A stretch of 64,000 nucleotides of DNA from Mongoliibacter ruber (GTDB lineage Bacteria > Bacteroidota > Bacteroidia > Cytophagales > Cyclobacteriaceae): positions 310,001-374,000 of the forward strand of contig NZ_PVTR01000005.1 in assembly GCF_003003005.1 (NCBI RefSeq). The letters run 5' to 3'. This document shows, piece after piece, positions 1 to 64,000 of this stretch; position 1 is the stretch's first letter; every line of letters begins with the position of its first letter. The notes beneath the pieces were generated by a model. It saw nothing but the letters and a program-made list of their open reading frames with translations. It did not search any database and was not told where the DNA came from. Made by a program: the position numbers and the translations under genes.

Positions 1-1356
1 ATCATTTCCTACATCTTCGAAAGTCCAATCTCCCTTATTTCTGTAGGAATAATTTGGAATTTTGACAATTGGTATTGAGTCTAAAAGTTGTCTCGTACTA
101 GCCACCCCACCTACATCCGCACGGTAATTGGCAAAATCTTTATCTGTAATGTCACGGGGAAATCCATTGGTGATCAACAGGTCTCTTTTACCGTCATTGT
201 CCATATCTACAAAAAGCGGTGACCAAGACCAATCAGTTTGGTAAACACCTGCCATAAAACCAATTTCACTGAATGGGATTTCAGGACCATTGCCTACATG
301 CAACATATTGCGCACATGTTGGTATTCATACCCCCACTGTTCATTGGAGATATAGGTTTGGTAGGGGTTTTTAGCAATGGTAGTCTTTTTGCGGTAATTA
401 TGTTCACCCAACATGTCCAGTGTTATGATGTCAGGATAACCATCGTTATTGTAATCGGCAATATCCGATCCCATGGAGAACATACTTTGATGTCGGATGT
501 AAGATTTGGTTTGATTAGAAAAAGTGCCATCCTGATTGTTGATGTACAGAATATCGTTTGGTGTATAGTCATTGGAGATGTAGATATCAGGCCAACCGTC
601 AAAATTGATATCCTGAACAGCAATGCCTAATCCAAAACCTTCAATGGTTATGCCAGCTTCAATGGTTACATCCGTAAAAGAGCCATCACCATTGTTTTTA
701 TAAAGTCTATCATTATTCACAGCAGATCCATCTGTAATTTTTTCTCTGTAATTGGAAGGGATGGCTTTATTCTGTTCATTATTCAGCACATACAAGTCTA
801 GATGACCGTCATTGTTGTAGTCAAAAAAAGTAGCCATCATGCTATTGCCCACCTCAGCTATACCGTATTTCTCTGCTTGTTCTTCAAAATAAGGATTTCC
901 ATCTTCGTCTAGGCCCTGATTGACAAATAACATATTTGCACGTCGCTCAGCATCTGAGTACATGGCAGCACACACATAAATATCCATCAATCCATCCCCA
1001 TTGATATCTACAACTGTCACTCCTGTACTCCATCGATCAGCAGCAGCAGTTCCTGATCCCGCTGTAATGTCTTCAAATTTTAAATCCCCTTTATTGATAT
1101 ACAGCTTATTGGCTACCTGATTTCCAGTAAAATACAAGTCCGGCAAGCCATCATTGTTGAAATCCGCTACAGCTACCCCTCCACCATTGAATATATATTC
1201 ATCTGTAAGGATATTAAAAGTATCTGTTTCTACTATTTCATTGTTAAAAAGTATGCCTGTATCCTTTGGAGATTTAAGGATGAATAGAGTTTCAGGTGAT
1301 TGATTGCAGGATTGTAAAAAGAGGAATAAACAGCATATGATCAGGACAATTCTCAT
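1..1356 (-). CDS. FG-GAP/VCBS-repeat lipoprotein (CRTAC1-like), 3' part outside window
   Basis: Open frame of 452 codons running off the left edge, so the C-terminus is missing. The start at 1356 gives a short hydrophobic signal ending in the lipobox LFLQSC with Cys17, so the product should be an outer-membrane-directed lipoprotein. At least six calcium-binding FG-GAP/VCBS loops are readable, for example DFNNDGLPDLYF, DINGDGLMDIYV, DYNNDGHLDLYV, DINFDGWPDIYI, DYNNDGYPDIIT and DMDNDGKRDLLI, which predict a beta-propeller. Full-length relatives usually reach about 1100 residues and end in an ASPIC/UnbV domain; that part cannot be seen. It lies downstream of susD on the same strand but behind a strong terminator (1467-1492). 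Such genes often accompany SusCD pairs; a glycan- or surface-binding role is inference. Confidence 0.9.
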   Translation of the reverse strand, partial: MRIVLIICCLFLFLQSCNQSPETLFILKSPKDTGILFNNEIVETDTFNILTDEYIFNGGGVAVADFNNDGLPDLYFTGNQVANKLYINKGDLKFEDITAGSGTAAADRWSTGVTVVDINGDGLMDIYVCAAMYSDAERRANMLFVNQGLDEDGNPYFEEQAEKYGIAEVGNSMMATFFDYNNDGHLDLYVLNNEQNKAIPSNYREKITDGSAVNNDRLYKNNGDGSFTDVTIEAGITIEGFGLGIAVQDINFDGWPDIYISNDYTPNDILYINNQDGTFSNQTKSYIRHQSMFSMGSDIADYNNDGYPDIITLDMLGEHNYRKKTTIAKNPYQTYISNEQWGYEYQHVRNMLHVGNGPEIPFSEIGFMAGVYQTDWSWSPLFVDMDNDGKRDLLITNGFPRDITDKDFANYRADVGGVASTRQLLDSIPIVKIPNYSYRNKGDWTFEDVGND

Positions 1357-1466
1357 AGGAACTTGAAGGCTTGTGATGGGTTGTAATTGAAATCAAATAT
1401 TGGGATTTAATTACTAAAACCCGAAATATTTTTGGTGAAATTTCAAGCTAAAAGGTTTAAAAAAAC

Positions 1467-1492
1467 AAAGGGATGGCTTGTGCCATCCCTTT
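1467..1492 (-). terminator. Intrinsic terminator of the susCD transcript
   Basis: Perfect 11-bp stem AAAGGGATGGC / GCCATCCCTTT with a TTGT loop. On the minus strand it is followed by a T-rich run (complement of 1460-1466). It sits about 30 bases after the SusD stop codon and separates susCD from the VCBS lipoprotein gene. Confidence 0.85.
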
Positions 1493-1522
1493 GAATACAT
1501 ATTTATTAAGAATTATTTATTC

Positions 1523-3259
1523 TTAATAACCAGGGTTTTGTATCAATCTGTCAGCACCCATTAAGTCAATTTGAAACTGAGGAAGTGGCAACCACTCATC
1601 TCTTCCAGGAGTGAAGCTTGATCCTCCAAGGGCGGCTTGTAATATTGAACCGTCTAAAGCAAAGTAGAAATCCAATTCTTCTTTTGCTATACCCCATCTG
1701 ATCAAATCATAGAATCTATGACCTTCCATTCCTAATTCCAATTTTCTTTCAAACCTAACAGCTGCTCTAGCAGTGTTGGCATCAGACCAAGCTGAATTAT
1801 ACAGACCAACATTGTAGTTGGCAGCCATCTCACCATTATCTCTTACAATTGGAGAGTTCATAGCTCTTTCTCTGACTCTATTTACCAATTCTCTAGCTCT
1901 TTCTAGGTTGCCCAACTCAACTTCAGCTTCTGCAGCCATCAATAATACGTCTGCAAATCTTATAATCATAAAGTTGATACCAGTATAGCCCGGAGTCCAA
2001 GAAGAGTTGTCTTGGAAAGAACCTTGCTCAGATCTTTCATACACATACTTCTTAGGAGAGAAAGGACCACCATTTGGCTGGTTACGGATCCAAGCTTCAC
2101 CTGGATGATCTTGCCAATCCAAATAAGGAATACCTCTTCTGCCTACAGTGTGATCCAATCTTGGATCCAAAGGACCTGCATCAGGAGTAAATGGTTGCGC
2201 TGAACCAATACCCTGATCATTTGCTACTCTATTTGCTGGCTGATTGAATGAATTATCCAACAATGGCAAACCTTCAGAATTAGTCCTGAATGAATTCACA
2301 AATGTGAAAGATGGCTGGAAGAACCCACAGCAGTTACCAGGACCATTTGGACCGGTATTGTATGGGAAGTTCAAATCAAATTCAGGGTTGGCATTGTTAA
2401 CAGAACCTGTACCAGCAGCAGCTTGATAGGCCCAGATAGACTCTTGGTGGTTGTCATTCACACCTCTGAACATGTCATCATAATATGGTACAAGTCCATA
2501 AGTCAAACCATTTGAAGTAACACCATTGGCAATGATATCGTCAAACAGTTGTTTGGCATCTGAGAACCTTTGCTGGAACATATAGACTTTCGCCAAATAA
2601 GATTTAGCTGCCCAAGAATTTACTCTACCAACTTGTGCTTGTGTAGCTGGTAAATTATCAACTGCAAACTGGAAATCAGCAATCACAAAAGGAAGTACGT
2701 CTTGATCATTGGTCAATTCATCAAATCCCTCACGGCCATAATCCATATCTTTATCCAAAATAGGGACTCTGTTGAAATTTCTCCAAAGAGAAAAGTAATA
2801 ATGCCCTCTTAAGAACCTAGCTTGACCTTCAATATTAGCGGCCTGAGCATCAGTCACATCATCAGCCCTATTATCTAAAAGCCTCAGAGCACTGTTTACC
2901 CTAGCAATCCCTTCATATAGACCTTGCCAGTTGTTTTCAATCACATCAATGGTTGGATTAGCCTCAAACCTTTGAATTGGATTGATGGTGGCAAAATCAC
3001 CTGGGTCAGTACCTTTATTGGCATCTCCCCCTCTAATACTTCCCCATACCCAGTTGGATGGAGATGACATTCTCTGGTCCCTACCATTTACTTGTGAATA
3101 GGCACCTATCAAAGCAGCATCAATTCCCGCAAGAGAAGTCAACTGAGCTTCAGAAAGCTGTCCTACCACAGGAACATCCAAGAAGTCTTCGCAGCTTGTA
3201 CCTACCAGCATGATTCCCGCTGTTAAGGCTGCCGCAATTTGAAATTTAAATTTTTTCAT
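1523..3259 (-). CDS. RagB/SusD family nutrient-uptake outer-membrane lipoprotein
   Basis: 578 residues, normal for SusD-like proteins. The N-terminus is a lipoprotein signal with the lipobox VGTSC (Cys23) followed by EDFLDVP, the usual SusD mature start. SusD-like helical TPR segments follow, and the C-terminal region contains the typical RVRERA, ERKLELGMEGHRFYDLIRWG and final NPGY signatures. SusD proteins cap the SusC barrel on the cell surface and bind the incoming substrate. The gene lies 56 bases downstream of susC and is evidently co-transcribed with it. The substrate cannot be told from sequence; no glycoside hydrolase or peptidase gene is adjacent. Confidence 0.95.
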   Translation of the reverse strand: MKKFKFQIAAALTAGIMLVGTSCEDFLDVPVVGQLSEAQLTSLAGIDAALIGAYSQVNGRDQRMSSPSNWVWGSIRGGDANKGTDPGDFATINPIQRFEANPTIDVIENNWQGLYEGIARVNSALRLLDNRADDVTDAQAANIEGQARFLRGHYYFSLWRNFNRVPILDKDMDYGREGFDELTNDQDVLPFVIADFQFAVDNLPATQAQVGRVNSWAAKSYLAKVYMFQQRFSDAKQLFDDIIANGVTSNGLTYGLVPYYDDMFRGVNDNHQESIWAYQAAAGTGSVNNANPEFDLNFPYNTGPNGPGNCCGFFQPSFTFVNSFRTNSEGLPLLDNSFNQPANRVANDQGIGSAQPFTPDAGPLDPRLDHTVGRRGIPYLDWQDHPGEAWIRNQPNGGPFSPKKYVYERSEQGSFQDNSSWTPGYTGINFMIIRFADVLLMAAEAEVELGNLERARELVNRVRERAMNSPIVRDNGEMAANYNVGLYNSAWSDANTARAAVRFERKLELGMEGHRFYDLIRWGIAKEELDFYFALDGSILQAALGGSSFTPGRDEWLPLPQFQIDLMGADRLIQNPGY

Positions 3260-3315
3260 AATATAATAAGTCTATGAATTTTTGCTGTTAACACTATGTA
3301 TCACAGAATGTTTGG

Positions 3316-6300
3316 TTAGAAACTTAAATTTAAACCAATAGTATACTGCCTTGTTACAGGGTAGTTACCAACATCCACACCGAAGGCCAAATCTACATCG
3401 CCTCCAACCATTGGGTCAAGTCCATCATATCCTGTCAAAGTCCACAAGTTGTTGGCAGATCCAAAGACTCTAAGTCTTTCTATCTTCCATCTTTGCAACA
3501 AAGACTGTGGCATGGTATAACCCAGAGTCAAATTCTGTAATCTCAAATAAGAACCATCAACTACATAGTAGCTATTACCTACAGTTGAAGTACTTTCATT
3601 TGCTGTTCTTTCTACCTGAGGAATACTAGAAGTTGGGTTTTCTGGAGACCAAGCATCTAATAGTCTAGTAGAAATAGCAGCTCCTTCAAATGTTTGGTAG
3701 AAGTCAGTAAACCATCTCCACTGGGCCCATATTTTGTTACCATATGTTCCATAGAAGTATGCAGATAAATCAAAGTTTTTGTATCCTACAGTGAAGTTCA
3801 TACCACCTGTAAAGGACGGTACCGGAGCACCCAAGAAAATCCTATCGTCTGGAGTGATTTCACCATCACCGTTTACATCACGGTACTTGAATCTCCCTGG
3901 AGCAGCACCTGGCTGAGAGGCATGACTAGCTACATCTTCATCAGATTGGAACAATCCATCTACTTGGTATCCAAAGAATGAAGACAATGGTTGTCCAACT
4001 GCATTTCTGATTGGCTGAATTCCTCTAAAGTTAGGGTTAGCATTTCCTGAGGTAATGAAATCAAGACCTGGGGCCAGAGAAACGATTTCGTTTTTCAAGA
4101 AACCACCATTTACTTGCAATTCATATGTCCAATCATTAGATAAGTTACCTCTGGTGGCAACCAAGATATCTAAACCACGGTTCATCATCTCACCGATGTT
4201 AACTGCAGGTGCAGCCGCTCTAAATCCTGATACGGAAGGGATTGGAACTTGGAACAACAAGTCCCTGGTGTCTTTTTGCCACAAATCAACAATTACATCC
4301 AATCTTCCACCGAAGGCTGATCCATCAAAACCAACGTTTTTGGTCACAGCAGTTTCCCAACGTGCATCAGGGTTACCGATTCTAGATCTGTAAAAACCTA
4401 TCACAGCAGAAGAGTTTGTACCTGCAATATCATAAGAAGAAAGTCCTACGTTACCTGCAAATAGAGAGAATTGGTTGTTAGGATCTACGTTATTGGAGTT
4501 ACCCATTTGTCCCCAACCACCACGGATTTTCAAATCATCCAACCAAGTCGCAGATGCCATAAAGCTTTCAGAAGAAAGTCTCCATGCAGCTGAGAATGCT
4601 GGGAAAGTACCATAACGGAAGTTAGGACCAAATCTGGATGAACCATCTCTTCTAACTACAGCAGAGAACAAGTATTTGTCATTCAAGGTATAGTTAACCC
4701 TTGAGAAATAAGACAAGAAATTCACACCTAATCCCTGACTTGAGTTTACGATTCTTGTAGGAACTGGTAGGTTAGAGATAGTAATGAAGTTAGGATCTCT
4801 TGAGAATGGATTTTGACCAACTGCGTTGATGTTTCTGAAAACACCTGTATTCAAAGCTTCCTGACCTACAATCACATCAAATGAATGCATTCCAATAGTC
4901 TTTCTCCACTGTGCAGTGTTGGTAAATGTCCAACTGAAAAAATAACCTGATCCTTCATTATATCCGAATGCAGAGTTATTTTCAGAGTTTTCGTATTGCA
5001 AACGGCTGAATCCTACGTTATAGAAATTGTTGTATTGACCACCAATTGATGTTCTGAAAGTCAAATTCTCAATTGGCTCAAACTCCATATATACGTTACC
5101 AAAAGCATTGGCATTGAAGTTTCTGTTATCCAAAAGACCTTCTCTGTTGGCTACTGGGTTTCTAGGATTGTTAAAACCTCTTGCTGCAGTACCTGCATAA
5201 CCACCAAACTCATCTCTTACAGGGATAATAGATGGCATACGGAAAGCTTGAAGGATATCGTTTTCATCTCTCGCTACACCTTGACCACCTGCTCCACCTG
5301 TCTGTCCTAAGACTTGACGGTATGTAGCTTGGAAGTTTTGTCCTATTCGCACTTTACTTCCTAGGTCATGCTCAGAGTTAGCTCTAAGTGATATTCTTCT
5401 AAAGTCATTCCCTAATAGAATACCACCTTGGTCTTGAATACCCAAACCGAAGAAATAACGGCTGGTTTCAGTACCGCCAGAGAAACCCAAAGAATGTCTT
5501 TGGATAGGTGCTACTCTTGTGATAGCTCCATACCAATCAGTTCCTTCACCTGTTGCAGCTCTTACCAATTGATGGATTGAACCTGCTCCTGGATCAATAT
5601 TATATAAGGCTCTTTGCTCTTCTATTTGAGCAGGTGACAATGGTCCTGGTACACCAGCTTGACCACCAACGTTAATATAGTATGGTAATACAGGCTGTTG
5701 GCCTCCTCCGAATTGCGGGTGAATACCAGCGAAATTTGGTTCTCTGCCATCTAACCTTGCTTGATTTCTTTCTGCCTGCCAAGTGATGTCAGCATATTGT
5801 TGAGGATTAGTCATGTCCAAGCCTACACCTGGGAATGTCCAACCTGTCATACCATTGTAATCGAAACGCATCTTTTGTGCTTTTCTAGATCCTCTTTTGG
5901 TGGTATAGATAATAACACCGTTTGCTGCCCTGGCACCATAAATAGAAGCCGCAGCAGCATCTTTCAATACTGTAGTAGATTCAATATCATCTGGGTTGAT
6001 GAAGTCTGTATTTCCTACAGGTACACCATCCACAATGTAAAGAGGCTCATTACCACCAAAAGCACCAAAACCACGCACCCTGATTTGAGACTGGGTACCT
6101 GGTTGACCATTGGTTACTACCGTTACACCCGCAATCCTACCTTGTAGGGTTTGCTCGATGTTTCCAGTAGGTATAATGGTAAGGTCTTTAGGATTTACAG
6201 TTGAAATCGCACCAGTGGTTTCACGACGGCTATCAATAGTATAACCTGTGATGACCAATTCGGTCAATTGCCTTTCATCAGGATTCATTGTAAGGTCAAT

Positions 6301-6582
6301 TACAGACCTATTTCCGACTACTTGCTCGACTGCTGTATAGCCAATAAAAGAGTATACCAACACACTTTGGTCGCTAGGTACATTGAGTGAATATTTTCCA
6401 TCAATGTCAGTCGCGGTACCAGTGGTGGTTCCTTTGACTAAAACAGTTACTCCCGGGAGTCCGTCCCCGAACTCATCGAGGATCGTACCCGTTACTGTTC
6501 TTTGTGCCAGCGCTGTGGCGCTGGAAAGCACTAAGAGTAGTATGAATACACTTAAGCTTTTGTAAAGTTTTTCCATAAACAT
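3316..6582 (-). CDS. SusC/RagA family TonB-linked outer-membrane transporter
   Basis: 1088 residues. Signal peptide about 1-27 ending in ALAQ; carboxypeptidase-D-like regulatory domain about 28-110 (TVTGTILDEFGDGLPGVTVLVKG); plug domain about 115-235 with the SusC signatures VRGFGAFGGNEPLYIVDGVP and TVLKDAAAASIYGARAANG; the rest is the 22-strand barrel, ending LNLSF. It imports a substrate bound by the SusD partner encoded just downstream, powered by TonB-ExbBD. Two in-frame ATGs are possible (6582 and 6576); the second gives the more ordinary MEKLYKSL signal. Upstream lies a LacI-type operator (6646-6659), so transcription is probably controlled by a sugar-responsive repressor. Confidence 0.95.
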   Translation of the reverse strand: MFMEKLYKSLSVFILLLVLSSATALAQRTVTGTILDEFGDGLPGVTVLVKGTTTGTATDIDGKYSLNVPSDQSVLVYSFIGYTAVEQVVGNRSVIDLTMNPDERQLTELVITGYTIDSRRETTGAISTVNPKDLTIIPTGNIEQTLQGRIAGVTVVTNGQPGTQSQIRVRGFGAFGGNEPLYIVDGVPVGNTDFINPDDIESTTVLKDAAAASIYGARAANGVIIYTTKRGSRKAQKMRFDYNGMTGWTFPGVGLDMTNPQQYADITWQAERNQARLDGREPNFAGIHPQFGGGQQPVLPYYINVGGQAGVPGPLSPAQIEEQRALYNIDPGAGSIHQLVRAATGEGTDWYGAITRVAPIQRHSLGFSGGTETSRYFFGLGIQDQGGILLGNDFRRISLRANSEHDLGSKVRIGQNFQATYRQVLGQTGGAGGQGVARDENDILQAFRMPSIIPVRDEFGGYAGTAARGFNNPRNPVANREGLLDNRNFNANAFGNVYMEFEPIENLTFRTSIGGQYNNFYNVGFSRLQYENSENNSAFGYNEGSGYFFSWTFTNTAQWRKTIGMHSFDVIVGQEALNTGVFRNINAVGQNPFSRDPNFITISNLPVPTRIVNSSQGLGVNFLSYFSRVNYTLNDKYLFSAVVRRDGSSRFGPNFRYGTFPAFSAAWRLSSESFMASATWLDDLKIRGGWGQMGNSNNVDPNNQFSLFAGNVGLSSYDIAGTNSSAVIGFYRSRIGNPDARWETAVTKNVGFDGSAFGGRLDVIVDLWQKDTRDLLFQVPIPSVSGFRAAAPAVNIGEMMNRGLDILVATRGNLSNDWTYELQVNGGFLKNEIVSLAPGLDFITSGNANPNFRGIQPIRNAVGQPLSSFFGYQVDGLFQSDEDVASHASQPGAAPGRFKYRDVNGDGEITPDDRIFLGAPVPSFTGGMNFTVGYKNFDLSAYFYGTYGNKIWAQWRWFTDFYQTFEGAAISTRLLDAWSPENPTSSIPQVERTANESTSTVGNSYYVVDGSYLRLQNLTLGYTMPQSLLQRWKIERLRVFGSANNLWTLTGYDGLDPMVGGDVDLAFGVDVGNYPVTRQYTIGLNLSF

Positions 6583-6645
6583 AGATTGATTGGGTAATAA
6601 TTATTAATTGATAAGGTTTGAAAGCAATTAATTATTTTTTAATCA

Positions 6646-6659
6646 TGCAAACGTTTGCA
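6646..6659. promoter_or_regulatory. LacI-type palindromic operator upstream of susC
   Basis: The 14-base sequence TGCAAACGTTTGCA is a perfect palindrome with the central CG and flanking AAAC/GTTT half-sites typical of LacI/GalR-family operators. It lies about 65 bases upstream of the susC start, where it could overlap the promoter. No LacI-family gene is present in the window. Confidence 0.65.
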
Positions 6660-6691
6660 AGCAATTGCAAAATAATTGCAATAGTTTGCAA
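6655..6691. repeat. Four phased TTGCAA palindromes overlapping the susC operator
   Basis: The self-complementary hexamer TTGCAA occurs at 6655, 6665, 6676 and 6686, with start-to-start spacing of 10, 11 and 10 bases, that is, on one face of the helix. The first copy is the right half of the LacI-type palindrome. The remainder of the 6583-7077 gap is A/T rich and shows no gene. Confidence 0.7.
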
Positions 6692-7077
6692 GGCTAGTAT
6701 TAGCCTATTTCCTATTGCTTGATTAAACCACGATAACTTGAGCTATCTTTTCTACAATCCTGTATCCTTAAGATCAGGAGGTCGTTACATTGTACTGCTA
6801 AAACGATTTTGTTATTCTAAATAAAAAAAGGGGGTTATGTCATAGGCTTTGAGATTTGGGATTACTGTTAAAATAGGTTTTAAGGTTATTCTGTTGTACT
6901 CTTTTACTTCCTTAATATTTCGAAAATTTGGTGATGAATGAACATTTTTGTTGAATTTTCTACATATCAGGAACTAATTTAAGAGATAAATGAATAATTC
7001 AAAAATTTTTTCCAAAAATCAGATTTTAATTTTTTTTAACAATTGAACATTGGTTTTAATATCTCTTAACATTCTAG

Positions 7078-8868
7078 CTATTTAAAAAGTCTGACGAACC
7101 TTGGCTCAACCAAATAATCTTTAAAAATTACATCTTTCATCGCTCTTTCTTTCAAATACTCAGATCGTATTATGGCTTTTTCCAAATTTTCTATCAGTGC
7201 TGGCTGATCTCCACTTTTTGCTGCAACCAGTGCCAGACCATAAAATCCATACCCAAAATCTCTATTAACCTGAACAGATTCTTCAAATGCAATTAATGCT
7301 TGACGGTAATCTTCCGCTAAAAAATAAGCCAAGCCTTTATTAAAGAAATTCACTTCATTTTCAGGTGCCCTGTTGAACCTGATGGTAGCTAGTCTGTAAT
7401 CTCCATTGATAATATCAAGTGCCCCTCTTATTCCTTCATTATACCTTAAAAAAGCATTGCTTTCATTTTTCTCTAAGCCTGAAGCCTCTGAAATAGCCAG
7501 GTATGCTTCAAAGTAATCTTCTCTCAACAAAAACGCCCGACCTACATTATGCATGGATATAGAATTAGCCTGCAGTCTGTTGGCTTCTCGAAACATTTTA
7601 ATGGCTTGATTGATGAGGATATTTTTTTCTCTTTTGCCTAGCTCTCTCTGTGCTTGATTGAGGTAAACAACCCCTAGATTATTGAACGCCAATGCTGATG
7701 GATTAATCTCGGTGAGCTTTTGGTAAATCCTTTCTTTTTCTTCCAAGCGCTTCGCTTGCTGTCCTGCATATATCAGGTGCTCATTGCTAAAACCTTCAAG
7801 CCCTCTCCCATCTTGGAGCATTTTAAAGACAGAAGCTGCAATCTCAGGATCGGAGAACCTGGCATTTTGTAAGAAAACAGTCACTTTTGCCGAACGCAAT
7901 CTTGGGTATAGTTCGGAAGAAACTTTTCTGTAAGTATCAAATTGGCGCATCTGAACGAGTTTTTCAGCAAAATCCCCATTTGATGTCAGCACATTGTAAT
8001 AACTTTCTCTTTGATTTGTATTGATGCCTGTATATTCTCTTAGGAGTAATCTGAAATCAAACCAATCATTTGACCTGGAATCTGTTTCGATAGGTAGCTT
8101 GGAAAAGCCTTGTACATTTCTAATTCTTTCTTTTAAATTCTCGGCTCTATTGGCAGCCAAACCTGGATTGGTAAGTTCAGCATCTTCGGGAGAAGACAGC
8201 CCTGTGATTTTTATTTTTTCAATGACATACCCCTTCTCACCTCTAATTAAAAAATTGTATAAACCTGAAGGTATGGTTTTCCCAGGTGCTTGAGATGAAG
8301 CTAAAGGGAAACTTACCGTAAACTCCTTTTCCAACTTTGTGGAAAAACCTGAAAAATCCTTATCCATATATACACCTATATCCTGAATGGGCTCGTTGGG
8401 TGTGACCTGACCAAATCGGGTCAACAAGGGAGTAGTATCCAACCCTGAAGCAAGGGACTTCTCTTTTGGAGTCAGAACCTTGTCTTTGTAAAAAACCAAA
8501 GCTTTTAGTGATAGTTCTCCTTTTTCCATACCCTTTAAGTAAGGGAAAGTGATTTTTTGATCAAGCCTTACCGCTTGGGAAGTGTTGTCATAAACACCAT
8601 CAAAAGCGGCATATTCACCAAGCCGAAGGGCTCCTTCGCCATATCTATATTCTGGGTAAAGGAAAATCTTCGTATGCTTATCCAATAAAGGAAGGGGCAA
8701 TGCTCCAAAGATATCCACCCGCACAGAATCCCGATGCAAAGCCAGAATTTCGGGCTTTGCAGAAATCCCATCCAAGATCGATTCATATTTATTAATTTTG
8801 GGGCTGCATGCTACAGCAAAACTAAAAACTAATAAGAGCAGAAGTTTATACCTTTGATTTCTAAACAT
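7078..8868 (-). CDS. TPR-repeat lipoprotein
   Basis: About 596 residues from the ATG at 8868; a TTG five codons earlier is possible but less likely. N-terminal signal with lipobox FAVAC (Cys21), so an exported lipoprotein. The middle part (about 25-270) is beta-rich and unassigned. From about residue 330 there are tandem helical repeats with TPR character, for example PSALAFNNLGVVYLNQAQ, NSISMHNVGRAFLLREDYFE, NFFNKGLAYFLAEDYRQALI and YGFYGLALVAAKSGD. It probably scaffolds a protein complex at the outer membrane; function is unknown. The gene is followed by the susC upstream region, so it is not clearly part of that operon. I could not place it in a named family. Confidence 0.75.
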   Translation of the reverse strand: MFRNQRYKLLLLLVFSFAVACSPKINKYESILDGISAKPEILALHRDSVRVDIFGALPLPLLDKHTKIFLYPEYRYGEGALRLGEYAAFDGVYDNTSQAVRLDQKITFPYLKGMEKGELSLKALVFYKDKVLTPKEKSLASGLDTTPLLTRFGQVTPNEPIQDIGVYMDKDFSGFSTKLEKEFTVSFPLASSQAPGKTIPSGLYNFLIRGEKGYVIEKIKITGLSSPEDAELTNPGLAANRAENLKERIRNVQGFSKLPIETDSRSNDWFDFRLLLREYTGINTNQRESYYNVLTSNGDFAEKLVQMRQFDTYRKVSSELYPRLRSAKVTVFLQNARFSDPEIAASVFKMLQDGRGLEGFSNEHLIYAGQQAKRLEEKERIYQKLTEINPSALAFNNLGVVYLNQAQRELGKREKNILINQAIKMFREANRLQANSISMHNVGRAFLLREDYFEAYLAISEASGLEKNESNAFLRYNEGIRGALDIINGDYRLATIRFNRAPENEVNFFNKGLAYFLAEDYRQALIAFEESVQVNRDFGYGFYGLALVAAKSGDQPALIENLEKAIIRSEYLKERAMKDVIFKDYLVEPRFVRLFK

Positions 8869-8942
8869 TTGAAGAGTAAACAATAATAATGTTGTTATTC
8901 GGAATATTTTGTTACATTTAAATCAGCCTAAACCAACAAATC

Positions 8943-9161
8943 ATGAATAAGCTTAAATTGTTTTTCGAAGAAAGAGCTTTCGGCGTATGTTCGAAACTAG
9001 GAGAAAAATTTAATTTCCCAATAGATTCAATAAGGTTATTCTTCATCTACAGTTCATTTATCACAATGGGTTCACCGGTTATTTTATATGTGAGTATGGC
9101 TATGATGATGAAAGTTAGGAAATACCTTAGAAAGATGAACAATCCCGTATTATTTGATTAA
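8943..9161 (+). CDS. Small PspC-domain-like membrane protein
   Basis: 72 residues. The segment AFGVCSKLGEKFNFPIDSIR followed by LFFIYSSFITMGSPVILYVS matches the PspC layout: a short amphipathic GVC..L...F motif, then one hydrophobic helix that usually carries G-x-P. In other bacteria PspC is an inner-membrane stress (phage-shock) sensor. Here only the single domain is present, with no PspA or PspB nearby, so a role in envelope stress is inference. It is divergent from the TPR lipoprotein and its end overlaps the convergent glycosyltransferase gene by four bases. Confidence 0.7.
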   Translation: MNKLKLFFEERAFGVCSKLGEKFNFPIDSIRLFFIYSSFITMGSPVILYVSMAMMMKVRKYLRKMNNPVLFD

Positions 9162-10153
9162 ATCTTCGAAAACTTTTTATTTCCAAGCAAATAATATTCC
9201 CAAAGTATTGACTTTATTTTTGAATTACTCACTTTTTGAGCTTGTGATGCAGGCTTTTGTGTTTTCCCCTTCTGTCCATGAAAATCAACATGCGCTTTGA
9301 TTACACTTTTACTATCTCCATAAAGCCCACGGAATAAAAAAACTGAAGCTGCCAAAAGATCTAAAAATACCCGGCAAAAATAAATCCTATAAAAAACACT
9401 AAGTGTTAGATTTTTTTTGAGGGTGAATAAGCTGTTTCTGAAATTCAGATAGGTTTTGAAGGGATTGCTCCGAGATAAAGTCGCTCCGCCTACATGGAAA
9501 ACTTTCACTTTATGCAGAAAATGCAGTTTATGGTTTTGGTTTCTCAACCTCCAGCACAAGTCTATTTCTTCCATATGGGCAAAAAACAGTGGGTCAAAGC
9601 CTCCAAGCTGATGGAAGAGATTCGCACGAATTGCCATACACGCGCCTGAAGTCCAATCAACAGCAACATCCTGATCGTATTGTCCTTCGTCTTTTTCCAA
9701 ATATGAAAGCATTCTCCCCCTGCAATAAGGATAACCCAATGCATCCAAATATCCTCCCGCTGCTCCTGCATGATCAAAAACCTGCTTATTTGAAAAAGAA
9801 AGGATTTTAGGTTGGACAGCAGCCGAATTTGGATTTACATCCAACCATTGAATCAAATTCTGATCCCATAAAGGAGTAACCTCAACATCAGAATTTAACA
9901 AGACATAATATTGATATTGCCCTTGTAACTTTGCAAGTCCCCGATTGTAGCCATCAGCAAACCCATAATTCTCCGATAGCACATAATGCTTCAAATCAGG
10001 ATAATGAGTCTTCAAAAACGGCAATGAACCATCAGTGCTTGCATTATCAATTACAATAACATCATAAATAGAATGATCAACCACAGATGGCAAAAACCTT
10101 TGAAGGTGACTTTTACCATTATAGTTGAGAATAACTATTGCTGCCTTTTGCAT
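9158..10153 (-). CDS. Family 2 glycosyltransferase (rhamnosyltransferase-like)
   Basis: 331 residues. GT-A fold signatures: N-terminal AAIVILNYNGKSHLQRFLPS nucleotide-binding strand, VIVIDNASTDGS, the acceptor region YYVLLNSDVEVTP (DxD-like SDVE), and GGFDPLFFAHMEEIDLCWRL, which is the ED(x)D-type catalytic region of rhamnosyl- and galactofuranosyl-type enzymes. It transfers a sugar from a nucleotide donor to a surface polysaccharide or glycan; donor unknown. Its ATG overlaps the stop codon of ybaB by one base (TAATG), so the two genes are translationally coupled although their functions appear unrelated. Confidence 0.9.
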   Translation of the reverse strand: MQKAAIVILNYNGKSHLQRFLPSVVDHSIYDVIVIDNASTDGSLPFLKTHYPDLKHYVLSENYGFADGYNRGLAKLQGQYQYYVLLNSDVEVTPLWDQNLIQWLDVNPNSAAVQPKILSFSNKQVFDHAGAAGGYLDALGYPYCRGRMLSYLEKDEGQYDQDVAVDWTSGACMAIRANLFHQLGGFDPLFFAHMEEIDLCWRLRNQNHKLHFLHKVKVFHVGGATLSRSNPFKTYLNFRNSLFTLKKNLTLSVFYRIYFCRVFLDLLAASVFLFRGLYGDSKSVIKAHVDFHGQKGKTQKPASQAQKVSNSKIKSILWEYYLLGNKKFSKI

Positions 10154-10485
10154 TAAAACATGTTTCCGAAGTCCATTCCGGGGATATTGGGCATCATACC
10201 GTCAGTAGCGGCTTTCATTTCTTCTTTGATTTTGATATCGATCTCATCCATAGCCTTATTTGTAGCAGCTACAATCAAGTCCGCCATCATATCTTTGTCC
10301 GCGGGGGTGACAAGGGAGTCATCCACTTGTATGGCTACCACCTTTCTACTGCCATTTACTATGACCTTCACCATACCTGCACCTGATTCTCCTTCGGCCT
10401 TGAGGTGAACTAATTTGGACTGGGCCTCTTTAATTTTTCCTTGGGCCTCTTTTACCTTATTCATGATGCTCATCATATCAAACAT
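10153..10485 (-). CDS. ybaB: YbaB/EbfC family nucleoid-associated protein
   Basis: 110 residues, the family's usual size. It shows the N-terminal helix MSIMNKVKEAQGKIKEAQSK, the beta-sheet core GMVKVIVNGSRKVVAIQVDD and the DLIVAATNKAMDEI helix of YbaB/EbfC proteins, with the Met/Gly-rich tail (GMMPNIPGMDFGNMF) usual in the family. These small dimers bind DNA and help organise the nucleoid. The start has a good promoter candidate 24 bases upstream. Its stop overlaps the ATG of the downstream glycosyltransferase gene. Confidence 0.92.
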   Translation of the reverse strand: MFDMMSIMNKVKEAQGKIKEAQSKLVHLKAEGESGAGMVKVIVNGSRKVVAIQVDDSLVTPADKDMMADLIVAATNKAMDEIDIKIKEEMKAATDGMMPNIPGMDFGNMF

Positions 10486-10508
10486 AGCTTTGCTTTTTTT
10501 ATCCGAAA

Positions 10509-10541
10509 CAAATATAGCTCTTTCCCACTAGTCCACTTCAA
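10509..10541 (-). promoter_or_regulatory. Probable ybaB promoter
   Basis: On the minus strand the Bacteroidota -7 consensus TAnnTTTG is matched exactly by TATATTTG (10516 to 10509), 24 bases before the ybaB ATG. A weak -33 element (TTGA, 10541 to 10538) lies 21 bases upstream of it. Confidence 0.45.
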
Positions 10542-10695
10542 TTTATCACGGATTGAAATATTGGATATTTACCGTTTATAGAAATTAAATTTCTTATATA
10601 TATAATATATGAAAATTTAATAGATCTTTTGAAACCTAATTCATTCCAATTCGATTGAAATAAACGAGGAACCATACACCATGACTAAATAGAAT

Positions 10696-10977
10696 ATGAA
10701 AACTGTTGAAAAAATTGAAAAGGAAGAAATCATAAACTTGAAATTTTCCAGGAAGGAAGTTTTGCAGGAGGATGTAAAAAGAAAGCAGCGTAATTTCGAA
10801 CTGATGCGTGCACAGGCACTTGGTAATTTATTGAAAAACAAGGTAAATATTACTTTCGAGACAGCTGATGAAAAAGTTTTTCAGGTAAGCACAACCGTAT
10901 GGGCTGTCGGCTCAGATTATGTGTCCCTCAAAAAAAATCTTTTTATCCCTATCAATGCGATATTAGAAGTGGAATAA
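10696..10977 (+). CDS. Conserved-looking hypothetical protein, 93 residues
   Basis: Starts at an ATG after an A/T-rich region of about 200 bases divergent from ybaB. The N-terminal half is a charged helix (about 1-48: EKIEKEEIINLKFSRKEVLQ and following), and the C-terminal half looks like a small beta barrel (VNITFETADEKVFQVSTTVW, then DYVSLKKNLFIPINAILEVE), an SH3-like pattern that also occurs in proteins setting default values at membranes or RNA. No signal peptide or membrane segment. I do not recognise the family; coding is supported by its length, codon use and a terminator-like hairpin downstream. Confidence 0.65.
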   Translation: MKTVEKIEKEEIINLKFSRKEVLQEDVKRKQRNFELMRAQALGNLLKNKVNITFETADEKVFQVSTTVWAVGSDYVSLKKNLFIPINAILEVE

Positions 10978-11013
10978 ATTTGCCACGAAGGCATTAATAC
11001 ACAAGGCGCTGTT

Positions 11014-11045
11014 TTACTGTTCGAGATTTAAATCTCGAACAGTAA
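11014..11045. repeat. Perfect 32-base palindrome
   Basis: The left half TTACTGTTCGAGATTT is followed immediately by its exact reverse complement, giving a 32-base perfect palindrome with no loop. It lies 37 bases after the 93-residue ORF in the gap before hisS. It could fold into a hairpin in either transcript. Confidence 0.85.
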
Positions 11046-11049
11046 TATC

Positions 11050-11075
11050 GAGGATTTATAATCCTCATTTTTTTT
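11050..11075 (+). terminator. Hairpin with T run after the 93-residue gene
   Basis: Stem GAGGATT / AATCCTC with a TAT loop (11050-11066), followed by an A and eight T residues. It faces the plus-strand gene ending at 10977 and follows the perfect palindrome at 11014-11045. The remaining gap to 11218 contains a short inverted pair of 'TGCCAC(G/T)AAGGC' type sequence (10981 and about 11190). Confidence 0.6.
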
Positions 11076-11218
11076 GCTTCGCCGTTATGAGTGTTTCCTT
11101 CATTGCATTTTTTAGCAGCATTTCAATGATAGTGGCATCTTGGATTTGGCCACAAACTCCCTCGGTTCTTCGTATCTTTGCGCCTTAGTGGCAATATCAC
11201 TTCCCTAGAAAACCAAAT

Positions 11219-12586
11219 TTACTTCAACAACTCAATAGCCGTTGCAATATCCATCATTTCCTGATTGCCAGTTTCGAGGTTTTTGAGCGCAACCTTACCT
11301 TCTTTGATTTCATTGTCACCCAACACAATCACAAAAGGAATTTGTTTTTTATCCGCATAAGTGAATTGTTTTTTGATCTTGGCTGATTCTGGATAAAGTT
11401 CGGAAGAAATTCCCGCAACACGTAATTTACCCAACAAACCTAAGCCATACTTAAACCCTTCTTCATCAAAATAAGTGATCAATACCTTAGTATTATCTGC
11501 CTGTTGGTTTGGAAAAAGGTTCAATTCTTCCATCACATCATATATCCTATCCACACCAAATGAAAAACCTACACCGGAAACACCCTCCAATCCAAATACG
11601 CCCGTCAGGTTATCATACCTGCCTCCACCACTCACAGATCCAATGGACACATTATTAACTTTTACCTCAAAAATCGCCCCTGTATAATAAGACAAGCCTC
11701 TTGCCAGGACTACATCAAAATCCACATGGCTTTCATTTTCACCATATTGTTTGAGCAAATCAAATACTTCTTCCAGTTCTTCAATCCCTGCCATTCCTAC
11801 TTCAGAATCAACAAGGTATGATTTTAAGACCTCAAACTTGGATGAGTTACCTTCCGCCAATTCAATTACAGGTGAAAGTTTTTCAATGGCATCTTGCGAA
11901 AAGTTTCTTTGCTGCAGTTCTTCCTGCACTTTCGTCCAACCTATCTTATCCAATTTATCAATGGCTACACAAAGTTCTCCCTCTCTACCTGACTCACCAA
12001 TTACTTCAGCGATTCCCGTCAGTATTTTTCTGTTGTTGATTTTGATACTATAATCTGAGATACCAAGGTGAGCAAATACACGCTTGATCATCAACAGGAT
12101 CTCCAATTCACAGACCAGACTATCTGTACCCACCACATCGGCATCACATTGATAGAATTCCCTGTAGCGTCCCTTTTGAGGTCGGTCTGCACGCCAAACA
12201 GGTTGGATCTGAAAACGCTTAAATGGAAAGGTAATCTCATTTCTATTCATGACCACATACCTGGCAAAGGGGACAGTCAGATCATACCTTAACCCTTTTT
12301 CTGCCACTTTAGGCAGGATTTTGTTAGCACCTAGGCCCAGGTCTTCCTTTTCTACATTCTTCAAAAAATCCCCACTGTTTAATACTTTAAAAAGCAACTG
12401 ATCGCCTTCATCCCCATATTTACCCGTCAGGGTGCTGAGGTTTTCCATGGTAGGCGTTTCTAGTTGCTGAAAGCCAAAAAGCTTGAAGGTTTCCTTAATA
12501 GTATCTAAAATAAAATTTCTTTTGGCCATTTGAACTGGCCCAAAATCTCTTGTTCCTTTTGGTAAGCTTGGTTTTTGAATGGGCAT
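11219..12586 (-). CDS. hisS: Histidyl-tRNA synthetase
   Basis: 455 residues, a class II aminoacyl-tRNA synthetase that charges tRNA-His. Visible signatures: N-terminal LPKGTRDFGP, motif 2 region FQIQPVWRADRPQKGRYREF, the histidine-specific motif LARGLSYYTGAIFEV, the SGGGRYDNLTGVFG loop and the GVGFSFGVDRIYDVM motif 3. The C-terminal anticodon-binding domain starts near residue 365 (VLITYFDEEG). The start at 12586 gives the conserved MPIQKPSLPKGTRDF. Monocistronic, with a divergent small gene upstream and shared A/T-rich promoter DNA. Confidence 0.97.
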   Translation of the reverse strand: MPIQKPSLPKGTRDFGPVQMAKRNFILDTIKETFKLFGFQQLETPTMENLSTLTGKYGDEGDQLLFKVLNSGDFLKNVEKEDLGLGANKILPKVAEKGLRYDLTVPFARYVVMNRNEITFPFKRFQIQPVWRADRPQKGRYREFYQCDADVVGTDSLVCELEILLMIKRVFAHLGISDYSIKINNRKILTGIAEVIGESGREGELCVAIDKLDKIGWTKVQEELQQRNFSQDAIEKLSPVIELAEGNSSKFEVLKSYLVDSEVGMAGIEELEEVFDLLKQYGENESHVDFDVVLARGLSYYTGAIFEVKVNNVSIGSVSGGGRYDNLTGVFGLEGVSGVGFSFGVDRIYDVMEELNLFPNQQADNTKVLITYFDEEGFKYGLGLLGKLRVAGISSELYPESAKIKKQFTYADKKQIPFVIVLGDNEIKEGKVALKNLETGNQEMMDIATAIELLK

Positions 12587-12605
12587 CTTTTTGTTTTATT
12601 TTGGA

Positions 12606-12642
12606 CAAAGTTAAGTAAAATCAAATTTTTATTTTAATTTTG
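12606..12642. promoter_or_regulatory. Divergent promoter -7 elements for hisS and the 47-residue gene
   Basis: Two exact TAnnTTTG elements face opposite ways: TAACTTTG on the minus strand (12613 to 12606) about 20 bases before the hisS ATG, and TAATTTTG on the plus strand (12635-12642) 34 bases before the ATG at 12677. Clear -33 TTTG partners at the usual distance are not obvious. Confidence 0.45.
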
Positions 12643-12676
12643 CACCTCATTTGGAACAACATAAACTGATAATACA

Positions 12677-12820
12677 ATGGCTGTTACTACTTTAAAAAGA
12701 AAGCTAAGAAGAAAGAGACAAGCTCAAAATACAAGAGTTATCAAAATCAAACAATTGAGCGCCAAGCCGGTAATCAAAAATGTTGATATTGAAGAATTGA
12801 AAAAAAGCTTTGCCAAATAA
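12677..12820 (+). CDS. Small, very basic conserved-looking protein, 47 residues
   Basis: ATG to TAA, 47 codons: MAVTTLKRKLRRKRQAQNTR, then a short VIKIKQLSAKPVIKNVDIEE segment and a LKKSFAK end. About a third of residues are Lys or Arg, concentrated in the first 25. No signal peptide or membrane segment. The composition suggests binding to RNA, ribosome or DNA, like small ribosomal proteins, but I cannot name a family. Support for coding: an exact -7 promoter element 34 bases upstream, A/T-rich leader, normal codon use, and position between hisS and a repeat region. Role is unknown. Confidence 0.65.
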   Translation: MAVTTLKRKLRRKRQAQNTRVIKIKQLSAKPVIKNVDIEELKKSFAK

Positions 12821-12931
12821 GCAAAGTTCTCTTCCTAAGAAATAACGAGGCGGTCAGATTTGATCGCCTTTGTTGTTTTTAATTCAACACCTGTCAGAGT
12901 TGGGAGTTTTTGGGGTTCCGGCTTATTGTTT

Positions 12932-12992
12932 CCCTCCGAGTTTCACTCGGGGTAAATCCCCTTCGGACTTTAACCCCTTTCAGGGGTTGAGA
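12932..12992 (-). repeat. REP-like two-hairpin element (reverse copy)
   Basis: Read on the minus strand: hairpin AACCCC-TGAAA-GGGGTT, a spacer of about 20 bases, then hairpin CCGAGT-GAA-ACTCGG. This is the same two-hairpin plan as the elements at 13155-13214 and 15331-15387, in the opposite orientation. Confidence 0.6.
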
Positions 12993-13154
12993 TTAAGTAA
13001 GTATTGCAGGTTGTTTTTCATTATTGGATCAAAAAATGGATTCAAATAAACCCTGAAAAATTGATATCTATTGAATTTTGATGTCTTTACCTTGTGTGTT
13101 TTTTCTTCTGATTTGACACTTCTGATGCTCAGTCGTTAAAATCCTGAAAGCCTG

Positions 13155-13214
13155 CCTGTCGGCTAGACAGGGATTGAATACCAACGATTTTTTACCCCGG
13201 ATGCAATCCGGTGG
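13155..13214 (+). repeat. REP-like two-hairpin element
   Basis: Hairpin CCTGTC-GGCTA-GACAGG, then the conserved 'GGATTGAATACCA' linker, then hairpin CCGGAT-GCA-ATCCGG. A single-hairpin copy (AACCC..GGGTT followed by GAATT) follows at 13244-13259. The rest of the 12821-13299 gap shows no gene. Confidence 0.65.
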
Positions 13215-13299
13215 CTTGGCTTGAAATCATAAATACTGCCCAAAACCCTGATAGGGGTTGAATTAAAGCAGAAACTTTGGATTAAAAGATACATAACCT

Positions 13300-13806
13300 C
13301 TATTTCAATCTCCCCCTTTTCCCAAGCTCAACTACTCGAAGACCTTGGATTTCCCCCTTTTCAATCTCAAACAACAACAAGGTTCTCATCACATGAAACC
13401 CATGCTGACCAATAGCTCCCGGATTCATATACAGGCAGTTTAACTCCCTGTCATATTCAACCTTGCAGATATGGGAATGTCCGCACACAAACAGTTGAGG
13501 TTTTTCCTTTTTCAATAAAGACTTGATTCCTTTTGCATATTTCGGAGGTTTACCACCAATATGTGTCATCAATACTTTCATGTCTTCCAAATCAAAAATC
13601 AATGTTTCAGGGAACCTGTCCTGTGCTGCCTGATCGTCAATATTTCCCGTTATGATCCTCAAAATCTTACCAGAAGGCAAAGCTTCAATGACGCCCAAAT
13701 CACCAATGTCCCCCGCATGCCAAACCTCGTCTACAGCCTGAAGATGCTTCAAGACTATTTCATCTATATAGCTATGCGAATCTGAAATCAATCCTACTTT
13801 TACCAT
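13300..13806 (-). CDS. YfcE/MJ0936-type metallophosphoesterase
   Basis: 168 residues from the ATG at 13806 (MVKVGLISDSHSY); a start 27 bases upstream would add nine residues before the conserved motif and is unlikely. Metal-binding motifs are all present: GLISDSH (DxH), WHAGDIGD (GDxxD-like), ITGNIDD (GNxD/H), LMTHIGG and VCGHSHICKV (GHxH). Members are small two-metal phosphodiesterases active on various phosphodiesters; physiological substrate unknown. Located alone between REP-like repeats and pdhB's long upstream region. Confidence 0.9.
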   Translation of the reverse strand: MVKVGLISDSHSYIDEIVLKHLQAVDEVWHAGDIGDLGVIEALPSGKILRIITGNIDDQAAQDRFPETLIFDLEDMKVLMTHIGGKPPKYAKGIKSLLKKEKPQLFVCGHSHICKVEYDRELNCLYMNPGAIGQHGFHVMRTLLLFEIEKGEIQGLRVVELGKRGRLK

Positions 13807-14236
13807 GGCACAAAAGTACACGAAATCAGACATGATCCCGAAATGCGAATCACATACTGAAATGCCACGGCAATAATTTTCCTATGCGGGATTCAATATG
13901 GTCATGAAAAAACTTTAATCTAAAATAAAGTAGTGCTGAAAAAATATTTACCCCTTGATTATAGAGATCTTATGATAAATAATTCGTGTATTATATGAAC
14001 GGTCAGCTTGACTCAAATCAAATTTAGGATAGGAATTCAAGAAGCATCAAGTCGCTATCAAACTGACAATGGGCAGCATAGCTCACAGGAAGGAAGAACT
14101 TGGTTTTTCATAATAAAGTAAAAATCCTTAGAAAACATTACTTGGCAGGAAGTAAAATACGCTCCTGAATACCAAATCTTGTTTTGGATTTGAGGGATTA
14201 GTTCCTATTTTTACGAGCCAAAATATTGTTTATATA
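13807..14236. other. Gap before pdhB: no gene seen
   Basis: About 430 bases of A/T-rich divergent upstream DNA between the phosphodiesterase and pdhB. No convincing ORF, RNA gene or repeat is visible. The last 55 bases hold the candidate pdhB promoter. Confidence 0.5.
14183..14213 (+). promoter_or_regulatory. Probable pdhB promoter
   Basis: TTTG (14183-14186), a 19-base spacer and TATTTTTA (14206-14213) resemble the Bacteroidota -33/-7 arrangement TTTG-N19-TAnnTTTG. It would give a leader of about 16 bases before the ATG at 14237. Confidence 0.45.
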
Positions 14237-15217
14237 ATGAGAGTTATCCAATTCAGAGAAGCTTTAAGAGAAGCCATGTCAGAAGAAATGAGACGCGACA
14301 AAAATGTGTTTCTCATGGGCGAAGAAGTGGCCGAATATAATGGTGCCTATAAGGTATCACAGGGAATGTTGGACGAGTTTGGACCAGACAGGGTGATAGA
14401 CACACCAATCGCAGAACTAGGTTTTGCAGGTTTGGGTGTAGGTGCTGCCATGAATGGCCTAAGACCTATGATCGAATTCATGACATTCAACTTTTCCTTA
14501 GTTGCTATTGATCAGATCATCAACTCAGCTGCAAAAATGCTTGCCATGTCTGGCGGGGCCTACAATGTACCTATCGTATTCAGGGGCCCTACTGGTAATG
14601 CAGGTCAACTGGGTGCTACCCACTCTTCCAACTTTGAGAATTGGTTTGCCAATACTCCAGGCTTGAAGGTAGTAGTTCCATCTAATCCATATGATGCGAA
14701 AGGATTGCTGAAAGCATCTGTAAGAGATGATGACCCTGTCATTTTTATGGAATCTGAATTGATGTACTCTGATAAGGGTGAAGTCCCTGAAGGAGAATAC
14801 CTACTTCCTATCGGTGTAGCTGACATCAAAAGAAAAGGGAAACATGTTACTATTGTTTCTTTTGGAAAAATGATGAAAGTAGCCTTGGAAGCAGCTGAAG
14901 AATTAGCAAAAGAAGGTGTAGAAGCAGAGGTTATCGACTTAAGAACGGTAAGACCAATTGATTACGCAACAGTAGTGGAGTCAGTCAAAAAGACAAACAG
15001 ATGTGTTGTAGTGGAAGAAGCCAATCCGATTGCAGCGATCTCTTCTGAAATCACTTATCACCTTCAAAGAAATGCTTTTGATTACCTGGACGCTCCTGTG
15101 ATTAGGGTTAATTCAATGGATATCCCTTTGAGTTATGCCCCTACTTACATAGATGCAACTATTCCAAATGTCAAAAGAACATTGGATGCTGTGAAGCAGG
15201 TGATGTATAAGAAGTAA
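14237..15217 (+). CDS. pdhB: Pyruvate dehydrogenase E1 component, beta subunit
   Basis: 326 residues, the standard E1-beta length. Signatures: MRVIQFREALREAMSEEMRR start, FLMGEEVAEYNGAYKVSQGM, DTPIAELGFAGLGVGAAMNG (thiamine-diphosphate/subunit interface), VPIVFRGPTGNAGQLGATHS, the transketolase C-terminal domain from about residue 195 and VVVEEANPIAAISSEI. With E1-alpha, E2 and E3 it converts pyruvate to acetyl-CoA. The alpha-subunit gene is not adjacent, so the two E1 genes are unlinked here. Followed by a good terminator, so it is a single-gene transcript. Confidence 0.95.
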   Translation: MRVIQFREALREAMSEEMRRDKNVFLMGEEVAEYNGAYKVSQGMLDEFGPDRVIDTPIAELGFAGLGVGAAMNGLRPMIEFMTFNFSLVAIDQIINSAAKMLAMSGGAYNVPIVFRGPTGNAGQLGATHSSNFENWFANTPGLKVVVPSNPYDAKGLLKASVRDDDPVIFMESELMYSDKGEVPEGEYLLPIGVADIKRKGKHVTIVSFGKMMKVALEAAEELAKEGVEAEVIDLRTVRPIDYATVVESVKKTNRCVVVEEANPIAAISSEITYHLQRNAFDYLDAPVIRVNSMDIPLSYAPTYIDATIPNVKRTLDAVKQVMYKK

Positions 15218-15242
15218 AAAGACAAAAAAATATAGTATCAAC

Positions 15243-15276
15243 AAGGCCTTTTGAAGCAATTCAGAAGGCCTTTTTT
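15243..15276 (+). terminator. pdhB intrinsic terminator
   Basis: Stem AAGGCCTT / AAGGCCTT (15243-15250 and 15265-15272) extended by inner TGAA/TTCA pairs, followed by a T run, 26 bases after the pdhB stop. Confidence 0.85.
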
Positions 15277-15330
15277 GTAACCACAAAATTGGCAGGGAAA
15301 CGTAGAAAGGGATCATCAAATCTCCTGAAC

Positions 15331-15387
15331 CAACCCTGATAAGGGTTGAATACCAGAGGTTAATTGCCCTGGGTGAAACCCAGAGGA
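15331..15387 (+). repeat. REP-like two-hairpin element
   Basis: Hairpin CAACCC-TGATAA-GGGTTG, linker beginning GAATACCAGAGG, then hairpin CTGGGT-GAA-ACCCAG. A further single hairpin AACCCC-GACA-GGGGTT followed by GAATTC lies at 15414-15429. The rest of the 15218-15560 gap holds only the two terminators. Confidence 0.65.
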
Positions 15388-15510
15388 AAAAGAAGAATTG
15401 TCCACTACCCCACAACCCCGACAGGGGTTGAATTCAAATAAGGTATTTGCCTCGAACCCAATCCGGTACTCTGGGATAAAATCAAAAAATCACCGCTATT
15501 TATACAAAAA

Positions 15511-15541
15511 AAAGGCCACCCTGCAGCGCTAGGTGGCCTTT
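15511..15541 (-). terminator. Terminator of the outer-membrane barrel gene
   Basis: Stem AAAGGCCACC / GGTGGCCTTT with a short inner loop; on the minus strand it is followed by at least eight T residues (complement of 15506-15513). It lies 20 bases after the stop codon at 15561. Confidence 0.85.
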
Positions 15542-15560
15542 CAATTTATCAACCAATCTA

Positions 15561-18083
15561 CTAATTATTATTCATGATTGCTCCTGAACCACTGTCTCCA
15601 CCACCTTCTTTGATATCATCATTGGTAACACCTCTTTTTCTTCTTCTTGGTCCATCCATGCTCAACTTACCGATTCTATAATTGAAGTTGATCTTGAAAT
15701 TCATATTCCTCATGGCATTGCTGCCCTGTTGCATGATTGTAGGCGTGTTCAACTCATTTCTGATCACCATTTCCCTTGTCACAAAGTTTTCAGCACCAAA
15801 ACCGATACTTCCTCTGTTTTCATTAAACTGCTTGTTCAGGTTTAAGCTATACATACCAAATCCACCGGCAAATCCTTGCAATTGAACTTGTCTACCTCTT
15901 GCGAATGCAAATGATTGGATCTGCCAGTTTTTAGGCAAAGAGTAGTTAGCGAAGATTCTACCACTGATCACGAAGCCTTGATTTGATGCAGCGAACATCG
16001 GGTCATCCAGCCCATTGGTCAGATCGGCATAGTATCCGTCAACACTACCATTCAATGAAAACTTACCTGAAACATTGATATTTGAGAATACAGAGAATCC
16101 ATATGCTCTTTCAAAGCCAATGTTTTCATAGGTGGTATAAATGACATCATTGTCAGTCACTGTTCTTACAGGCTGGATAGAGCCTGTGGTATTCCTGAAA
16201 TACGTGGTGAAATTCAAGCTTGAACCTTTGATATAAGTGCTGTATGACATTTCATAATTATCTGTCAATTCAGGATCCAGTAAAGGATTACCCTGGGTAA
16301 TCTGCTGCGGATTGGCAGCATTGATGTTAGGATTCAGGAAGTTTAAGAAAGGCCTTTGAACCCTTCTGTTGTAGGCAGCCTTGATCATATTGCCTTTCTC
16401 AAGCTTTCTACTCAAGTTGACACTTGGAATCAATAGACCATAAGAAGGTATATCAGCATCTATCTCAGAGTTTCTGAAATCTGCATTGATCGTGGTATAT
16501 TCATACCTTAAACCACCTTTAAAAGAGTAGTCTTTCAGAAAATTAGTCATGTAAGATGCGTAAGCTGCTGTTACATTCTGATCATAGCTAAACTCATTGG
16601 AAAGATTGATGTCATCTACTTTCTCAAATTCACCATCAGATCCTTCAGCTGTAAAATATGCGAAGTCACTTTCAGCTCTTCTTAGGATATTTTTAGCACC
16701 ATATTCCAGTATTTGGTTTTTATTGTCTCCTATTGGGGTTACATAATCAAGCTGAATGGTAAACTCTTGGTTTCTTCCAAGGTTGTTGTTTTTTATTCTG
16801 CTTAAAATATCGTCAAAAGTGCCGTTATACAGACTGTTTACAAAGTCATTTGTCAGGTTGTTCTGAGAATAAAGGCCTGAAATACTAAATTCTTTCAAAG
16901 GCTTTTCATAAGTCCTGGTATAGTTGTAGTTGACATCTACATTGTTAGAAAAATTTCGGGTGTTGACATCTCTCAAAAGAGAATTGACTAATTCTTCTTC
17001 AATAAATGTCTCTGTCAATAATCCGTCCTGACGGTTTTGCATATTTCTCAAACCAAAGCTAACAGATGCTGTCATGAAATTGAATTTGTTGATTTCATAA
17101 TCCCAACCAAAGTTATATCTACCAAACATCATGTTTGTTCTTGTATCTGCCGATTGAAAGATATTGGCCACAGTGCCATCAGCACCAGTCACCATTTGAT
17201 TGTTTTCGAAAGAACCCAGGATATTGTATCCTGCTCTTCCAAAACCACCCAAAGTCCAACCCATTTTTCCTCTTTTCAAACTAGCATTCAATCCAAGGTT
17301 AGAACCTCTTAGACCTGCGCTGCTATTGATATTCAAGGTAGCACCTTGAAGGTTGTTTTTCTTGGTAACTATATTGATTACCCCACCTGTACCTTCCGCA
17401 TCATATTTGGCTGATGGAGATGTAATTACTTCAATAGATTTGATTTCTTCGGCAGGTATCTGTTTCAATGCTTCAGAAACATTGGATGCCACAATGGCTG
17501 ATTGTTTGCCATTGATTAAGACCAAAATATTAGAACTACCCCTCATAGACACATTCCCATCCAAATCTACAGAAAGCATTGGTACCCTTCTCATTACATC
17601 CGCTGCATCGCCACCCACGAGGGTTCTGTCATTTTCTGCATTATATATAGTCCGGTCAACCTTTTCTTCAATCAAGTCTCTTTGTCCCATGACAGTAACC
17701 TCTTGCAAAGCAACCGCATCTGTTGATAAAGAAAGGTTACCCAAATTGATATCGAAATTGGTATCTGTTACCGTTATAGTAGGTGAAGAAAAAGGCTCAA
17801 AACCCATAAAGGATACTTGCACTACATATTTCCCATTGGTGAAATTGGTAATGATAAACTCTCCGTCAAAGTCAGCAACGGCACCGGCAATAGTTTTGCC
17901 CGATTCCACATCAATTAAAGAAACGGCTGAATAAGCAACAGGCTCACCAGAGCCACTTTCCATTACCTTTCCGGAAATTTTATAAACTGGAGTTTCGACT
18001 TCAACTGTTTGTGCGAATAAATCAATATTGACAAACAAGATCAAAAAGGAGAGTGCAAATAATTTTTGGTAAAAGGTCTTCAT
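15561..18083 (-). CDS. TonB-dependent-receptor-like outer-membrane beta-barrel protein
   Basis: 840 residues. Signal peptide about 1-25 (ending LFAQ); carboxypeptidase regulatory-like domain about 30-120 (YKISGKVMESGSGEPVAYSA); plug-like domain about 125-240 (LVGGDAADVMRRVPMLSVDL, then GSSNILVLINGKQSA and EGTGGVINIVTKKN); the remainder is the 'outer membrane protein beta-barrel family' type barrel rather than a classic TonB barrel. The C-terminus ends in a charged RRRKRGVTNDD tail and is not the usual aromatic barrel end. Substrate unknown. It is divergent from the LytS/LytTR pair, which may regulate it; that link is inference from position. Confidence 0.9.
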   Translation of the reverse strand: MKTFYQKLFALSFLILFVNIDLFAQTVEVETPVYKISGKVMESGSGEPVAYSAVSLIDVESGKTIAGAVADFDGEFIITNFTNGKYVVQVSFMGFEPFSSPTITVTDTNFDINLGNLSLSTDAVALQEVTVMGQRDLIEEKVDRTIYNAENDRTLVGGDAADVMRRVPMLSVDLDGNVSMRGSSNILVLINGKQSAIVASNVSEALKQIPAEEIKSIEVITSPSAKYDAEGTGGVINIVTKKNNLQGATLNINSSAGLRGSNLGLNASLKRGKMGWTLGGFGRAGYNILGSFENNQMVTGADGTVANIFQSADTRTNMMFGRYNFGWDYEINKFNFMTASVSFGLRNMQNRQDGLLTETFIEEELVNSLLRDVNTRNFSNNVDVNYNYTRTYEKPLKEFSISGLYSQNNLTNDFVNSLYNGTFDDILSRIKNNNLGRNQEFTIQLDYVTPIGDNKNQILEYGAKNILRRAESDFAYFTAEGSDGEFEKVDDINLSNEFSYDQNVTAAYASYMTNFLKDYSFKGGLRYEYTTINADFRNSEIDADIPSYGLLIPSVNLSRKLEKGNMIKAAYNRRVQRPFLNFLNPNINAANPQQITQGNPLLDPELTDNYEMSYSTYIKGSSLNFTTYFRNTTGSIQPVRTVTDNDVIYTTYENIGFERAYGFSVFSNINVSGKFSLNGSVDGYYADLTNGLDDPMFAASNQGFVISGRIFANYSLPKNWQIQSFAFARGRQVQLQGFAGGFGMYSLNLNKQFNENRGSIGFGAENFVTREMVIRNELNTPTIMQQGSNAMRNMNFKINFNYRIGKLSMDGPRRRKRGVTNDDIKEGGGDSGSGAIMNNN

Positions 18084-18327
18084 GTTTTTGTATATGGTAG
18101 AATGTGTTGTATGTCAGTTAAGACAGTTTCCGGTAACAAAGGTTTCTAAATGGATAATCAAAAAAAAATCAAATAGACCATATGGCTTATTCAATCGATG
18201 AATAAGAGTAATACAAGGATGAATGGCATGAGGCATTTAAGAACCCAAATTTTATCTTAGAAATACGGTTATCCATCGTCCAAACCACCCTATTGGTAGA
18301 TAAAAGTAGCCAAATCGCAAAATTTTA

Positions 18328-18343
18328 TTTTAGTTTACTAAAA
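18328..18343. promoter_or_regulatory. Inverted repeat before the LytS-like gene
   Basis: TTTTAGT-TT-ACTAAAA is an exact 7+7 inverted repeat, 19 bases before the ATG at 18363. It could be an operator, for example for autoregulation, or a leader hairpin. The gap 18084-18362 otherwise contains only divergent promoter DNA. Confidence 0.4.
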
Positions 18344-18362
18344 ATTCACCTATTTTAATAAA

Positions 18363-19436
18363 ATGCAGGAAGTGATCATCAAAAAGAATATTTCAATTAT
18401 CACCCACATTTTGGGTTGGGCAATATTTGGGGCGGTGCTCTTTCTATTGACCCCGTTGACTACCAAACTTGAATTCCCAAATGAATTTTGGATGAAGCAG
18501 GCTTTGATGTTCCTTGCGCTTATTGCTACATTTTATTTCAATTATTTTTATCTGATCCCCAAAATTTTATTTAATAATCAAGCGGGCTTATTCGTTGGAC
18601 TTAACCTGATAGGTGGGATTGCATACATAGGCTTAGTAATCCTATTTGATGAGCTGGTAAATATGCAACAATTGATGCACGAGGTCTTTAGGCCAGGTAC
18701 CCCCCATGTCCCTAGGCCTAGAAACTATTCCTACGATTTTTACAATATCATGATCTTCTACATGGCAGTAGGAGTAAGTACAAGTGTGGCTGCAGTGAAA
18801 AAATGGCAAGCTGATGAGAAGCTGAGGTTTGAACTGGAAAAAGCAAAAACCAACTCTGAACTTTCATATCTGAAGGCTCAAATTAATCCGCATTTCTTTT
18901 TCAATACACTTAACAATATATATGCTTTGACCAATATTGATGTAGAGCAAGCTAAAACTGCGCTTCTGAAATTGAGTAGAATGATGCGCTATGTGCTTTA
19001 TGAAACTGAAAAAAACCAAACCCTATTGAGCAAGGAACTGGATTTTATCAAAGACTTTATCGAACTGATGAAAATGAGGCTGTCAAGCAAGGTGAAATTG
19101 GAAATTGAGCTACCCGAACGGATTGAAGAAGCAAAAATAGCCCCAATGTTATTCTTACCTTTTATTGAGAATTGCTTCAAACATGGCGTGAGTTCCCAAC
19201 ACGAAAGTAAGATTTTTATCCGTTTGGCTAAAGTTGGTGACCAACTTCATTTTTACTCTAAAAATGATATCTTCAAAGCCAAAGACAATACTCCGGAAGG
19301 ACAGTCCAGTGGAATAGGGCTAGCGAATACCAAAAGACGTCTTGAGTTGCTTTATCCAAATCAAAACCAATTGGAAATTAAGAATGACACTGCATCCAAT
19401 ACTTTTTCTGTAGACCTTAAAATAACCCTGACATGA
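18363..19436 (+). CDS. LytS-family sensor histidine kinase
   Basis: 357 residues. Four hydrophobic membrane segments fill about 1-145 (for example 11-30, 46-65, 76-95, 126-146). The kinase core follows, with the LytS/YehU-type phospho-acceptor motif LKAQINPHFFFNTLNNIYAL (His177), and a C-terminal HATPase region with PMLFLPFIENCFKHG (N box) and GIGLANTKRRLELLY (G box). It autophosphorylates and passes the phosphate to the LytTR regulator whose gene overlaps its 3' end by four bases (ATGA). The signal is unknown. Confidence 0.95.
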   Translation: MQEVIIKKNISIITHILGWAIFGAVLFLLTPLTTKLEFPNEFWMKQALMFLALIATFYFNYFYLIPKILFNNQAGLFVGLNLIGGIAYIGLVILFDELVNMQQLMHEVFRPGTPHVPRPRNYSYDFYNIMIFYMAVGVSTSVAAVKKWQADEKLRFELEKAKTNSELSYLKAQINPHFFFNTLNNIYALTNIDVEQAKTALLKLSRMMRYVLYETEKNQTLLSKELDFIKDFIELMKMRLSSKVKLEIELPERIEEAKIAPMLFLPFIENCFKHGVSSQHESKIFIRLAKVGDQLHFYSKNDIFKAKDNTPEGQSSGIGLANTKRRLELLYPNQNQLEIKNDTASNTFSVDLKITLT

Positions 19437-20173
19437 AAATCAAATGCATAGCAGTGGATGACGAGCCATTGGCTTTGGACCTCATCAGCAAGTTTATTGA
19501 ACAAACCTCTTTCTTGGAACTGGCAGAAAAATTCGACAATGCCATACAGGCCTTAGGGTATCTAAATTCAAATGAAGTTGACCTCATTTTCTTAGACATT
19601 CAGATGCCAGACCTCTCAGGGATGGAGTTGGCCAGAATTCTTGATGGAAAAAATCAAGTTCGAAAACCCAAAATAATTTTCACCACAGCATACAACCAAT
19701 TCGCAATCGAAGGATATAAAGTCGATGCGTTGGATTATTTATTGAAGCCATATAGCTATGAGGAGTTCTTGAAAGCTGCCACCAAAGCATACCAATTTTA
19801 TGAAAAACTAGAAACCTCCTCTGGTGAGAATAGAAGTCAGGACAAGTCTGCCGATTATATTTTTCTAAAAGTCGAATATCAACTTGTCAAAGTCATCCTC
19901 AAAGAAATCACTCACATAGAAGCCTATAAAGACTATGTAAAGGTTTATTTGAAAGACAAACCCAACCCATTGCTATCTTTGACCAGTATGAAAAATATGG
20001 AGGAACTTCTCCCCTCAGACACTTTCATGAGAATCCACAGGTCCTTTATCATCAACCTTGACCATATCGATTCTGTCACCAGGAATATTGTCAACATCGG
20101 AAAGACACAGATTTCTGTAAGTGACAACTATAAAGAAGAATTTTTGAAATTTATGGACAAGTGGATGAGATAA
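19433..20173 (+). CDS. LytTR-family response regulator
   Basis: 246 residues. Receiver domain about 1-120 with the acidic pocket DDEP (Asp9, Asp10), phospho-acceptor Asp55 in LIFLDIQMPDLSG, and Lys in LDYLLKPYSYEEF. LytTR DNA-binding domain about 145-245 with IFLKVEYQLVKVILKEITHIEA, LSLTSMKNMEELLP and FMRIHRSFIINLDHID. It is the cognate partner of the upstream kinase (4-base overlap). It binds direct repeats at target promoters; the divergent barrel gene at 15561-18083 is a plausible target. Confidence 0.95.
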   Translation: MKIKCIAVDDEPLALDLISKFIEQTSFLELAEKFDNAIQALGYLNSNEVDLIFLDIQMPDLSGMELARILDGKNQVRKPKIIFTTAYNQFAIEGYKVDALDYLLKPYSYEEFLKAATKAYQFYEKLETSSGENRSQDKSADYIFLKVEYQLVKVILKEITHIEAYKDYVKVYLKDKPNPLLSLTSMKNMEELLPSDTFMRIHRSFIINLDHIDSVTRNIVNIGKTQISVSDNYKEEFLKFMDKWMR

Positions 20174-20353
20174 ATTGAAGTTCAAATTATTTATAGAATT
20201 TTTATTACTATTTCTATACAAAAACAGCTGTTTTATACTGAAATAAAAACTTTTAAATTATAATTCAGTTAATTATTCCGAACAATATCCCGCAGAAGCC
20301 GTATTTTTGAGGATGGAAACGATGAGTTTTCGTTATATTATTTTATATTCGAG

Positions 20354-20830
20354 ATGACTGAAAAACAAAGATCATTTATGAAAATGGCTATTGACCTATC
20401 AAGGTCAGGAATGGATCAAGGAAAAGGTGGTCCATTTGGCTGTGTGATTGTGAAAAACGATCAAGTGATCGGGATAGGTTCCAATTCTGTTTTGGCAACC
20501 AATGACCCCACAGCGCATGCAGAAGTAGTAGCCATTAGAGATGCATGTAAGAACCTTGACCATTTTCAGCTTGAAGGTTGTGAAGTTTACACTTCTTGCG
20601 AACCTTGTCCGATGTGTCTGGGTGCTATTTATTGGGCAAGACCCAGTAAGGTATTCTATGCTAATGATAAAAATGATGCCGCTGAGGCTGGTTTTGATGA
20701 TCAGTTTATCTATGAAGAAATTGAAATGACGGATTCCGAAAGGAGAATTCCATTTCAACAAATGATGAAAGAGGAGGCCAAAACAGTTTTTGAAGAATGG
20801 ATTACGAAGCAAAATAAAACTTTATATTAA
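20354..20830 (+). CDS. Guanine-deaminase-like nucleoside/nucleobase deaminase
   Basis: 158 residues, cytidine-deaminase fold. Zinc site: HAE (His55, catalytic Glu57) and SCEPCPMC (Cys85, Cys88). The surrounding PTAHAEVVAIRDAC and CLGAIYWARPSKVFYAN closely follow bacterial guanine deaminases of the GuaD type rather than tRNA adenosine deaminase (TadA). It would convert guanine to xanthine in purine salvage; other purine substrates cannot be excluded. The downstream lipoprotein begins 19 bases after its stop, so the two may share a transcript. Confidence 0.85.
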   Translation: MTEKQRSFMKMAIDLSRSGMDQGKGGPFGCVIVKNDQVIGIGSNSVLATNDPTAHAEVVAIRDACKNLDHFQLEGCEVYTSCEPCPMCLGAIYWARPSKVFYANDKNDAAEAGFDDQFIYEEIEMTDSERRIPFQQMMKEEAKTVFEEWITKQNKTLY

Positions 20831-20849
20831 AAACCAAACACCAACAATT

Positions 20850-21395
20850 ATGAAAAAGATAAGTATGTTTTTGATAACTACCGGAATGGCATTTACAGTA
20901 GCTTGTTCGGGTGGTAAAACAGAAGAAGAAAGATATGTATACGAAGGTGATAAAATCGTAGACGAAGTTACAGGAGATGAATACATCATGGAAGAAGATG
21001 ATGTGATCACAGTAATACATAAAGATGGATCCAAAGAAAAACTTGCTATAGACGAAACTCCATTCTATGAGTCTGCGCTCTCTGAGGAATATATCAATAG
21101 TCTTGAGTCCAGATATTTGGCAAGAAAAGAGTCGCTTTTGGCTGAGAAAAAAGACAAGTTAAAAGAAGCCAGAAAGTCAAGATATGCTGAATTTTCTGAC
21201 GATGATTTGCTAGAAAGATTCAAACAAGCGCATAAGGACGGATTGGATATGACCCGCCAATTGGACATGATGGCAGAATTGGTGGACAGAGGTTTGGTGT
21301 CAGGCGATGAGGCTGCCGATCTGCTTGAAATTGACCCTAAAATGATGGATTTAGACATTGAGCTCGAAGAGCCAGTAGAAGAGGTTGAGAACTAA
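20850..21395 (+). CDS. Small acidic lipoprotein of unknown function
   Basis: 181 residues from the ATG at 20850, chosen because it starts the signal MKKISMFLITTGMAFTVAC with its lipobox Cys. The mature part is highly charged: EEERYVYEGDKIVDEVTGDE, then a long Lys/Glu helix (about 95-130) and a C-terminal acidic tail (LDIELEEPVEEVEN). It contains a helical SHOCT-like stretch (DDDLLERFKQAHKDGLDMTR) but I do not assign a family. It is probably anchored in an envelope membrane. Followed by an intrinsic terminator. Confidence 0.75.
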   Translation: MKKISMFLITTGMAFTVACSGGKTEEERYVYEGDKIVDEVTGDEYIMEEDDVITVIHKDGSKEKLAIDETPFYESALSEEYINSLESRYLARKESLLAEKKDKLKEARKSRYAEFSDDDLLERFKQAHKDGLDMTRQLDMMAELVDRGLVSGDEAADLLEIDPKMMDLDIELEEPVEEVEN

Positions 21396-21417
21396 CATCC
21401 TTCCTTTATAAGTTATA

Positions 21418-21451
21418 AAAGCTCCTTTTCTCCAGAGAAGGAGCTTTTTTT
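21418..21451 (+). terminator. Terminator after the small lipoprotein gene
   Basis: Stem AAAGCTCCTT / AAGGAGCTTT followed by seven T residues, 22 bases after the stop codon. Confidence 0.85.
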
Positions 21452-21521
21452 ATGTGAGATTTATCACTGTTATAGTGCTCTGAAGGGTTTAGCTTTACTA
21501 TCAAATCAAACCCCAATAGCC

Positions 21522-22784
21522 ATGAGCCACTATAACGTAATAATAATCGGAGGAGGTACAGCAGGCATTACTGTCGCTGCTCAACTACGCAGAAAAGACA
21601 AGTCAATCAAAACAGCATTGATCGAACCTTCAGAAAAACACTACTACCAACCGGCTTGGACGCTGGTAGGTGCGGGTACTTTCGACTTTAAAAAAACAGA
21701 GAGAAAAGAAGCTGATTACATCCCAAAAGGGGTAGATTGGATCAAGGATTTCGCACAATCTTTTGACCCGAAAAACAACAAAGTAGTCACCAAAGACGGT
21801 TCGGAGTACACTTATGACTTCTTAGTAGTGGCTCCAGGTTTAGTTGTTGATTTCAGTTTGCTACCTGGATTGAAAGAGGCAATGCAAACTGATTCTGTTG
21901 GAAGTATTTATACTGATCCGGAGGGTTTTTGGAAAAAACTGCAAAATTTCAAAGGAGGAAATGCGGTCTTTACGCAAGCCAATACACCTATAAAATGTGG
22001 TGGAGCTCCTCAAAAAATCATGTATTTGTCGGAGCATTATTTTAGGAAAAAAGGGATTAGGGACAAAGTTAATGTGATTTTTGCAACCCCAGGGACTGTG
22101 ATATTTGGGGTAAAGGAAATTGCAAAAACTTTAAGCAAAATCATAATTGATAGGGACATCAATCTAAAGACCTATTATGCTCCCGTCAAAATAGATGGAG
22201 AAAAAAAAGAAATTACGTATCGATTTATGAACAGCCATTTGCAAAACTGCGCAATGGTAGTGGACAATAATCTAGGAGAAGATATTGTGGGAGAATCCGA
22301 AATAAAGATGAAATATGACCTGCTACATCTTGCCCCACCCCAAAGGGCTCCTGATTTCATCATTGAATCCCCATTTTCATATCAAGAAGGCCCAAACAAA
22401 GGTTGGCTAGAAGTAGATCAATTCTCCTTACAGCATAAAAGGTTTGACAATGTCTTTGGGCTAGGTGATGTCGTTGCTTTGCCTACTGCAAAAACAGGCG
22501 CAGCTGTCAGAAAACAAGCACCTGTAGTGGTCGACAATATCATAAAGCTGATAAAAAGCAAGAAAATAGGAGAGCAAAAATACGAAGGTTACTCTTCTTG
22601 TCCTCTGGTAACGGGCTACGGAAAGATGGTCCTGGCAGAATTTAAATATAACAATGTAAGGGATAGCGACCCAATCATTTCCAAGTTTGTAAATACCAAT
22701 AAGGAACAGTACTCCATGTGGCTACTCAAAAAGTACGGGCTTCCTTTCATGTATTGGAACCTGATGTTAAAGGGACGAGCTTGA
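21522..22784 (+). CDS. Sulfide:quinone oxidoreductase (SQOR-like flavoprotein)
   Basis: 420 residues. N-terminal FAD-binding motif VIIIGGGTAGITVAAQLRR, a second FAD contact FDNVFGLGDVVALPTAKTGA near 309-327, and two conserved cysteines in the contexts typical of mitochondrial-type SQOR: Cys159 (TPIKCGGAPQK) and Cys360 (GYSSCPLVTGYGKMVLAEF). It oxidises sulfide to sulfane sulfur and passes electrons to the membrane quinone pool; a C-terminal amphipathic segment (WLLKKYGLPFMYWNLMLKG) would bind the membrane. Single gene with its own convergent terminator. Likely a sulfide-detoxifying enzyme. Confidence 0.9.
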   Translation: MSHYNVIIIGGGTAGITVAAQLRRKDKSIKTALIEPSEKHYYQPAWTLVGAGTFDFKKTERKEADYIPKGVDWIKDFAQSFDPKNNKVVTKDGSEYTYDFLVVAPGLVVDFSLLPGLKEAMQTDSVGSIYTDPEGFWKKLQNFKGGNAVFTQANTPIKCGGAPQKIMYLSEHYFRKKGIRDKVNVIFATPGTVIFGVKEIAKTLSKIIIDRDINLKTYYAPVKIDGEKKEITYRFMNSHLQNCAMVVDNNLGEDIVGESEIKMKYDLLHLAPPQRAPDFIIESPFSYQEGPNKGWLEVDQFSLQHKRFDNVFGLGDVVALPTAKTGAAVRKQAPVVVDNIIKLIKSKKIGEQKYEGYSSCPLVTGYGKMVLAEFKYNNVRDSDPIISKFVNTNKEQYSMWLLKKYGLPFMYWNLMLKGRA

Positions 22785-22805
22785 TCAAAAAAAGCTTGAA
22801 ATGAA

Positions 22806-22837
22806 AAAAGACCTGCCTTTTCCAAAGCAGGTCTTTT
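22806..22837. terminator. Bidirectional terminator between SQOR and the giant gene pair
   Basis: Stem AAAAGACCTGC / GCAGGTCTTTT, with A residues before and T residues after, so it can act on both strands. It lies 22 bases after the SQOR stop and 5 bases after the stop of the convergent 1425-codon gene. Confidence 0.85.
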
Positions 22838-22841
22838 CTGC

Positions 22842-25800
22842 TTAATAATTTTCACAAGTAGGACAACAGACAAATGGTACTTTTGTGAGCGGAGAAGTCC
22901 TCAAAATCCTAAATTGTCCTAGCCCTGATGAAAGAGGCAGTTGGTTTTCATGGGAATGATTCCCACCTTGGAAATCACCGGACCATTGGTTTGCCGCAAA
23001 TCCCGCAAACCCTGTCATACCTCTTCTCATGTTTCTAATATGATCCGAAAAGTTGGTGATATTACCATACACTTCCACTACAATCACACTCAATGGACTA
23101 TCCTCAGGTAGTCCCATATTCTTTAATAATTCCGCAATTTCCAAGCTGGAAAAAGCGACAGTTCCCATTGAATGTAGATTTTTGTGAAGGGAAAGAAAAG
23201 CGCCAATATCCACTATCTCAGGCTTGAATTCAAAACTAACTGGCTTGCTTGGGGTATTAGACGCTGCTGGTACAAAAGTAAAAGACTGAAGCTTTTTTTC
23301 AATTTCAGATGCCTTTTGCTCTTTCTCTTTTTCGAAATCATGTCTCATAATCTTTTCTGACAATAAGATATTTCTAAAATCCAGTCCGTCTGCCTGACTT
23401 ACCTGGGTATAAAGCAAAGACCACAAACTTGTTCTCGGTGGTTTTGCAGTAACATTTTTCCCTTTTAAAACTGCCTTAGCAAAAGGTGCACTGACATATA
23501 GAAAATTTTCATCTCTGGTAACACTACAAAGCAAATTCGGAAATGGGTGCTGAAGTCCTGTCACTCTAATTGGTCTTCCATACCTCCCTTGGGCAGTAGA
23601 CCACAAATTATCTTCCTGCTCCGCCCAATGGGTATGCCCAACCCTAAACTCGTAAGTAAAAAACCCAAACATTTCAGGACTTTCAGGATGAAGTCCCGGA
23701 GGAAGAGGCAAAATATAATGCCTATCACTGTCATTGGCTTTGATCATGGGCTGCATGGCGTCCAAGCCTGCCATATCATCGGATTGTCCAGGTACAACGA
23801 CACGAGTAAACTCAGGGGCAATCGGTAAGTCAGATTCCTCCGGTGCCGCAAACTGATCCAAATTATTAGAACTCAGCAATTGATCTGGGGAATTAGCCAA
23901 CACCCGACAGAAGTAAGTATCATCGGGACTCTGAATAGCCTCATCAAACTCCACCCAAAGGTATTTGCTGCGTGCTTCGGTGCTGCTGTAATCATCGGAA
24001 CGGTGATAAGGAGAAAAGGCTAATCCTACAGATACAATTTTAGGAACCTGACTTGGTCGTAAAACAGTTGGCAATTTAAGGTCCTCAGCCAGCACTTGAT
24101 CTATCGGGGCATGACCTTTTTTGACATGTGGTGTAATGGTATAATCTACCCATAACTCATCAGGAAATCTAGGGTTGCTATTGGACACCGACCTCCTAAA
24201 TGGAGATTTGGGTTCAACAGCATCTATAAAAACTATCCGTGTGAACCCTCTTTCAACACGTCCAAACCTATTCTCCTGCAAGGATTCGAATGAAGCGGTC
24301 TCCAGAAATTCAATATCTCCTACATTGGATTCCTGAATGGGTGCAGGGCCATCTGATGGGTAATCGATACTTAAGCCAAGCACCTCTTTAAGCTTTCTTT
24401 GTAGGATTTGACGTGCCGTGTAATTACCTGAAGCGGCCTCTATCATATCCCTTCTGAAGACAGTTGTTTTGCCAATACTGAATGCTGTTGTTTCAAGGCT
24501 GTCCCAAGCCCAATCTCTATTGACTTGATAGCTGAGGCAACCTAACCAATGATCCTGAAGTTCAGACCTGCTGGCAAAAGTCACACTACTGCCATCGGGT
24601 GCAAGCGAATGTCTGATTCTACTGCTTACTCCAAACACTATCCTTTCACCTTTAGGAGCATACAGTGTCATGCCTTTGGCCCTCAATCCCAATGCCATCG
24701 CCAAGCGTTGAACGATATCAGGGATTTCCTGAGATTTATTTTTGAGCAAATGAAATTTAAGAATATCCTTTAGATTTCCTTTGGTCACGGGGACTTCATT
24801 TGCCCTTAAAAACAATGCCTGATGTGTCGGAATATTTTTATATGGTATCAAAAGACTTTCTTCAGAATCAGTTTCTTTATAAAACAAAAACTGCAATACT
24901 TTCCCATACCTGCTATCCAGTTCTGGATTTCCTTCATTGATCAATCCAAAATACGTCTGATCATCCACAGAGCCTCCATCTGCTACTGCCCTTAGGCTTA
25001 ATCTTATATGCCTTCCTTTTGGAAGGATAATTCCTTCCATTTTATCCAAATCTTCTTTTTTGAGGTCGTCCCTTAAAAAAGGGTTGGTAGGTTCTCCAAG
25101 GTTCAAAACAGGCACATCAATGAAAGCAATAGGAACCTCTAATCCCTCAGTAAAGTCCTCCGAAAAATTTCTTTTGGTGGTGTACAAAGTGATATAATTT
25201 TCATTCCCTTCAAGACTGAGCTGATTGTCCATTTGTAATGTTTTCACTTCTATTTTGAACTCCACCATATTGGCATCGGGATCAGGAACTCCCAAGACCA
25301 ACTGATCATCCGTATTGAAGTCAAGATTTTTCAGCATTTGAATAGGATCCTGTCCCCTTTGTTGGTATTTACCAGTCAATACCACTCCCGGATATTCCAT
25401 AAGTGGCCTTTGGATCTTCAACAGCTGATTGTCTAAAAAGGTGGTTTCCTCCTTATCCTCAGCATTAAAGTATTTCCCCTCTAGCTTTGAGATATGATCC
25501 GGTTTTTCTATTCTTAAATTATCAGGTGCTAAATATCTTTTGAAAGAAACAGTGGTCTGAGGAGAAGGTCCTGCATGAAGCGGGTCATCCTCAAGGGATG
25601 GCCCTCCCCCACTAAGGTCGGCCATTCTTATTCTGAATTGATAAGTTTTCCCATACCTCAGCTCCGTTCTTATTTCCGGAGCTGTCAACACATCATTTTT
25701 TTCGGTTTGTTTTGGTTCTTCTTTTGGATTTTCTTTATCGTCAATAAAACCTTTATTTTTTTTATCGTTTTTATAAATCTCTATGGCATCCCTATCTTCG

Positions 25801-27119
25801 ACAGCCATACTTTTCCCGATCCAGTTAGCAAAGTACATCGGCAACCAATAAGGGTTAGGCTGCAGGGTACGCTTCTTGGAGGGGTAAACCTGATGTGGCA
25901 GTTCAACAGTCCTATCTTCTAGGTTATCTGTAAGTGCAATAATACCCCTATTCAAAAAAGCCTTGTTGAGGTTTTCCCATTCTGCTCCTTCCTGCTGCTC
26001 CCTGACATCAATTTTGTAACCTGCCACTCCCAAAGGCGAGTCTACCCTTTTCCCATTTCCAGGTATTTCTGCTTCATTCTCAACCAGTTGCCTGATATAC
26101 CAAATTAAGATCTGTTCATCATCCCAAGCCAACCTTATACCAGACTCATATTGGGGATGAATGCCGTCTGGAATTTCTTTAAGAATATCTGTGCTTACTG
26201 CCTGACCTGCATGGACAATCTTGGCAAACCCGTCATCATACACGATACTTTCTTTGAAAAGTGTGTCCCATGGGGCTGGAGGAACCACCTCAAATTCTGT
26301 CTGAGCACTTTTTCTATACAAAACTGGGAAAAGAATAGGGGCAAAAACCGGACGTGATTTCTCTTCTTCCAATTTGGGAATTCTAGCGGCGTATCTTTTG
26401 ATAAGGGGACCATCATCATGCTCCAAAGTTTGATTCTGGATTTCAGCCCATGCCTGATTGCTTACATCTACATACAAATACCCGCCATCTGCGATTTCAT
26501 CAGGACTCAAGTCGATTTTTGTTTTGTAGATCATTCCGCAAGCTTCAGCTAAAAGAGGTTGCTTGAATATGTAGGCAAATACTTTTCCCCAGCTCAACAC
26601 CTTCTTGGGTTGATAGTCAATAATTTCATCAACCTCTTTTTTCAAGGCACATTCATAACTATCGTCCGTGACAGCATTGGGGTGGGCAGGTCGGGTAAAA
26701 TTAAAACTTCGTCTGTAGGACTCCGGAAGGAATTTCTTCACACTCAGGTTTAAGTCCAGCACATCACCAAGTTTGTCTTGTGTATCACTGATATTGTCAA
26801 TACCAAAAATATCTGCAACACCTTTAATGGTATCATACTTTTTTTCGCTGGGCTTGATGGCAGCAGTCACCAATCTTGGTTGCCTATTGGCTGCTGAAGC
26901 ATTGCTTAGCGGAAAATCGTCCAAGCCTTTGACAAATGCCAGAGAAAACTCAGGTTGAAGTGTTACAAAAGGAGGCACTTGCTGAACTGGACTTAACCCT
27001 AGCTGAAATGGTTCAAATGGATTATGATTCCTTGGAACGATGACTATGTTAACATGAAGGCTTTTCCCATCAAATCTTTGAGGGAAAACCATCGTGGTGA
27101 AAGCTCTGAATTTTTCCAT
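22842..27119 (-). CDS. Giant protein B (1425 residues), unrecognised
   Basis: Starts at ATG 27119 (MEKFRAFTTMVFPQRFDG). No signal peptide, lipobox or membrane helix is evident, so it is probably cytoplasmic or exported without a classical signal. The sequence is mostly beta-strand-like with few repeats. A charged linker (about 449-475, rich in K, D, E, N) precedes a segment ELRYGKTYQFRIRMADLSGG (about 486-505) that resembles a fibronectin-type-III strand. The extreme C-terminus carries a cysteine cluster FVCCPTCENY (CC-x2-C). A Gly/His/Asn-rich stretch (DFQGGNHSHENQ) lies just before it. It forms an apparent operon with giant protein A upstream (31-base gap). I recognise no family and propose no enzyme activity. 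Confidence 0.9.
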   Translation of the reverse strand: MEKFRAFTTMVFPQRFDGKSLHVNIVIVPRNHNPFEPFQLGLSPVQQVPPFVTLQPEFSLAFVKGLDDFPLSNASAANRQPRLVTAAIKPSEKKYDTIKGVADIFGIDNISDTQDKLGDVLDLNLSVKKFLPESYRRSFNFTRPAHPNAVTDDSYECALKKEVDEIIDYQPKKVLSWGKVFAYIFKQPLLAEACGMIYKTKIDLSPDEIADGGYLYVDVSNQAWAEIQNQTLEHDDGPLIKRYAARIPKLEEEKSRPVFAPILFPVLYRKSAQTEFEVVPPAPWDTLFKESIVYDDGFAKIVHAGQAVSTDILKEIPDGIHPQYESGIRLAWDDEQILIWYIRQLVENEAEIPGNGKRVDSPLGVAGYKIDVREQQEGAEWENLNKAFLNRGIIALTDNLEDRTVELPHQVYPSKKRTLQPNPYWLPMYFANWIGKSMAVEDRDAIEIYKNDKKNKGFIDDKENPKEEPKQTEKNDVLTAPEIRTELRYGKTYQFRIRMADLSGGGPSLEDDPLHAGPSPQTTVSFKRYLAPDNLRIEKPDHISKLEGKYFNAEDKEETTFLDNQLLKIQRPLMEYPGVVLTGKYQQRGQDPIQMLKNLDFNTDDQLVLGVPDPDANMVEFKIEVKTLQMDNQLSLEGNENYITLYTTKRNFSEDFTEGLEVPIAFIDVPVLNLGEPTNPFLRDDLKKEDLDKMEGIILPKGRHIRLSLRAVADGGSVDDQTYFGLINEGNPELDSRYGKVLQFLFYKETDSEESLLIPYKNIPTHQALFLRANEVPVTKGNLKDILKFHLLKNKSQEIPDIVQRLAMALGLRAKGMTLYAPKGERIVFGVSSRIRHSLAPDGSSVTFASRSELQDHWLGCLSYQVNRDWAWDSLETTAFSIGKTTVFRRDMIEAASGNYTARQILQRKLKEVLGLSIDYPSDGPAPIQESNVGDIEFLETASFESLQENRFGRVERGFTRIVFIDAVEPKSPFRRSVSNSNPRFPDELWVDYTITPHVKKGHAPIDQVLAEDLKLPTVLRPSQVPKIVSVGLAFSPYHRSDDYSSTEARSKYLWVEFDEAIQSPDDTYFCRVLANSPDQLLSSNNLDQFAAPEESDLPIAPEFTRVVVPGQSDDMAGLDAMQPMIKANDSDRHYILPLPPGLHPESPEMFGFFTYEFRVGHTHWAEQEDNLWSTAQGRYGRPIRVTGLQHPFPNLLCSVTRDENFLYVSAPFAKAVLKGKNVTAKPPRTSLWSLLYTQVSQADGLDFRNILLSEKIMRHDFEKEKEQKASEIEKKLQSFTFVPAASNTPSKPVSFEFKPEIVDIGAFLSLHKNLHSMGTVAFSSLEIAELLKNMGLPEDSPLSVIVVEVYGNITNFSDHIRNMRRGMTGFAGFAANQWSGDFQGGNHSHENQLPLSSGLGQFRILRTSPLTKVPFVCCPTCENY

Positions 27120-27150
27120 AATTAAGATTATTTAAAAATGATGGTTTGGA

Positions 27151-30100
27151 TCAGGCGATTTGCCTTCTTTCTTGCCAAGTTTCTTCGAAACTAATATCTA
27201 TGACAAAGCAGATGCTGATTTCCAGACCAAATGTCATGGAGGCAACACATTCTGTTCTATTACCTGACCTTGAAACACCTCCAGCTGCTTCTATATAAAT
27301 GGTGACTGACACCAGTCCCATGGCTAGACTTATCCGGCCCTTGAACAGAATCACAGCGAGCAGTTGGAATTTATCCTTTGCTATAAAAAGATCCGCTCCT
27401 ACCAAATAAGTCACACTCACATTCCCTATGACAGGTAGCCCAACAGTGATGTTTGCCCCAAAACCAAACTTCATACGTACATTGGGGCCATCTTTGGTAT
27501 CGCAGGCAAGCTTCAAATCCACTTTTCCTACAGCATAAATGGTGGCTACACTAACTGTGGCACACATCACCTGTAAGCCTCCTTTAAACTGAAGAAAAGC
27601 CCCTGCTGTGGGAATCAATTGATTTGGCTGAGAAGTAACCTTTAATGCGGCATTGAAGAAAAATCCAAGCGCCATGGAAGCTTCAAGCCTCAGTGGTGTA
27701 TTGGGGTCATTGTATAGTTCACCCGGAGGAAACTGAATGGTTGGGATTTCCTGTGAAGCCTCAAATTTATATTCCCAAATCTCACCTGCATTCCCCATGG
27801 CTATTTTTAAGCCTTTTTTCATAATATCGGCATAATCTCCATTGCCCAAAGAAGCGAGGATCTGCAAAATATTTACTACAGTTTCCAACTCTTTTGAAAG
27901 TTGTACCTCAGGAACAGAAATCCCATTGGATGAATTACCTCCTGAAGACAAGTCTCCTTCATATCCGGGCATTTTCCCTTTGTAGGCATCGAAATTTCCT
28001 TTGATGCTCATCAACCTTTTGAAACTGCCCAAGTCTACCACCATGGCCACATCTTTAACCCGGCTCTTCCATGTATCTGCTGCATTTTGAGCAAATGAGT
28101 TGATGTCAAAATCCAGCTTGGAATTTTGTTGGGATCCATTGTTGGGAGTGATTTTATAGTCCATATAAATCCTCAGGACATTAGGCATATTCACTATTTC
28201 CACCTCATTGGCTGTTGGCATTTCAAAGGATACTGCCTGACCTATTAATGGGTTTTTTGTTCCCGACAAAAGCTTAAATCCTTGAGCAACTACAGCTTCA
28301 CCTGCCTTGACAGGATCTATTTCCAGCAATTCCATGACCTTGATATTGCCATCATGGTAATCAACCTCATTGAAAGCCTTAATAGCAATATTGGGATTAT
28401 TTGCTGCAAAAACGTTGTATAAGGGTACAGCTGATCCAAAATCACTACTCGCATTTCCACTATTAGGGAAAATCGTATTATCCCGCATGAGCCTGTATGC
28501 ATCAGCAAACAATGGTGGCGTTTTGCTCAATATTTTTTTGGAATTTCTTGCAAATGATGGTGTAAGAAACAGTGCTTTTTGAGTAGCTGTGGATTGTAAA
28601 AATCCAAAGTTCAGGGTATCAGGCTGAGGGTTCCTTACTATTTCACCTGGGTTGGCCAAGCGAATTAAGTTTTTTTGGACTACTTCAGGATTGACTACTT
28701 TTTCTTTGATCCACTCACCTGTTCTGATCACAGGAATAGCTTCATGAATAGGCAATGGAGTGACATCTCCTGTACCCCTTTCATGAGAAACCAAGGTCCA
28801 ACTGCCATCTTTAGGAAGAAATACCGACCCTTTTGGAGCAATCACAAAAACAGGAGAACCTGAATTGTCCTTGGCGTGGGTAAAGTCTACCCTGCTTACT
28901 CTCATTTGCTGACCACTCTTATTGAGGTCAATAATACAATCTACATCAGCCCCTATGATGCCCCCTTGGAGGTCCAGTAAGGAAACAAATTGGTCCTCTG
29001 TCAACGGAATACCAGTTGGGGCCAATTGTACATAACCTAGGATTTTTTTGGCAGGCACTTTACCGTCATTATGCCCCTGTACTGTGTTTTCCAGCAGAAT
29101 ATCCGCATCAAACCATACCGGCACACACTTTATATCTTGCTTTCTAGCTGCACCAAGTTCAACCTCTTCACCAAAAATATTGATAAATGCTTCATTCTTG
29201 ACATAATCCCTGGTATCACTAAACTCAGGCATTGTAGGGTCTTCCTTTATATTTTTGATATCAAAAAGCCCATAGACCAAGCCTGGATGCAGCTTATATG
29301 GACTTTTTTCCTTGTGTAGCTCCCCGTCCCTTTTGAACTGATAACTAAAATCAAAAAGTCCATCTGACTCAGCCTGCCAACCACTGTCAGTACGGAAGAC
29401 AAAACCATTTGCTCCCCTAAAAATTGTGATCGTTCTGACTACCCGAATGCCCCAAGGATAAATCAAACTCTTCACTTGAATCACTTCATGAGCAGTACGC
29501 CCCAGCATCACTTCAAACTTGGCCTGGGAGGTCTGAGCTATTGCTGCTGAAGGACTGACCCAATCACTGAAAGTACTGGCTCCATAGCCTGTAAAGTCGA
29601 TTCTTGAAAGCGGAACTCCCCTGCCTGTGACCTGACTAGGTTGTGCCTGATCTATAAAAAATTCTCCATTGAAAATGTAGGTGACGCTGTGTCCTAAAGT
29701 ACTTGTACCTGTTGCGCTTCCATTATTATCCAGAATATTGGAAAGTTGGACGGTCATTCCGGCAAACATGGGTTTGTCATCTTTATCAGGGGATTCAACT
29801 TCCTTATCAGAAAATTTCTTTCCGTGATCTCCTGCTATTGTACTGATGTGCAGCCCACCTTTTACATTTTCAAAGAAGCTTGGCTGAACCATCTGTACTG
29901 AGGGTTTAGTCTTTTCCTTTTCATTTATATAAGTCAGGAATGAAACGGCCTTCAAGCCAAACGGAAGTGTAAAAAAGCATTGAAGTATGGAGTTCTGGTC
30001 ATTTTTGTATCTCTGCGTAATAAAATGACTTAAAGGAAGGGGGGCAAGCTGAATGGGAATTGGGTAATTGTTGAAAATCCTAGTTGGTCCACCATCATTT

Positions 30101-32511
30101 GGATAATAATTAAAACCTCCTTTGGGATCACCTGGCATGGTAATTTCGTTACCATTGGTATCTTCCACTGCATCAGGAGGACTTAAGTTGTATACTGGTT
30201 CCCAAGCTACTTGAGGCAAAACAAATACCCTAGCCATAGTAGCAGGCAACTGAACTTGCATCCCATCAATGATCAACCCTGAATGGTTAACTGCCTCAAT
30301 ATCATAATTCCCTTGTTCAACTTCCTTAGCCACTCCTGTCCTTTCATCTCTGCGTCCTCTGCCAGGGCGATAGTTCCCAGGCCCAACGGCTACCCCCATT
30401 TGATTGGCATTGCTACTGACATCCAACAAGGTAAAATAGTCCAGCAGCTGTTGACCAAACAAGTCGCCAAATTGCTTTTCATAATCCGGTAATTCATTTA
30501 CCAACCTAGAATCGTTTTTGCGGTTTTCAGGAACTATAGGTTTAAACTCCCTTATGGGTTTGTATACAGAGGCTTGTTGGGCAGTAGCGGTTGACACAGG
30601 AGCGTTTTGTGGGGCTGAAGGAAACCCCTGTAGCGCTTGCGCATGATGAAAACTAACTGTCAACTCATCCAAATCCTTCTCCAATGGCTTTTGTACAAGC
30701 TGACAGATCAACCAATTTTGAACCCCATCCAATCCTTTTTGGATATTCACTCGGGTATCTCTCCTCCATTTATAATTGACCAAATAAGGATCAGGCAAAG
30801 TAGGCATGTATCCAAATAGACCAAACTGTAAAAAAGTATGGCTTTCAGTTATTTTGTCCCAAGTTGAATTGATTACTCCGAAAATGATACAGGAATTCAC
30901 AGGAGAAACTGAAAAAAGTCCGTTTTCCAGAGCTATGGCTCTTGTCTTAAAACCTGGCATCCTACGATCCGCTTTGCCCTCTTGGTTGTCCCAAATGATG
31001 TTACCATCATAAAAATAAACTGCATTTTTTTCGGCGGAAGCAAAGGTGACAAAGACTGAATTCTTAGTCTTTATTTCAAAAGCATGGCCATTTACTTGCA
31101 CTGGTCTATCCAGTTGTACATCGGCATTTACTTCAGTCATCGTCAACTCAACACCTTCTGCAAGCACATTATAAACAAACGGACTTTCTTTTGAAAAAAA
31201 GAGATGTAAGGAAGTGCCGTGGGGATTTAGATTATCCTTGTAATGTTGAATATCCTGATAGACTCCCAACCAATTAGACTTGACATCGGTTATGCCTATC
31301 CTTCCAGGATCCAATAAAAACAAAGGTGAAATCAATCTCCCTTCATTACCATGCTGCCCAAGACAGGAAACCCTAAAACCCTCTTTGGTCAAAACAGCCA
31401 AGCCTCCTGCACCTGAAGCTTGAAGGGGAGCATTGATATCCAATAATGCTGCAGGGATAGCCCACCATGAAGCTTCCAGACCTGCTTTTCCATTTAACTT
31501 CACGTAAGGGCTTTTTTGGTCAAGGATTTCAAGTTCCTCTTTATCACATCGCATAGGTATCATCAACCTATTGGTCCTTTGATGAAAAAATGGAGTACCG
31601 GAAGTAAGATGGCTGAATCTCATCTCTTCCCCATAGAGCATGCAAGATGCTTCTGTAATATTGTTGATTTTGGCGATTCCTGGACTTGTAAACTCAAATT
31701 CAAATTTTTCCGGTTGGTCTAATTTCAATTCTCTTGCATCCTGACCTAAGCCTTCTTCACCCTGTGAAGTGAATTCTTGCGCTTTAAGCTCCAAAGCAAC
31801 ACTTACTTTGGACTGATTGGGAATTACCAGCCTGTTTCCAACAATAGATGGTTTGGTACTGAGCTTGACTGCACCGTTTTTTACTGCCAATCCAATGTAC
31901 CTATCTGAAGGAAGGCCAACAGCAAAAAGATCAGCCCTTATCCAAACAGACCCTTCTACCAAACTATATTCATTTCTGGACGAATCAGTAAGTTTATCAC
32001 TTTGCAATACCAATCTACCAGATGAACTCCACCGACCTGTAAAAAGCAGCGCAGGCTGGTTATTACCTGGCTGAAAGAGCGTTACCATCTTTTCTACACG
32101 ATATACATCTACAAAAATCTCGCGCCCATCAATGTGTGGAAGAGGTCCATAAGTGACTTCGGGCCTAGAACCTGCAGCCCACTGCGGCACACTATTAGGT
32201 ACCTGAGTACTACGTATTGGCACTTCTCTGAGAAATACTCGGGTATCTGAGGATCTCTCCTCCTGCCTTATGTCTTTCACTGCCTTCCTGACCGACGCCC
32301 TCTTTTGTTCGTCAATTTGATTTTTTTGAAACAAATCCATCCTGTCAAATACAAAGGATTGATTTCTAATCTGACTGACATCTTGCTTTGCCAAAGCCGA
32401 AATCGTTATAGGCAAAGCGGCCTCCCAGTCATCTCTTTGTTTTTTGGTAAATGTCTGAAATTGTCCAAAAACAGAGGACAGAAGCTCCTGAATGTTCTGC
32501 ATTTCTTCCAT
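27151..32511 (-). CDS. Giant protein A (about 1786 residues), unrecognised
   Basis: Best start is the ATG at 32511 (MEEMQNIQELLSSVFGQFQT); an in-frame TTG 54 bases upstream would add a hydrophobic stretch but is less likely. The first 90 residues are helical and charged; most of the rest is beta-rich, with a Gln/Ala/Pro linker (PQNAPVSTATAQQASVYKP, near 640) and a Gly/Arg patch (GNYRPGRGRRDERTG). The C-terminal 180 residues alternate hydrophobic and polar residues with many Gly (for example FGFGANITVGLPVIGNVSVT, RISLAMGLVSVTIYIEAAGG), like consecutive amphipathic strands of a barrel or solenoid. No classical signal peptide. First gene of a two-gene unit with giant protein B. Function unknown. 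Confidence 0.9.
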   Translation of the reverse strand: MEEMQNIQELLSSVFGQFQTFTKKQRDDWEAALPITISALAKQDVSQIRNQSFVFDRMDLFQKNQIDEQKRASVRKAVKDIRQEERSSDTRVFLREVPIRSTQVPNSVPQWAAGSRPEVTYGPLPHIDGREIFVDVYRVEKMVTLFQPGNNQPALLFTGRWSSSGRLVLQSDKLTDSSRNEYSLVEGSVWIRADLFAVGLPSDRYIGLAVKNGAVKLSTKPSIVGNRLVIPNQSKVSVALELKAQEFTSQGEEGLGQDARELKLDQPEKFEFEFTSPGIAKINNITEASCMLYGEEMRFSHLTSGTPFFHQRTNRLMIPMRCDKEELEILDQKSPYVKLNGKAGLEASWWAIPAALLDINAPLQASGAGGLAVLTKEGFRVSCLGQHGNEGRLISPLFLLDPGRIGITDVKSNWLGVYQDIQHYKDNLNPHGTSLHLFFSKESPFVYNVLAEGVELTMTEVNADVQLDRPVQVNGHAFEIKTKNSVFVTFASAEKNAVYFYDGNIIWDNQEGKADRRMPGFKTRAIALENGLFSVSPVNSCIIFGVINSTWDKITESHTFLQFGLFGYMPTLPDPYLVNYKWRRDTRVNIQKGLDGVQNWLICQLVQKPLEKDLDELTVSFHHAQALQGFPSAPQNAPVSTATAQQASVYKPIREFKPIVPENRKNDSRLVNELPDYEKQFGDLFGQQLLDYFTLLDVSSNANQMGVAVGPGNYRPGRGRRDERTGVAKEVEQGNYDIEAVNHSGLIIDGMQVQLPATMARVFVLPQVAWEPVYNLSPPDAVEDTNGNEITMPGDPKGGFNYYPNDGGPTRIFNNYPIPIQLAPLPLSHFITQRYKNDQNSILQCFFTLPFGLKAVSFLTYINEKEKTKPSVQMVQPSFFENVKGGLHISTIAGDHGKKFSDKEVESPDKDDKPMFAGMTVQLSNILDNNGSATGTSTLGHSVTYIFNGEFFIDQAQPSQVTGRGVPLSRIDFTGYGASTFSDWVSPSAAIAQTSQAKFEVMLGRTAHEVIQVKSLIYPWGIRVVRTITIFRGANGFVFRTDSGWQAESDGLFDFSYQFKRDGELHKEKSPYKLHPGLVYGLFDIKNIKEDPTMPEFSDTRDYVKNEAFINIFGEEVELGAARKQDIKCVPVWFDADILLENTVQGHNDGKVPAKKILGYVQLAPTGIPLTEDQFVSLLDLQGGIIGADVDCIIDLNKSGQQMRVSRVDFTHAKDNSGSPVFVIAPKGSVFLPKDGSWTLVSHERGTGDVTPLPIHEAIPVIRTGEWIKEKVVNPEVVQKNLIRLANPGEIVRNPQPDTLNFGFLQSTATQKALFLTPSFARNSKKILSKTPPLFADAYRLMRDNTIFPNSGNASSDFGSAVPLYNVFAANNPNIAIKAFNEVDYHDGNIKVMELLEIDPVKAGEAVVAQGFKLLSGTKNPLIGQAVSFEMPTANEVEIVNMPNVLRIYMDYKITPNNGSQQNSKLDFDINSFAQNAADTWKSRVKDVAMVVDLGSFKRLMSIKGNFDAYKGKMPGYEGDLSSGGNSSNGISVPEVQLSKELETVVNILQILASLGNGDYADIMKKGLKIAMGNAGEIWEYKFEASQEIPTIQFPPGELYNDPNTPLRLEASMALGFFFNAALKVTSQPNQLIPTAGAFLQFKGGLQVMCATVSVATIYAVGKVDLKLACDTKDGPNVRMKFGFGANITVGLPVIGNVSVTYLVGADLFIAKDKFQLLAVILFKGRISLAMGLVSVTIYIEAAGGVSRSGNRTECVASMTFGLEISICFVIDISFEETWQERRQIA

Positions 32512-32790
32512 TGCATAAAAGGTTAAGAGGTAAAAAACAGTTTGCAGCTTTTTAAATCCCACCAAAAAAATTATGCTTCCAACCTAAAAACTTTTCCAAT
32601 CACCGCACAAGAACAAAATTCAAAAACAGCGTTAACTAAATGAAAGTTAGCGTATTAATTTTTTAATCGCAATGAAAAATGATTTTATTTATTAAAATAA
32701 TACAATTAAAAACATAATCATAAAACTAAAATTTAGATAGAATTTTTAAACTTTTTATAAATCCCAAATGCCATTAAACAAAATATGCTT

Positions 32791-32852
32791 ATATGATTAT
32801 CCGCAATCAAGCCACTAATCAATTAAACGAGGTTTTTTTGGCAAAGGGATAC
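32791..32852 (+). repeat. 62-base intergenic repeat, copy A
   Basis: Matches the reverse complement of 51068-51129 at 58 of 62 positions. The best-conserved core is GCCACTAATCAATTAAACGA, flanked by TATCCGCAATCA and by GGCAAA.GGATAC. Weaker similarity continues downstream (TATTTATTGAT, CTACTGG). It is oriented toward the TonB receptor gene, about 258 bases before its ATG. Confidence 0.85.
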
Positions 32853-32862
32853 CTGTCCTCTG

Positions 32863-32885
32863 AGAGACGAGTTGGATCCGTCTCT
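32863..32885 (+). other. Stem-loop after repeat copy A
   Basis: AGAGACG-AGTTGGATC-CGTCTCT, a perfect 7-bp stem followed by GCCA. The flanking TTGGCA (32838) and TGCCAA (32885) can also pair, which suggests a longer folded leader RNA. The equivalent stretch is absent from copy B. Confidence 0.45.
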
Positions 32886-33109
32886 GCCAAGTTATTTATT
32901 GATCTGAATCAAACATTAAAACTAGAATTATAATCTACTGGCAAAGTGGTGAATAATCATACTATTTTAAATGAAAAGTCCCTTTATTATTAAAATTTGA
33001 AAAGTTCACACTTGATTTTATCCACTCCTAAGAAGAAAACAAAGGTAATCCTAAAGAGCCTTGAAAATAGATTAATTAGAAGTAATATTGAACAAATCCA
33101 TTGACCCAA

Positions 33110-35536
33110 ATGATGAATTTGAAAGTATCTATTTTCTTTTTAGTTTTTTTATCAACTATCGGACAAGTACATTGTCAGACATTAAAAATTCTGGATAAAG
33201 AAAGCAACTCACCCATTGAATTTGTAGCCGTTTCCCAATCCAAAAACAATATCATTGCATTTACAGATAAATCTGGCCAGGTTGATTTAAGCTCATTTTC
33301 CACATCTGATAAAGTCGAAATCAGGCTATATGGTTACAAACCTAAATTAAGGACTTTTGCCGAACTTCAGGCAAAAGAATTTATTGTCTATTTGGAATCT
33401 AGCACTATTGCATTGGAACAGGCCGTCGTATCAGCTACCAAATGGAGTCAATCCCGGCAGGAAATACCCGCAAGAATCACCTCTATCACCAAGGAAGAAA
33501 GAGAACTCCTAAACCCTCAGACAGCCGCTGATTTACTGGCCATTTCAGGTGAGGTTTTCATTCAAAAAAGCCAACAGGGTGGTGGAAGTCCCATGATCAG
33601 GGGGTTCTCGACAAATAGACTACTGTACACTGTGGATGGAGTCAGAATGAATACCGCTATTTTCAGAAGTGGGAATCTTCAAAATGTTATTTCACTGGAT
33701 CCTTTTGCCACAGAAAGCACTGAAGTTTTTTTTGGACCGGGATCAATCATTTACGGAAGTGATGCCATCGGTGCAGTGATGAGTTTCCAAACCCTCCAAC
33801 CGGAATTCTCAACTGAGGACAATCTCCTTATCAGCGGAAACACAAGCTTGAGAACCAGTACTGCCAATGGAGAGAAAACAGGTCATATTCATGTGAAATA
33901 TGGTGGCAAAAAATGGGCAGGTGTGACCAGTTTCAGTAGACAAGAGTATGGAGACCTAAGGATGGGCAGCCGTGGTCCAGATGCCTTTTTGAGACCTTTT
34001 AATGTGATCAGAGAGAATGACCAAGATATTGTAGTTGACAATCCAGATCCCGAGGTACAAACACCAACAGCATACAATCAGATCAATATCTTGCAGAAAC
34101 TCCGTTTTTCACCCAATGAAAAATGGGATTTTCAATATGGCTTTCATTACTCAGCTAGTTCAGAGTTTGACAGGTATGATAGACTTACTAGAATGCGCCC
34201 CAACGGCCTTCCTGCTTCGGGTGAATGGAAATATGGTCCTCAAACATGGATGATGAATCACCTGAAGGTTACGCACACAGCAAAAAAAGACATCCTCTAT
34301 GACCAATTCTCTCTGAGCCTTGCCCTGCAACATTTTGGGGAAAGCAGGATTGACAGAAACTTCAATAACCCCAATCGAAGAACAAGAGAAGAAGAGGTGG
34401 ATGCCTATTCAGCAAATCTGGATTTCATCAAGGAACTGCCCAATGATGCTAAGGTTTTTTATGGTTTGGAATACGTTTGGAACGATGTACGCTCAACGGG
34501 CAATTCAGTCAACATCCTGACGGGTCAGCGCAGTTCGACGGCAGCAAGATACCCTATGGCTAGTTGGAATTCCTATGCCGCATATGCTACTTATCAGAAA
34601 AAAATCAGTCCATCCTCACTCATTCAAGGTGGCCTAAGGTACAATAGGTTTGGACTTAGAGCTGATTTCAGTGCAAACAGTGAGTTTTACCCACTGCCGT
34701 TCACCGAGAGCAGAAATGAAGAAGGTGCTTTAACAGCAAGTACTGGCTGGGTCTACACTCCATTTGACACATGGACCTTTCATTTGAATGCCTCCACCGG
34801 TTTTAGGGCTCCCAACGTTGATGATATCGGTAAAATTTTTGACTCTGAACCGGGCACGGTGATGATTCCTAATCCAAATCTTAAAGCTGAATATGCATAC
34901 AACCTGGAAGCTAACGCAGGAAAAGTCATCAATGAAAACATTATGATTGACCTCACCGCTTACTACACCAGATTGGAAAATGCACTTGTCAGGAGAGAAA
35001 CAAGCTTAAATGGACAGGACAGCATCCTTTATGATGGCGAACTCAGCAGGGTACTGTCATTGCAAAATGCAGCTTTTGTAAGCATCTTAGGACTACAAGC
35101 CGCCCTGGAAGTCAAACTACCAAATTACCTTACATTTTCATCCAGAATCAATATACAAAGAGGTACTGAAGAAATGGATGATGGACAGCGAAGCCCTTCT
35201 AGACATGCTCCCCCGACTTTTGGAGTTACCCGATTGGAATACAGCAGAGAAAAGTTAAGAATGCAGCTCTATACCGAATACGCCAGTGGATTTTCCTTTG
35301 AGCAATTACCTCTGGAGGAAAGAGGAAAACCAGAATTGTATGCGGTAGATGAAAATGGGAACCCGTTCAGCCCTTCATGGGCTACAATTAGCTTTAAATC
35401 TTTCTACCAACTAATTGGAAACATTTCCATAAGTACCGGTGTGGAAAACATAACCAATGTCAGATATAGGACCTACGGTTCGGGAATAGCTGCTCCAGGC
35501 AGAAATTTCGTAGTAGCCCTTATGGCCAATTTCTAA
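33110..35536 (+). CDS. TonB-dependent receptor (hemoglobin/heme receptor-like)
   Basis: 808 residues from the ATG at 33110. Signal peptide about 1-22 (ending VHCQ); short carboxypeptidase-like regulatory domain about 23-95; plug about 110-230 with ITSITKEERELLNPQTAADL, GGGSPMIRGFSTNRLLYTVD and FFGPGSIIYGSDAIGAVMSF, the pattern seen in heme/hemoglobin-type receptors; then a full barrel ending in VVALMANF with a terminal aromatic residue. It imports a bulky ligand or metal complex using TonB energy. The downstream ZIP and SLC13-type genes on the same strand suggest metal or ion uptake; the ligand itself cannot be read from sequence. Confidence 0.92.
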   Translation: MMNLKVSIFFLVFLSTIGQVHCQTLKILDKESNSPIEFVAVSQSKNNIIAFTDKSGQVDLSSFSTSDKVEIRLYGYKPKLRTFAELQAKEFIVYLESSTIALEQAVVSATKWSQSRQEIPARITSITKEERELLNPQTAADLLAISGEVFIQKSQQGGGSPMIRGFSTNRLLYTVDGVRMNTAIFRSGNLQNVISLDPFATESTEVFFGPGSIIYGSDAIGAVMSFQTLQPEFSTEDNLLISGNTSLRTSTANGEKTGHIHVKYGGKKWAGVTSFSRQEYGDLRMGSRGPDAFLRPFNVIRENDQDIVVDNPDPEVQTPTAYNQINILQKLRFSPNEKWDFQYGFHYSASSEFDRYDRLTRMRPNGLPASGEWKYGPQTWMMNHLKVTHTAKKDILYDQFSLSLALQHFGESRIDRNFNNPNRRTREEEVDAYSANLDFIKELPNDAKVFYGLEYVWNDVRSTGNSVNILTGQRSSTAARYPMASWNSYAAYATYQKKISPSSLIQGGLRYNRFGLRADFSANSEFYPLPFTESRNEEGALTASTGWVYTPFDTWTFHLNASTGFRAPNVDDIGKIFDSEPGTVMIPNPNLKAEYAYNLEANAGKVINENIMIDLTAYYTRLENALVRRETSLNGQDSILYDGELSRVLSLQNAAFVSILGLQAALEVKLPNYLTFSSRINIQRGTEEMDDGQRSPSRHAPPTFGVTRLEYSREKLRMQLYTEYASGFSFEQLPLEERGKPELYAVDENGNPFSPSWATISFKSFYQLIGNISISTGVENITNVRYRTYGSGIAAPGRNFVVALMANF

Positions 35537-35643
35537 TCCAATGAAGAAGTTTGAAAAGGCTTTATTCAAGTGACTCAACTAAACAACTCAAACCTTTGTA
35601 AGTCCAGCTAAAAACAACCATATTTCACTTTGATTTGATCACT

Positions 35644-36468
35644 ATGGTAGAAAAATTAGAGGCTTGGGCTTTGGCGATGGGACCGGTACGGTCCGCATTG
35701 CTGGCTACTGTATTCACTTGGTTGATGACAGCTTTGGGCGCATCGATAGTATTCTTTTTTAAAACCATCAAAAGATCTGTCTTTGACACCATGTTGGGGT
35801 TTACTGGTGGAGTAATGATTGCTGCAAGTTTCTGGTCACTGCTTACACCAAGCCTCAACTTCGCTGAAGAAATCTATCCAGGTTACCACTGGGCACCTGT
35901 TGCCGGAGGTTTTTTACTAGGAGGACTCTTCATATTTACGCTCGATAAGTTATTACCACATTTGCATATCAATTTCAGTAAAAGTGAAATTGAGGGTATT
36001 CCAACAAAATGGCACAAATCAACCCTTCTGGTCTTGGCGATCACATTGCACAATATCCCAGAGGGCTTGGCCATAGGCATGCTTTTTGGGTCTGCAGCGC
36101 TAGACTTAGATGCAACTACTTTGACTGCTGCAATTGCTTTGACCATTGGGATAGGGATTCAAAACTTACCTGAGGGTATGGCTGTCTCTATGCCGCTGAG
36201 GAGGCAAGGTTTGGGAAGGTTGAAAAGCTTCTGGTTTGGTCAGCTTTCAGCCATGGTAGAACCTGTGGCTGGTGTAATCGGGGCAATAGCCGTGATCTAC
36301 ATGAAAAACATCCTCCCATATGCACTTTCATTTGCTGCAGGTGCAATGATATATGTAGTGGTCGAAGAGGTAATTCCAGAAACCCAAAGAGATAAGTATA
36401 CAGATTTGGCAGTTTTAGGCTTTATGGTAGGTTTTACCTTGATGATGATTTTGGATGTGGCACTTTAA
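35644..36468 (+). CDS. ZIP family metal transporter
   Basis: 274 residues from ATG 35644. About eight membrane segments. The two family metal-site helices are clear: LAITLHNIPEGLAIGMLFGS (HNIPEG) in TM4 and IGIGIQNLPEGMAVSMPLRR (QNLPEG) in TM5, with a histidine-containing loop before them (LLPHLHINFSKSEIEG). ZIP proteins bring zinc or other divalent cations into the cytoplasm. It follows the TonB receptor by about 107 bases and precedes the SLC13 permease by 11 bases, so the three look like a transport unit across both membranes. Confidence 0.93.
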   Translation: MVEKLEAWALAMGPVRSALLATVFTWLMTALGASIVFFFKTIKRSVFDTMLGFTGGVMIAASFWSLLTPSLNFAEEIYPGYHWAPVAGGFLLGGLFIFTLDKLLPHLHINFSKSEIEGIPTKWHKSTLLVLAITLHNIPEGLAIGMLFGSAALDLDATTLTAAIALTIGIGIQNLPEGMAVSMPLRRQGLGRLKSFWFGQLSAMVEPVAGVIGAIAVIYMKNILPYALSFAAGAMIYVVVEEVIPETQRDKYTDLAVLGFMVGFTLMMILDVAL

Positions 36469-36479
36469 AGCTTTTTATA

Positions 36480-38252
36480 ATGGAAATGAAAGTAGTATTT
36501 GGCACATTGATTTTGGCAGTCATTCTATTTGCCTGGGGCAAAATAAGGTATGACCTGGTGTCAATCATCTGCTTGTTGATATTGGTTTTGTTTGGTATTG
36601 TACCGGCAGAAGAAGCATTTTTAGGCTTTGCCCATCCCGCTGTAATTACAGTTGGCATGGTACTCGTCGTCAGTCATGGACTTGCTAGATCAGGTTTGGT
36701 AGAGAGCATGGCAAAGATACTTATAGAAAAAGACCTCAGTTTTACAGTGCAGTTGGCTATTCTTTGCATTCTAGTGTGTTTCGCATCTGCATTTATGAAT
36801 AATGTAGGAGCTTTGGCCATGACAATGCCACTAGCAGTTCTCATTGCCAATAAACATGGCCATTCAGCTTCTTCCTATTTAATGCCTATTGCCTTTGCAT
36901 CTTTACTGGGAGGCATGACTACCTTGATAGGAACTCCTCCTAATATCATCATATCTACTTTTCGGGCAGAGCAATTTGGTCAACGGTTCAGGATGTTTGA
37001 TTTCGCAGCGGTAGGGCTTGGAATAGCTGTTATTGGATTGGCTTTTATCATCTTTATAGGTTGGAGATTTGTACCCAAAAGAGCCCCCAAAGGTGATGAT
37101 AAAAACAGGTTCAACATTGATGACTATATCACTGAGGTAGTAATTCCCGAAGATTCCAAACTCAAGGATCAGCCACATAGGGCAATCTATGAATTTACCA
37201 AAGGCAATATCCAAATCCTTAACATCATCCGAAACGATCAATTGACCTATGCTCCGGGCAGGAACTTTGTATTTAGGGAAAATGACATCATAAGCATTCA
37301 AGGAGATCCGGAAGATTTGAAGGATTTCATTAACGAATCAAAAACCAACCTAGCGGGTGAGGGTCAAGAGGAAAAGGAAAGTGCCAAAAACAACGAGGAC
37401 ATTATCATAGTGGAAGCTGTGGTAATGGAAAGCAGCCCCATCTTAGACAGGTCTGCCTCGGATATGCTCATGAGTTTTAGATACGGTGTCAACCTACTGG
37501 CGATTTCAAGACAAAATCAAAAGATCCGAAAACGCATAGATCACGTCAAATTCCAGGCTGGAGATGTAATTTTGGTACAAGGAGAAAGTGATAAAATCGA
37601 TGAAACACTCAGCAGCATGGGCTGTCTTCCATTGGCTGATAGAGGCCTAAACCTTGGTGAACCAAAAAAAATCATCCTTGCCCTTGGGATCTTTTTATCT
37701 TCACTTGCCCTCATCATATCCGGTTTTTTGGAAGTCCAGGTAGGTTTTACATTAGGAGCATTGCTGATGGTATTGTTTCGGGTGATCCCCATCAGAGAAT
37801 TGTACACCTCGGTAGATTGGCCGGTTATCATATTGCTTGGTGCTTTATTGCCTCTTGGCACAGCACTCGAAGACACGGGAGGTGCTAATCTAATCGCAGA
37901 GAAAATCCTACTTTTAAAAGACAGCCTCCCTCCTTGGGCTATTCTGACTATTGTCTTGGTGGTTACAATGTTTTTATCAGACATCATAAACAACGCGGCC
38001 ACCGTCGTGTTGATGGCTCCCATAGCCCTTAATATTTCTATCGGAATGGGAGTTGCATCAGATCCTTTTTTGATGGCTGTAGCTATTGGAGGCAGCTGTG
38101 CATTTTTGACACCTATTGGACATCAAAGCAATGCCTTGGTAATGGGGCCGGGAGGATACAAATTTACCGATTACCTAAGGATGGGAGCACCTCTAGAACT
38201 CTTGATTGTAGCCATAGGAATACCTTTGATTCTCTTTTTCTGGCCCTTGTAA
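36480..38252 (+). CDS. SLC13/DASS-type permease with two TrkA-C domains
   Basis: 590 residues. Membrane domain halves at about 1-200 and 395-590 with the family motifs NNVGALAMTMPLAV and IGTPPNIIISTFR in the first half and SDIINNAATVVLMAP and GGSCAFLTPIGHQSNALVMG in the second. Between them lie two cytoplasmic TrkA-C (RCK_C) domains, about 215-285 and 300-380 (PGRNFVFRENDIISIQGDPE; FQAGDVILVQGESDKIDETL). Members move sulfate, dicarboxylates or other anions with Na+ or H+. The substrate here is unknown; it is probably co-transcribed with the ZIP gene 11 bases upstream. Confidence 0.93.
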   Translation: MEMKVVFGTLILAVILFAWGKIRYDLVSIICLLILVLFGIVPAEEAFLGFAHPAVITVGMVLVVSHGLARSGLVESMAKILIEKDLSFTVQLAILCILVCFASAFMNNVGALAMTMPLAVLIANKHGHSASSYLMPIAFASLLGGMTTLIGTPPNIIISTFRAEQFGQRFRMFDFAAVGLGIAVIGLAFIIFIGWRFVPKRAPKGDDKNRFNIDDYITEVVIPEDSKLKDQPHRAIYEFTKGNIQILNIIRNDQLTYAPGRNFVFRENDIISIQGDPEDLKDFINESKTNLAGEGQEEKESAKNNEDIIIVEAVVMESSPILDRSASDMLMSFRYGVNLLAISRQNQKIRKRIDHVKFQAGDVILVQGESDKIDETLSSMGCLPLADRGLNLGEPKKIILALGIFLSSLALIISGFLEVQVGFTLGALLMVLFRVIPIRELYTSVDWPVIILLGALLPLGTALEDTGGANLIAEKILLLKDSLPPWAILTIVLVVTMFLSDIINNAATVVLMAPIALNISIGMGVASDPFLMAVAIGGSCAFLTPIGHQSNALVMGPGGYKFTDYLRMGAPLELLIVAIGIPLILFFWPL

Positions 38253-38261
38253 GAAAAAAAA

Positions 38262-39020
38262 TTACTGTTTTTCTTCACCTAGGATCGGATTAGGAGTTAA
38301 TTCCTCCGCCCTTTTTAGACCATAGCCTTCTACTGCATACTTTATAATATGGGCTTCCATTTCATCAATAGAGTCTGTCAAAAGAAAAAGTTTGAGGTCT
38401 TCCTTGTCAATTGTACCATAATCAGCCATATGCTGTATATACTGATAGATATGCTTGTGAAAATCACTGCACATCAATACAACAGGGAACCTTCTCATCA
38501 CCTTGGTTTGGATAAGGGTCAATGCCTCAAAAAATTCATCAAGTGTTCCAAACCCTCCTGGCATCACAACAAAAGCATAGCTATACTTGGAAAGCAATAC
38601 CTTACGGACAAAAAAGTACTTGAAATTCATCCATTTGTCCAGATAAGGGTTTGGATGTTGCTCAAACGGCAAAATGATATTACAACCCACAGATTTGCCA
38701 CCTACATTTTTGGCACCTCTGTTGGCCGCTTCCATAATCCCCGGTCCTCCTCCTGTCATCACTGCAAATCCCATCTGACTCACACGCTCCCCTACCTCTA
38801 CGGCTTTTTGATAATATTTATCTTTCTCTTCGAACCTTGCTGAGCCAAAAACTGTCACACATGGCCCGATAAAATGTAAAATTCTAAATCCACGGATAAA
38901 CTCTATCGCCACTTTGGTGACAAACCTGAATTCCTTCCAGCGGGTTTGCGGACCAGCAAAAAATGCTTCTTCTTCAGGGTTGACCAAGGGGGCAAAGGAC
39001 TTCGGTTTCTCTTTCAGCAT
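38262..39020 (-). CDS. LOG family (TIGR00730-type) Rossmann-fold protein
   Basis: 252 residues. Shows the diagnostic motifs VMTGGGPGIMEAANRGA and MPGGFGTLDEFFEALTLIQT (PGGxGTxxE) of LOG/cytokinin-activating phosphoribohydrolases. These cleave nucleoside 5'-monophosphates at the N-glycosidic bond, releasing the base and ribose phosphate. It is somewhat longer than the minimal family because of a 60-residue N-terminal extension (VNPEEEAFFAGPQTRWKEFR). Convergent with the SLC13 gene, only nine bases apart. Confidence 0.92.
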   Translation of the reverse strand: MLKEKPKSFAPLVNPEEEAFFAGPQTRWKEFRFVTKVAIEFIRGFRILHFIGPCVTVFGSARFEEKDKYYQKAVEVGERVSQMGFAVMTGGGPGIMEAANRGAKNVGGKSVGCNIILPFEQHPNPYLDKWMNFKYFFVRKVLLSKYSYAFVVMPGGFGTLDEFFEALTLIQTKVMRRFPVVLMCSDFHKHIYQYIQHMADYGTIDKEDLKLFLLTDSIDEMEAHIIKYAVEGYGLKRAEELTPNPILGEEKQ

Positions 39021-39132
39021 AAGAATAATCAGTGTTGATGTTTCAATTTAACTAAAGTAAAACTATTTTGAAGACTATTAAAAATCACTTAGAAAAATTT
39101 TAGCCCAACATATTTCACCAATACCTCCAGCC

Positions 39133-40065
39133 ATGAACAGACGCCATTTTACCAAAATCAGTACTGCTGCAATACTCGGTACCTCAACTATTCCTTTCAA
39201 TGTTTTCGCTTCGAATGAAAACCCAACCCTCAAACTCGGTGGACCTTTATTTGAAAAATACAGCAGTCCAGAAGAATGGATAGCCATACTCAAAAAATTA
39301 AACTACAAGGCGGCATATTGCCCTGTTGACACAAATGCAGCTATCGAAACCATTAAGGCATATGAAGCAGCTGCCAGGTCAGCCGACATCATCATAGCTG
39401 AAGTAGGCGCATGGTCCAACCCCATAAGCCCAGATCAGTCAACAGCGAAAGCGGCTTTAGAGAAATGTGTGAATTCTCTTCAACTTGCAGAAGAAATAGG
39501 TGCGCAATGCTGTGTCAACATTGCTGGAAGTAACAACCGCGAAAATTGGGCTGGTCCACATCCAGATAATTTTTCAGACGAAACTTTTGAATTGATAGTG
39601 GAGACAACCCGGAAAATCATAGATGAGGTCAAACCCAAGAGGACCTTTTACACCTTGGAAGCGATGCCTTGGATTTTCCCAGAGGATCCAGATTCCTACC
39701 TCCGTTTGATCAAAGCAATAGACAGAAAAGCCTTTGGAGTACATCTTGACCCTGTCAATATGATGGTAAGCCCTGCTGTATTCTATAAAAATGCTGACCT
39801 TATCCGTGAATGTTTTTCCAAGTTAGGCACTCATATCAAAAGCTGTCATGCTAAAGATTTGGTACTAAAAGAAAGGACCTTTATGCCTCAATTTGATGAA
39901 GTTATTCCCGGTCGTGGGATGATAGATTACAGCGCATTTATGACTGAAATCAAAAAAATACCTCATGTACCAGTTATGATGGAACATTTGGACAATGCTG
40001 AAGAATACCTTGAGGGAGCTTCCTATATTAGAAAAGTAGCCAATTCAGTTGGCCTACAAAGCTGA
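39133..40065 (+). CDS. Tat-exported sugar phosphate isomerase/epimerase-like TIM-barrel protein
   Basis: 310 residues. The start MNRRHFTKISTAAILGTSTI is a twin-arginine signal (RRHFTK), so the protein is exported folded to the periplasm. The mature region is an AP-endonuclease-2-type TIM barrel: CVNIAGSNNRENWAGPHPDN, TFYTLEAMPWIFPEDPDSYL, FGVHLDPVNM, THIKSCHAKDLVL and PVMMEHLDNAEEY supply the usual metal-binding Glu, His and Asp residues. It probably isomerises or epimerises a sugar or inositol derivative; substrate unknown. It stands alone, divergent from the LOG gene. Confidence 0.88.
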   Translation: MNRRHFTKISTAAILGTSTIPFNVFASNENPTLKLGGPLFEKYSSPEEWIAILKKLNYKAAYCPVDTNAAIETIKAYEAAARSADIIIAEVGAWSNPISPDQSTAKAALEKCVNSLQLAEEIGAQCCVNIAGSNNRENWAGPHPDNFSDETFELIVETTRKIIDEVKPKRTFYTLEAMPWIFPEDPDSYLRLIKAIDRKAFGVHLDPVNMMVSPAVFYKNADLIRECFSKLGTHIKSCHAKDLVLKERTFMPQFDEVIPGRGMIDYSAFMTEIKKIPHVPVMMEHLDNAEEYLEGASYIRKVANSVGLQS

Positions 40066-40185
40066 GTCTTCTACATTCTTTCCCTTCAAAACCACCTCAG
40101 AATGCTATCCCACACTGAAAAAATGAGTCATGGTATGGTGACTGTACTACTTAAATTGTATGGTCTCCATACCTGAGGATGGGTG

Positions 40186-42432
40186 TCAGTAGAACAATAT
40201 CCAACCATCTATTTCATGCCTGTTTTCAAAAGGCAATCCAGTCTCATCCAGCTTCTTCAATTTATTCCTTTTCACCATCAAGATTGAGCTGTTTGGCAAT
40301 GAATCTCTTAGCCACTCAGGGTTTTCTTTCAAGTTTATCAAGTTGGATTTCCAACTTTCATCCTTCTCAAACTGCACTTCCCTATTGAGACTTTCATCCC
40401 CATCAAAAAGGGATATGATACTTTTATTGCTCAAAAAAGACATTGAAGGCATTCGCTTATCATAGATCAAGATGTTTTCAACATCAGCAAACTCCTGATC
40501 GATATAAGCCGCTATCCTCCTTTGATCATTCATTAAACCTGGATTACTAGTGAAAAAATAGGTAGATGCCACGGTGATTCCCATTACAAAAAGGTAGGAT
40601 GTGAATACCATACGATCCACGATTTTCATCGCTATGACCCTAATTGAAATGAGTAGAGAGGCGGTGATAGTCAAAATAAAGAAAAACTTGTAGCTCAGCA
40701 CAATTTTCGGATCGATCAAAGGACTGATTGCCAAACCCACTATAATAATCATCTGAAAAATGAATTGAATCAAATCCCACTTACGATGTTTCTTTTCACT
40801 TAACCCTAACCATAATTTTGCGGCAAGAAGCCCAATAGCAGGATAAATCGGCAAAATATAAAGGATCAATTTAGATTTACTCAGAGAGAAAAAAATCAAA
40901 GGAATAATTATCCATGCCAACAAAAACACCAATTGGGTATCTTTCTTCTTCCAATACCCTTTCATATTTGCAGCAATAATTAAGATCCAAGGAAAAGCTG
41001 TTCCAAGTAAAATTGCTGGATAAAACCAGACGGGCTGACTTCTACTGAAGGTATCTGTGGCAAATCGCTGAACTGTATGCTTGAATACAAAGTAATCCAC
41101 AAACTGTCCATCTTCTAAAAAGAGCATGACAAACCAACTCAATCCAACTGTCAAAAAAATCAAAACACCTATCAAATGCCCCTTCCAAGATCCTAATTTG
41201 ATTTTTTGATATAAGGCTTGAAAAACCATCAAAACTACAGGGACGATAATTACCACTGGGCCTTTTGTTAAGAATCCTAAACCCAACATGAGGTAAAAAA
41301 GCACTAAAAATTTTACTGTGTAATCTTTAAGGTATTTGAGCCAAAAATAGACCGCAGCCATGACAAATACCGCCAGATATGCATCAGTGGTCAATGCCCT
41401 GCCCGCTATGATAAAGGTCGGAAATGAAGCAAAAATCAATGTGCCATAAAAAGCTTTCTTGTCATCCTGAAAGAGCAATTTCCCTATTCTACTCACCAGA
41501 AGAAGCAGCATCAACAAAGCAACCTGCATAAACACCCTTGCTGACCAAGCAGAAACACCGAATATCTTATACGAAAAAGCGGTAATCCAATAAGTCATAG
41601 GAGGCTTATGGTAATGATAAATCCCCATCAATGTAGGATGCATGTAATCTCCAGAATCCAGCATTTCCTTGCCGATCTGCGCATACCTCGCTTCGCTACT
41701 TTCAGTTACCGACCAAGCACCTAGATTGAAAAAAAGCACAATGCCCGTAAAAACCAATAAGGCCTGAAATCTGTACGGCTTGAATTTCAAAAACAAAGAC
41801 ATGGGCTTCGGCGCCTTTGATTTGTGGTGAAGATACAGGTTGCGGAGGTATACGATGAGGCCAAAACCTTGCCCTATAAACAACACAGCATCGTTTCTCA
41901 AAATGGCATAACTGGCAATTAGCAGCGCCCCAACAGTGCTGATATACCAAAAAGAAACTGGAAACACAGATTCTTTTTGCTTTTCCGAATAAAGCCATTG
42001 CACTACAAACCTAGAAGTAAATATCAATTGCCCTAAAGTACCCCAAGTCAGCAATAGTCCTTCAATCTCCGGATTGTCAATCAATCCATTAAAATCATAG
42101 TCAAAACCAAAAATCAGAAAAACAACGAGCAATAAAGGAAGAAAAAATGCAGAATACCTTACTAAGGCAGGCAGCAAAGACCACTCCCCTTTCAGTTGCA
42201 AATTTCTAATGTAAATAAGATAGCCGACCACCTGTCCACCTACTATTACAATGTCATTTCTGAAAAACCCATAAATGATCAAAAGAAACGAAGCAATCAA
42301 ACTCAATTGCCAAAACAAAGTAGGCGATACTACTTTGTTGGCTTTTTCGGATTTGAGAAGCTGTACCAAAAACCTGGATGCAAAAAGACCCTGGGCTATC
42401 AGTCCAAGGGCTAAAATCAGCTGGCTATTCAT
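40186..42432 (-). CDS. Fusion: two LAB_N domains plus GT39/ArnT-like glycosyltransferase
   Basis: 748 residues, polytopic. Two copies of the 'lipid A biosynthesis N-terminal' (LAB_N) domain: about 5-85 (GLIAQGLFASRFLVQLLKSE, GGQVVGYLIYIRNLQL) and about 125-200 (LGQLIFTSRFVVQWLYSEKQ, GQGFGLIVYLRNLYL). From about 215 on it is an ArnT/PMT-type transferase with WSVTESSEARYAQIGKEMLD, HYHKPPMTYWITAFSYKIFG, a run of membrane helices and a soluble C-terminal domain. ArnT-type enzymes move a sugar from undecaprenyl phosphate onto lipid A or a similar acceptor on the periplasmic face. The ArnC-like gene just upstream (8-base overlap) would make the lipid-linked donor. The fused double LAB_N arrangement is unusual. 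Confidence 0.9.
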   Translation of the reverse strand: MNSQLILALGLIAQGLFASRFLVQLLKSEKANKVVSPTLFWQLSLIASFLLIIYGFFRNDIVIVGGQVVGYLIYIRNLQLKGEWSLLPALVRYSAFFLPLLLVVFLIFGFDYDFNGLIDNPEIEGLLLTWGTLGQLIFTSRFVVQWLYSEKQKESVFPVSFWYISTVGALLIASYAILRNDAVLFIGQGFGLIVYLRNLYLHHKSKAPKPMSLFLKFKPYRFQALLVFTGIVLFFNLGAWSVTESSEARYAQIGKEMLDSGDYMHPTLMGIYHYHKPPMTYWITAFSYKIFGVSAWSARVFMQVALLMLLLLVSRIGKLLFQDDKKAFYGTLIFASFPTFIIAGRALTTDAYLAVFVMAAVYFWLKYLKDYTVKFLVLFYLMLGLGFLTKGPVVIIVPVVLMVFQALYQKIKLGSWKGHLIGVLIFLTVGLSWFVMLFLEDGQFVDYFVFKHTVQRFATDTFSRSQPVWFYPAILLGTAFPWILIIAANMKGYWKKKDTQLVFLLAWIIIPLIFFSLSKSKLILYILPIYPAIGLLAAKLWLGLSEKKHRKWDLIQFIFQMIIIVGLAISPLIDPKIVLSYKFFFILTITASLLISIRVIAMKIVDRMVFTSYLFVMGITVASTYFFTSNPGLMNDQRRIAAYIDQEFADVENILIYDKRMPSMSFLSNKSIISLFDGDESLNREVQFEKDESWKSNLINLKENPEWLRDSLPNSSILMVKRNKLKKLDETGLPFENRHEIDGWILFY

Positions 42433-43162
42433 TCAATTGCGGAGAATCATGTAATTGGAATTCATCAACCCGATACCTGATGTATCGTTTTTTCAATCTG
42501 TGAACTAATAATGTATCCAAAAAGGGCTGTACCATTCTATTGAAGGCATTGAACTTAGACACGCCTTCTGTTCTGGGGAAATGTCTCACTGGTATCACTT
42601 TTACTTGACCTCCATAAATCTGTGTCAAAGCCGGAAAAAAACGGTGTACCCCGTTGAAAAAAGGAAGCTTATTGACAAAATTTCTCTCAAAAATCTTCAA
42701 AGGGCAACCCGTATCCTTCATTCCATCATGTAAAAAACTATTTCTAAACCAGTTTGCAAAGCTCGAAGAAAGCTTCTTTCCCAGTCCGTCTTTCCTGTCT
42801 TGTCTTTCTCCTGTCACCAACTGGTATTTCTCCACAAAAGGCTCAAACTTCAAAAAATCTTCAGGTGTAGTCTGCAGGTCTGCATCTATATACCCAACCC
42901 AATCTGAGGTAGCGTGATCAAAGCCAGCTTTTATGGCTGCACTCAGGCCAGCATTTTTGGCAAAAGAAACAAACTTAAATCTCGAATCCTCCGAACATAC
43001 TTTTTTGATCAGTGACAAACTCTGATCTTTTGAACCGTCATTGACAAATAGACCAAATACCCGAAAGGCAGACTTATCCATGTAATCAGACAATGACGTC
43101 TGAATTTTGCGAATGTTGCCTTCTTCGTTGAAAACCGGAATGATAACGGTAATTGCTTTCAT
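42425..43162 (-). CDS. Family 2 glycosyltransferase (ArnC/dolichol-phosphate-mannose synthase-like)
   Basis: 245 residues. GT-A signatures: AITVIIPVFNEEGNIRKIQT, VFGLFVNDGSKDQSL, SAAIKAGFDHATSDWVGYID and DADLQTTPEDF (DxD). It lacks the C-terminal membrane helices that E. coli ArnC has, so it is a soluble or peripheral enzyme. It would load a sugar onto undecaprenyl phosphate for the GT39-type enzyme whose gene begins inside its 3' end. Which sugar cannot be told. Confidence 0.92.
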   Translation of the reverse strand: MKAITVIIPVFNEEGNIRKIQTSLSDYMDKSAFRVFGLFVNDGSKDQSLSLIKKVCSEDSRFKFVSFAKNAGLSAAIKAGFDHATSDWVGYIDADLQTTPEDFLKFEPFVEKYQLVTGERQDRKDGLGKKLSSSFANWFRNSFLHDGMKDTGCPLKIFERNFVNKLPFFNGVHRFFPALTQIYGGQVKVIPVRHFPRTEGVSKFNAFNRMVQPFLDTLLVHRLKKRYIRYRVDEFQLHDSPQLNE

Positions 43163-43627
43163 TGCTCCCTAGAATTGGGCAGCAAAGATACTTTTTTTTG
43201 ATTTAATATTTAGTTTCGCTAAGATTTTTGAAAAAAAATGAAATTTCATTCTGTTAACCGCATTAAAAATGTCAAAATCCATCAATTATTAGCTTTCCAA
43301 TAAAATATGGCTTAAAAGCAAAGCTATAAAAACTCAAAAATGTCATTTTTACAAAAACAGGTTAAAAATTTAACCTATTTTTCCATTTTTTATGTAAAAA
43401 TATAAAAAGAAGGTTTAAAAATTAAGCATAAAAAAAGGAGTCTTTGTAAAAGACTCCAAATGTGGGTTTATTTGCAACTGACTACAGCCATATAAAAATT
43501 GGTAATTTGAATACTTTTATTGTTTTTTAACTACCAAATTTTTCTAAACTTAAAAAAAACAGGCGAAAACACCATAAAAACCATAAATTATTTTTTAACA
43601 ATTTTATCACACTAAAATAATCTATGG
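43163..43627. other. A/T-rich gap between glycosyltransferase and AraC genes
   Basis: About 465 bases, very A/T rich, with no convincing ORF. It contains the promoter region of the glycosyltransferase pair and the terminator of the AraC-family gene. Confidence 0.5.
43431..43457 (-). terminator. Terminator of the AraC-family gene
   Basis: Stem GGAGTCT / AGACTCC (43437-43443 and 43451-43457). On the minus strand it is followed by seven T residues, about 170 bases after the AraC stop codon. Confidence 0.7.
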
Positions 43628-44551
43628 TTAGTGGAATTGACTTTGATAAACTTTTGGGGTCATACCAAATTCATTTTTGAAAGCCCTGATAAAGTAGGTT
43701 GGATTATTGAACCCTGACATAAAACAAACCTCCTGAACCTGCTTGGTGCCTAACTTAAGGAAATTGCGGGCAAGATTGAGCCTTTCCTTAAGGATATACT
43801 CCATTGGACTTAGCCCTAGCTCTGTTTTGAAAGTTCGCGAGAAGTGCGCCTTGCTCATACATGCTTTTTCACTCAAGGTGTCCAAAGAAAAGTTTTCCCT
43901 TATATTTTTCTTAATAAAATCGACTACGTGGGCAATCCTATTTGAAGACGCCAAAGATTGGTAAGTCTGCTCAAGCATTTCCCTGGCCTGTGTCTGGGTA
44001 AGCCTGATCAATAATTCCTTGAGCGCAAATGAAGCAATGAGGTCTTTTTCCTTTGAGCGCTCTTTTACCCCGATTCTGATGAATCTATTGATGATCTCCG
44101 ATAGGTCTTGGGTATTGATCAAGTGAAAATTGGATAAATCAAGTCCCCATTCTTTTGTGATTTCTTTGTCTGGAAGTCTTTCATTCAACAAATTAAATGT
44201 ATTTGAAATCATCTCCTGAGAAATCGAAAGCGCAATGCACTGCGTGGGATTGTCAAATTTGGCTTCCGGAAAGTCAATCTTCATCACTTCATTTGGAGGC
44301 ACAATAACCGACTCCCCAGGAAGATAATCAAATCCAGGTTTGTCAAATAGGTGCATTACTTTTTTACCCTTGAGCATGGTAGTCAATACCAAGTCACCGA
44401 AAACCAAATTGACATCTTTGGCTTCTTGATGGGTTTCAAAAATATTCAGCTCACAGTCGTGAAGTGTGTACGTAGTTCTATTCTCAACAAGGGTCTTCAG
44501 ATCCCTTTCATTCCTCCACGGCACGCCTGCAATAAAATCGGGTTTTAACAT
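43628..44551 (-). CDS. AraC-family transcriptional regulator
   Basis: 307 residues. The N-terminal half (about 1-190) looks like a sensory cupin-type domain (LLPGESVIVPPNEVMK region). The C-terminal AraC DNA-binding domain (about 205-305) has both helix-turn-helix units: NFSLDTLSEKACMSKAHFSR and VQEVCFMSGFNNPTYFIRAF with the closing KNEFGMTPKVYQ. It is divergent from the aldehyde dehydrogenase gene and is presumably its regulator, responding to an aldehyde or alcohol; this is inference from position. Confidence 0.93.
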   Translation of the reverse strand: MLKPDFIAGVPWRNERDLKTLVENRTTYTLHDCELNIFETHQEAKDVNLVFGDLVLTTMLKGKKVMHLFDKPGFDYLPGESVIVPPNEVMKIDFPEAKFDNPTQCIALSISQEMISNTFNLLNERLPDKEITKEWGLDLSNFHLINTQDLSEIINRFIRIGVKERSKEKDLIASFALKELLIRLTQTQAREMLEQTYQSLASSNRIAHVVDFIKKNIRENFSLDTLSEKACMSKAHFSRTFKTELGLSPMEYILKERLNLARNFLKLGTKQVQEVCFMSGFNNPTYFIRAFKNEFGMTPKVYQSQFH

Positions 44552-44653
44552 TGGTATTTTGGGTTGTGGTTTAAATTTATCAAATAAGCGACATTAATCA
44601 AAACAGGTGGATAAGATGATTTTTTAGGTGGATTTTTTAAAAATTTAAGTTGG

Positions 44654-44661
44654 TAGATTTG
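44654..44661 (+). promoter_or_regulatory. -7 element of the aldehyde dehydrogenase promoter
   Basis: TAGATTTG is an exact TAnnTTTG match, 26 bases before the ATG at 44688. A clear -33 TTTG is not seen at the usual spacing, which would fit an activator-dependent promoter. Confidence 0.4.
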
Positions 44662-44687
44662 ACGAAATCCAAAATAAACTATTTAAT

Positions 44688-46214
44688 ATGACAACATTAA
44701 CCTTATCAGAAGCGAAGCCTGTAGACAGGCCAAGCATCAAAGAAAAGTACGACCATTATATAGGAGGCAAATGGGTGGCTCCGTCTTCAGGAGAATATTT
44801 TGACAATATCTCACCAATAGATGGAAAAGCTTTTTCTAAAGCTGCCCGTGGCAATAAAGATGATATTGAGACAGCATTAGATGCTGCACATGAAGCCTTT
44901 AAGACTTGGTCCAAAACTTCAGCCGCTGAGCGTTCAAAATTATTGAATAAAATCGCAGATGTCATCGAAGAAAATCTGGAAATGCTCGCAAGAGTAGAAA
45001 CTATAGACAACGGAAAAGCGCTTCGTGAGACCCGTGCAGCTGATCTTCCACTCGTAGTGGATCACTTCAGGTATTTTGCAGGTGTAATCAGGGCTGACGA
45101 AAGCACCATTTCAGAACATGACGAGCATACTGTAAGTATTGCATTGTCAGAACCTCTTGGTGTAGTAGGTCAGATCATCCCTTGGAACTTCCCACTGTTG
45201 ATGGCTACATGGAAAATAGCCCCAGCCTTGGCAGCAGGATGTTGCACAGTAGTAAAACCCGCAGAGCAAACACCAACCAGCATCATGGTTTTGATGGAAC
45301 TGATCGGCGATATTCTTCCTCCGGGTGTATTGAATGTGGTGACTGGTTTTGGCCCAGAAGCCGGTAAACCCTTAGCCACTTCAAAGAGAGTAGCGAAAGT
45401 AGCATTTACAGGTGAAACTACTACTGGCAGATTGATCATGCAGTATGCATCTGAAAACCTTATTCCAGTAACAATGGAGCTGGGTGGCAAATCTCCGAAC
45501 ATTTTCATGAAATCAGTAGCTGATGCTGATGATGAGTTTTTTGATAAAGCTGTAGAAGGTGCGGTGATGTTTGCGCTCAACCAAGGAGAAGTATGTACTT
45601 GTCCATCAAGAATACTTGTTCATGAAGATATTTATGACAAGTTTATGGAAAGAGTAATAGCAAGAACCAAAGCCATCAAAATGGGTCACCCTCTCGCTGA
45701 AGACACCATGATGGGTGCGCAGGCTTCCAATGATCAATACGAGAAAATCCTTTCCTATTTCGATATAGGCAAACAAGAAGGTGCGGAAATACTGTGTGGT
45801 GGTGGTAAGGCCAGTTTGAACTCAGGTTTGGAAACAGGCTATTATATCCAGCCTACCATCTTCAAAGGCCACAATAAAATGAGGGTTTTCCAAGAGGAAA
45901 TTTTTGGTCCAGTAACTTCTGTCACGACCTTCAAAACAACAGAAGAAGCTATAGAAATCGCCAATGACACCATGTATGGTCTTGGTGCAGGTCTTTGGTC
46001 AAGAGATGCTCACGAACTGTATCAGATACCTAGAGCCATTCAAGCAGGACGTGTATGGGTGAATTGCTACCATGCCTATCCAGCTCACGCTCCTTTTGGA
46101 GGATACAAGAAATCTGGTTTTGGCAGGGAAAATCACCTCATGATGCTAAACCATTATCGTCAAACCAAAAACATGCTTATCTCTTACAGTAAGGATAAAC
46201 TTGGTTTCTTTTAG
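44688..46214 (+). CDS. NAD(P)-dependent aldehyde dehydrogenase (ExaC/AldA-like)
   Basis: 508 residues. Conserved sites: [33 protein letters not shown] (catalytic Glu), [17 protein letters not shown] with the catalytic Cys in the EVCTCPSR context typical of acetaldehyde-oxidising ExaC/AldA enzymes, and [13 protein letters not shown]. It oxidises an aldehyde, probably a short aliphatic one, to the acid. The neighbours AraC (upstream, divergent) and DUF779 (downstream) are a combination often seen with this class. Confidence 0.95.
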
Positions 46215-46558
46215 AAAATAGAGGCGAGATACGAGATATTAGACTTAAGTAACAAGAGCCAAGATAAGGCTGATGGACCTTTGGGGTTTCCAAAACCTCG
46301 AAGGTCTTTGAATGAGGCGAGATACGAGAGTTTTAGAATCAAGAGCCAAGAAATAAAGGTTGTAAAACTTAACAACCTCCTTTCTTCGTCTTGATTCTTC
46401 AATTTTCGAGTAAAGCTTTATATCGTAACTCGCTTCTCTTTTTAAAACCTAAATGGTAGCTTTCAATATTCACCTAACCTATCTTGATTCTTATCTCTTG
46501 TTTCTGTTTTTTCAATCTAAAATCTAAAATCTTAAATCTAAATCTACTCCCAACTCTC
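46215..46558. repeat. Repeat-rich gap between aldehyde dehydrogenase and DUF779 genes
   Basis: Two direct copies of a roughly 45-base sequence beginning GAGGCGAGATACGAGA (46221-46269 and 46314-46358), with a long hairpin between them (46276-46289 pairing with 46292-46306). Further on, T/C-rich runs related to the reverse complement of the same sequence (CTTGATTCTTATCTCTTG) precede the DUF779 start. No gene is visible. Confidence 0.6.
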
Positions 46559-46969
46559 ATGTCCCAAAAAACCTACACAAATAGAGTATTGATCACTGAA
46601 TCAGCCATGGATGTCATAGACACTTTGCGAAAACGCTTTGGAACTGAGTTGATGTTTCATCAAAGCGGAGGTTGCTGTGATGGATCTTCTCCAATGTGCT
46701 TCGAAAAGGGCGATTTCAAAGTCGGCGGCAGTGATGTTTGGATGGGAAAGATTTATGGATGTGACTTTTTTATGAATGAAGATCAGTTTGAGTATTGGAA
46801 ACATACCCAGTTGACATTGGATGTTACAGAAGGACGAGGAAGTAGTTTTTCTCTTGAAATCCCTATGGGAGTCAGATTCATGATCCGGTCTAAGCTTTTT
46901 ACCATGGAAGAATTAGAAAATTTAATCCCTACAAAAACAGGAGAAGAATACTTAGAAGAGAACAATTGA
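46559..46969 (+). CDS. DUF779 family protein
   Basis: 136 residues from the ATG at 46559 (MSQKTYTNRVLITESAMDVI). Contains the family's cysteine-rich core MFHQSGGCCDGSSPMCFEKG, VWMGKIYGCDFFMNEDQFEYW, and GRGSSFSLEIPMGVRFMIRS. The conserved cysteines suggest metal binding. DUF779 genes are repeatedly found next to aldehyde dehydrogenases; function is not established. Upstream lies a 344-base repeat region, so co-transcription with the dehydrogenase is uncertain. Confidence 0.9.
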   Translation: MSQKTYTNRVLITESAMDVIDTLRKRFGTELMFHQSGGCCDGSSPMCFEKGDFKVGGSDVWMGKIYGCDFFMNEDQFEYWKHTQLTLDVTEGRGSSFSLEIPMGVRFMIRSKLFTMEELENLIPTKTGEEYLEENN

Positions 46970-47034
46970 GCCCTGATTTCAGCCAAAATAAATTAACGAT
47001 TTTTTAACTATATTGATAGCAAAACCACTTTGCT

Positions 47035-48195
47035 ATGAAAAAAATCATTCCTTTTTTTATTCTACTGATTTCAATTTATTGGCTCGGCACTATGACCGTG
47101 CCTTCCATTTTAGAAAAAAGAAGTAATTCTGTAAAAGAAGCAGCTCCTTATAAGGTATCCGAGGATGCTCTAACACTTTACCAATCCCTTGACTTCGTCT
47201 CCGACTTGCATTGTGACGCCCTTTTGTGGGGCCGTGACCTTACCCAAAAATCAGATTTTGGACATGTTGATTTCCCACGAATGCAAGAAGCCAATGTGGC
47301 CCTACAAGTTTTTACCATTGTGTCAAAATCGCCACGGGGTCAAAACATGGACTTCAACAAAACTGATGCTCAGGACAATATCACACTTTTGAATATTGTA
47401 CAAGGAAGGCCCATGTCCAATTGGTTTAGCCTGATCAACAGAACTATGTATCAGTCTGGCAAACTACAGCAATTTGCAGATGACTTTGAAGACAATTTTA
47501 TTTTTGTCAAGTCAAAGGCAGATCTGGAAAACTTGATTGAATCCAGAAAAAACAACAAACAAATCATTGGAGGTTTATTGGGGATAGAAGGAGCACATGC
47601 TTTGGAAGGAAGCATGGAAAACCTAGAGAAAGTATATGAAGCTGGAGTCAGGTTGATAGGCCCATCTCATTTTTTTGACAATGAACTGGGAGGGTCGGCT
47701 CATGGTGAAAGTGGAGAAGGGCTAACCGAGTTTGGACGCCAGGTAATTCATAGGATGAATGAACTTAATATGATCATTGACCTTGCCCACGCTTCTCCAC
47801 AGATGTTTGATGACATCTTAGAAGTCTCCACGAAGCCTGTTGTAGTTTCTCATACGGGTATTCGTGCTGTGCTTAATTCGCCAAGAAACTTAAGTGATGA
47901 TCAAATCCGGAGAGTAGCTGAGAAGGGCGGGATTATTGGAATAGCTTTTTTTGATAAAGCTGTAGGAACAAATGAAATCAAGGGGATTGTGGCCAGTATG
48001 AAAAGGGTCAAGAACCTTGTGGGGATTGAACATGTAGCCTTAGGTTCTGATTACGACGGTAGTGTCGCTGTCCCGTTTGACATCACCGGACTGCCAATCA
48101 TAGTAGAAGCACTCTTACAGGAGGGATTCACTGAAGATGAAATCAAAGCTATAATGGGCGAAAATGTAAAGCAATTTTTACTTCAAAACCTTTGA
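47035..48195 (+). CDS. Membrane dipeptidase (peptidase family M19)
   Basis: 386 residues. One N-terminal hydrophobic segment (about 4-22) acts as signal or anchor. Zinc ligands: SDLHCDALLW (His59-x-Asp61), LLGIEGAHALEG (bridging Glu), IIDLAHASP and VVSHTGIRA (two His), and GSDYDGS (Asp). Family M19 cleaves dipeptides with a dehydro- or D-residue tolerance. First gene of a tight three-gene unit: the next ATG lies three bases after its stop. Confidence 0.93.
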   Translation: MKKIIPFFILLISIYWLGTMTVPSILEKRSNSVKEAAPYKVSEDALTLYQSLDFVSDLHCDALLWGRDLTQKSDFGHVDFPRMQEANVALQVFTIVSKSPRGQNMDFNKTDAQDNITLLNIVQGRPMSNWFSLINRTMYQSGKLQQFADDFEDNFIFVKSKADLENLIESRKNNKQIIGGLLGIEGAHALEGSMENLEKVYEAGVRLIGPSHFFDNELGGSAHGESGEGLTEFGRQVIHRMNELNMIIDLAHASPQMFDDILEVSTKPVVVSHTGIRAVLNSPRNLSDDQIRRVAEKGGIIGIAFFDKAVGTNEIKGIVASMKRVKNLVGIEHVALGSDYDGSVAVPFDITGLPIIVEALLQEGFTEDEIKAIMGENVKQFLLQNL

Positions 48196-48198
48196 TGT

Positions 48199-48933
48199 AT
48201 GGAACAACACGAAGGTAAACTACATCAGCGGGTCAGCTTCTTGGGAGGCGCTCAAGATTACCTACGGGAATTTGTGTATGGAGGAATAGATGGAGCGATA
48301 ACCACTTTTGCAGTCGTAGCAGGCGCTGTTGGTGCCAACCTGAGTGCAGAAATCATCATAATTTTGGGTTTTGCCAATTTATTGGCAGATGGATTTTCCA
48401 TGTCAGTTGGCGCATATCTCTCATCAAAATCTGAAAAAGAAAATTACCAAAAGCATAAAAAAATAGAGTACTGGGAGATTGATAATATCCCGGATAAGGA
48501 AAAACAGGAAGTCCGGGAAATCTATCAAGAAAAAGGCTTTGAAGGAGAGCTATTAGAAAAAGTTGTTGCGGTGATTACATCTAACAGAGAAAGGTGGGTC
48601 GATGAAATGATGAAAAACGAACTGGAAATGATTCCTGAAGAAAAAAGTCCTTTCAAAATTGGACTGGCTACCCTGATTTCATTTATACTGATCGGCTTTA
48701 TCCCATTGATGATTTATGTATATGACTTTTTTAACCACACAGAATTTGATGTCTTTTTGTGGACCAGTGTATTTACAGGTCTGGCATTTATGGTGATCGG
48801 ATCGCTAAAAAGTATGGTAAACCAAACCAATATTTTTAAAAGTATCGGAGAAACCTTAGGTTTGGGAATCGTGGCAGCTTCCGTTGCTTACTTTGTAGGA
48901 GATTTTTTGGAATCACTAATCATGAATGCATAG
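48199..48933 (+). CDS. VIT1/CCC1 family iron/manganese transporter
   Basis: 244 residues. N-terminal YLREFVYGGIDGAITTFAVV and GFANLLADGFSMSVGAYLSS are the family signatures with the metal-binding Asp/Met residues; a cytoplasmic charged loop (about 75-150, EKENYQKHKKIEYWEI and following) resembles the metal-binding domain of VIT1; three further membrane helices follow. It moves Fe2+ or Mn2+ out of the cytoplasm. Tightly linked: three bases after the dipeptidase and zero bases before the DUF5995 gene. Confidence 0.93.
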   Translation: MEQHEGKLHQRVSFLGGAQDYLREFVYGGIDGAITTFAVVAGAVGANLSAEIIIILGFANLLADGFSMSVGAYLSSKSEKENYQKHKKIEYWEIDNIPDKEKQEVREIYQEKGFEGELLEKVVAVITSNRERWVDEMMKNELEMIPEEKSPFKIGLATLISFILIGFIPLMIYVYDFFNHTEFDVFLWTSVFTGLAFMVIGSLKSMVNQTNIFKSIGETLGLGIVAASVAYFVGDFLESLIMNA

Positions 48934-49689
48934 ATGAAAACCATAGATGATGTTATCATAGAATTGGACAGAGTGGTCCAGGAATGTTATGAAAGTAATA
49001 GCAGGCTGGGGTATTTTGGCATTTTGTACAGAAACGTAACCAAACGGGTAAAAGAAGGAATTCTCAATGGAGAGTTTGATGATAACCCCAGAATGGTCAC
49101 GCTCGATATTATTTTTGCAAAAAGGTTTATTGATGCATATGAGGATTACAAAGCTGGAAAAGAAATTTCAACTTGTTGGAAAGTCTCTTTTGATACCGCT
49201 ACATCTTCACGACACATTGTATTGCAGCACTTGCTTCTGGGCATAAATGCTCATATCAACTTAGACTTAGGGATTGCAGCGGCTGAGACTATGAAAGGAA
49301 AAGATCTTGAAGCCATCCGGAATGATTTTGACAAAATCAATGCTATCCTGTATGAATTAGTTGATGGGGTGAAAAACAACATTGGGAAAGTCTCTCCACT
49401 CTTCCGTATTTTGATTCGATTCGCTAAAGGCAGAGATGAAATCCTGGTCAATTTTAGTATCAGAACCGCTAGAGATGGGGCGTGGAAGTTTGCCCAAGAA
49501 TACTTTTACAGCAAAGACCAGAAAAGCAGTACCCATGTTAGGGATCAGATTATAACAGGTCTAGCCGAAAGCCTCAGCCAGCCAGGCACAAGACTTTCCC
49601 GAATTATTAGTCTGATTAGTTTTGCTGAATGGAGATCTGTCAAACGCACCATGGACCAGTTGGATTCTATCGCAAAAGAACAACTTTGA
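48934..49689 (+). CDS. DUF5995 family protein
   Basis: 251 residues, all helical by appearance, no signal peptide. Contains HIVLQHLLLGINAHINLDLG (a HxxLGxNAHINxDL pattern that is the family hallmark; His and Asp could bind metal) and a C-terminal helical bundle. Its ATG immediately follows the TAG of the VIT/CCC1 gene, so it is translated from the same message. Function is not known; a diiron or metal-linked role is only an inference from the conserved His/Asp and from the metal-transporter neighbour. Confidence 0.8.
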   Translation: MKTIDDVIIELDRVVQECYESNSRLGYFGILYRNVTKRVKEGILNGEFDDNPRMVTLDIIFAKRFIDAYEDYKAGKEISTCWKVSFDTATSSRHIVLQHLLLGINAHINLDLGIAAAETMKGKDLEAIRNDFDKINAILYELVDGVKNNIGKVSPLFRILIRFAKGRDEILVNFSIRTARDGAWKFAQEYFYSKDQKSSTHVRDQIITGLAESLSQPGTRLSRIISLISFAEWRSVKRTMDQLDSIAKEQL

Positions 49690-49705
49690 CCAATAAATAT
49701 AGACT

Positions 49706-50728
49706 TCAGTCAAGGGCTTGCCTAAACTTGGAAAGGCGCCAAATTGATTTGCTATCCTGTTTAGTAGTTTCTTCCTTGGCATATACCACAACTTTATGTT
49801 CCGTCAAATCCAGTAATTCATCATATGATCCTCTTGGCGAAATGAGTTTGACAAAAATTGGAGCTGTCTCCACTGCCACAAAAAGTAGAACAATAAAAAT
49901 ACCAGCCATTTTTATGGCAGGAGAATCAGTGGTAAGGACAGAAAGGGCATCCAGTCTTGCTGCCAAACCATCATAAGCTTCAATATTTGGTTCAAGCTTT
50001 GTCAAGGCTTTACTTTTTTCCTGCTCAAGCATTCTGATTTCTTCATCCAACCTATCTATCCTTGATTGATGTCCTTCCCGTAACTTATCCAATGCAATCT
50101 GTGCAGCATCAAGTTGTTCTTCTTTTTTCCGAGCATTCATACCCAAGCCAATGATACCTGAAGTGCCATCGGTTCTGGTTCCGAAGCGCTCAAAATCATA
50201 TTCCGATTGGAGTTTATCCCTAAAAATTACTGCATCTTGGATTTCTGACCTCAATAGATCTTTTTGATTTCCCAATGCGCTTACTTCCCCGAAAACTGCC
50301 TCCAGTGATTTCTTGCTCGTTTGCAACATGATGGTTCTTTCATCATCAAGCTTTCTGTTGATTTCTTTTTCAAAGATTCTAAGCTCTATAGGTTTTGATA
50401 TTACCACGGCCAATATTCCGGCAAAAACCAATCTCGGAAAGGCCAATTTCCATTCTTTCCATGCTTGATTCTTTTTCCTCATACTTGATACTATAAACCT
50501 GTCCAAGTTAAAAATCATCAATCCCCAGAGCAATCCGAAAAAAACAGCTTGAAAATAATAATCAAAGACTGTATAAAGAGCATAACCTGAGGAAATAGCG
50601 GCCATTAATCCCGTAAAAAACACAGTACCTCCTATTCCAATGTATTTTTGAGATTCGCTAGGACAGCGTTTTAGCAAGGGAGCATATGCTCCTGAACAAA
50701 ACCAAAAGAAATTCCTGAGTGATTGCAT
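49706..50728 (-). CDS. DUF4407 family membrane protein
   Basis: 340 residues. Membrane segments near 28-50, 56-75, 98-115 and 270-290, with a long coiled coil between about 120 and 255 (LDAAQIALDKLREGHQSRID, EQEKSKALTKLEPNIEAYDG). The N-terminal FFWFCSGAYAPLLKRCP and LIFNLDRFIVSSMRKK-like motifs are typical of DUF4407. Topology suggests an inner-membrane scaffold with a coiled-coil domain. Function unknown. Convergent with the DUF5995 gene. Repeat copy B (51068-51129) lies about 340 bases upstream, pointing toward it. Confidence 0.88.
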   Translation of the reverse strand: MQSLRNFFWFCSGAYAPLLKRCPSESQKYIGIGGTVFFTGLMAAISSGYALYTVFDYYFQAVFFGLLWGLMIFNLDRFIVSSMRKKNQAWKEWKLAFPRLVFAGILAVVISKPIELRIFEKEINRKLDDERTIMLQTSKKSLEAVFGEVSALGNQKDLLRSEIQDAVIFRDKLQSEYDFERFGTRTDGTSGIIGLGMNARKKEEQLDAAQIALDKLREGHQSRIDRLDEEIRMLEQEKSKALTKLEPNIEAYDGLAARLDALSVLTTDSPAIKMAGIFIVLLFVAVETAPIFVKLISPRGSYDELLDLTEHKVVVYAKEETTKQDSKSIWRLSKFRQALD

Positions 50729-51148
50729 ATGTATAGGATTAGGCTCTCAGAAACTTATCAAAAAACGGACTATCGTGCTTAAATTTTTTTTCAGACTTCA
50801 TAAACTTGATAAAAATCCATCTACATGAGGTTTAACACCATAAAAAAGGTTGTTTTTTAAGTGCTAAAAAGATTTGAATCCAGTAGAAATCGGGTGTTCA
50901 TAGCTGTACAAAACTTACTTTTGCTTAAATTCTGTTCATTTTTGGTCTTTACCGAGCTATCTTTAATATTTATCAATATGTATATCCGCTTTCATACCAG
51001 TAGAATCTAAATAATAGAATTAACCTCTGATTTTGAACCAATATCAATAAATATCCAATATCTATTAGTATCCGTTTGCCAATAAACCCTCGTTTAATTG
51101 ATTAGTGGCATGATTGCGGATAATCATATTTATCAAAAAACATAACGA
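50729..51148. other. Divergent gap containing repeat copy B
   Basis: About 420 bases, A/T rich, without an evident gene. It carries the promoters for the DUF4407 gene (minus) and the SGNH hydrolase gene (plus), and the repeat at 51068-51129. Confidence 0.6.
51068..51129 (-). repeat. 62-base intergenic repeat, copy B (inverted)
   Basis: The reverse complement of this stretch matches 32791-32852 at 58 of 62 positions, the four differences being single bases. Weaker matching (TATTTATTGAT, TCTACTGG) continues leftward to about 50995. The right end lies 19 bases before the ATG of the SGNH hydrolase gene; the element points toward the DUF4407 gene. Confidence 0.85.
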
Positions 51149-51814
51149 ATGAAGAATACCCCAATGAAATTTCTTTTATATATATGTTGCTTCTCCATGT
51201 TGCACTTTGTGTCAATAGCTCAAGACAATTCAGCCTTTGAAAATGAAGTGGAACGGTTGGTTCAAAAATATAAGGAAGCAGGATGGGAAAAAGGTGGCAT
51301 TGTACTCACGGGAAGCTCAAGCATCCGATTATGGAATAATTATAAAGAAGATTTCTCTCACCTTTCAATAGTTAACACCGGTTTTGGCGGATCTCAGATG
51401 AGTGATTTACTCAGGTATTTGGATCCCCTGGTTTTGGATTTTAGCCCATCAAAAATTTTTATTTACGAAGGTGACAATGATGTGAATTCCGGAAAAACAA
51501 CCGAGGCCGTTCTTAACGAATTTAAAGAATTGATCAAGAAGGTAAAAAATGAAAACCCAAACATAGAGGTATATATCATCGGAGTCAAACCAAGCCCTTC
51601 CAGATGGGATCTCAAGGATGACTACCAAAGGCTAAATGACTCGCTCCAGGCATTGACCCAGAATGAAAAGAATACATATTTCATCAATATGTGGGAACCT
51701 ATGCTGGACGGTCAAGGCAACCCAGATCCAAGCCTTTTCATGGGTGACATGCTTCATCTTAATGCTCAGGGATATTCCATTTGGACCGATCAAATCAAAC
51801 TATTTTTGAAATAA
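51149..51814 (+). CDS. Exported SGNH/GDSL-type esterase
   Basis: 221 residues. Signal peptide about 1-24 (ending SIAQ). SGNH blocks: LTGSSSIRLW (nucleophile Ser), NTGFGGSQM (Gly), YEGDNDVNSG (Asn) and DMLHLNAQGYSIW (catalytic Asp and His). Members remove acyl groups from sugars, lipids or glycans; the substrate is unknown. The thiamine-binding-protein gene starts 18 bases after its stop and probably shares the transcript. Confidence 0.92.
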   Translation: MKNTPMKFLLYICCFSMLHFVSIAQDNSAFENEVERLVQKYKEAGWEKGGIVLTGSSSIRLWNNYKEDFSHLSIVNTGFGGSQMSDLLRYLDPLVLDFSPSKIFIYEGDNDVNSGKTTEAVLNEFKELIKKVKNENPNIEVYIIGVKPSPSRWDLKDDYQRLNDSLQALTQNEKNTYFINMWEPMLDGQGNPDPSLFMGDMLHLNAQGYSIWTDQIKLFLK

Positions 51815-51832
51815 CTAAAAAGAGAAAAAATC

Positions 51833-52132
51833 ATGAGTGAAAAAATTATCAATCTTGGTATCCAAATAATTCCAAAAAGTCAAACATTAGACGCATACGC
51901 TTTAGTAGATAAAGCCATATCGGTCATACAGCAATCAGGAGTGAAGTATGTGGTCACCCCATTTGAAACCGTTATGGAAGGAAAACAGGAACAATTGATG
52001 GCTGTGGCAATGAAAGCTCAGGATGCAGTATTAGAGGCAGGTGCTGATGAAGTTTTAGTTTATTATCGAATGCAGATCAGAAAAAATTCAGATGTGATAA
52101 TTGAAGATAAAATCGGGAAATATGTAAAATAA
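51833..52132 (+). CDS. MTH1187-type thiamine-binding protein
   Basis: 99 residues, the family's usual size. It shows the alternating strand-helix pattern INLGIQIIPKSQTLDAYALV, VKYVVTPFETVMEGKQEQLM, and DEVLVYYRMQIRKNSDVIIE of MTH1187/YkoF-like proteins, which bind thiamine or a related pyrimidine. No thiamine riboswitch is visible upstream. It follows the SGNH hydrolase gene closely and is followed by a strong terminator. Confidence 0.88.
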   Translation: MSEKIINLGIQIIPKSQTLDAYALVDKAISVIQQSGVKYVVTPFETVMEGKQEQLMAVAMKAQDAVLEAGADEVLVYYRMQIRKNSDVIIEDKIGKYVK

Positions 52133-52213
52133 GCGATTCAAATATTGTATAGATTTGATTATTCTAAAAAAAAATGAAGGTCACTTCTCCCAAACAGTCA
52201 GACACTTACCAAG

Positions 52214-52250
52214 CCCCTTAAAACCATTTCAAGTTTTAAGGGGTTCTTTT
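52214..52250 (+). terminator. Terminator after the thiamine-binding-protein gene
   Basis: Perfect 11-bp stem CCCCTTAAAAC / GTTTTAAGGGG (52214-52224 and 52233-52243) followed by TTCTTTTTT. Confidence 0.9.
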
Positions 52251-52288
52251 TTCGTATATTAAAGAAAAATGAAATATATAAACACGTT

Positions 52289-53452
52289 ATGAAACATCTT
52301 TTAGTCAGCTTAATTTTGCTTTTTATTGTGACATTTCAGGTAGCTGCACAGATCAAATCTGTTGTATACAATGTGGTAAACAACGAGGTCAACAGCAATA
52401 ATCCTTTACCATCTGAAGAACCATTTTTTATTAGAGGCTCCTTACCATCCGGAATTGACCTTGTCAAAGTTAAGGTAAACAGGTCTGGGAAAAATGAAAA
52501 CCTAGCCGAAGAGTATACCTGGAAAAGAGCTTTTGATTTCGAAGTTTCCCAATATGAGTTATTTGTTTCGAGGGAACTGCGAAATAATGACAACTATGAT
52601 TTAGACTTTTACTTTTATCGGAAAGCTGACGACATTGAAATGATCAGCGTGCGAGAGTCAATCTCGCGTAATTTGGAATCATATATCAGGGCCAACTTTG
52701 AAATAAGTTCTCGAGGAATCAGAACCAATAATTCTGACGCTGTCATGATGACCCAGATGAATAAAATTGTAGAAGATGCCCTTTTGGATTACCGACACTT
52801 TTTGGGGCGTGATTTCCCAGGTTTTAGTGAAATCGTACGCCAAAAACTTGATCAAAGAAGCCGCTTGAAATTAAGACAGGCCCGGTTCAATATTCTGGGA
52901 AGAAATAATGACGACAACGAAAGAGCTGTCTATGCAGGCGCATATATCAGTGAGCTCATCGATTTGGTTCAAGATGAAACGACACAATACCTTGAAAACA
53001 GCCTCATGGCTCTCGCTGACATCAGATCGATCAGCAATTATCCAACAGAAAAAAAGCCGAGCACATTACCCCTAAACTTTGGGTATGGCAGCATCGCCAT
53101 CAAAAGAAGCCTTTCAAACACCGAATACCTTAACGGCCCATATGTGGGTGTTTCCCTTCCATTGGGAAACAAAACCTTTACGCGCTTTTTGGGCAATGCA
53201 TCCATTTCTGCAGGAGTATTCCTGACAAACTTTGAGTCAAGGGATGGGCAAACCATTCGCGGAGAGCTGGCGGGATTGCCTATTTATGCAGGCTTGGGCT
53301 ACAAGATGTTTAGGGTCATGCGCCTCAATATTGGTGCTGTTATGTTAAACATCGAAGAAGGAAACGGTAACTACAGCCAAAATTATATACAACCTTTTGC
53401 CGGGATAAGTCTCGAGTTTAATATGTGGTTGGGACTAGGAGACAGGAGGTAA
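52289..53452 (+). CDS. Exported outer-membrane-associated hypothetical protein
   Basis: 387 residues. Signal peptide about 1-21 (ending QVAAQ). The central part (about 125-235) is helical, and the last 130 residues (LPLNFGYGSIAIKRSL, PYVGVSLPLGNKTFTRFLGN, YAGLGYKMFRVMRLNIGAVM, PFAGISLEFNMWLGLGDRR) look like strands of an eight-stranded barrel. I do not recognise a named family. It ends three bases before the OmpA-family gene and carries the latter's Shine-Dalgarno-like motif in its last codons, so the two are one operon and may work together in the outer membrane. Confidence 0.85.
   Translation: MKHLLVSLILLFIVTFQVAAQIKSVVYNVVNNEVNSNNPLPSEEPFFIRGSLPSGIDLVKVKVNRSGKNENLAEEYTWKRAFDFEVSQYELFVSRELRNNDNYDLDFYFYRKADDIEMISVRESISRNLESYIRANFEISSRGIRTNNSDAVMMTQMNKIVEDALLDYRHFLGRDFPGFSEIVRQKLDQRSRLKLRQARFNILGRNNDDNERAVYAGAYISELIDLVQDETTQYLENSLMALADIRSISNYPTEKKPSTLPLNFGYGSIAIKRSLSNTEYLNGPYVGVSLPLGNKTFTRFLGNASISAGVFLTNFESRDGQTIRGELAGLPIYAGLGYKMFRVMRLNIGAVMLNIEEGNGNYSQNYIQPFAGISLEFNMWLGLGDRR
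53444..53450 (+). promoter_or_regulatory. Consensus Shine-Dalgarno sequence before the OmpA-family gene
   Basis: AGGAGGT, five bases before the ATG at 53456, inside the last codons of the preceding gene. Canonical Shine-Dalgarno motifs are rarely used in Bacteroidota, so this site is unusual and may be coincidental coding sequence. Confidence 0.45.
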
Positions 53453-53455
53453 GAC

Positions 53456-55999
53456 ATGCGCAAGATATTATTCTCAGTATGTTTGATCCTTTTTGCCACA
53501 GCCTCAGTTTTTGCACAGCAAAAGGACTTTGAATGGAGGCTTGGATTCAGCATGGGTTATTCCAATTACTATGGCGATTTGAGCCCTTACCAAGTCCGCG
53601 GATTAAGCAACATGGATGCAATACACCATTTGTTTTATTTTAACCCTACTTATGTAGAAAGACCATCATTTAAGGTTTCGTTAGAAAGGCAACTGAGCCC
53701 TACTATCGGGCTGATGTTTAGCTACGCTGAATATCATTTTGGAATGAGTGATAGGTATGTTCAAAGAGATGGCCGCTTGATGTTGGAGAATCCTAATTTT
53801 TTCAGAAGCCTGAATTTTCAAAACCATACCCGTGACATGGGACTCTCATTTGTTTTTAAAACTGACAATGACAAACTCTTATCTTCCAAATCATTGATCG
53901 CCCCTTATTTCACATTAGGTTTTGGCTTGATCAATTTTGAGGTCTACGGTGATTTGTTAGATGATGAGGGAATGAGATACGACTACACACTTCCTTTGCC
54001 TGTAAACAATGGAGTCTACGAAACTGATCTTCAACCACTGAGGACAGAACTGAAAGATGGCTATTCATTAGGGTCTTTGTATACAAATTTGGGATTGGGC
54101 TTTCGAATAAGATTAGGTAATAGAATGGAGCTGTTTGCACAGTCTGACTTTCTGTACACATTCACGGATTATCTGGATGACGTAAGCGGCGAATACAGAA
54201 AGTCCTATGACAACGATTTCCAGGCCTATGCAGCCAATCCTTCGGGAATGTTACTTGACCGAAACAACCCAAATAGAGGCAATCCAAACAGTCCTAGCGA
54301 TTGGATAATTTTTCATAGCGTGGGATTAAAATTCAACTTTGGTGCAAGCAAGAAAACATTTTCAGCTCCGCGGCTAAGCAGTTTTAGTCCCAGTTATGCC
54401 AGCAGATCTGCCGCTCTTATTGACATTGAAAGTTCAGAAGAAGAAACAATAATTACTGAAGAAACTCAAGCTACAACCAACAACTATTATAATATTCAGA
54501 TCATAGATGAAAAAAGGTTGGATAGCCTTGAATACAAGGCCCAGGTGTTAATTTGGGAGCAACAAATTCTCCAAAGAGAAAACATAATCCTCCAAGGACA
54601 AAGGTCCAGAAACGATCTGACCTTGTTAAGAAGACAATTTTCTGAACAAATTGAAAACCTTCAAGCTGATGAAAATCTAGAAATTGAAGAAAAAGAACAA
54701 ATGCTCAGAGATAGCCGGGAAAGGATTGACAATCTTAGATACAGCATAGACAGCACCGGTAGAAGAGAAACAGAAATCAAAGCTGAAATAGACAGTCTAA
54801 GGAGCTTAATCCAAAGCAACAGAATTGGGAAAGTTTATCAAATCCCATCACAGGACAGCATTGATGTATTTGTGCAAGAAAGAATTCTCAATCAGGAAGC
54901 TCAAATTGATGACCAATTTATTGAAAAAGATAGCGGACAGACTGACACTAGAGATACAACACAAACAGCAGTCCAGCCTGCTACCATACAGGAAGTAGAT
55001 AAAATGGTCGATGAAACATCTACCCTACAAGAAAGCAAGAGACAAGAGGAAGTTATACAAGAAGAACAAACGTCAAGATCTACATCCACAATAGGCTATG
55101 ATGATGATCCCCAAATAAGAAGGTTACAAGAAGAAGTGGACTATCTAAGATACCAGCGTGACCAACTTATCCTCAATCAAAGAGCACAAGATGATGGTGA
55201 TTCACAGAGCCAAGGTTCGCGTGATTCTCAAGAAAGGATCGTCACTGAAAGGGTAATTGAAAGGACTGAACAAGTACAAGAACCAGAAGAGGAATCCAGA
55301 AGGAAAAATAGATGGTGGTGGCCTTTCGGTGCAGGAGCAGCGGCAGGATCTATTGCCAGTTCACAAAGGCAGGAATCTACTCAAGAACAAATTCCGGAAG
55401 GAACCACTCAACTGCAAAACACTAGCAGCTCAACTGTCACTTTGAATCAGGCAGAAATTGATGGGCTTGGCCTGGCAATAAGCAGTGCCATTTTAGGAAC
55501 TTCACTTAGAAGTAAGGAAAATACTCCAATGCTCCAAGAACTCGATGCAGCAGAAACAGTATCGACTCCTATTGAAAGTAAAAGGGAAGAAACAATTGCT
55601 GCAGGGTCTCCGGAAATTATTCGTGACACCATCTATGTAGAAAACGAACCAGTATCAAGGGTACTGAAATCTAAAGAAATCATCTATTTCCAAGTAAACC
55701 AACGGGAACCGGACGAAGAAGAGCTCAGGAAATTGGCAGATATGGCTGATTACGTAAAGGAGAATTCATCGGCCAAACTTGTTCTAACAGGATTTGCCGA
55801 CAATACCGGTAACGTCAATTACAACCTTCGCTTGGCAGAGGATAGAACTAAAGCCGTGGCTGAAGCGCTAAATGAATCATTCGGCCTGAAAGCGAATCAA
55901 ATCATCGTTGAATCAGGTGGACAAGTCGTGCGCGGGACGCAGCGAGCTGCCAACGAGAGAGACAGACGTGTGGAAGTAAAAATAGTGATGGAGGATTAA
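53456..55999 (+). CDS. Long OmpA-family protein with N-terminal barrel and coiled-coil insertion
   Basis: 847 residues. Signal peptide about 1-21 (ending VFAQQ). Residues about 22-300 form a barrel-like domain (LGFSMGYSNYYGDLSPYQVR, ending KFNFGASKKTFSA) of the type found in Bacteroidota DUF6089-like proteins. About 350-600 is a long charged coiled coil (LDSLEYKAQVLIWEQQILQR and following) and low-complexity Gln/Glu/Ser sequence, including a Trp/Gly patch RWWWPFGAGAAAGSIAS. The C-terminal OmpA peptidoglycan-binding domain (about 735-847) has LVLTGFADNTGNVNYNLRLA and the closing RAANERDRRVEVKIVM. It would tether the outer membrane to peptidoglycan. Confidence 0.9.
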   Translation: MRKILFSVCLILFATASVFAQQKDFEWRLGFSMGYSNYYGDLSPYQVRGLSNMDAIHHLFYFNPTYVERPSFKVSLERQLSPTIGLMFSYAEYHFGMSDRYVQRDGRLMLENPNFFRSLNFQNHTRDMGLSFVFKTDNDKLLSSKSLIAPYFTLGFGLINFEVYGDLLDDEGMRYDYTLPLPVNNGVYETDLQPLRTELKDGYSLGSLYTNLGLGFRIRLGNRMELFAQSDFLYTFTDYLDDVSGEYRKSYDNDFQAYAANPSGMLLDRNNPNRGNPNSPSDWIIFHSVGLKFNFGASKKTFSAPRLSSFSPSYASRSAALIDIESSEEETIITEETQATTNNYYNIQIIDEKRLDSLEYKAQVLIWEQQILQRENIILQGQRSRNDLTLLRRQFSEQIENLQADENLEIEEKEQMLRDSRERIDNLRYSIDSTGRRETEIKAEIDSLRSLIQSNRIGKVYQIPSQDSIDVFVQERILNQEAQIDDQFIEKDSGQTDTRDTTQTAVQPATIQEVDKMVDETSTLQESKRQEEVIQEEQTSRSTSTIGYDDDPQIRRLQEEVDYLRYQRDQLILNQRAQDDGDSQSQGSRDSQERIVTERVIERTEQVQEPEEESRRKNRWWWPFGAGAAAGSIASSQRQESTQEQIPEGTTQLQNTSSSTVTLNQAEIDGLGLAISSAILGTSLRSKENTPMLQELDAAETVSTPIESKREETIAAGSPEIIRDTIYVENEPVSRVLKSKEIIYFQVNQREPDEEELRKLADMADYVKENSSAKLVLTGFADNTGNVNYNLRLAEDRTKAVAEALNESFGLKANQIIVESGGQVVRGTQRAANERDRRVEVKIVMED

Positions 56000-56006
56000 G
56001 GACAGA

Positions 56007-56921
56007 TTAAAACAAGCTGAACTTCAATTTATCAGTAAGCAATTCCAAAGCCTTGATAGATTTGACTGAATTTCCTTTATCGTTTAATTCCGGACACCAA
56101 ACAGCTACAGAAAACTTATGGGGCATCACGGCGGCGATTCCACCCCCTACTCCACTCTTGCCAGGCAAACCGACTCTAAATGCAAATTCGCCCGACTCAT
56201 CATAAAAACCACATGTCAGCATCAAGGCATTTATTCTACGGGCATGACTTTCTGAGACTATTTCACGCTTGGCAAAAATACTGTAACCGTCATTTGCCAG
56301 GAATGAAAAAGATTTCGCAAGGTCTTCGCAAGACATTTCAATGGCGCACTGTGCGAAATACACATCTAAAACATCTTCAACCTTATTATCAAAGTTTTTA
56401 TGTGCTTTCAGAAAATAGGCCAAAGCAGTATTTCTTTCCGCATGATTTTTTTCGGACTCTTTGACCTCTTGATTGATTCGTACACAGCTACGTCCAGAAA
56501 GTTCATTGATAAAATCGCTTATTTGGTCAGTTGGCCTTTCAAATTTACTATAAAGCGCATCTGTGATAACCAAAGCTCCAGCATTGATAAACGGGTTCCT
56601 AGGAATCCCTTTTTCAAACTCCAACTGGGCAATGGAGTTGAATGGATTGCCGCTGGGCTCTACATTCACCCTTGACCAAAGTTTACTTTTAAATACATGG
56701 AATACCATTGCTAGTGTATGCACCTTGGAAACACTTTGAATTGAAAAAGCCGTCTGGTAATCACCGACTCCGAACACATTCCCTTTCAGATCCACCAAAG
56801 CTATCCCGAATTGATCGGGGTCTACATTCGCCAACTCAGGAATATAGGTAGCCACTTTTCCCCTGGGATTTTCTTTTTGAATCTCGTCGTAAACTTCCTC
56901 TATTAATTTTTGATAATCCAT
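56007..56921 (-). CDS. glsA: Glutaminase A
   Basis: 304 residues, serine-dependent beta-lactamase-like fold, hydrolysing glutamine to glutamate and ammonia. Signatures: GKVATYIPELANVDPDQFGI, AFSIQSVSKVHTLAMVF (catalytic Ser-x-x-Lys), VEPSGNPFNSIAQLEFEKGI, PRNPFINAGALV and the C-terminal GLPGKSGVGGGIAAVMPHKF. The length is that of the bacterial core enzyme without extra domains. Convergent with the OmpA-family gene (7-base gap). Confidence 0.95.
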   Translation of the reverse strand: MDYQKLIEEVYDEIQKENPRGKVATYIPELANVDPDQFGIALVDLKGNVFGVGDYQTAFSIQSVSKVHTLAMVFHVFKSKLWSRVNVEPSGNPFNSIAQLEFEKGIPRNPFINAGALVITDALYSKFERPTDQISDFINELSGRSCVRINQEVKESEKNHAERNTALAYFLKAHKNFDNKVEDVLDVYFAQCAIEMSCEDLAKSFSFLANDGYSIFAKREIVSESHARRINALMLTCGFYDESGEFAFRVGLPGKSGVGGGIAAVMPHKFSVAVWCPELNDKGNSVKSIKALELLTDKLKFSLF

Positions 56922-56973
56922 TGCAGTAATTTGGGGAAATTTAGTGGGCTGTCCAAGTCAAAGACTAGGTGAA

Positions 56974-58434
56974 TTAATTTTTCATGGCCTGCTTTTTTTG
57001 ATTGTCAAGAATATTCAGTGGCAATTTCCAGCCAAAATCAAACCTGAAGCCATTTAAAGTGGCATCCTGTTCAAATTTTATATTGGTACCGTCAACCTGA
57101 TAGTCTGCTTCGAACCTACTAATTACCGGAGAACCAAAATTCCTAAAGAGATTCAAACTCATGAAACTTGAGTTAAAAACCTGGAACTCCAAATGCATAC
57201 CTGCATTAAAAAACATATGTTTTCGTACTTCAATGGGCAAGGTTGTGACTACCCCTGAAACATCAATCCTGCTACCATCTTCGAAAATCATAGCTCCATT
57301 TATATTCCGATAGATGAATTCGTTCTGGTTGGTATTGTTCTTCAGCAAAAAGTAAGAACTGAAACTCGGCCCAAATCTTACAGTTTTAAGATCTGAAATC
57401 GGAATATCATATTTGAAAGTCAAAGGCACAAAGGGTGTATTGATTCCGTAAACTACCCAATCTGTCCAAAAAGGATGATATGAGCCATAATCGAGTGATA
57501 CATTGTTGCCAGCAGAAAATTGTCCATAACCTGTTTCAAAAGAATAATTTTTCCATTTATATCCTATAACTGTACTGAACTGACCACTGCTGTTAAAATA
57601 AATATCCTGCTTTGGTGTTATCGGTTCTTTAATCCTAAACCCTCCATAAGCCATCAGATAAAAACCATCCAAGTTGGCCAATTCATTTTTGATCCTCTTA
57701 TTTTCATTGAAATAGCGCTTCGGAGTTTTTCGATTGTATTTATTCCAATTGGAAGTATTGATACCATACCCCACAAAAGCTGAAGCAAATGAACCATAGG
57801 AGCGAACCTGATGTACCGCAGGCCTGCCATCATTCCCAAAAATCGGAATATTAAGTTGCTCCATTTGGTAAAGCCCTTGCTGATACCTGAGGCCGATGAT
57901 AAAGTAATTTTCTCTTAGATTAAAGAGCCTGTAGCCGAGCTCTCCATTCAATCCTAACCCAAGTCTGCTTTTAATAAGCCCCGTCTCCAAGCCGTCAACA
58001 GTTCCCTCCAAACTGACAGGATTATATGGTTCCGGAGGAAAAATCATACTAAGACCTGTCTGCCAATATAATCCTCTTTGGTTAGGATTGAGGTAAGTTT
58101 TCCGAACCATCAAACCCGTCTGAAAAACATTGTCTCCCAAAAAACTGAAAGCGCTTGATGTATTGGCTCCAAAAGTTCTCCAGTGGTTTCTTTTTACAAA
58201 ATCCAATTGCACTCCTACTTCCAGATCATTTCCCAAGTCATAAAAGCCTTTTAAACCTCCGTTCCATGACAACTTGGTGTAGGATTGATGTGCCGGCTCC
58301 AAGGCTGAATTTCGATAATTTAAAAAGGAGTCGGACGCACCTCCTGAAATCTCTACAAAAAATTTACCCTGTGCTTTGGCCAAAGTCATCAAAACAACCA
58401 AAAACAATCCTGTAAATCCAATCCGCAAATACAT
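56974..58434 (-). CDS. Outer-membrane barrel paralog 1 (full length, two-unit)
   Basis: 486 residues. Signal peptide about 1-21. Two similar barrel-like units of about 220 residues, joined by a charged linker (NWNKYNRKTPKRYFNENKRI, near 233). First unit ends with the family motif ENYFIIGLRYQQG and RSYGSFASAFVGYGI; second unit ends FRNFGSPVISRFEADYQVDG and GFRFDFGWKLPLN. These motifs recur in the genes at 58736, 59464 and 61071. Function unknown; no close named family. Confidence 0.85.
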   Translation of the reverse strand: MYLRIGFTGLFLVVLMTLAKAQGKFFVEISGGASDSFLNYRNSALEPAHQSYTKLSWNGGLKGFYDLGNDLEVGVQLDFVKRNHWRTFGANTSSAFSFLGDNVFQTGLMVRKTYLNPNQRGLYWQTGLSMIFPPEPYNPVSLEGTVDGLETGLIKSRLGLGLNGELGYRLFNLRENYFIIGLRYQQGLYQMEQLNIPIFGNDGRPAVHQVRSYGSFASAFVGYGINTSNWNKYNRKTPKRYFNENKRIKNELANLDGFYLMAYGGFRIKEPITPKQDIYFNSSGQFSTVIGYKWKNYSFETGYGQFSAGNNVSLDYGSYHPFWTDWVVYGINTPFVPLTFKYDIPISDLKTVRFGPSFSSYFLLKNNTNQNEFIYRNINGAMIFEDGSRIDVSGVVTTLPIEVRKHMFFNAGMHLEFQVFNSSFMSLNLFRNFGSPVISRFEADYQVDGTNIKFEQDATLNGFRFDFGWKLPLNILDNQKKQAMKN

Positions 58435-58735
58435 AAACAGTCATTTAAAAATTAAAACATGCAGTAATAACTAAAATTTGGTCAGATTATTTTGCTGCCA
58501 TAAAAATTTAAAAATTACACAAGGTGGAACATGATTCTTGTCTTACCTAAACTCTGGGTGGGATTGTATCAAATCCTAAATTTACTTGATGCTGAATTTG
58601 TAAGCTTTACCGTAATAACTCGCTAAAAAATTGACGCTAAACCTGTCTTGCTTCTTGTGTCTTATCTCTTGACTCTTTCTTGAGGCTTCCCTTTCACCTA
58701 TTCTATCCTTTTCATTCTTCAGCCTTTCTTCATCC
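58435..58735. other. Gap between barrel paralogs 1 and 2
   Basis: About 300 bases with no visible gene. It contains a T/C-rich stretch (CTTATCTCTTGACTCTTTC) related to the repeats at 46390-46520. Confidence 0.45.
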
Positions 58736-59380
58736 TTATTTACTAAAATCAAATCCAAAACCTATAAATGCTCCTGCATAGGTTCCATAAGACTCTATCC
58801 TGTAGTCTCTGGCATCAAGGAAATTTTCCTTATTCATATTCTCAAATCCCAATTGATACCTTAATCCCCAGAAAAAGTAATTTTTACTTTCATTGAAATA
58901 ATTCTTCAATCCAGCTTCAGCCCTCAACACGGGACCTAGGGCCGTTTTTCCCAAATTAGTACTTCTTTCGTTGTAATTATTCACGGCAAAGCCAAACGAA
59001 GGCTGTAGGTAAAAGGCATACCCTTCTTTCTCTATATTGTACCGTAGTCCAAGGCTGTAGATTCCATACTCATCTCCTCTTACGATATTCTGACCAATAT
59101 TACCAGACCATATTTCCCGCACTGCCACCCGATAAAACTCTCCCTGTAACGCTACTTGCCATTTGCTATGAAACCTTGTCAAAAATGTAGCACCTGCATG
59201 TAAATCAAAAGGTGACCTTAGTGTCAATACATTGACAAATGCAGGATTGGTATAATTGATATCTAAAAACGACTTCTGCAGTCCTCCATATGCTTCAACA
59301 CCAAAGCCAATTTGGGCTTTTGCTTGGAATACTGTAATCAAAACTAAACTAATGGTGAGAATTGTAAATCTAAACTTCAT
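58736..59380 (-). CDS. Outer-membrane barrel paralog 2 (half length, one unit)
   Basis: 214 residues. Signal peptide about 1-22 (ending AKAQ). It corresponds to the first half of the neighbouring paralogs only: VEAYGGLQKSFLDINY start, YFFWGLRYQLG and ESYGTYAGAFIGFGFDFSK ending at the point where the full-length paralogs continue into the linker. The stop is clean and no second-half remnant is seen downstream, so it looks like a natural one-unit member rather than a recent break. Function unknown. Confidence 0.82.
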   Translation of the reverse strand: MKFRFTILTISLVLITVFQAKAQIGFGVEAYGGLQKSFLDINYTNPAFVNVLTLRSPFDLHAGATFLTRFHSKWQVALQGEFYRVAVREIWSGNIGQNIVRGDEYGIYSLGLRYNIEKEGYAFYLQPSFGFAVNNYNERSTNLGKTALGPVLRAEAGLKNYFNESKNYFFWGLRYQLGFENMNKENFLDARDYRIESYGTYAGAFIGFGFDFSK

Positions 59381-59463
59381 GGATTGAGGTAATTTTGAAA
59401 GGCAAATTAAATGAAACTCTTTACAAATAACGATTATACTATACTTTTAATCTCATCCTTGTT

Positions 59464-60852
59464 TTACCTTATCAAGGTACTCAATGGCAACTTTAAGCCT
59501 ACTTCAATATTAAGCCCATTTAGATTTCCCGATACCGTATAATCAACACGCTCTCCATTTACTATTTCCTGCACATCAACAACTCCGATTTCAGGACTGC
59601 CAAAATTTTGTGAAAAATTAAATGAAAGTAGACTGGAATTGAAAAAAGGTATATCAAAGAAAACACCAGCCTGATAGAAGAGCTTCCCGCCGGAGTTTTG
59701 ATCCGTTGGAACGGACCTTAATGCAGGGACTCTTTCATCGTTCACCATTACGGCACCTCTTTGGGCTTCATCCAACCTTACGGTGTTTAATGTAACAAAA
59801 GTAGCAGCTGACACTCCCACCCTCAGTCGGTTGTTTTGGCCTACATCCAAATGGTATCGTGCCCTTAGTGGTATGGCCCTAGTCCTTGGGTCATTTAGGC
59901 TGACCCATCCAAAGTTTTGAGATTCCACCTTAGTCTGACTCATCCAACTGGAATAACCGGTCTCAAAACTCCATTGGCCTGAAGTGTAACCAAATAGAAT
60001 TTGGGAAGCAGGTCTAAGCCTGGTCATGCCTGGAGCATTACTTTGCACAAAATCTGGCTGGAACCTCTGTAAGGTTGTGAACATTGCATAAGTGCCATCA
60101 CCCCAGGCCGCCACGCGCTTCTCTGTTTTTCGCTCCATTTTGGTGACTCTCCAGTCCTCCCCCTTTCTTGTCCTAAAGTCTATGCCATAGCCCAAAACAA
60201 GGCCAGTATAGCTACCCCTGCGTTGAACTTGAGGCCAAGGTTCCTCTCCTCCAAACGTAAACCAAGATTGCATCATTCCAAAACCTTGATGATGTCTTAA
60301 TCCAACTAAAAAATAATTATTATTTGGAGCATTGAACTTCATCCCTACTTCAACAGATGCCGCAGGAACGACATGGGTGGTCAAATTGACTCTGGGAAAA
60401 CTTACTGAATTATCTTGATTTTCAAATCCAAAACTACGTGATCGATTTATTCCCAAAGAGGGCTGAACATAAAGAGTATGCTCACCCATTCCCCAGGTTC
60501 TTCTAAGACCCAAACTAAAATTACTGTAGGAAAAACGCGAATTTATTCGCTGTGGCTCCGATAAAGATGATGATACCGAATGATCAGGATGTTGTGTAAA
60601 CCGAAAAGGTGAGGATACATGCCAGGATTGAAGCACCATTTGCCAGTCACTATTGATATTGTATGACAAGCCCAAGCCCAAATTCAGTCCTGTACGGGTA
60701 GCAAAATCAAAAGAAGGAGATGGGTCATTCAATAGGCTTTGATGGTGTCGCTGGGGAACAAAGTACATTTCAAGATTGAACCTGCTTTGGGCATAGGCCT
60801 CAAAAGAACATACCCAAATGAGCAAACTTAAAGAACACAGGAGTTTTTTCAT
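59464..60852 (-). CDS. Outer-membrane barrel paralog 3 (full length, two-unit)
   Basis: 462 residues from the ATG at 60852, chosen because it starts the signal MKKLLCSLSLLIWVCSFEAY. First unit: QSRFNLEMYFVPQRHHQSLL, NYFLVGLRHHQGFG, RRGSYTGLVLGYGIDF; linker RTRKGEDWRVTKMERKTEKR then AAWGDGTYAMF; second unit ends FSQNFGSPEIGVVDVQEIVN and NIEVGLKLPLS. Closest to paralog 4 (identical RRGSYTGLVLGYGIDF). Function unknown. Confidence 0.85.
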   Translation of the reverse strand: MKKLLCSLSLLIWVCSFEAYAQSRFNLEMYFVPQRHHQSLLNDPSPSFDFATRTGLNLGLGLSYNINSDWQMVLQSWHVSSPFRFTQHPDHSVSSSLSEPQRINSRFSYSNFSLGLRRTWGMGEHTLYVQPSLGINRSRSFGFENQDNSVSFPRVNLTTHVVPAASVEVGMKFNAPNNNYFLVGLRHHQGFGMMQSWFTFGGEEPWPQVQRRGSYTGLVLGYGIDFRTRKGEDWRVTKMERKTEKRVAAWGDGTYAMFTTLQRFQPDFVQSNAPGMTRLRPASQILFGYTSGQWSFETGYSSWMSQTKVESQNFGWVSLNDPRTRAIPLRARYHLDVGQNNRLRVGVSAATFVTLNTVRLDEAQRGAVMVNDERVPALRSVPTDQNSGGKLFYQAGVFFDIPFFNSSLLSFNFSQNFGSPEIGVVDVQEIVNGERVDYTVSGNLNGLNIEVGLKLPLSTLIR

Positions 60853-61070
60853 CTTAGATGGGTCTTGTAAACGAATCTTTACATTAAAATTAAGACTTTT
60901 CAACTAATCATTGTAATAAAAAAGAAAAATCCACCCATTTTAGAAAGAAATCGCAGCTAATCAATTTCAATTTCCGCTATTTAAATACTAATCCAATCTA
61001 GGTAACCCTCCACGAATGAAGCTCCTACATGTACATCAAAAGGTAACATGAAAGACTTGACTGCCAGCAT

Positions 61071-62468
61071 CTACCTGAATATTCGATTCAAAGGGAGTTT
61101 GTAACCGAATTCCCACATCCAACCATTGAGTGAGCCAGAGGCATCAAAATTGACAGGTTCACCATTGACCTCTCCAATAATATTCACTTTTCCTACTTCA
61201 GGACTGCCAAAATTCCGTGACAGGTTAAATGTCAACATGCTGGAATTGAAAACAGGGACTTCGGTAAAAACACCAGCATTAAAAAATACTTTACCCTTAG
61301 AATTTTGTTCCAGAGGTGAGCTGCTAAGGCTATATTGTAATGGCCCTATAGACTCCGTCACACCTCGATACCAAAGAGACCCATGTGTTGACAAAGTATA
61401 AAATGTAGCTCCCGATACCCCAACCCTCAGTCTGTTTTTATCACCGATATTCCTGTGATACCTAATCCTCAAAGGAATAACATTTACCGTGTAATCTGTG
61501 GGCGTATGGATGTTTAATGCTCCATCCCCAATGACTGCATTTGTATAGGCATTCAGTCTCCCATATCCGGACTCTACACTAAGAGCACCGAAGGTATAGC
61601 CCCCCAAAAACTCATTCCCTCCTGATATATGGGAGAATTCCAAATTTTGCTGTTTTTCGGTACTTGAGCGGAACCTAAGCAAGCCACTCACCATCACATA
61701 AGCACCATCACCCCAAGCAGCATCCCTTCTCTCTCTTTTTCTTTCTTCTCTTCCAAGCCTCCAAGACGCTATTTCATCAGCTGACCTGCCTTTAAAGTCA
61801 ATTCCATAACCCAGAACCAATCCAGTATATGAGCCTCTTCTTTGCAACTCAGGAGTTGGAGTAAACTGCATCCATCTAAACTGATTGACACCCAATACTC
61901 CCAAGCCCTGCTGATGTCTGACACCGATGGAAAAGTAATTTTTGGTTTTGGTATAAAATTTCACCCCCGCTTCCAGTGATGCATTGGAAACTACCGCTGT
62001 TTTATAAGTAAAAAATTGAATTGAACTGATAGAATCCCTTTCATTGATTTCACTGTATCGCTGTAAGGTAAGTCCTATTGACGGCTGGACAAAAAAAGCA
62101 TGATTGCCTTTTTCCCAGTTTTTCCTAAGCCCAAGCCTATGGTTCCATAGATTCCCTCCCCTTACATCAAAGTTTCTATAAACCCTTTCCTCGGGAAAAT
62201 CAATAAATCCAGTGTAATTGAAGGCAATACCTGTCAACTCTGACTGCAAAGAAAGCTGCCAATCATTTCCTATCCCGTACAAAATACCTAAGCCAATATG
62301 GTTGGCAACCAGACCGTTGAAATCTAAACTAGGCTCCGGGTCATTGAGCAGTTTTTGATAACCATATTGAGGTCCGGTATACATTTCAAGCTTGATGCGA
62401 CTCTGCCCATAAGTATCGAAAAAAAACAAACAAAACAGTAAAGCGAAATATAACGAGAGATTTTTCAT
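61071..62468 (-). CDS. Outer-membrane barrel paralog 4 (full length, two-unit)
   Basis: 465 residues from the ATG at 62468 (signal MKNLSLYFALLFCLFFFDTY). First unit: SRIKLEMYTGPQYGYQKLLN, NYFSIGVRHQQGLG, RRGSYTGLVLGYGIDF; linker RSADEIASWRLGREERKRER then AAWGDGAYVMV; second unit ends LSRNFGSPEVGKVNIIGEVN and MWEFGYKLPLN. It and paralog 3 are clearly recent duplicates of one another. Function unknown. Confidence 0.85.
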   Translation of the reverse strand: MKNLSLYFALLFCLFFFDTYGQSRIKLEMYTGPQYGYQKLLNDPEPSLDFNGLVANHIGLGILYGIGNDWQLSLQSELTGIAFNYTGFIDFPEERVYRNFDVRGGNLWNHRLGLRKNWEKGNHAFFVQPSIGLTLQRYSEINERDSISSIQFFTYKTAVVSNASLEAGVKFYTKTKNYFSIGVRHQQGLGVLGVNQFRWMQFTPTPELQRRGSYTGLVLGYGIDFKGRSADEIASWRLGREERKRERRDAAWGDGAYVMVSGLLRFRSSTEKQQNLEFSHISGGNEFLGGYTFGALSVESGYGRLNAYTNAVIGDGALNIHTPTDYTVNVIPLRIRYHRNIGDKNRLRVGVSGATFYTLSTHGSLWYRGVTESIGPLQYSLSSSPLEQNSKGKVFFNAGVFTEVPVFNSSMLTFNLSRNFGSPEVGKVNIIGEVNGEPVNFDASGSLNGWMWEFGYKLPLNRIFR

Positions 62469-62959
62469 AAGGTATTTAATCAAAAATTGTTGAATAAGTG
62501 ATTCATTCTACAACAGTTTTCAAAATTCGGAGAAGAAAAACGACAACTCTTCAATTGAGAAACCTGTACCAGACTTAACATTAATATTTAAAGATAAAAC
62601 TTAATCCATCTTATACCGAATTTTTAGTTTCATATTTTTCTCCTATTGCAATTTTTAACATTTCAGGTGAGAAAGCTTCAATCTCTACACTCATGGATCT
62701 AAAAATGCAATCTTCGGGTGACGCATCAACTCGACCTACAAATATCAAAACATGATTATTTAGAGTAAGCTGCGATGATAAAAAAAACATCGTCATCCGT
62801 AAGTAATAAATCAGGCTTCACCCTTCCACCAATCAAAACCTTCGAGCTCAAAAAAATACCTCAAAGGTTACACAGACCTGTCTAAAATCTAAAATAATAC
62901 CCAATTTTCTTATGTATATAATTTTTTTATATATTTAGCCATCCAATGCAACAAATATC
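62469..62959. other. Gap before the padR gene
   Basis: About 490 bases between paralog 4 and padR. The middle part contains a possible decayed gene on the minus strand (see 62611-62860). The right end is A/T rich and must hold the padR promoter. Confidence 0.5.
62611..62860 (-). pseudogene. Possible decayed small gene with a frameshift
   Basis: Two overlapping minus-strand reading frames look coding. The upstream one reads GIFLSSKVLIGGRVKPDLLL then TDDDVFFIIAAYSK and stops at 62756; the downstream one continues as SSQLTLNNHVLIFVGRVDAS and on to EKYETKNSV (stop at 62611). They could be joined by a one-base shift within a run of eight T residues (minus strand). No good start codon is visible for the upstream part. 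Confidence 0.28.
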
Positions 62960-63304
62960 ATGTCTAACAATAACCTAATCAAAGGAAGCCTGCAAACCAT
63001 TATCCTCAAACTACTAGAGGAAAATGACAGGATGTATGGCTATGAGATCACCCAAAAGGTAAAAGAACTTACAGAAGGTGAGATCAAAATCACAGAAGGT
63101 GCCCTCTACCCTGCCCTCCACAAGCTCGAAGCAGAAGGAATGTTGACCACGGAAATCGAACAGGTGGACAATCGGGTAAGGAAATACTACAGCCTGACCA
63201 AAGATGGGCAAAAGGAAGTCAGCGCCAAGATGTCCGAGCTGCAAAGCTTTGTCGGTAACTTGCAGCGGATTTTGGATCCTGAGTGGAAACCGGGCTTGGC
63301 TTAA
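62960..63304 (+). CDS. PadR-family transcriptional regulator
   Basis: 114 residues, the short PadR class. Winged-helix signatures: LKLLEENDRMYGYEITQKVK, EGALYPALHKLEAEGML and RKYYSLTKDGQKEVSAKM. These dimeric repressors respond to small molecules or act with a membrane partner. The next gene on the strand encodes a membrane protein, the usual partner arrangement. Confidence 0.93.
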   Translation: MSNNNLIKGSLQTIILKLLEENDRMYGYEITQKVKELTEGEIKITEGALYPALHKLEAEGMLTTEIEQVDNRVRKYYSLTKDGQKEVSAKMSELQSFVGNLQRILDPEWKPGLA

Positions 63305-63452
63305 AGGGTTCACGCAGCGTTCGCAACGAATGACGCAACGAACGCAAAGAAATTATTATTGTACATTGATTTAAAAGTTAATTACAGATTTAAAAAGTAC
63401 CCGTAGCGAACGTGGCGAAAACTTTGCGCCCGTTGCGAGAAACCAAAATTTT

Positions 63453-64000
63453 ATGCGCCAACTAACCGACATAGAACTACAGGAAATCCGCAAAGCCATC
63501 ATGCGGAAAGAGATCTCCTCAGCAGAAATCCTGATGGAGGTGTATGACCATTACATCAGTCACTTGCAGGAGTTTTCTGAAGAGGAATTCAATGAACAAC
63601 TTTTTGAACTGGAACAGAAATTCACGTATGCTTATTGTCATGCCCTTCAGGCAAAATTTAACAAAGAAATCAGAAAAGAGCTCAGCAGCCTCCAATGGCA
63701 GGTTTTGAAAAAATATTTTTGCTTCTCCAAAATTCTATATGTAATAATCTTTTCTTTCCTCGCATTTCAAATGAGCCGTTTTGTCACTGATCAAAAAGAA
63801 ATAGCGATACTGATGCTATCTCCTCTCTTGATTTTAGCAGGTGCTCATATTTTCTTTTTGATTAAATCCCATTTTAGGATCAAGGCCATAAAAAAGGACT
63901 TCAATACAGCAGGATCTCTTCAATCTTCACTATCATACCCTTTTTCTGAAAAACTTTACCTGCCAGGCATGATGGCCTATGGTATCATGTGGTCTGCTGA
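63453..64000 (+). CDS. PadR-associated membrane protein (3' end outside window)
   Basis: Starts at ATG 63453 and runs off the right edge after 182 codons. N-terminal about 90 residues are helical and charged (MRQLTDIELQEIRKAIMRKE, ISSAEILMEVYDHYISHLQE), resembling the soluble start of membrane proteins that follow padR genes. Then hydrophobic segments near 90-107 (ILYVIIFSFLAFQM) and 117-135 (IAILMLSPLLILAGAHIFFL). Probably acts with or is regulated by the PadR protein encoded 149 bases upstream. The intervening DNA contains the low-complexity CGAACG/GCAACG repeats typical of such gaps. Confidence 0.75.
   Translation, partial: MRQLTDIELQEIRKAIMRKEISSAEILMEVYDHYISHLQEFSEEEFNEQLFELEQKFTYAYCHALQAKFNKEIRKELSSLQWQVLKKYFCFSKILYVIIFSFLAFQMSRFVTDQKEIAILMLSPLLILAGAHIFFLIKSHFRIKAIKKDFNTAGSLQSSLSYPFSEKLYLPGMMAYGIMWSA

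Follow-up and report, generated by a model that had tools for sequence, protein, structure and literature searches.

Several described systems resemble one part or another of the gene pair considered here. The barrels of the outer membrane, such as CymA, OmpG and those of autotransporters, are long antiparallel meanders with one hydrophobic face; porins have long outer loops, and the last strand of outer-membrane barrels ends in an aromatic residue. The lipid-binding sheets of apoB and vitellogenin offer an analogy as amphipathic beta-sheets. Tc toxin complexes, a further analogy, are giant, multi-subunit and patchy in occurrence, with no classical signal peptide. Finally there are the chains of FN3/Ig-type domains. 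How does the locus of Mongoliibacter ruber compare with them? In the window (the whole stretch of 64,000 nucleotides that was analysed), gene A (22842..27119, minus strand) encodes 1425 residues from its ATG, a candidate scaffold with FN3/Ig-like domains, and gene B (27151..32511, minus strand) encodes 1786 residues from a conserved ATG. The frame of B is open to a TTG at 32565 (27151-32565, minus strand), which would give 1804 residues, and the ATG at 32511 lines up with the start codons of relatives. By their coordinates the genes are co-directional and 31 bases apart. A two-way hairpin (22785..22841, belonging to neither strand) lies between A and a convergent flavoprotein gene; it is edged by A- and T-runs, and its folding energy is -22.2 kcal/mol, or z -3.4 relative to 200 shuffled sequences. 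Coordinates and hairpin folding both agree with the preliminary description, which had seen two intact giant frames closed by such a hairpin. The flavoprotein, of the pyridine nucleotide-disulphide oxidoreductase family (21522..22784, plus strand), and a TonB-dependent receptor divergent from B (33101..35536, plus strand) flank the unit from outside, and both are used below as markers of the empty site. The host genome of 5.0 Mb holds one match to A and one to B.

Searches for known families

At E up to 1, neither A nor B has a match in Pfam or NCBIfam; in PHROGs the pair has a single one, at E 0.24. In the PDB, the search by sequence found none for A and one for B at E 0.15, nothing above chance, and the search by profile found none for either. 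When 25 members of each family were scanned with Pfam at E up to 0.1, nothing appeared for B and three single-member rows (E 0.032-0.081) for A; there was no FN3 match in the A members and no RHS/Tc domain among the matches of either family. No enzyme or toxin family was found for A or B in Pfam, NCBIfam or PHROGs. PADLOC, with five proteins scanned, returned one row, B against Cas13a at E 0.016 and 13.8 bits, which we take as chance level. In the part of the literature that full-text search and a search on five homolog accessions give access to, no paper describing the pair was found. That the pair is undescribed rests on these partial literature searches and on the family libraries. A strong match to a described family would have changed this picture, and there was none, by sequence or by fold, to a system of known function. 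No known kind could be assigned to A and B, which does not amount to proof of a new mechanism.

Pairing, divergence and selection

A scan of 84,980 species genomes found 120 relatives, and the best 80 of these 120 gave the 79 loci analysed. A lies directly downstream of B in 77 of the 79 loci, 75 of them found by ORF and profile search and two (L069, L084) by tblastn. In the two loci without A (L101, L110), the contig stops inside B. Contig ends also cut some copies of A, for example in L063, L082 and L084, and two loci show frame splits, B in L092 and A in L094 being spread over two frames each. Measured by ORF starts, seven loci (L065, L068, L093, L096, L104, L105, L112) have more than 100 bases between A and B, the widest gap being 765 bases. 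The search for co-occurring homologs, suggested as a check by the preliminary description, thus finds them as a pair in fixed order. The pairwise identities of A and B are correlated with r = 0.963 (Spearman 0.915; 71 rows, 2485 pairs), and common ancestry by itself adds to this r. Both genes are under purifying selection. The Nei-Gojobori dN/dS of A and B is 0.036-0.129 in five close homolog pairs, of which L038-L078 is near saturation; three wider pairs with the window were left out, their synonymous sites being saturated or infinite. Selection had earlier been argued from the size of the intact frames, and these ratios bear the argument out.

Is there a site from which both genes are missing? 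The gene order flavoprotein, A, B, TonB receptor is found in the window and in the genome G133. In three B-negative genomes of the Algoriphagus group (G485, G491, G249) the pair is cleanly and jointly absent: after the flavoprotein comes a receptor homologous to that of the window, the two matches lying about 190-310 bases apart, and neither A nor B gives a match at E 1e-10. The sample consisted of 12 B-negative genomes searched for the flavoprotein, of which 10 were positive and 9 regions were examined; in 6 of these 9 the stretch contained no match to the receptor. The pair may have been either lost or gained at this site. The earlier proposal of a large two-protein assembly receives indirect support from the fixed-order co-occurrence, the correlated divergence and the joint absence at an intact site. 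A and B would then be two subunits of one accessory machine, in contact with each other and inherited as a two-gene cassette.

Predicted structures and protein ends

Structures were predicted with AlphaFold for A 1-1190 (68 rows; mean pLDDT 85.4, pTM 0.72) and B 690-1786 (65 rows; mean pLDDT 83.1, pTM 0.71), the rows having been thinned from 72 and 77, respectively, with limits of 90% identity and 85% coverage. A is predicted to be an elongated chain with FN3-like domains. About residues 292-1020 align with FN3 chains, and the part of about residues 485-1020 (24060..25667, minus strand) does so at Z up to 7.1. The VIA-align rows are mostly of FN3 type, the top two being lambda tail-tip protein. 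Unlike in established FN3/Ig-type chains, the best Z is only 7.1, a value in the tool's range of common arrangements, and the Pfam FN3 match is missing from the 25 members. Foldseek of the A model against viral models gave low-TM rows, among which are several tail or FN3 proteins. Past a variable linker, A ends in a conserved tail (22845..22937, minus strand) with the consensus PL...LGxxRILRTSPLTxVPxVCCxxC. Its best-kept core is G-x2-R-I-x-R-x-S-x-L, each position being kept in at least 97% of 72 rows. The terminal CC-x2-C pointed out in the preliminary description is present and common (57 of 75 A proteins), though not invariant; of the 18 others, two (L083, L107) are truncated where their contigs stop. 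A may be pictured as an elongated scaffold or binding subunit which would be attached to the assembly through this tail.

The C-terminus of B is predicted as ten strands of 14-19 residues each, and residues 1607-1786 (27154..27693, minus strand) form a long-strand amphipathic meander in a porin-like arrangement. In VIA-align, about residues 1549-1786 match CymA (4d5d) with Z 14.3, rmsd 7.0 and 205 aligned, and OmpG (2iwv) with Z 12.7, rmsd 7.2 and 204 aligned. Since the rmsd is loose and many unrelated barrels reach Z 9-12, the likeness is one of arrangement, not kinship. Foldseek of the models against the PDB gave low TM values, higher for short barrels alone (BrkA 3qq2, prob 0.99, TMt 0.32; CymA 4d5b, TMt 0.39). 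Matches this weak, for the predicted B 690-1786 and A 1-1190, are no proof of new folds. In the eight strands of B 1607-1767 one face has a mean Kyte-Doolittle value of 2.1 to 3.0 and the other of 0.1 to -1.7 (65 rows); strands 1 and 10 of this end lack the two-faced pattern, and a few short strands elsewhere also alternate. When whole proteins are scanned in windows of 14 residues, the fraction of windows whose two faces differ by more than 3.0 is 0.473 for the C-terminal 190 residues of B (range 0.316-0.582 in 77 proteins, the cut copies L101 and L110 being left out); elsewhere in B it is 0.078, in A 0.075 and in shuffled sequences 0.056. The lowest value, 0.316, belongs to B of Microvirga terrae, whose end has diverged or been replaced, since the profile match ends near position 1533; the B homolog on a Chloroflexota plasmid keeps the two-faced end. 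Nine turns link the ten strands, seven of 2-4 and two of 12 residues, and short turns occur on both sides of the sheet. The FN3-like segment of A and the amphipathic C-terminus of B, both of which had been noticed from the letters of the window, recur in the predictions, while the long porin-like meander had gone unnoticed. The earlier statement that there is no membrane helix also stands: the top 19-residue mean Kyte-Doolittle value is 1.16 in A and 1.83 in B, so that none is evident, and the maximum of B falls inside the alternating strands.

Do A and B carry an export signal? By hydropathy and start conservation, no conserved signal peptide precedes either protein. Among 73 B loci with the upstream stop visible a conserved Sec signal is absent, and a hydrophobic 10-residue window occurs in 10 of the 73, in unaligned positions. 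In the window, the stretch that the TTG start would add to B holds a hydrophobic run which most relatives do not keep. Nearly all intact copies of B end like SFxxxWxExRQIA, the last residues being I/V-A. These facts bear on the interpretation that B is an outer-membrane barrel of the classical kind, with export by Sec and folding by BAM. In its favor, roughly the last 235 residues are arranged like a porin, but no conserved signal peptide is seen by hydropathy, B ends in R-Q-I-A or close variants rather than in an aromatic residue, and a two-faced homolog is carried on the plasmid of a Chloroflexota species, a phylum not known to have an outer membrane. The comparison with known outer-membrane barrels shows further differences: the turns are mostly tight on both sides, sequence kinship is absent, and the barrel-like part terminates a protein of 1786 residues. 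We consider this interpretation quite improbable.

Two others have to be weighed against the same sheet. One is an intracellular carrier or coat, in which, by analogy with apoB and vitellogenin, the sheet of B would close round or cover lipid or another hydrophobic cargo and A would be the outer scaffold. The missing signal peptide, the hydrophobic face along the full length of the eight strands and the purifying selection are consistent with it. In the second-look list apoB-100 appears at Z 10.1, but with an rmsd of 29.7, which makes this row weak and unusable as a match to B. PhaC is found in none of the 72 Algoriphagus-group genomes (the control in Caulobacter was positive) and WS/DGAT in none over the cut-off, with one sub-threshold match, whereas B is in 26 of the 72. 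The WS/DGAT test is weak, since none of 14 controls was positive. In these genomes a coat of polymer or wax granules finds no support, and the carrier or coat in general seems to us unlikely. The other is a structural assembly, soluble or at the surface, which touches neither membrane nor lipid and in which the end of B would be a long packed beta domain or a dimer interface. It fits the FN3-type chain of A, the strong purifying selection and the lack of any enzyme or toxin family; however, eight consecutive strands with hydrophobic faces of about 8 residues seem to exceed the usual needs of a core. We regard it as rather unlikely as well.

Our preferred reading, which we hold tentatively and at somewhat less than even confidence, is that A and B form a two-subunit assembly that engages membrane or lipid and reaches its site by a non-classical route. 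B would be the engaging subunit, with a large and mostly beta body followed by the ten-strand meander, and the meander would most likely enter the bilayer as a barrel. Lacking a classical signal peptide, the two proteins may act after lysis or some other non-classical release. Several features sit poorly with this reading: the mostly tight turns on both sides of the sheet, where porins have long outer loops; the last strand, which is not two-faced; and the Microvirga plasmids, of which one carries remains of A and no B and another a B whose end the profile no longer matches.

Distribution, neighbours and possible purpose

A search of 395 genomes from the phylum turned up B in 11, and a search of 59 relatives turned up A in 2, the own genome being counted in both; in the Algoriphagus group the share of B-positive genomes is the 26 of 72 given above. 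A profile of B 690-1786 matched 8 of 296 genomes of the phylum, again with the own genome, and one of 244 genomes in the phylum of G468, the one being this Nodosilinea genome itself, a previously known carrier; in these 296 and 244 genomes the region was never met in another architecture. By record title, the 79 loci from the best 80 of 120 relatives are mostly Bacteroidota, together with nine other phyla: Chlorobiota, Planctomycetota, Pseudomonadota, Acidobacteriota, Gemmatimonadota, Ignavibacteriota, Chloroflexota, Cyanobacteriota and Actinomycetota. Single records outside Bacteroidota may be binning errors, since most are metagenome bins; the complete Chloroflexota plasmid with a homolog is separate support for a spread beyond Bacteroidota. 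A tree of 74 B rows made with FastTree requires 5 changes of the Bacteroidota label, which is in line with transfer and is no proof of it. The long-branch rows (L114-L116 and others) are unsure; nearest to B of the window are the rows of Arthrospiribacter, Mongoliibacter and Indibacter, which suggests an origin of the window in Cyclobacteriaceae.

Could the pair be a passenger of phages or plasmids? The phage search found no match to A, and 86 pattern matches in viral contigs included no relative of B. Four plasmid records carry A, all predicted non-mobilizable, with both genes in three of them. In the Tistrella mobilis plasmid (L116:10961-14973) B lies over two frames, the annotated gene having 1230 residues, and on a Microvirga plasmid (L117:11936-13069) B is missing and A is left as a decayed fragment spread over two frames. 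The passenger explanation was rejected on these records.

In Algoriphagus and close genera the flanks of the pair are shared synteny. Beyond these loci the nearest genes are mixed among the 25 commonest neighbour families. For the Pfam scans of neighbours (25 commonest families of 98 and 25 commonest of 157) the 20 Algoriphagus-type loci were left out (ORFs: 82/97 upstream, 80/97 downstream). When the neighbours were clustered, no further gene, for instance one for immunity, proved to be conserved beyond what synteny within clades explains. A co-directional regulator of LuxR type, most with a PAS-like match, lies upstream of B in 8 loci from one part of the B tree (L061, L063, L074, L086, L088, L102, L103, L108). 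In Microvirga terrae (L115) a PAS-domain gene is annotated upstream of B. In Pararhodonellum marinum a thiol-activated cytolysin (L042:7279-8799, minus strand; PF01289, E 1.1e-85) with a lipoprotein-like start stands divergently upstream of B, and in Pedobacter sp. Leaf194 a Tle1-type phospholipase (L111:7989-9050, plus strand; PF09994, E 2.8e-89) precedes B by about 600 bases. Being two cases in all, these neighbours are too few to carry weight. In Cyclobacterium salsum a frame of 1432 residues with no Pfam match (L108:19846-24144, plus strand) follows directly past A.

Secretion by an unusual route had been named earlier as one possibility. By hydropathy no conserved signal is indeed present and such a route is possible, but one candidate route, delivery as cargo of a contractile injection system, finds no association. 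Sheath PF04984 matches at E up to 0.001 occur in 21 of 26 A/B-bearing genomes, 15 of them over the cut-off (L060 left out), and the own genome has such matches at three places, on contigs C1, C2 and C4 outside the window. This test alone is misleading, since sheath matches are frequent in the genus. In the Algoriphagus group 20 of the 26 genomes with B have them, and so do 31 of the 46 without B, many of these 46 being incomplete; six genomes with B have none. With no association between sheath and B in this group, cargo of this kind was rejected and we hold it to be highly improbable. As for toxins, no variable C-terminal toxin domain was seen: few parts of B are conserved as well as its end, although that end differs in Microvirga, and the tail of A is conserved. 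An arms-race toxin is disfavored by the low dN/dS, the lack of a variable payload end and the lack of a conserved third gene. The pair differs from the Tc toxins in that no variable payload end is seen and in the missing RHS/Tc match.

What, then, might the assembly do? For the two-subunit assembly that engages membrane or lipid, antagonism or surface interaction would be the likeliest purpose. In its fullest form, which we consider possible but doubtful, the pair would be an undescribed giant two-subunit machine and a minimal cassette moving between phyla, in which a signal-less B brings a C-terminal barrel that embeds in lipid and the conserved, often cysteine-rich tail of the FN3-type A locks the assembly. 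If this is true, the family libraries searched have missed a pair that is conserved, totals about 3200 residues and occurs in many environmental bacteria. It would also add a way of placing a beta-barrel in a membrane, or of holding lipid, without the usual export signal. Its function is testable by deletion, as the pair is present in about one third of Algoriphagus genomes and cleanly absent elsewhere.
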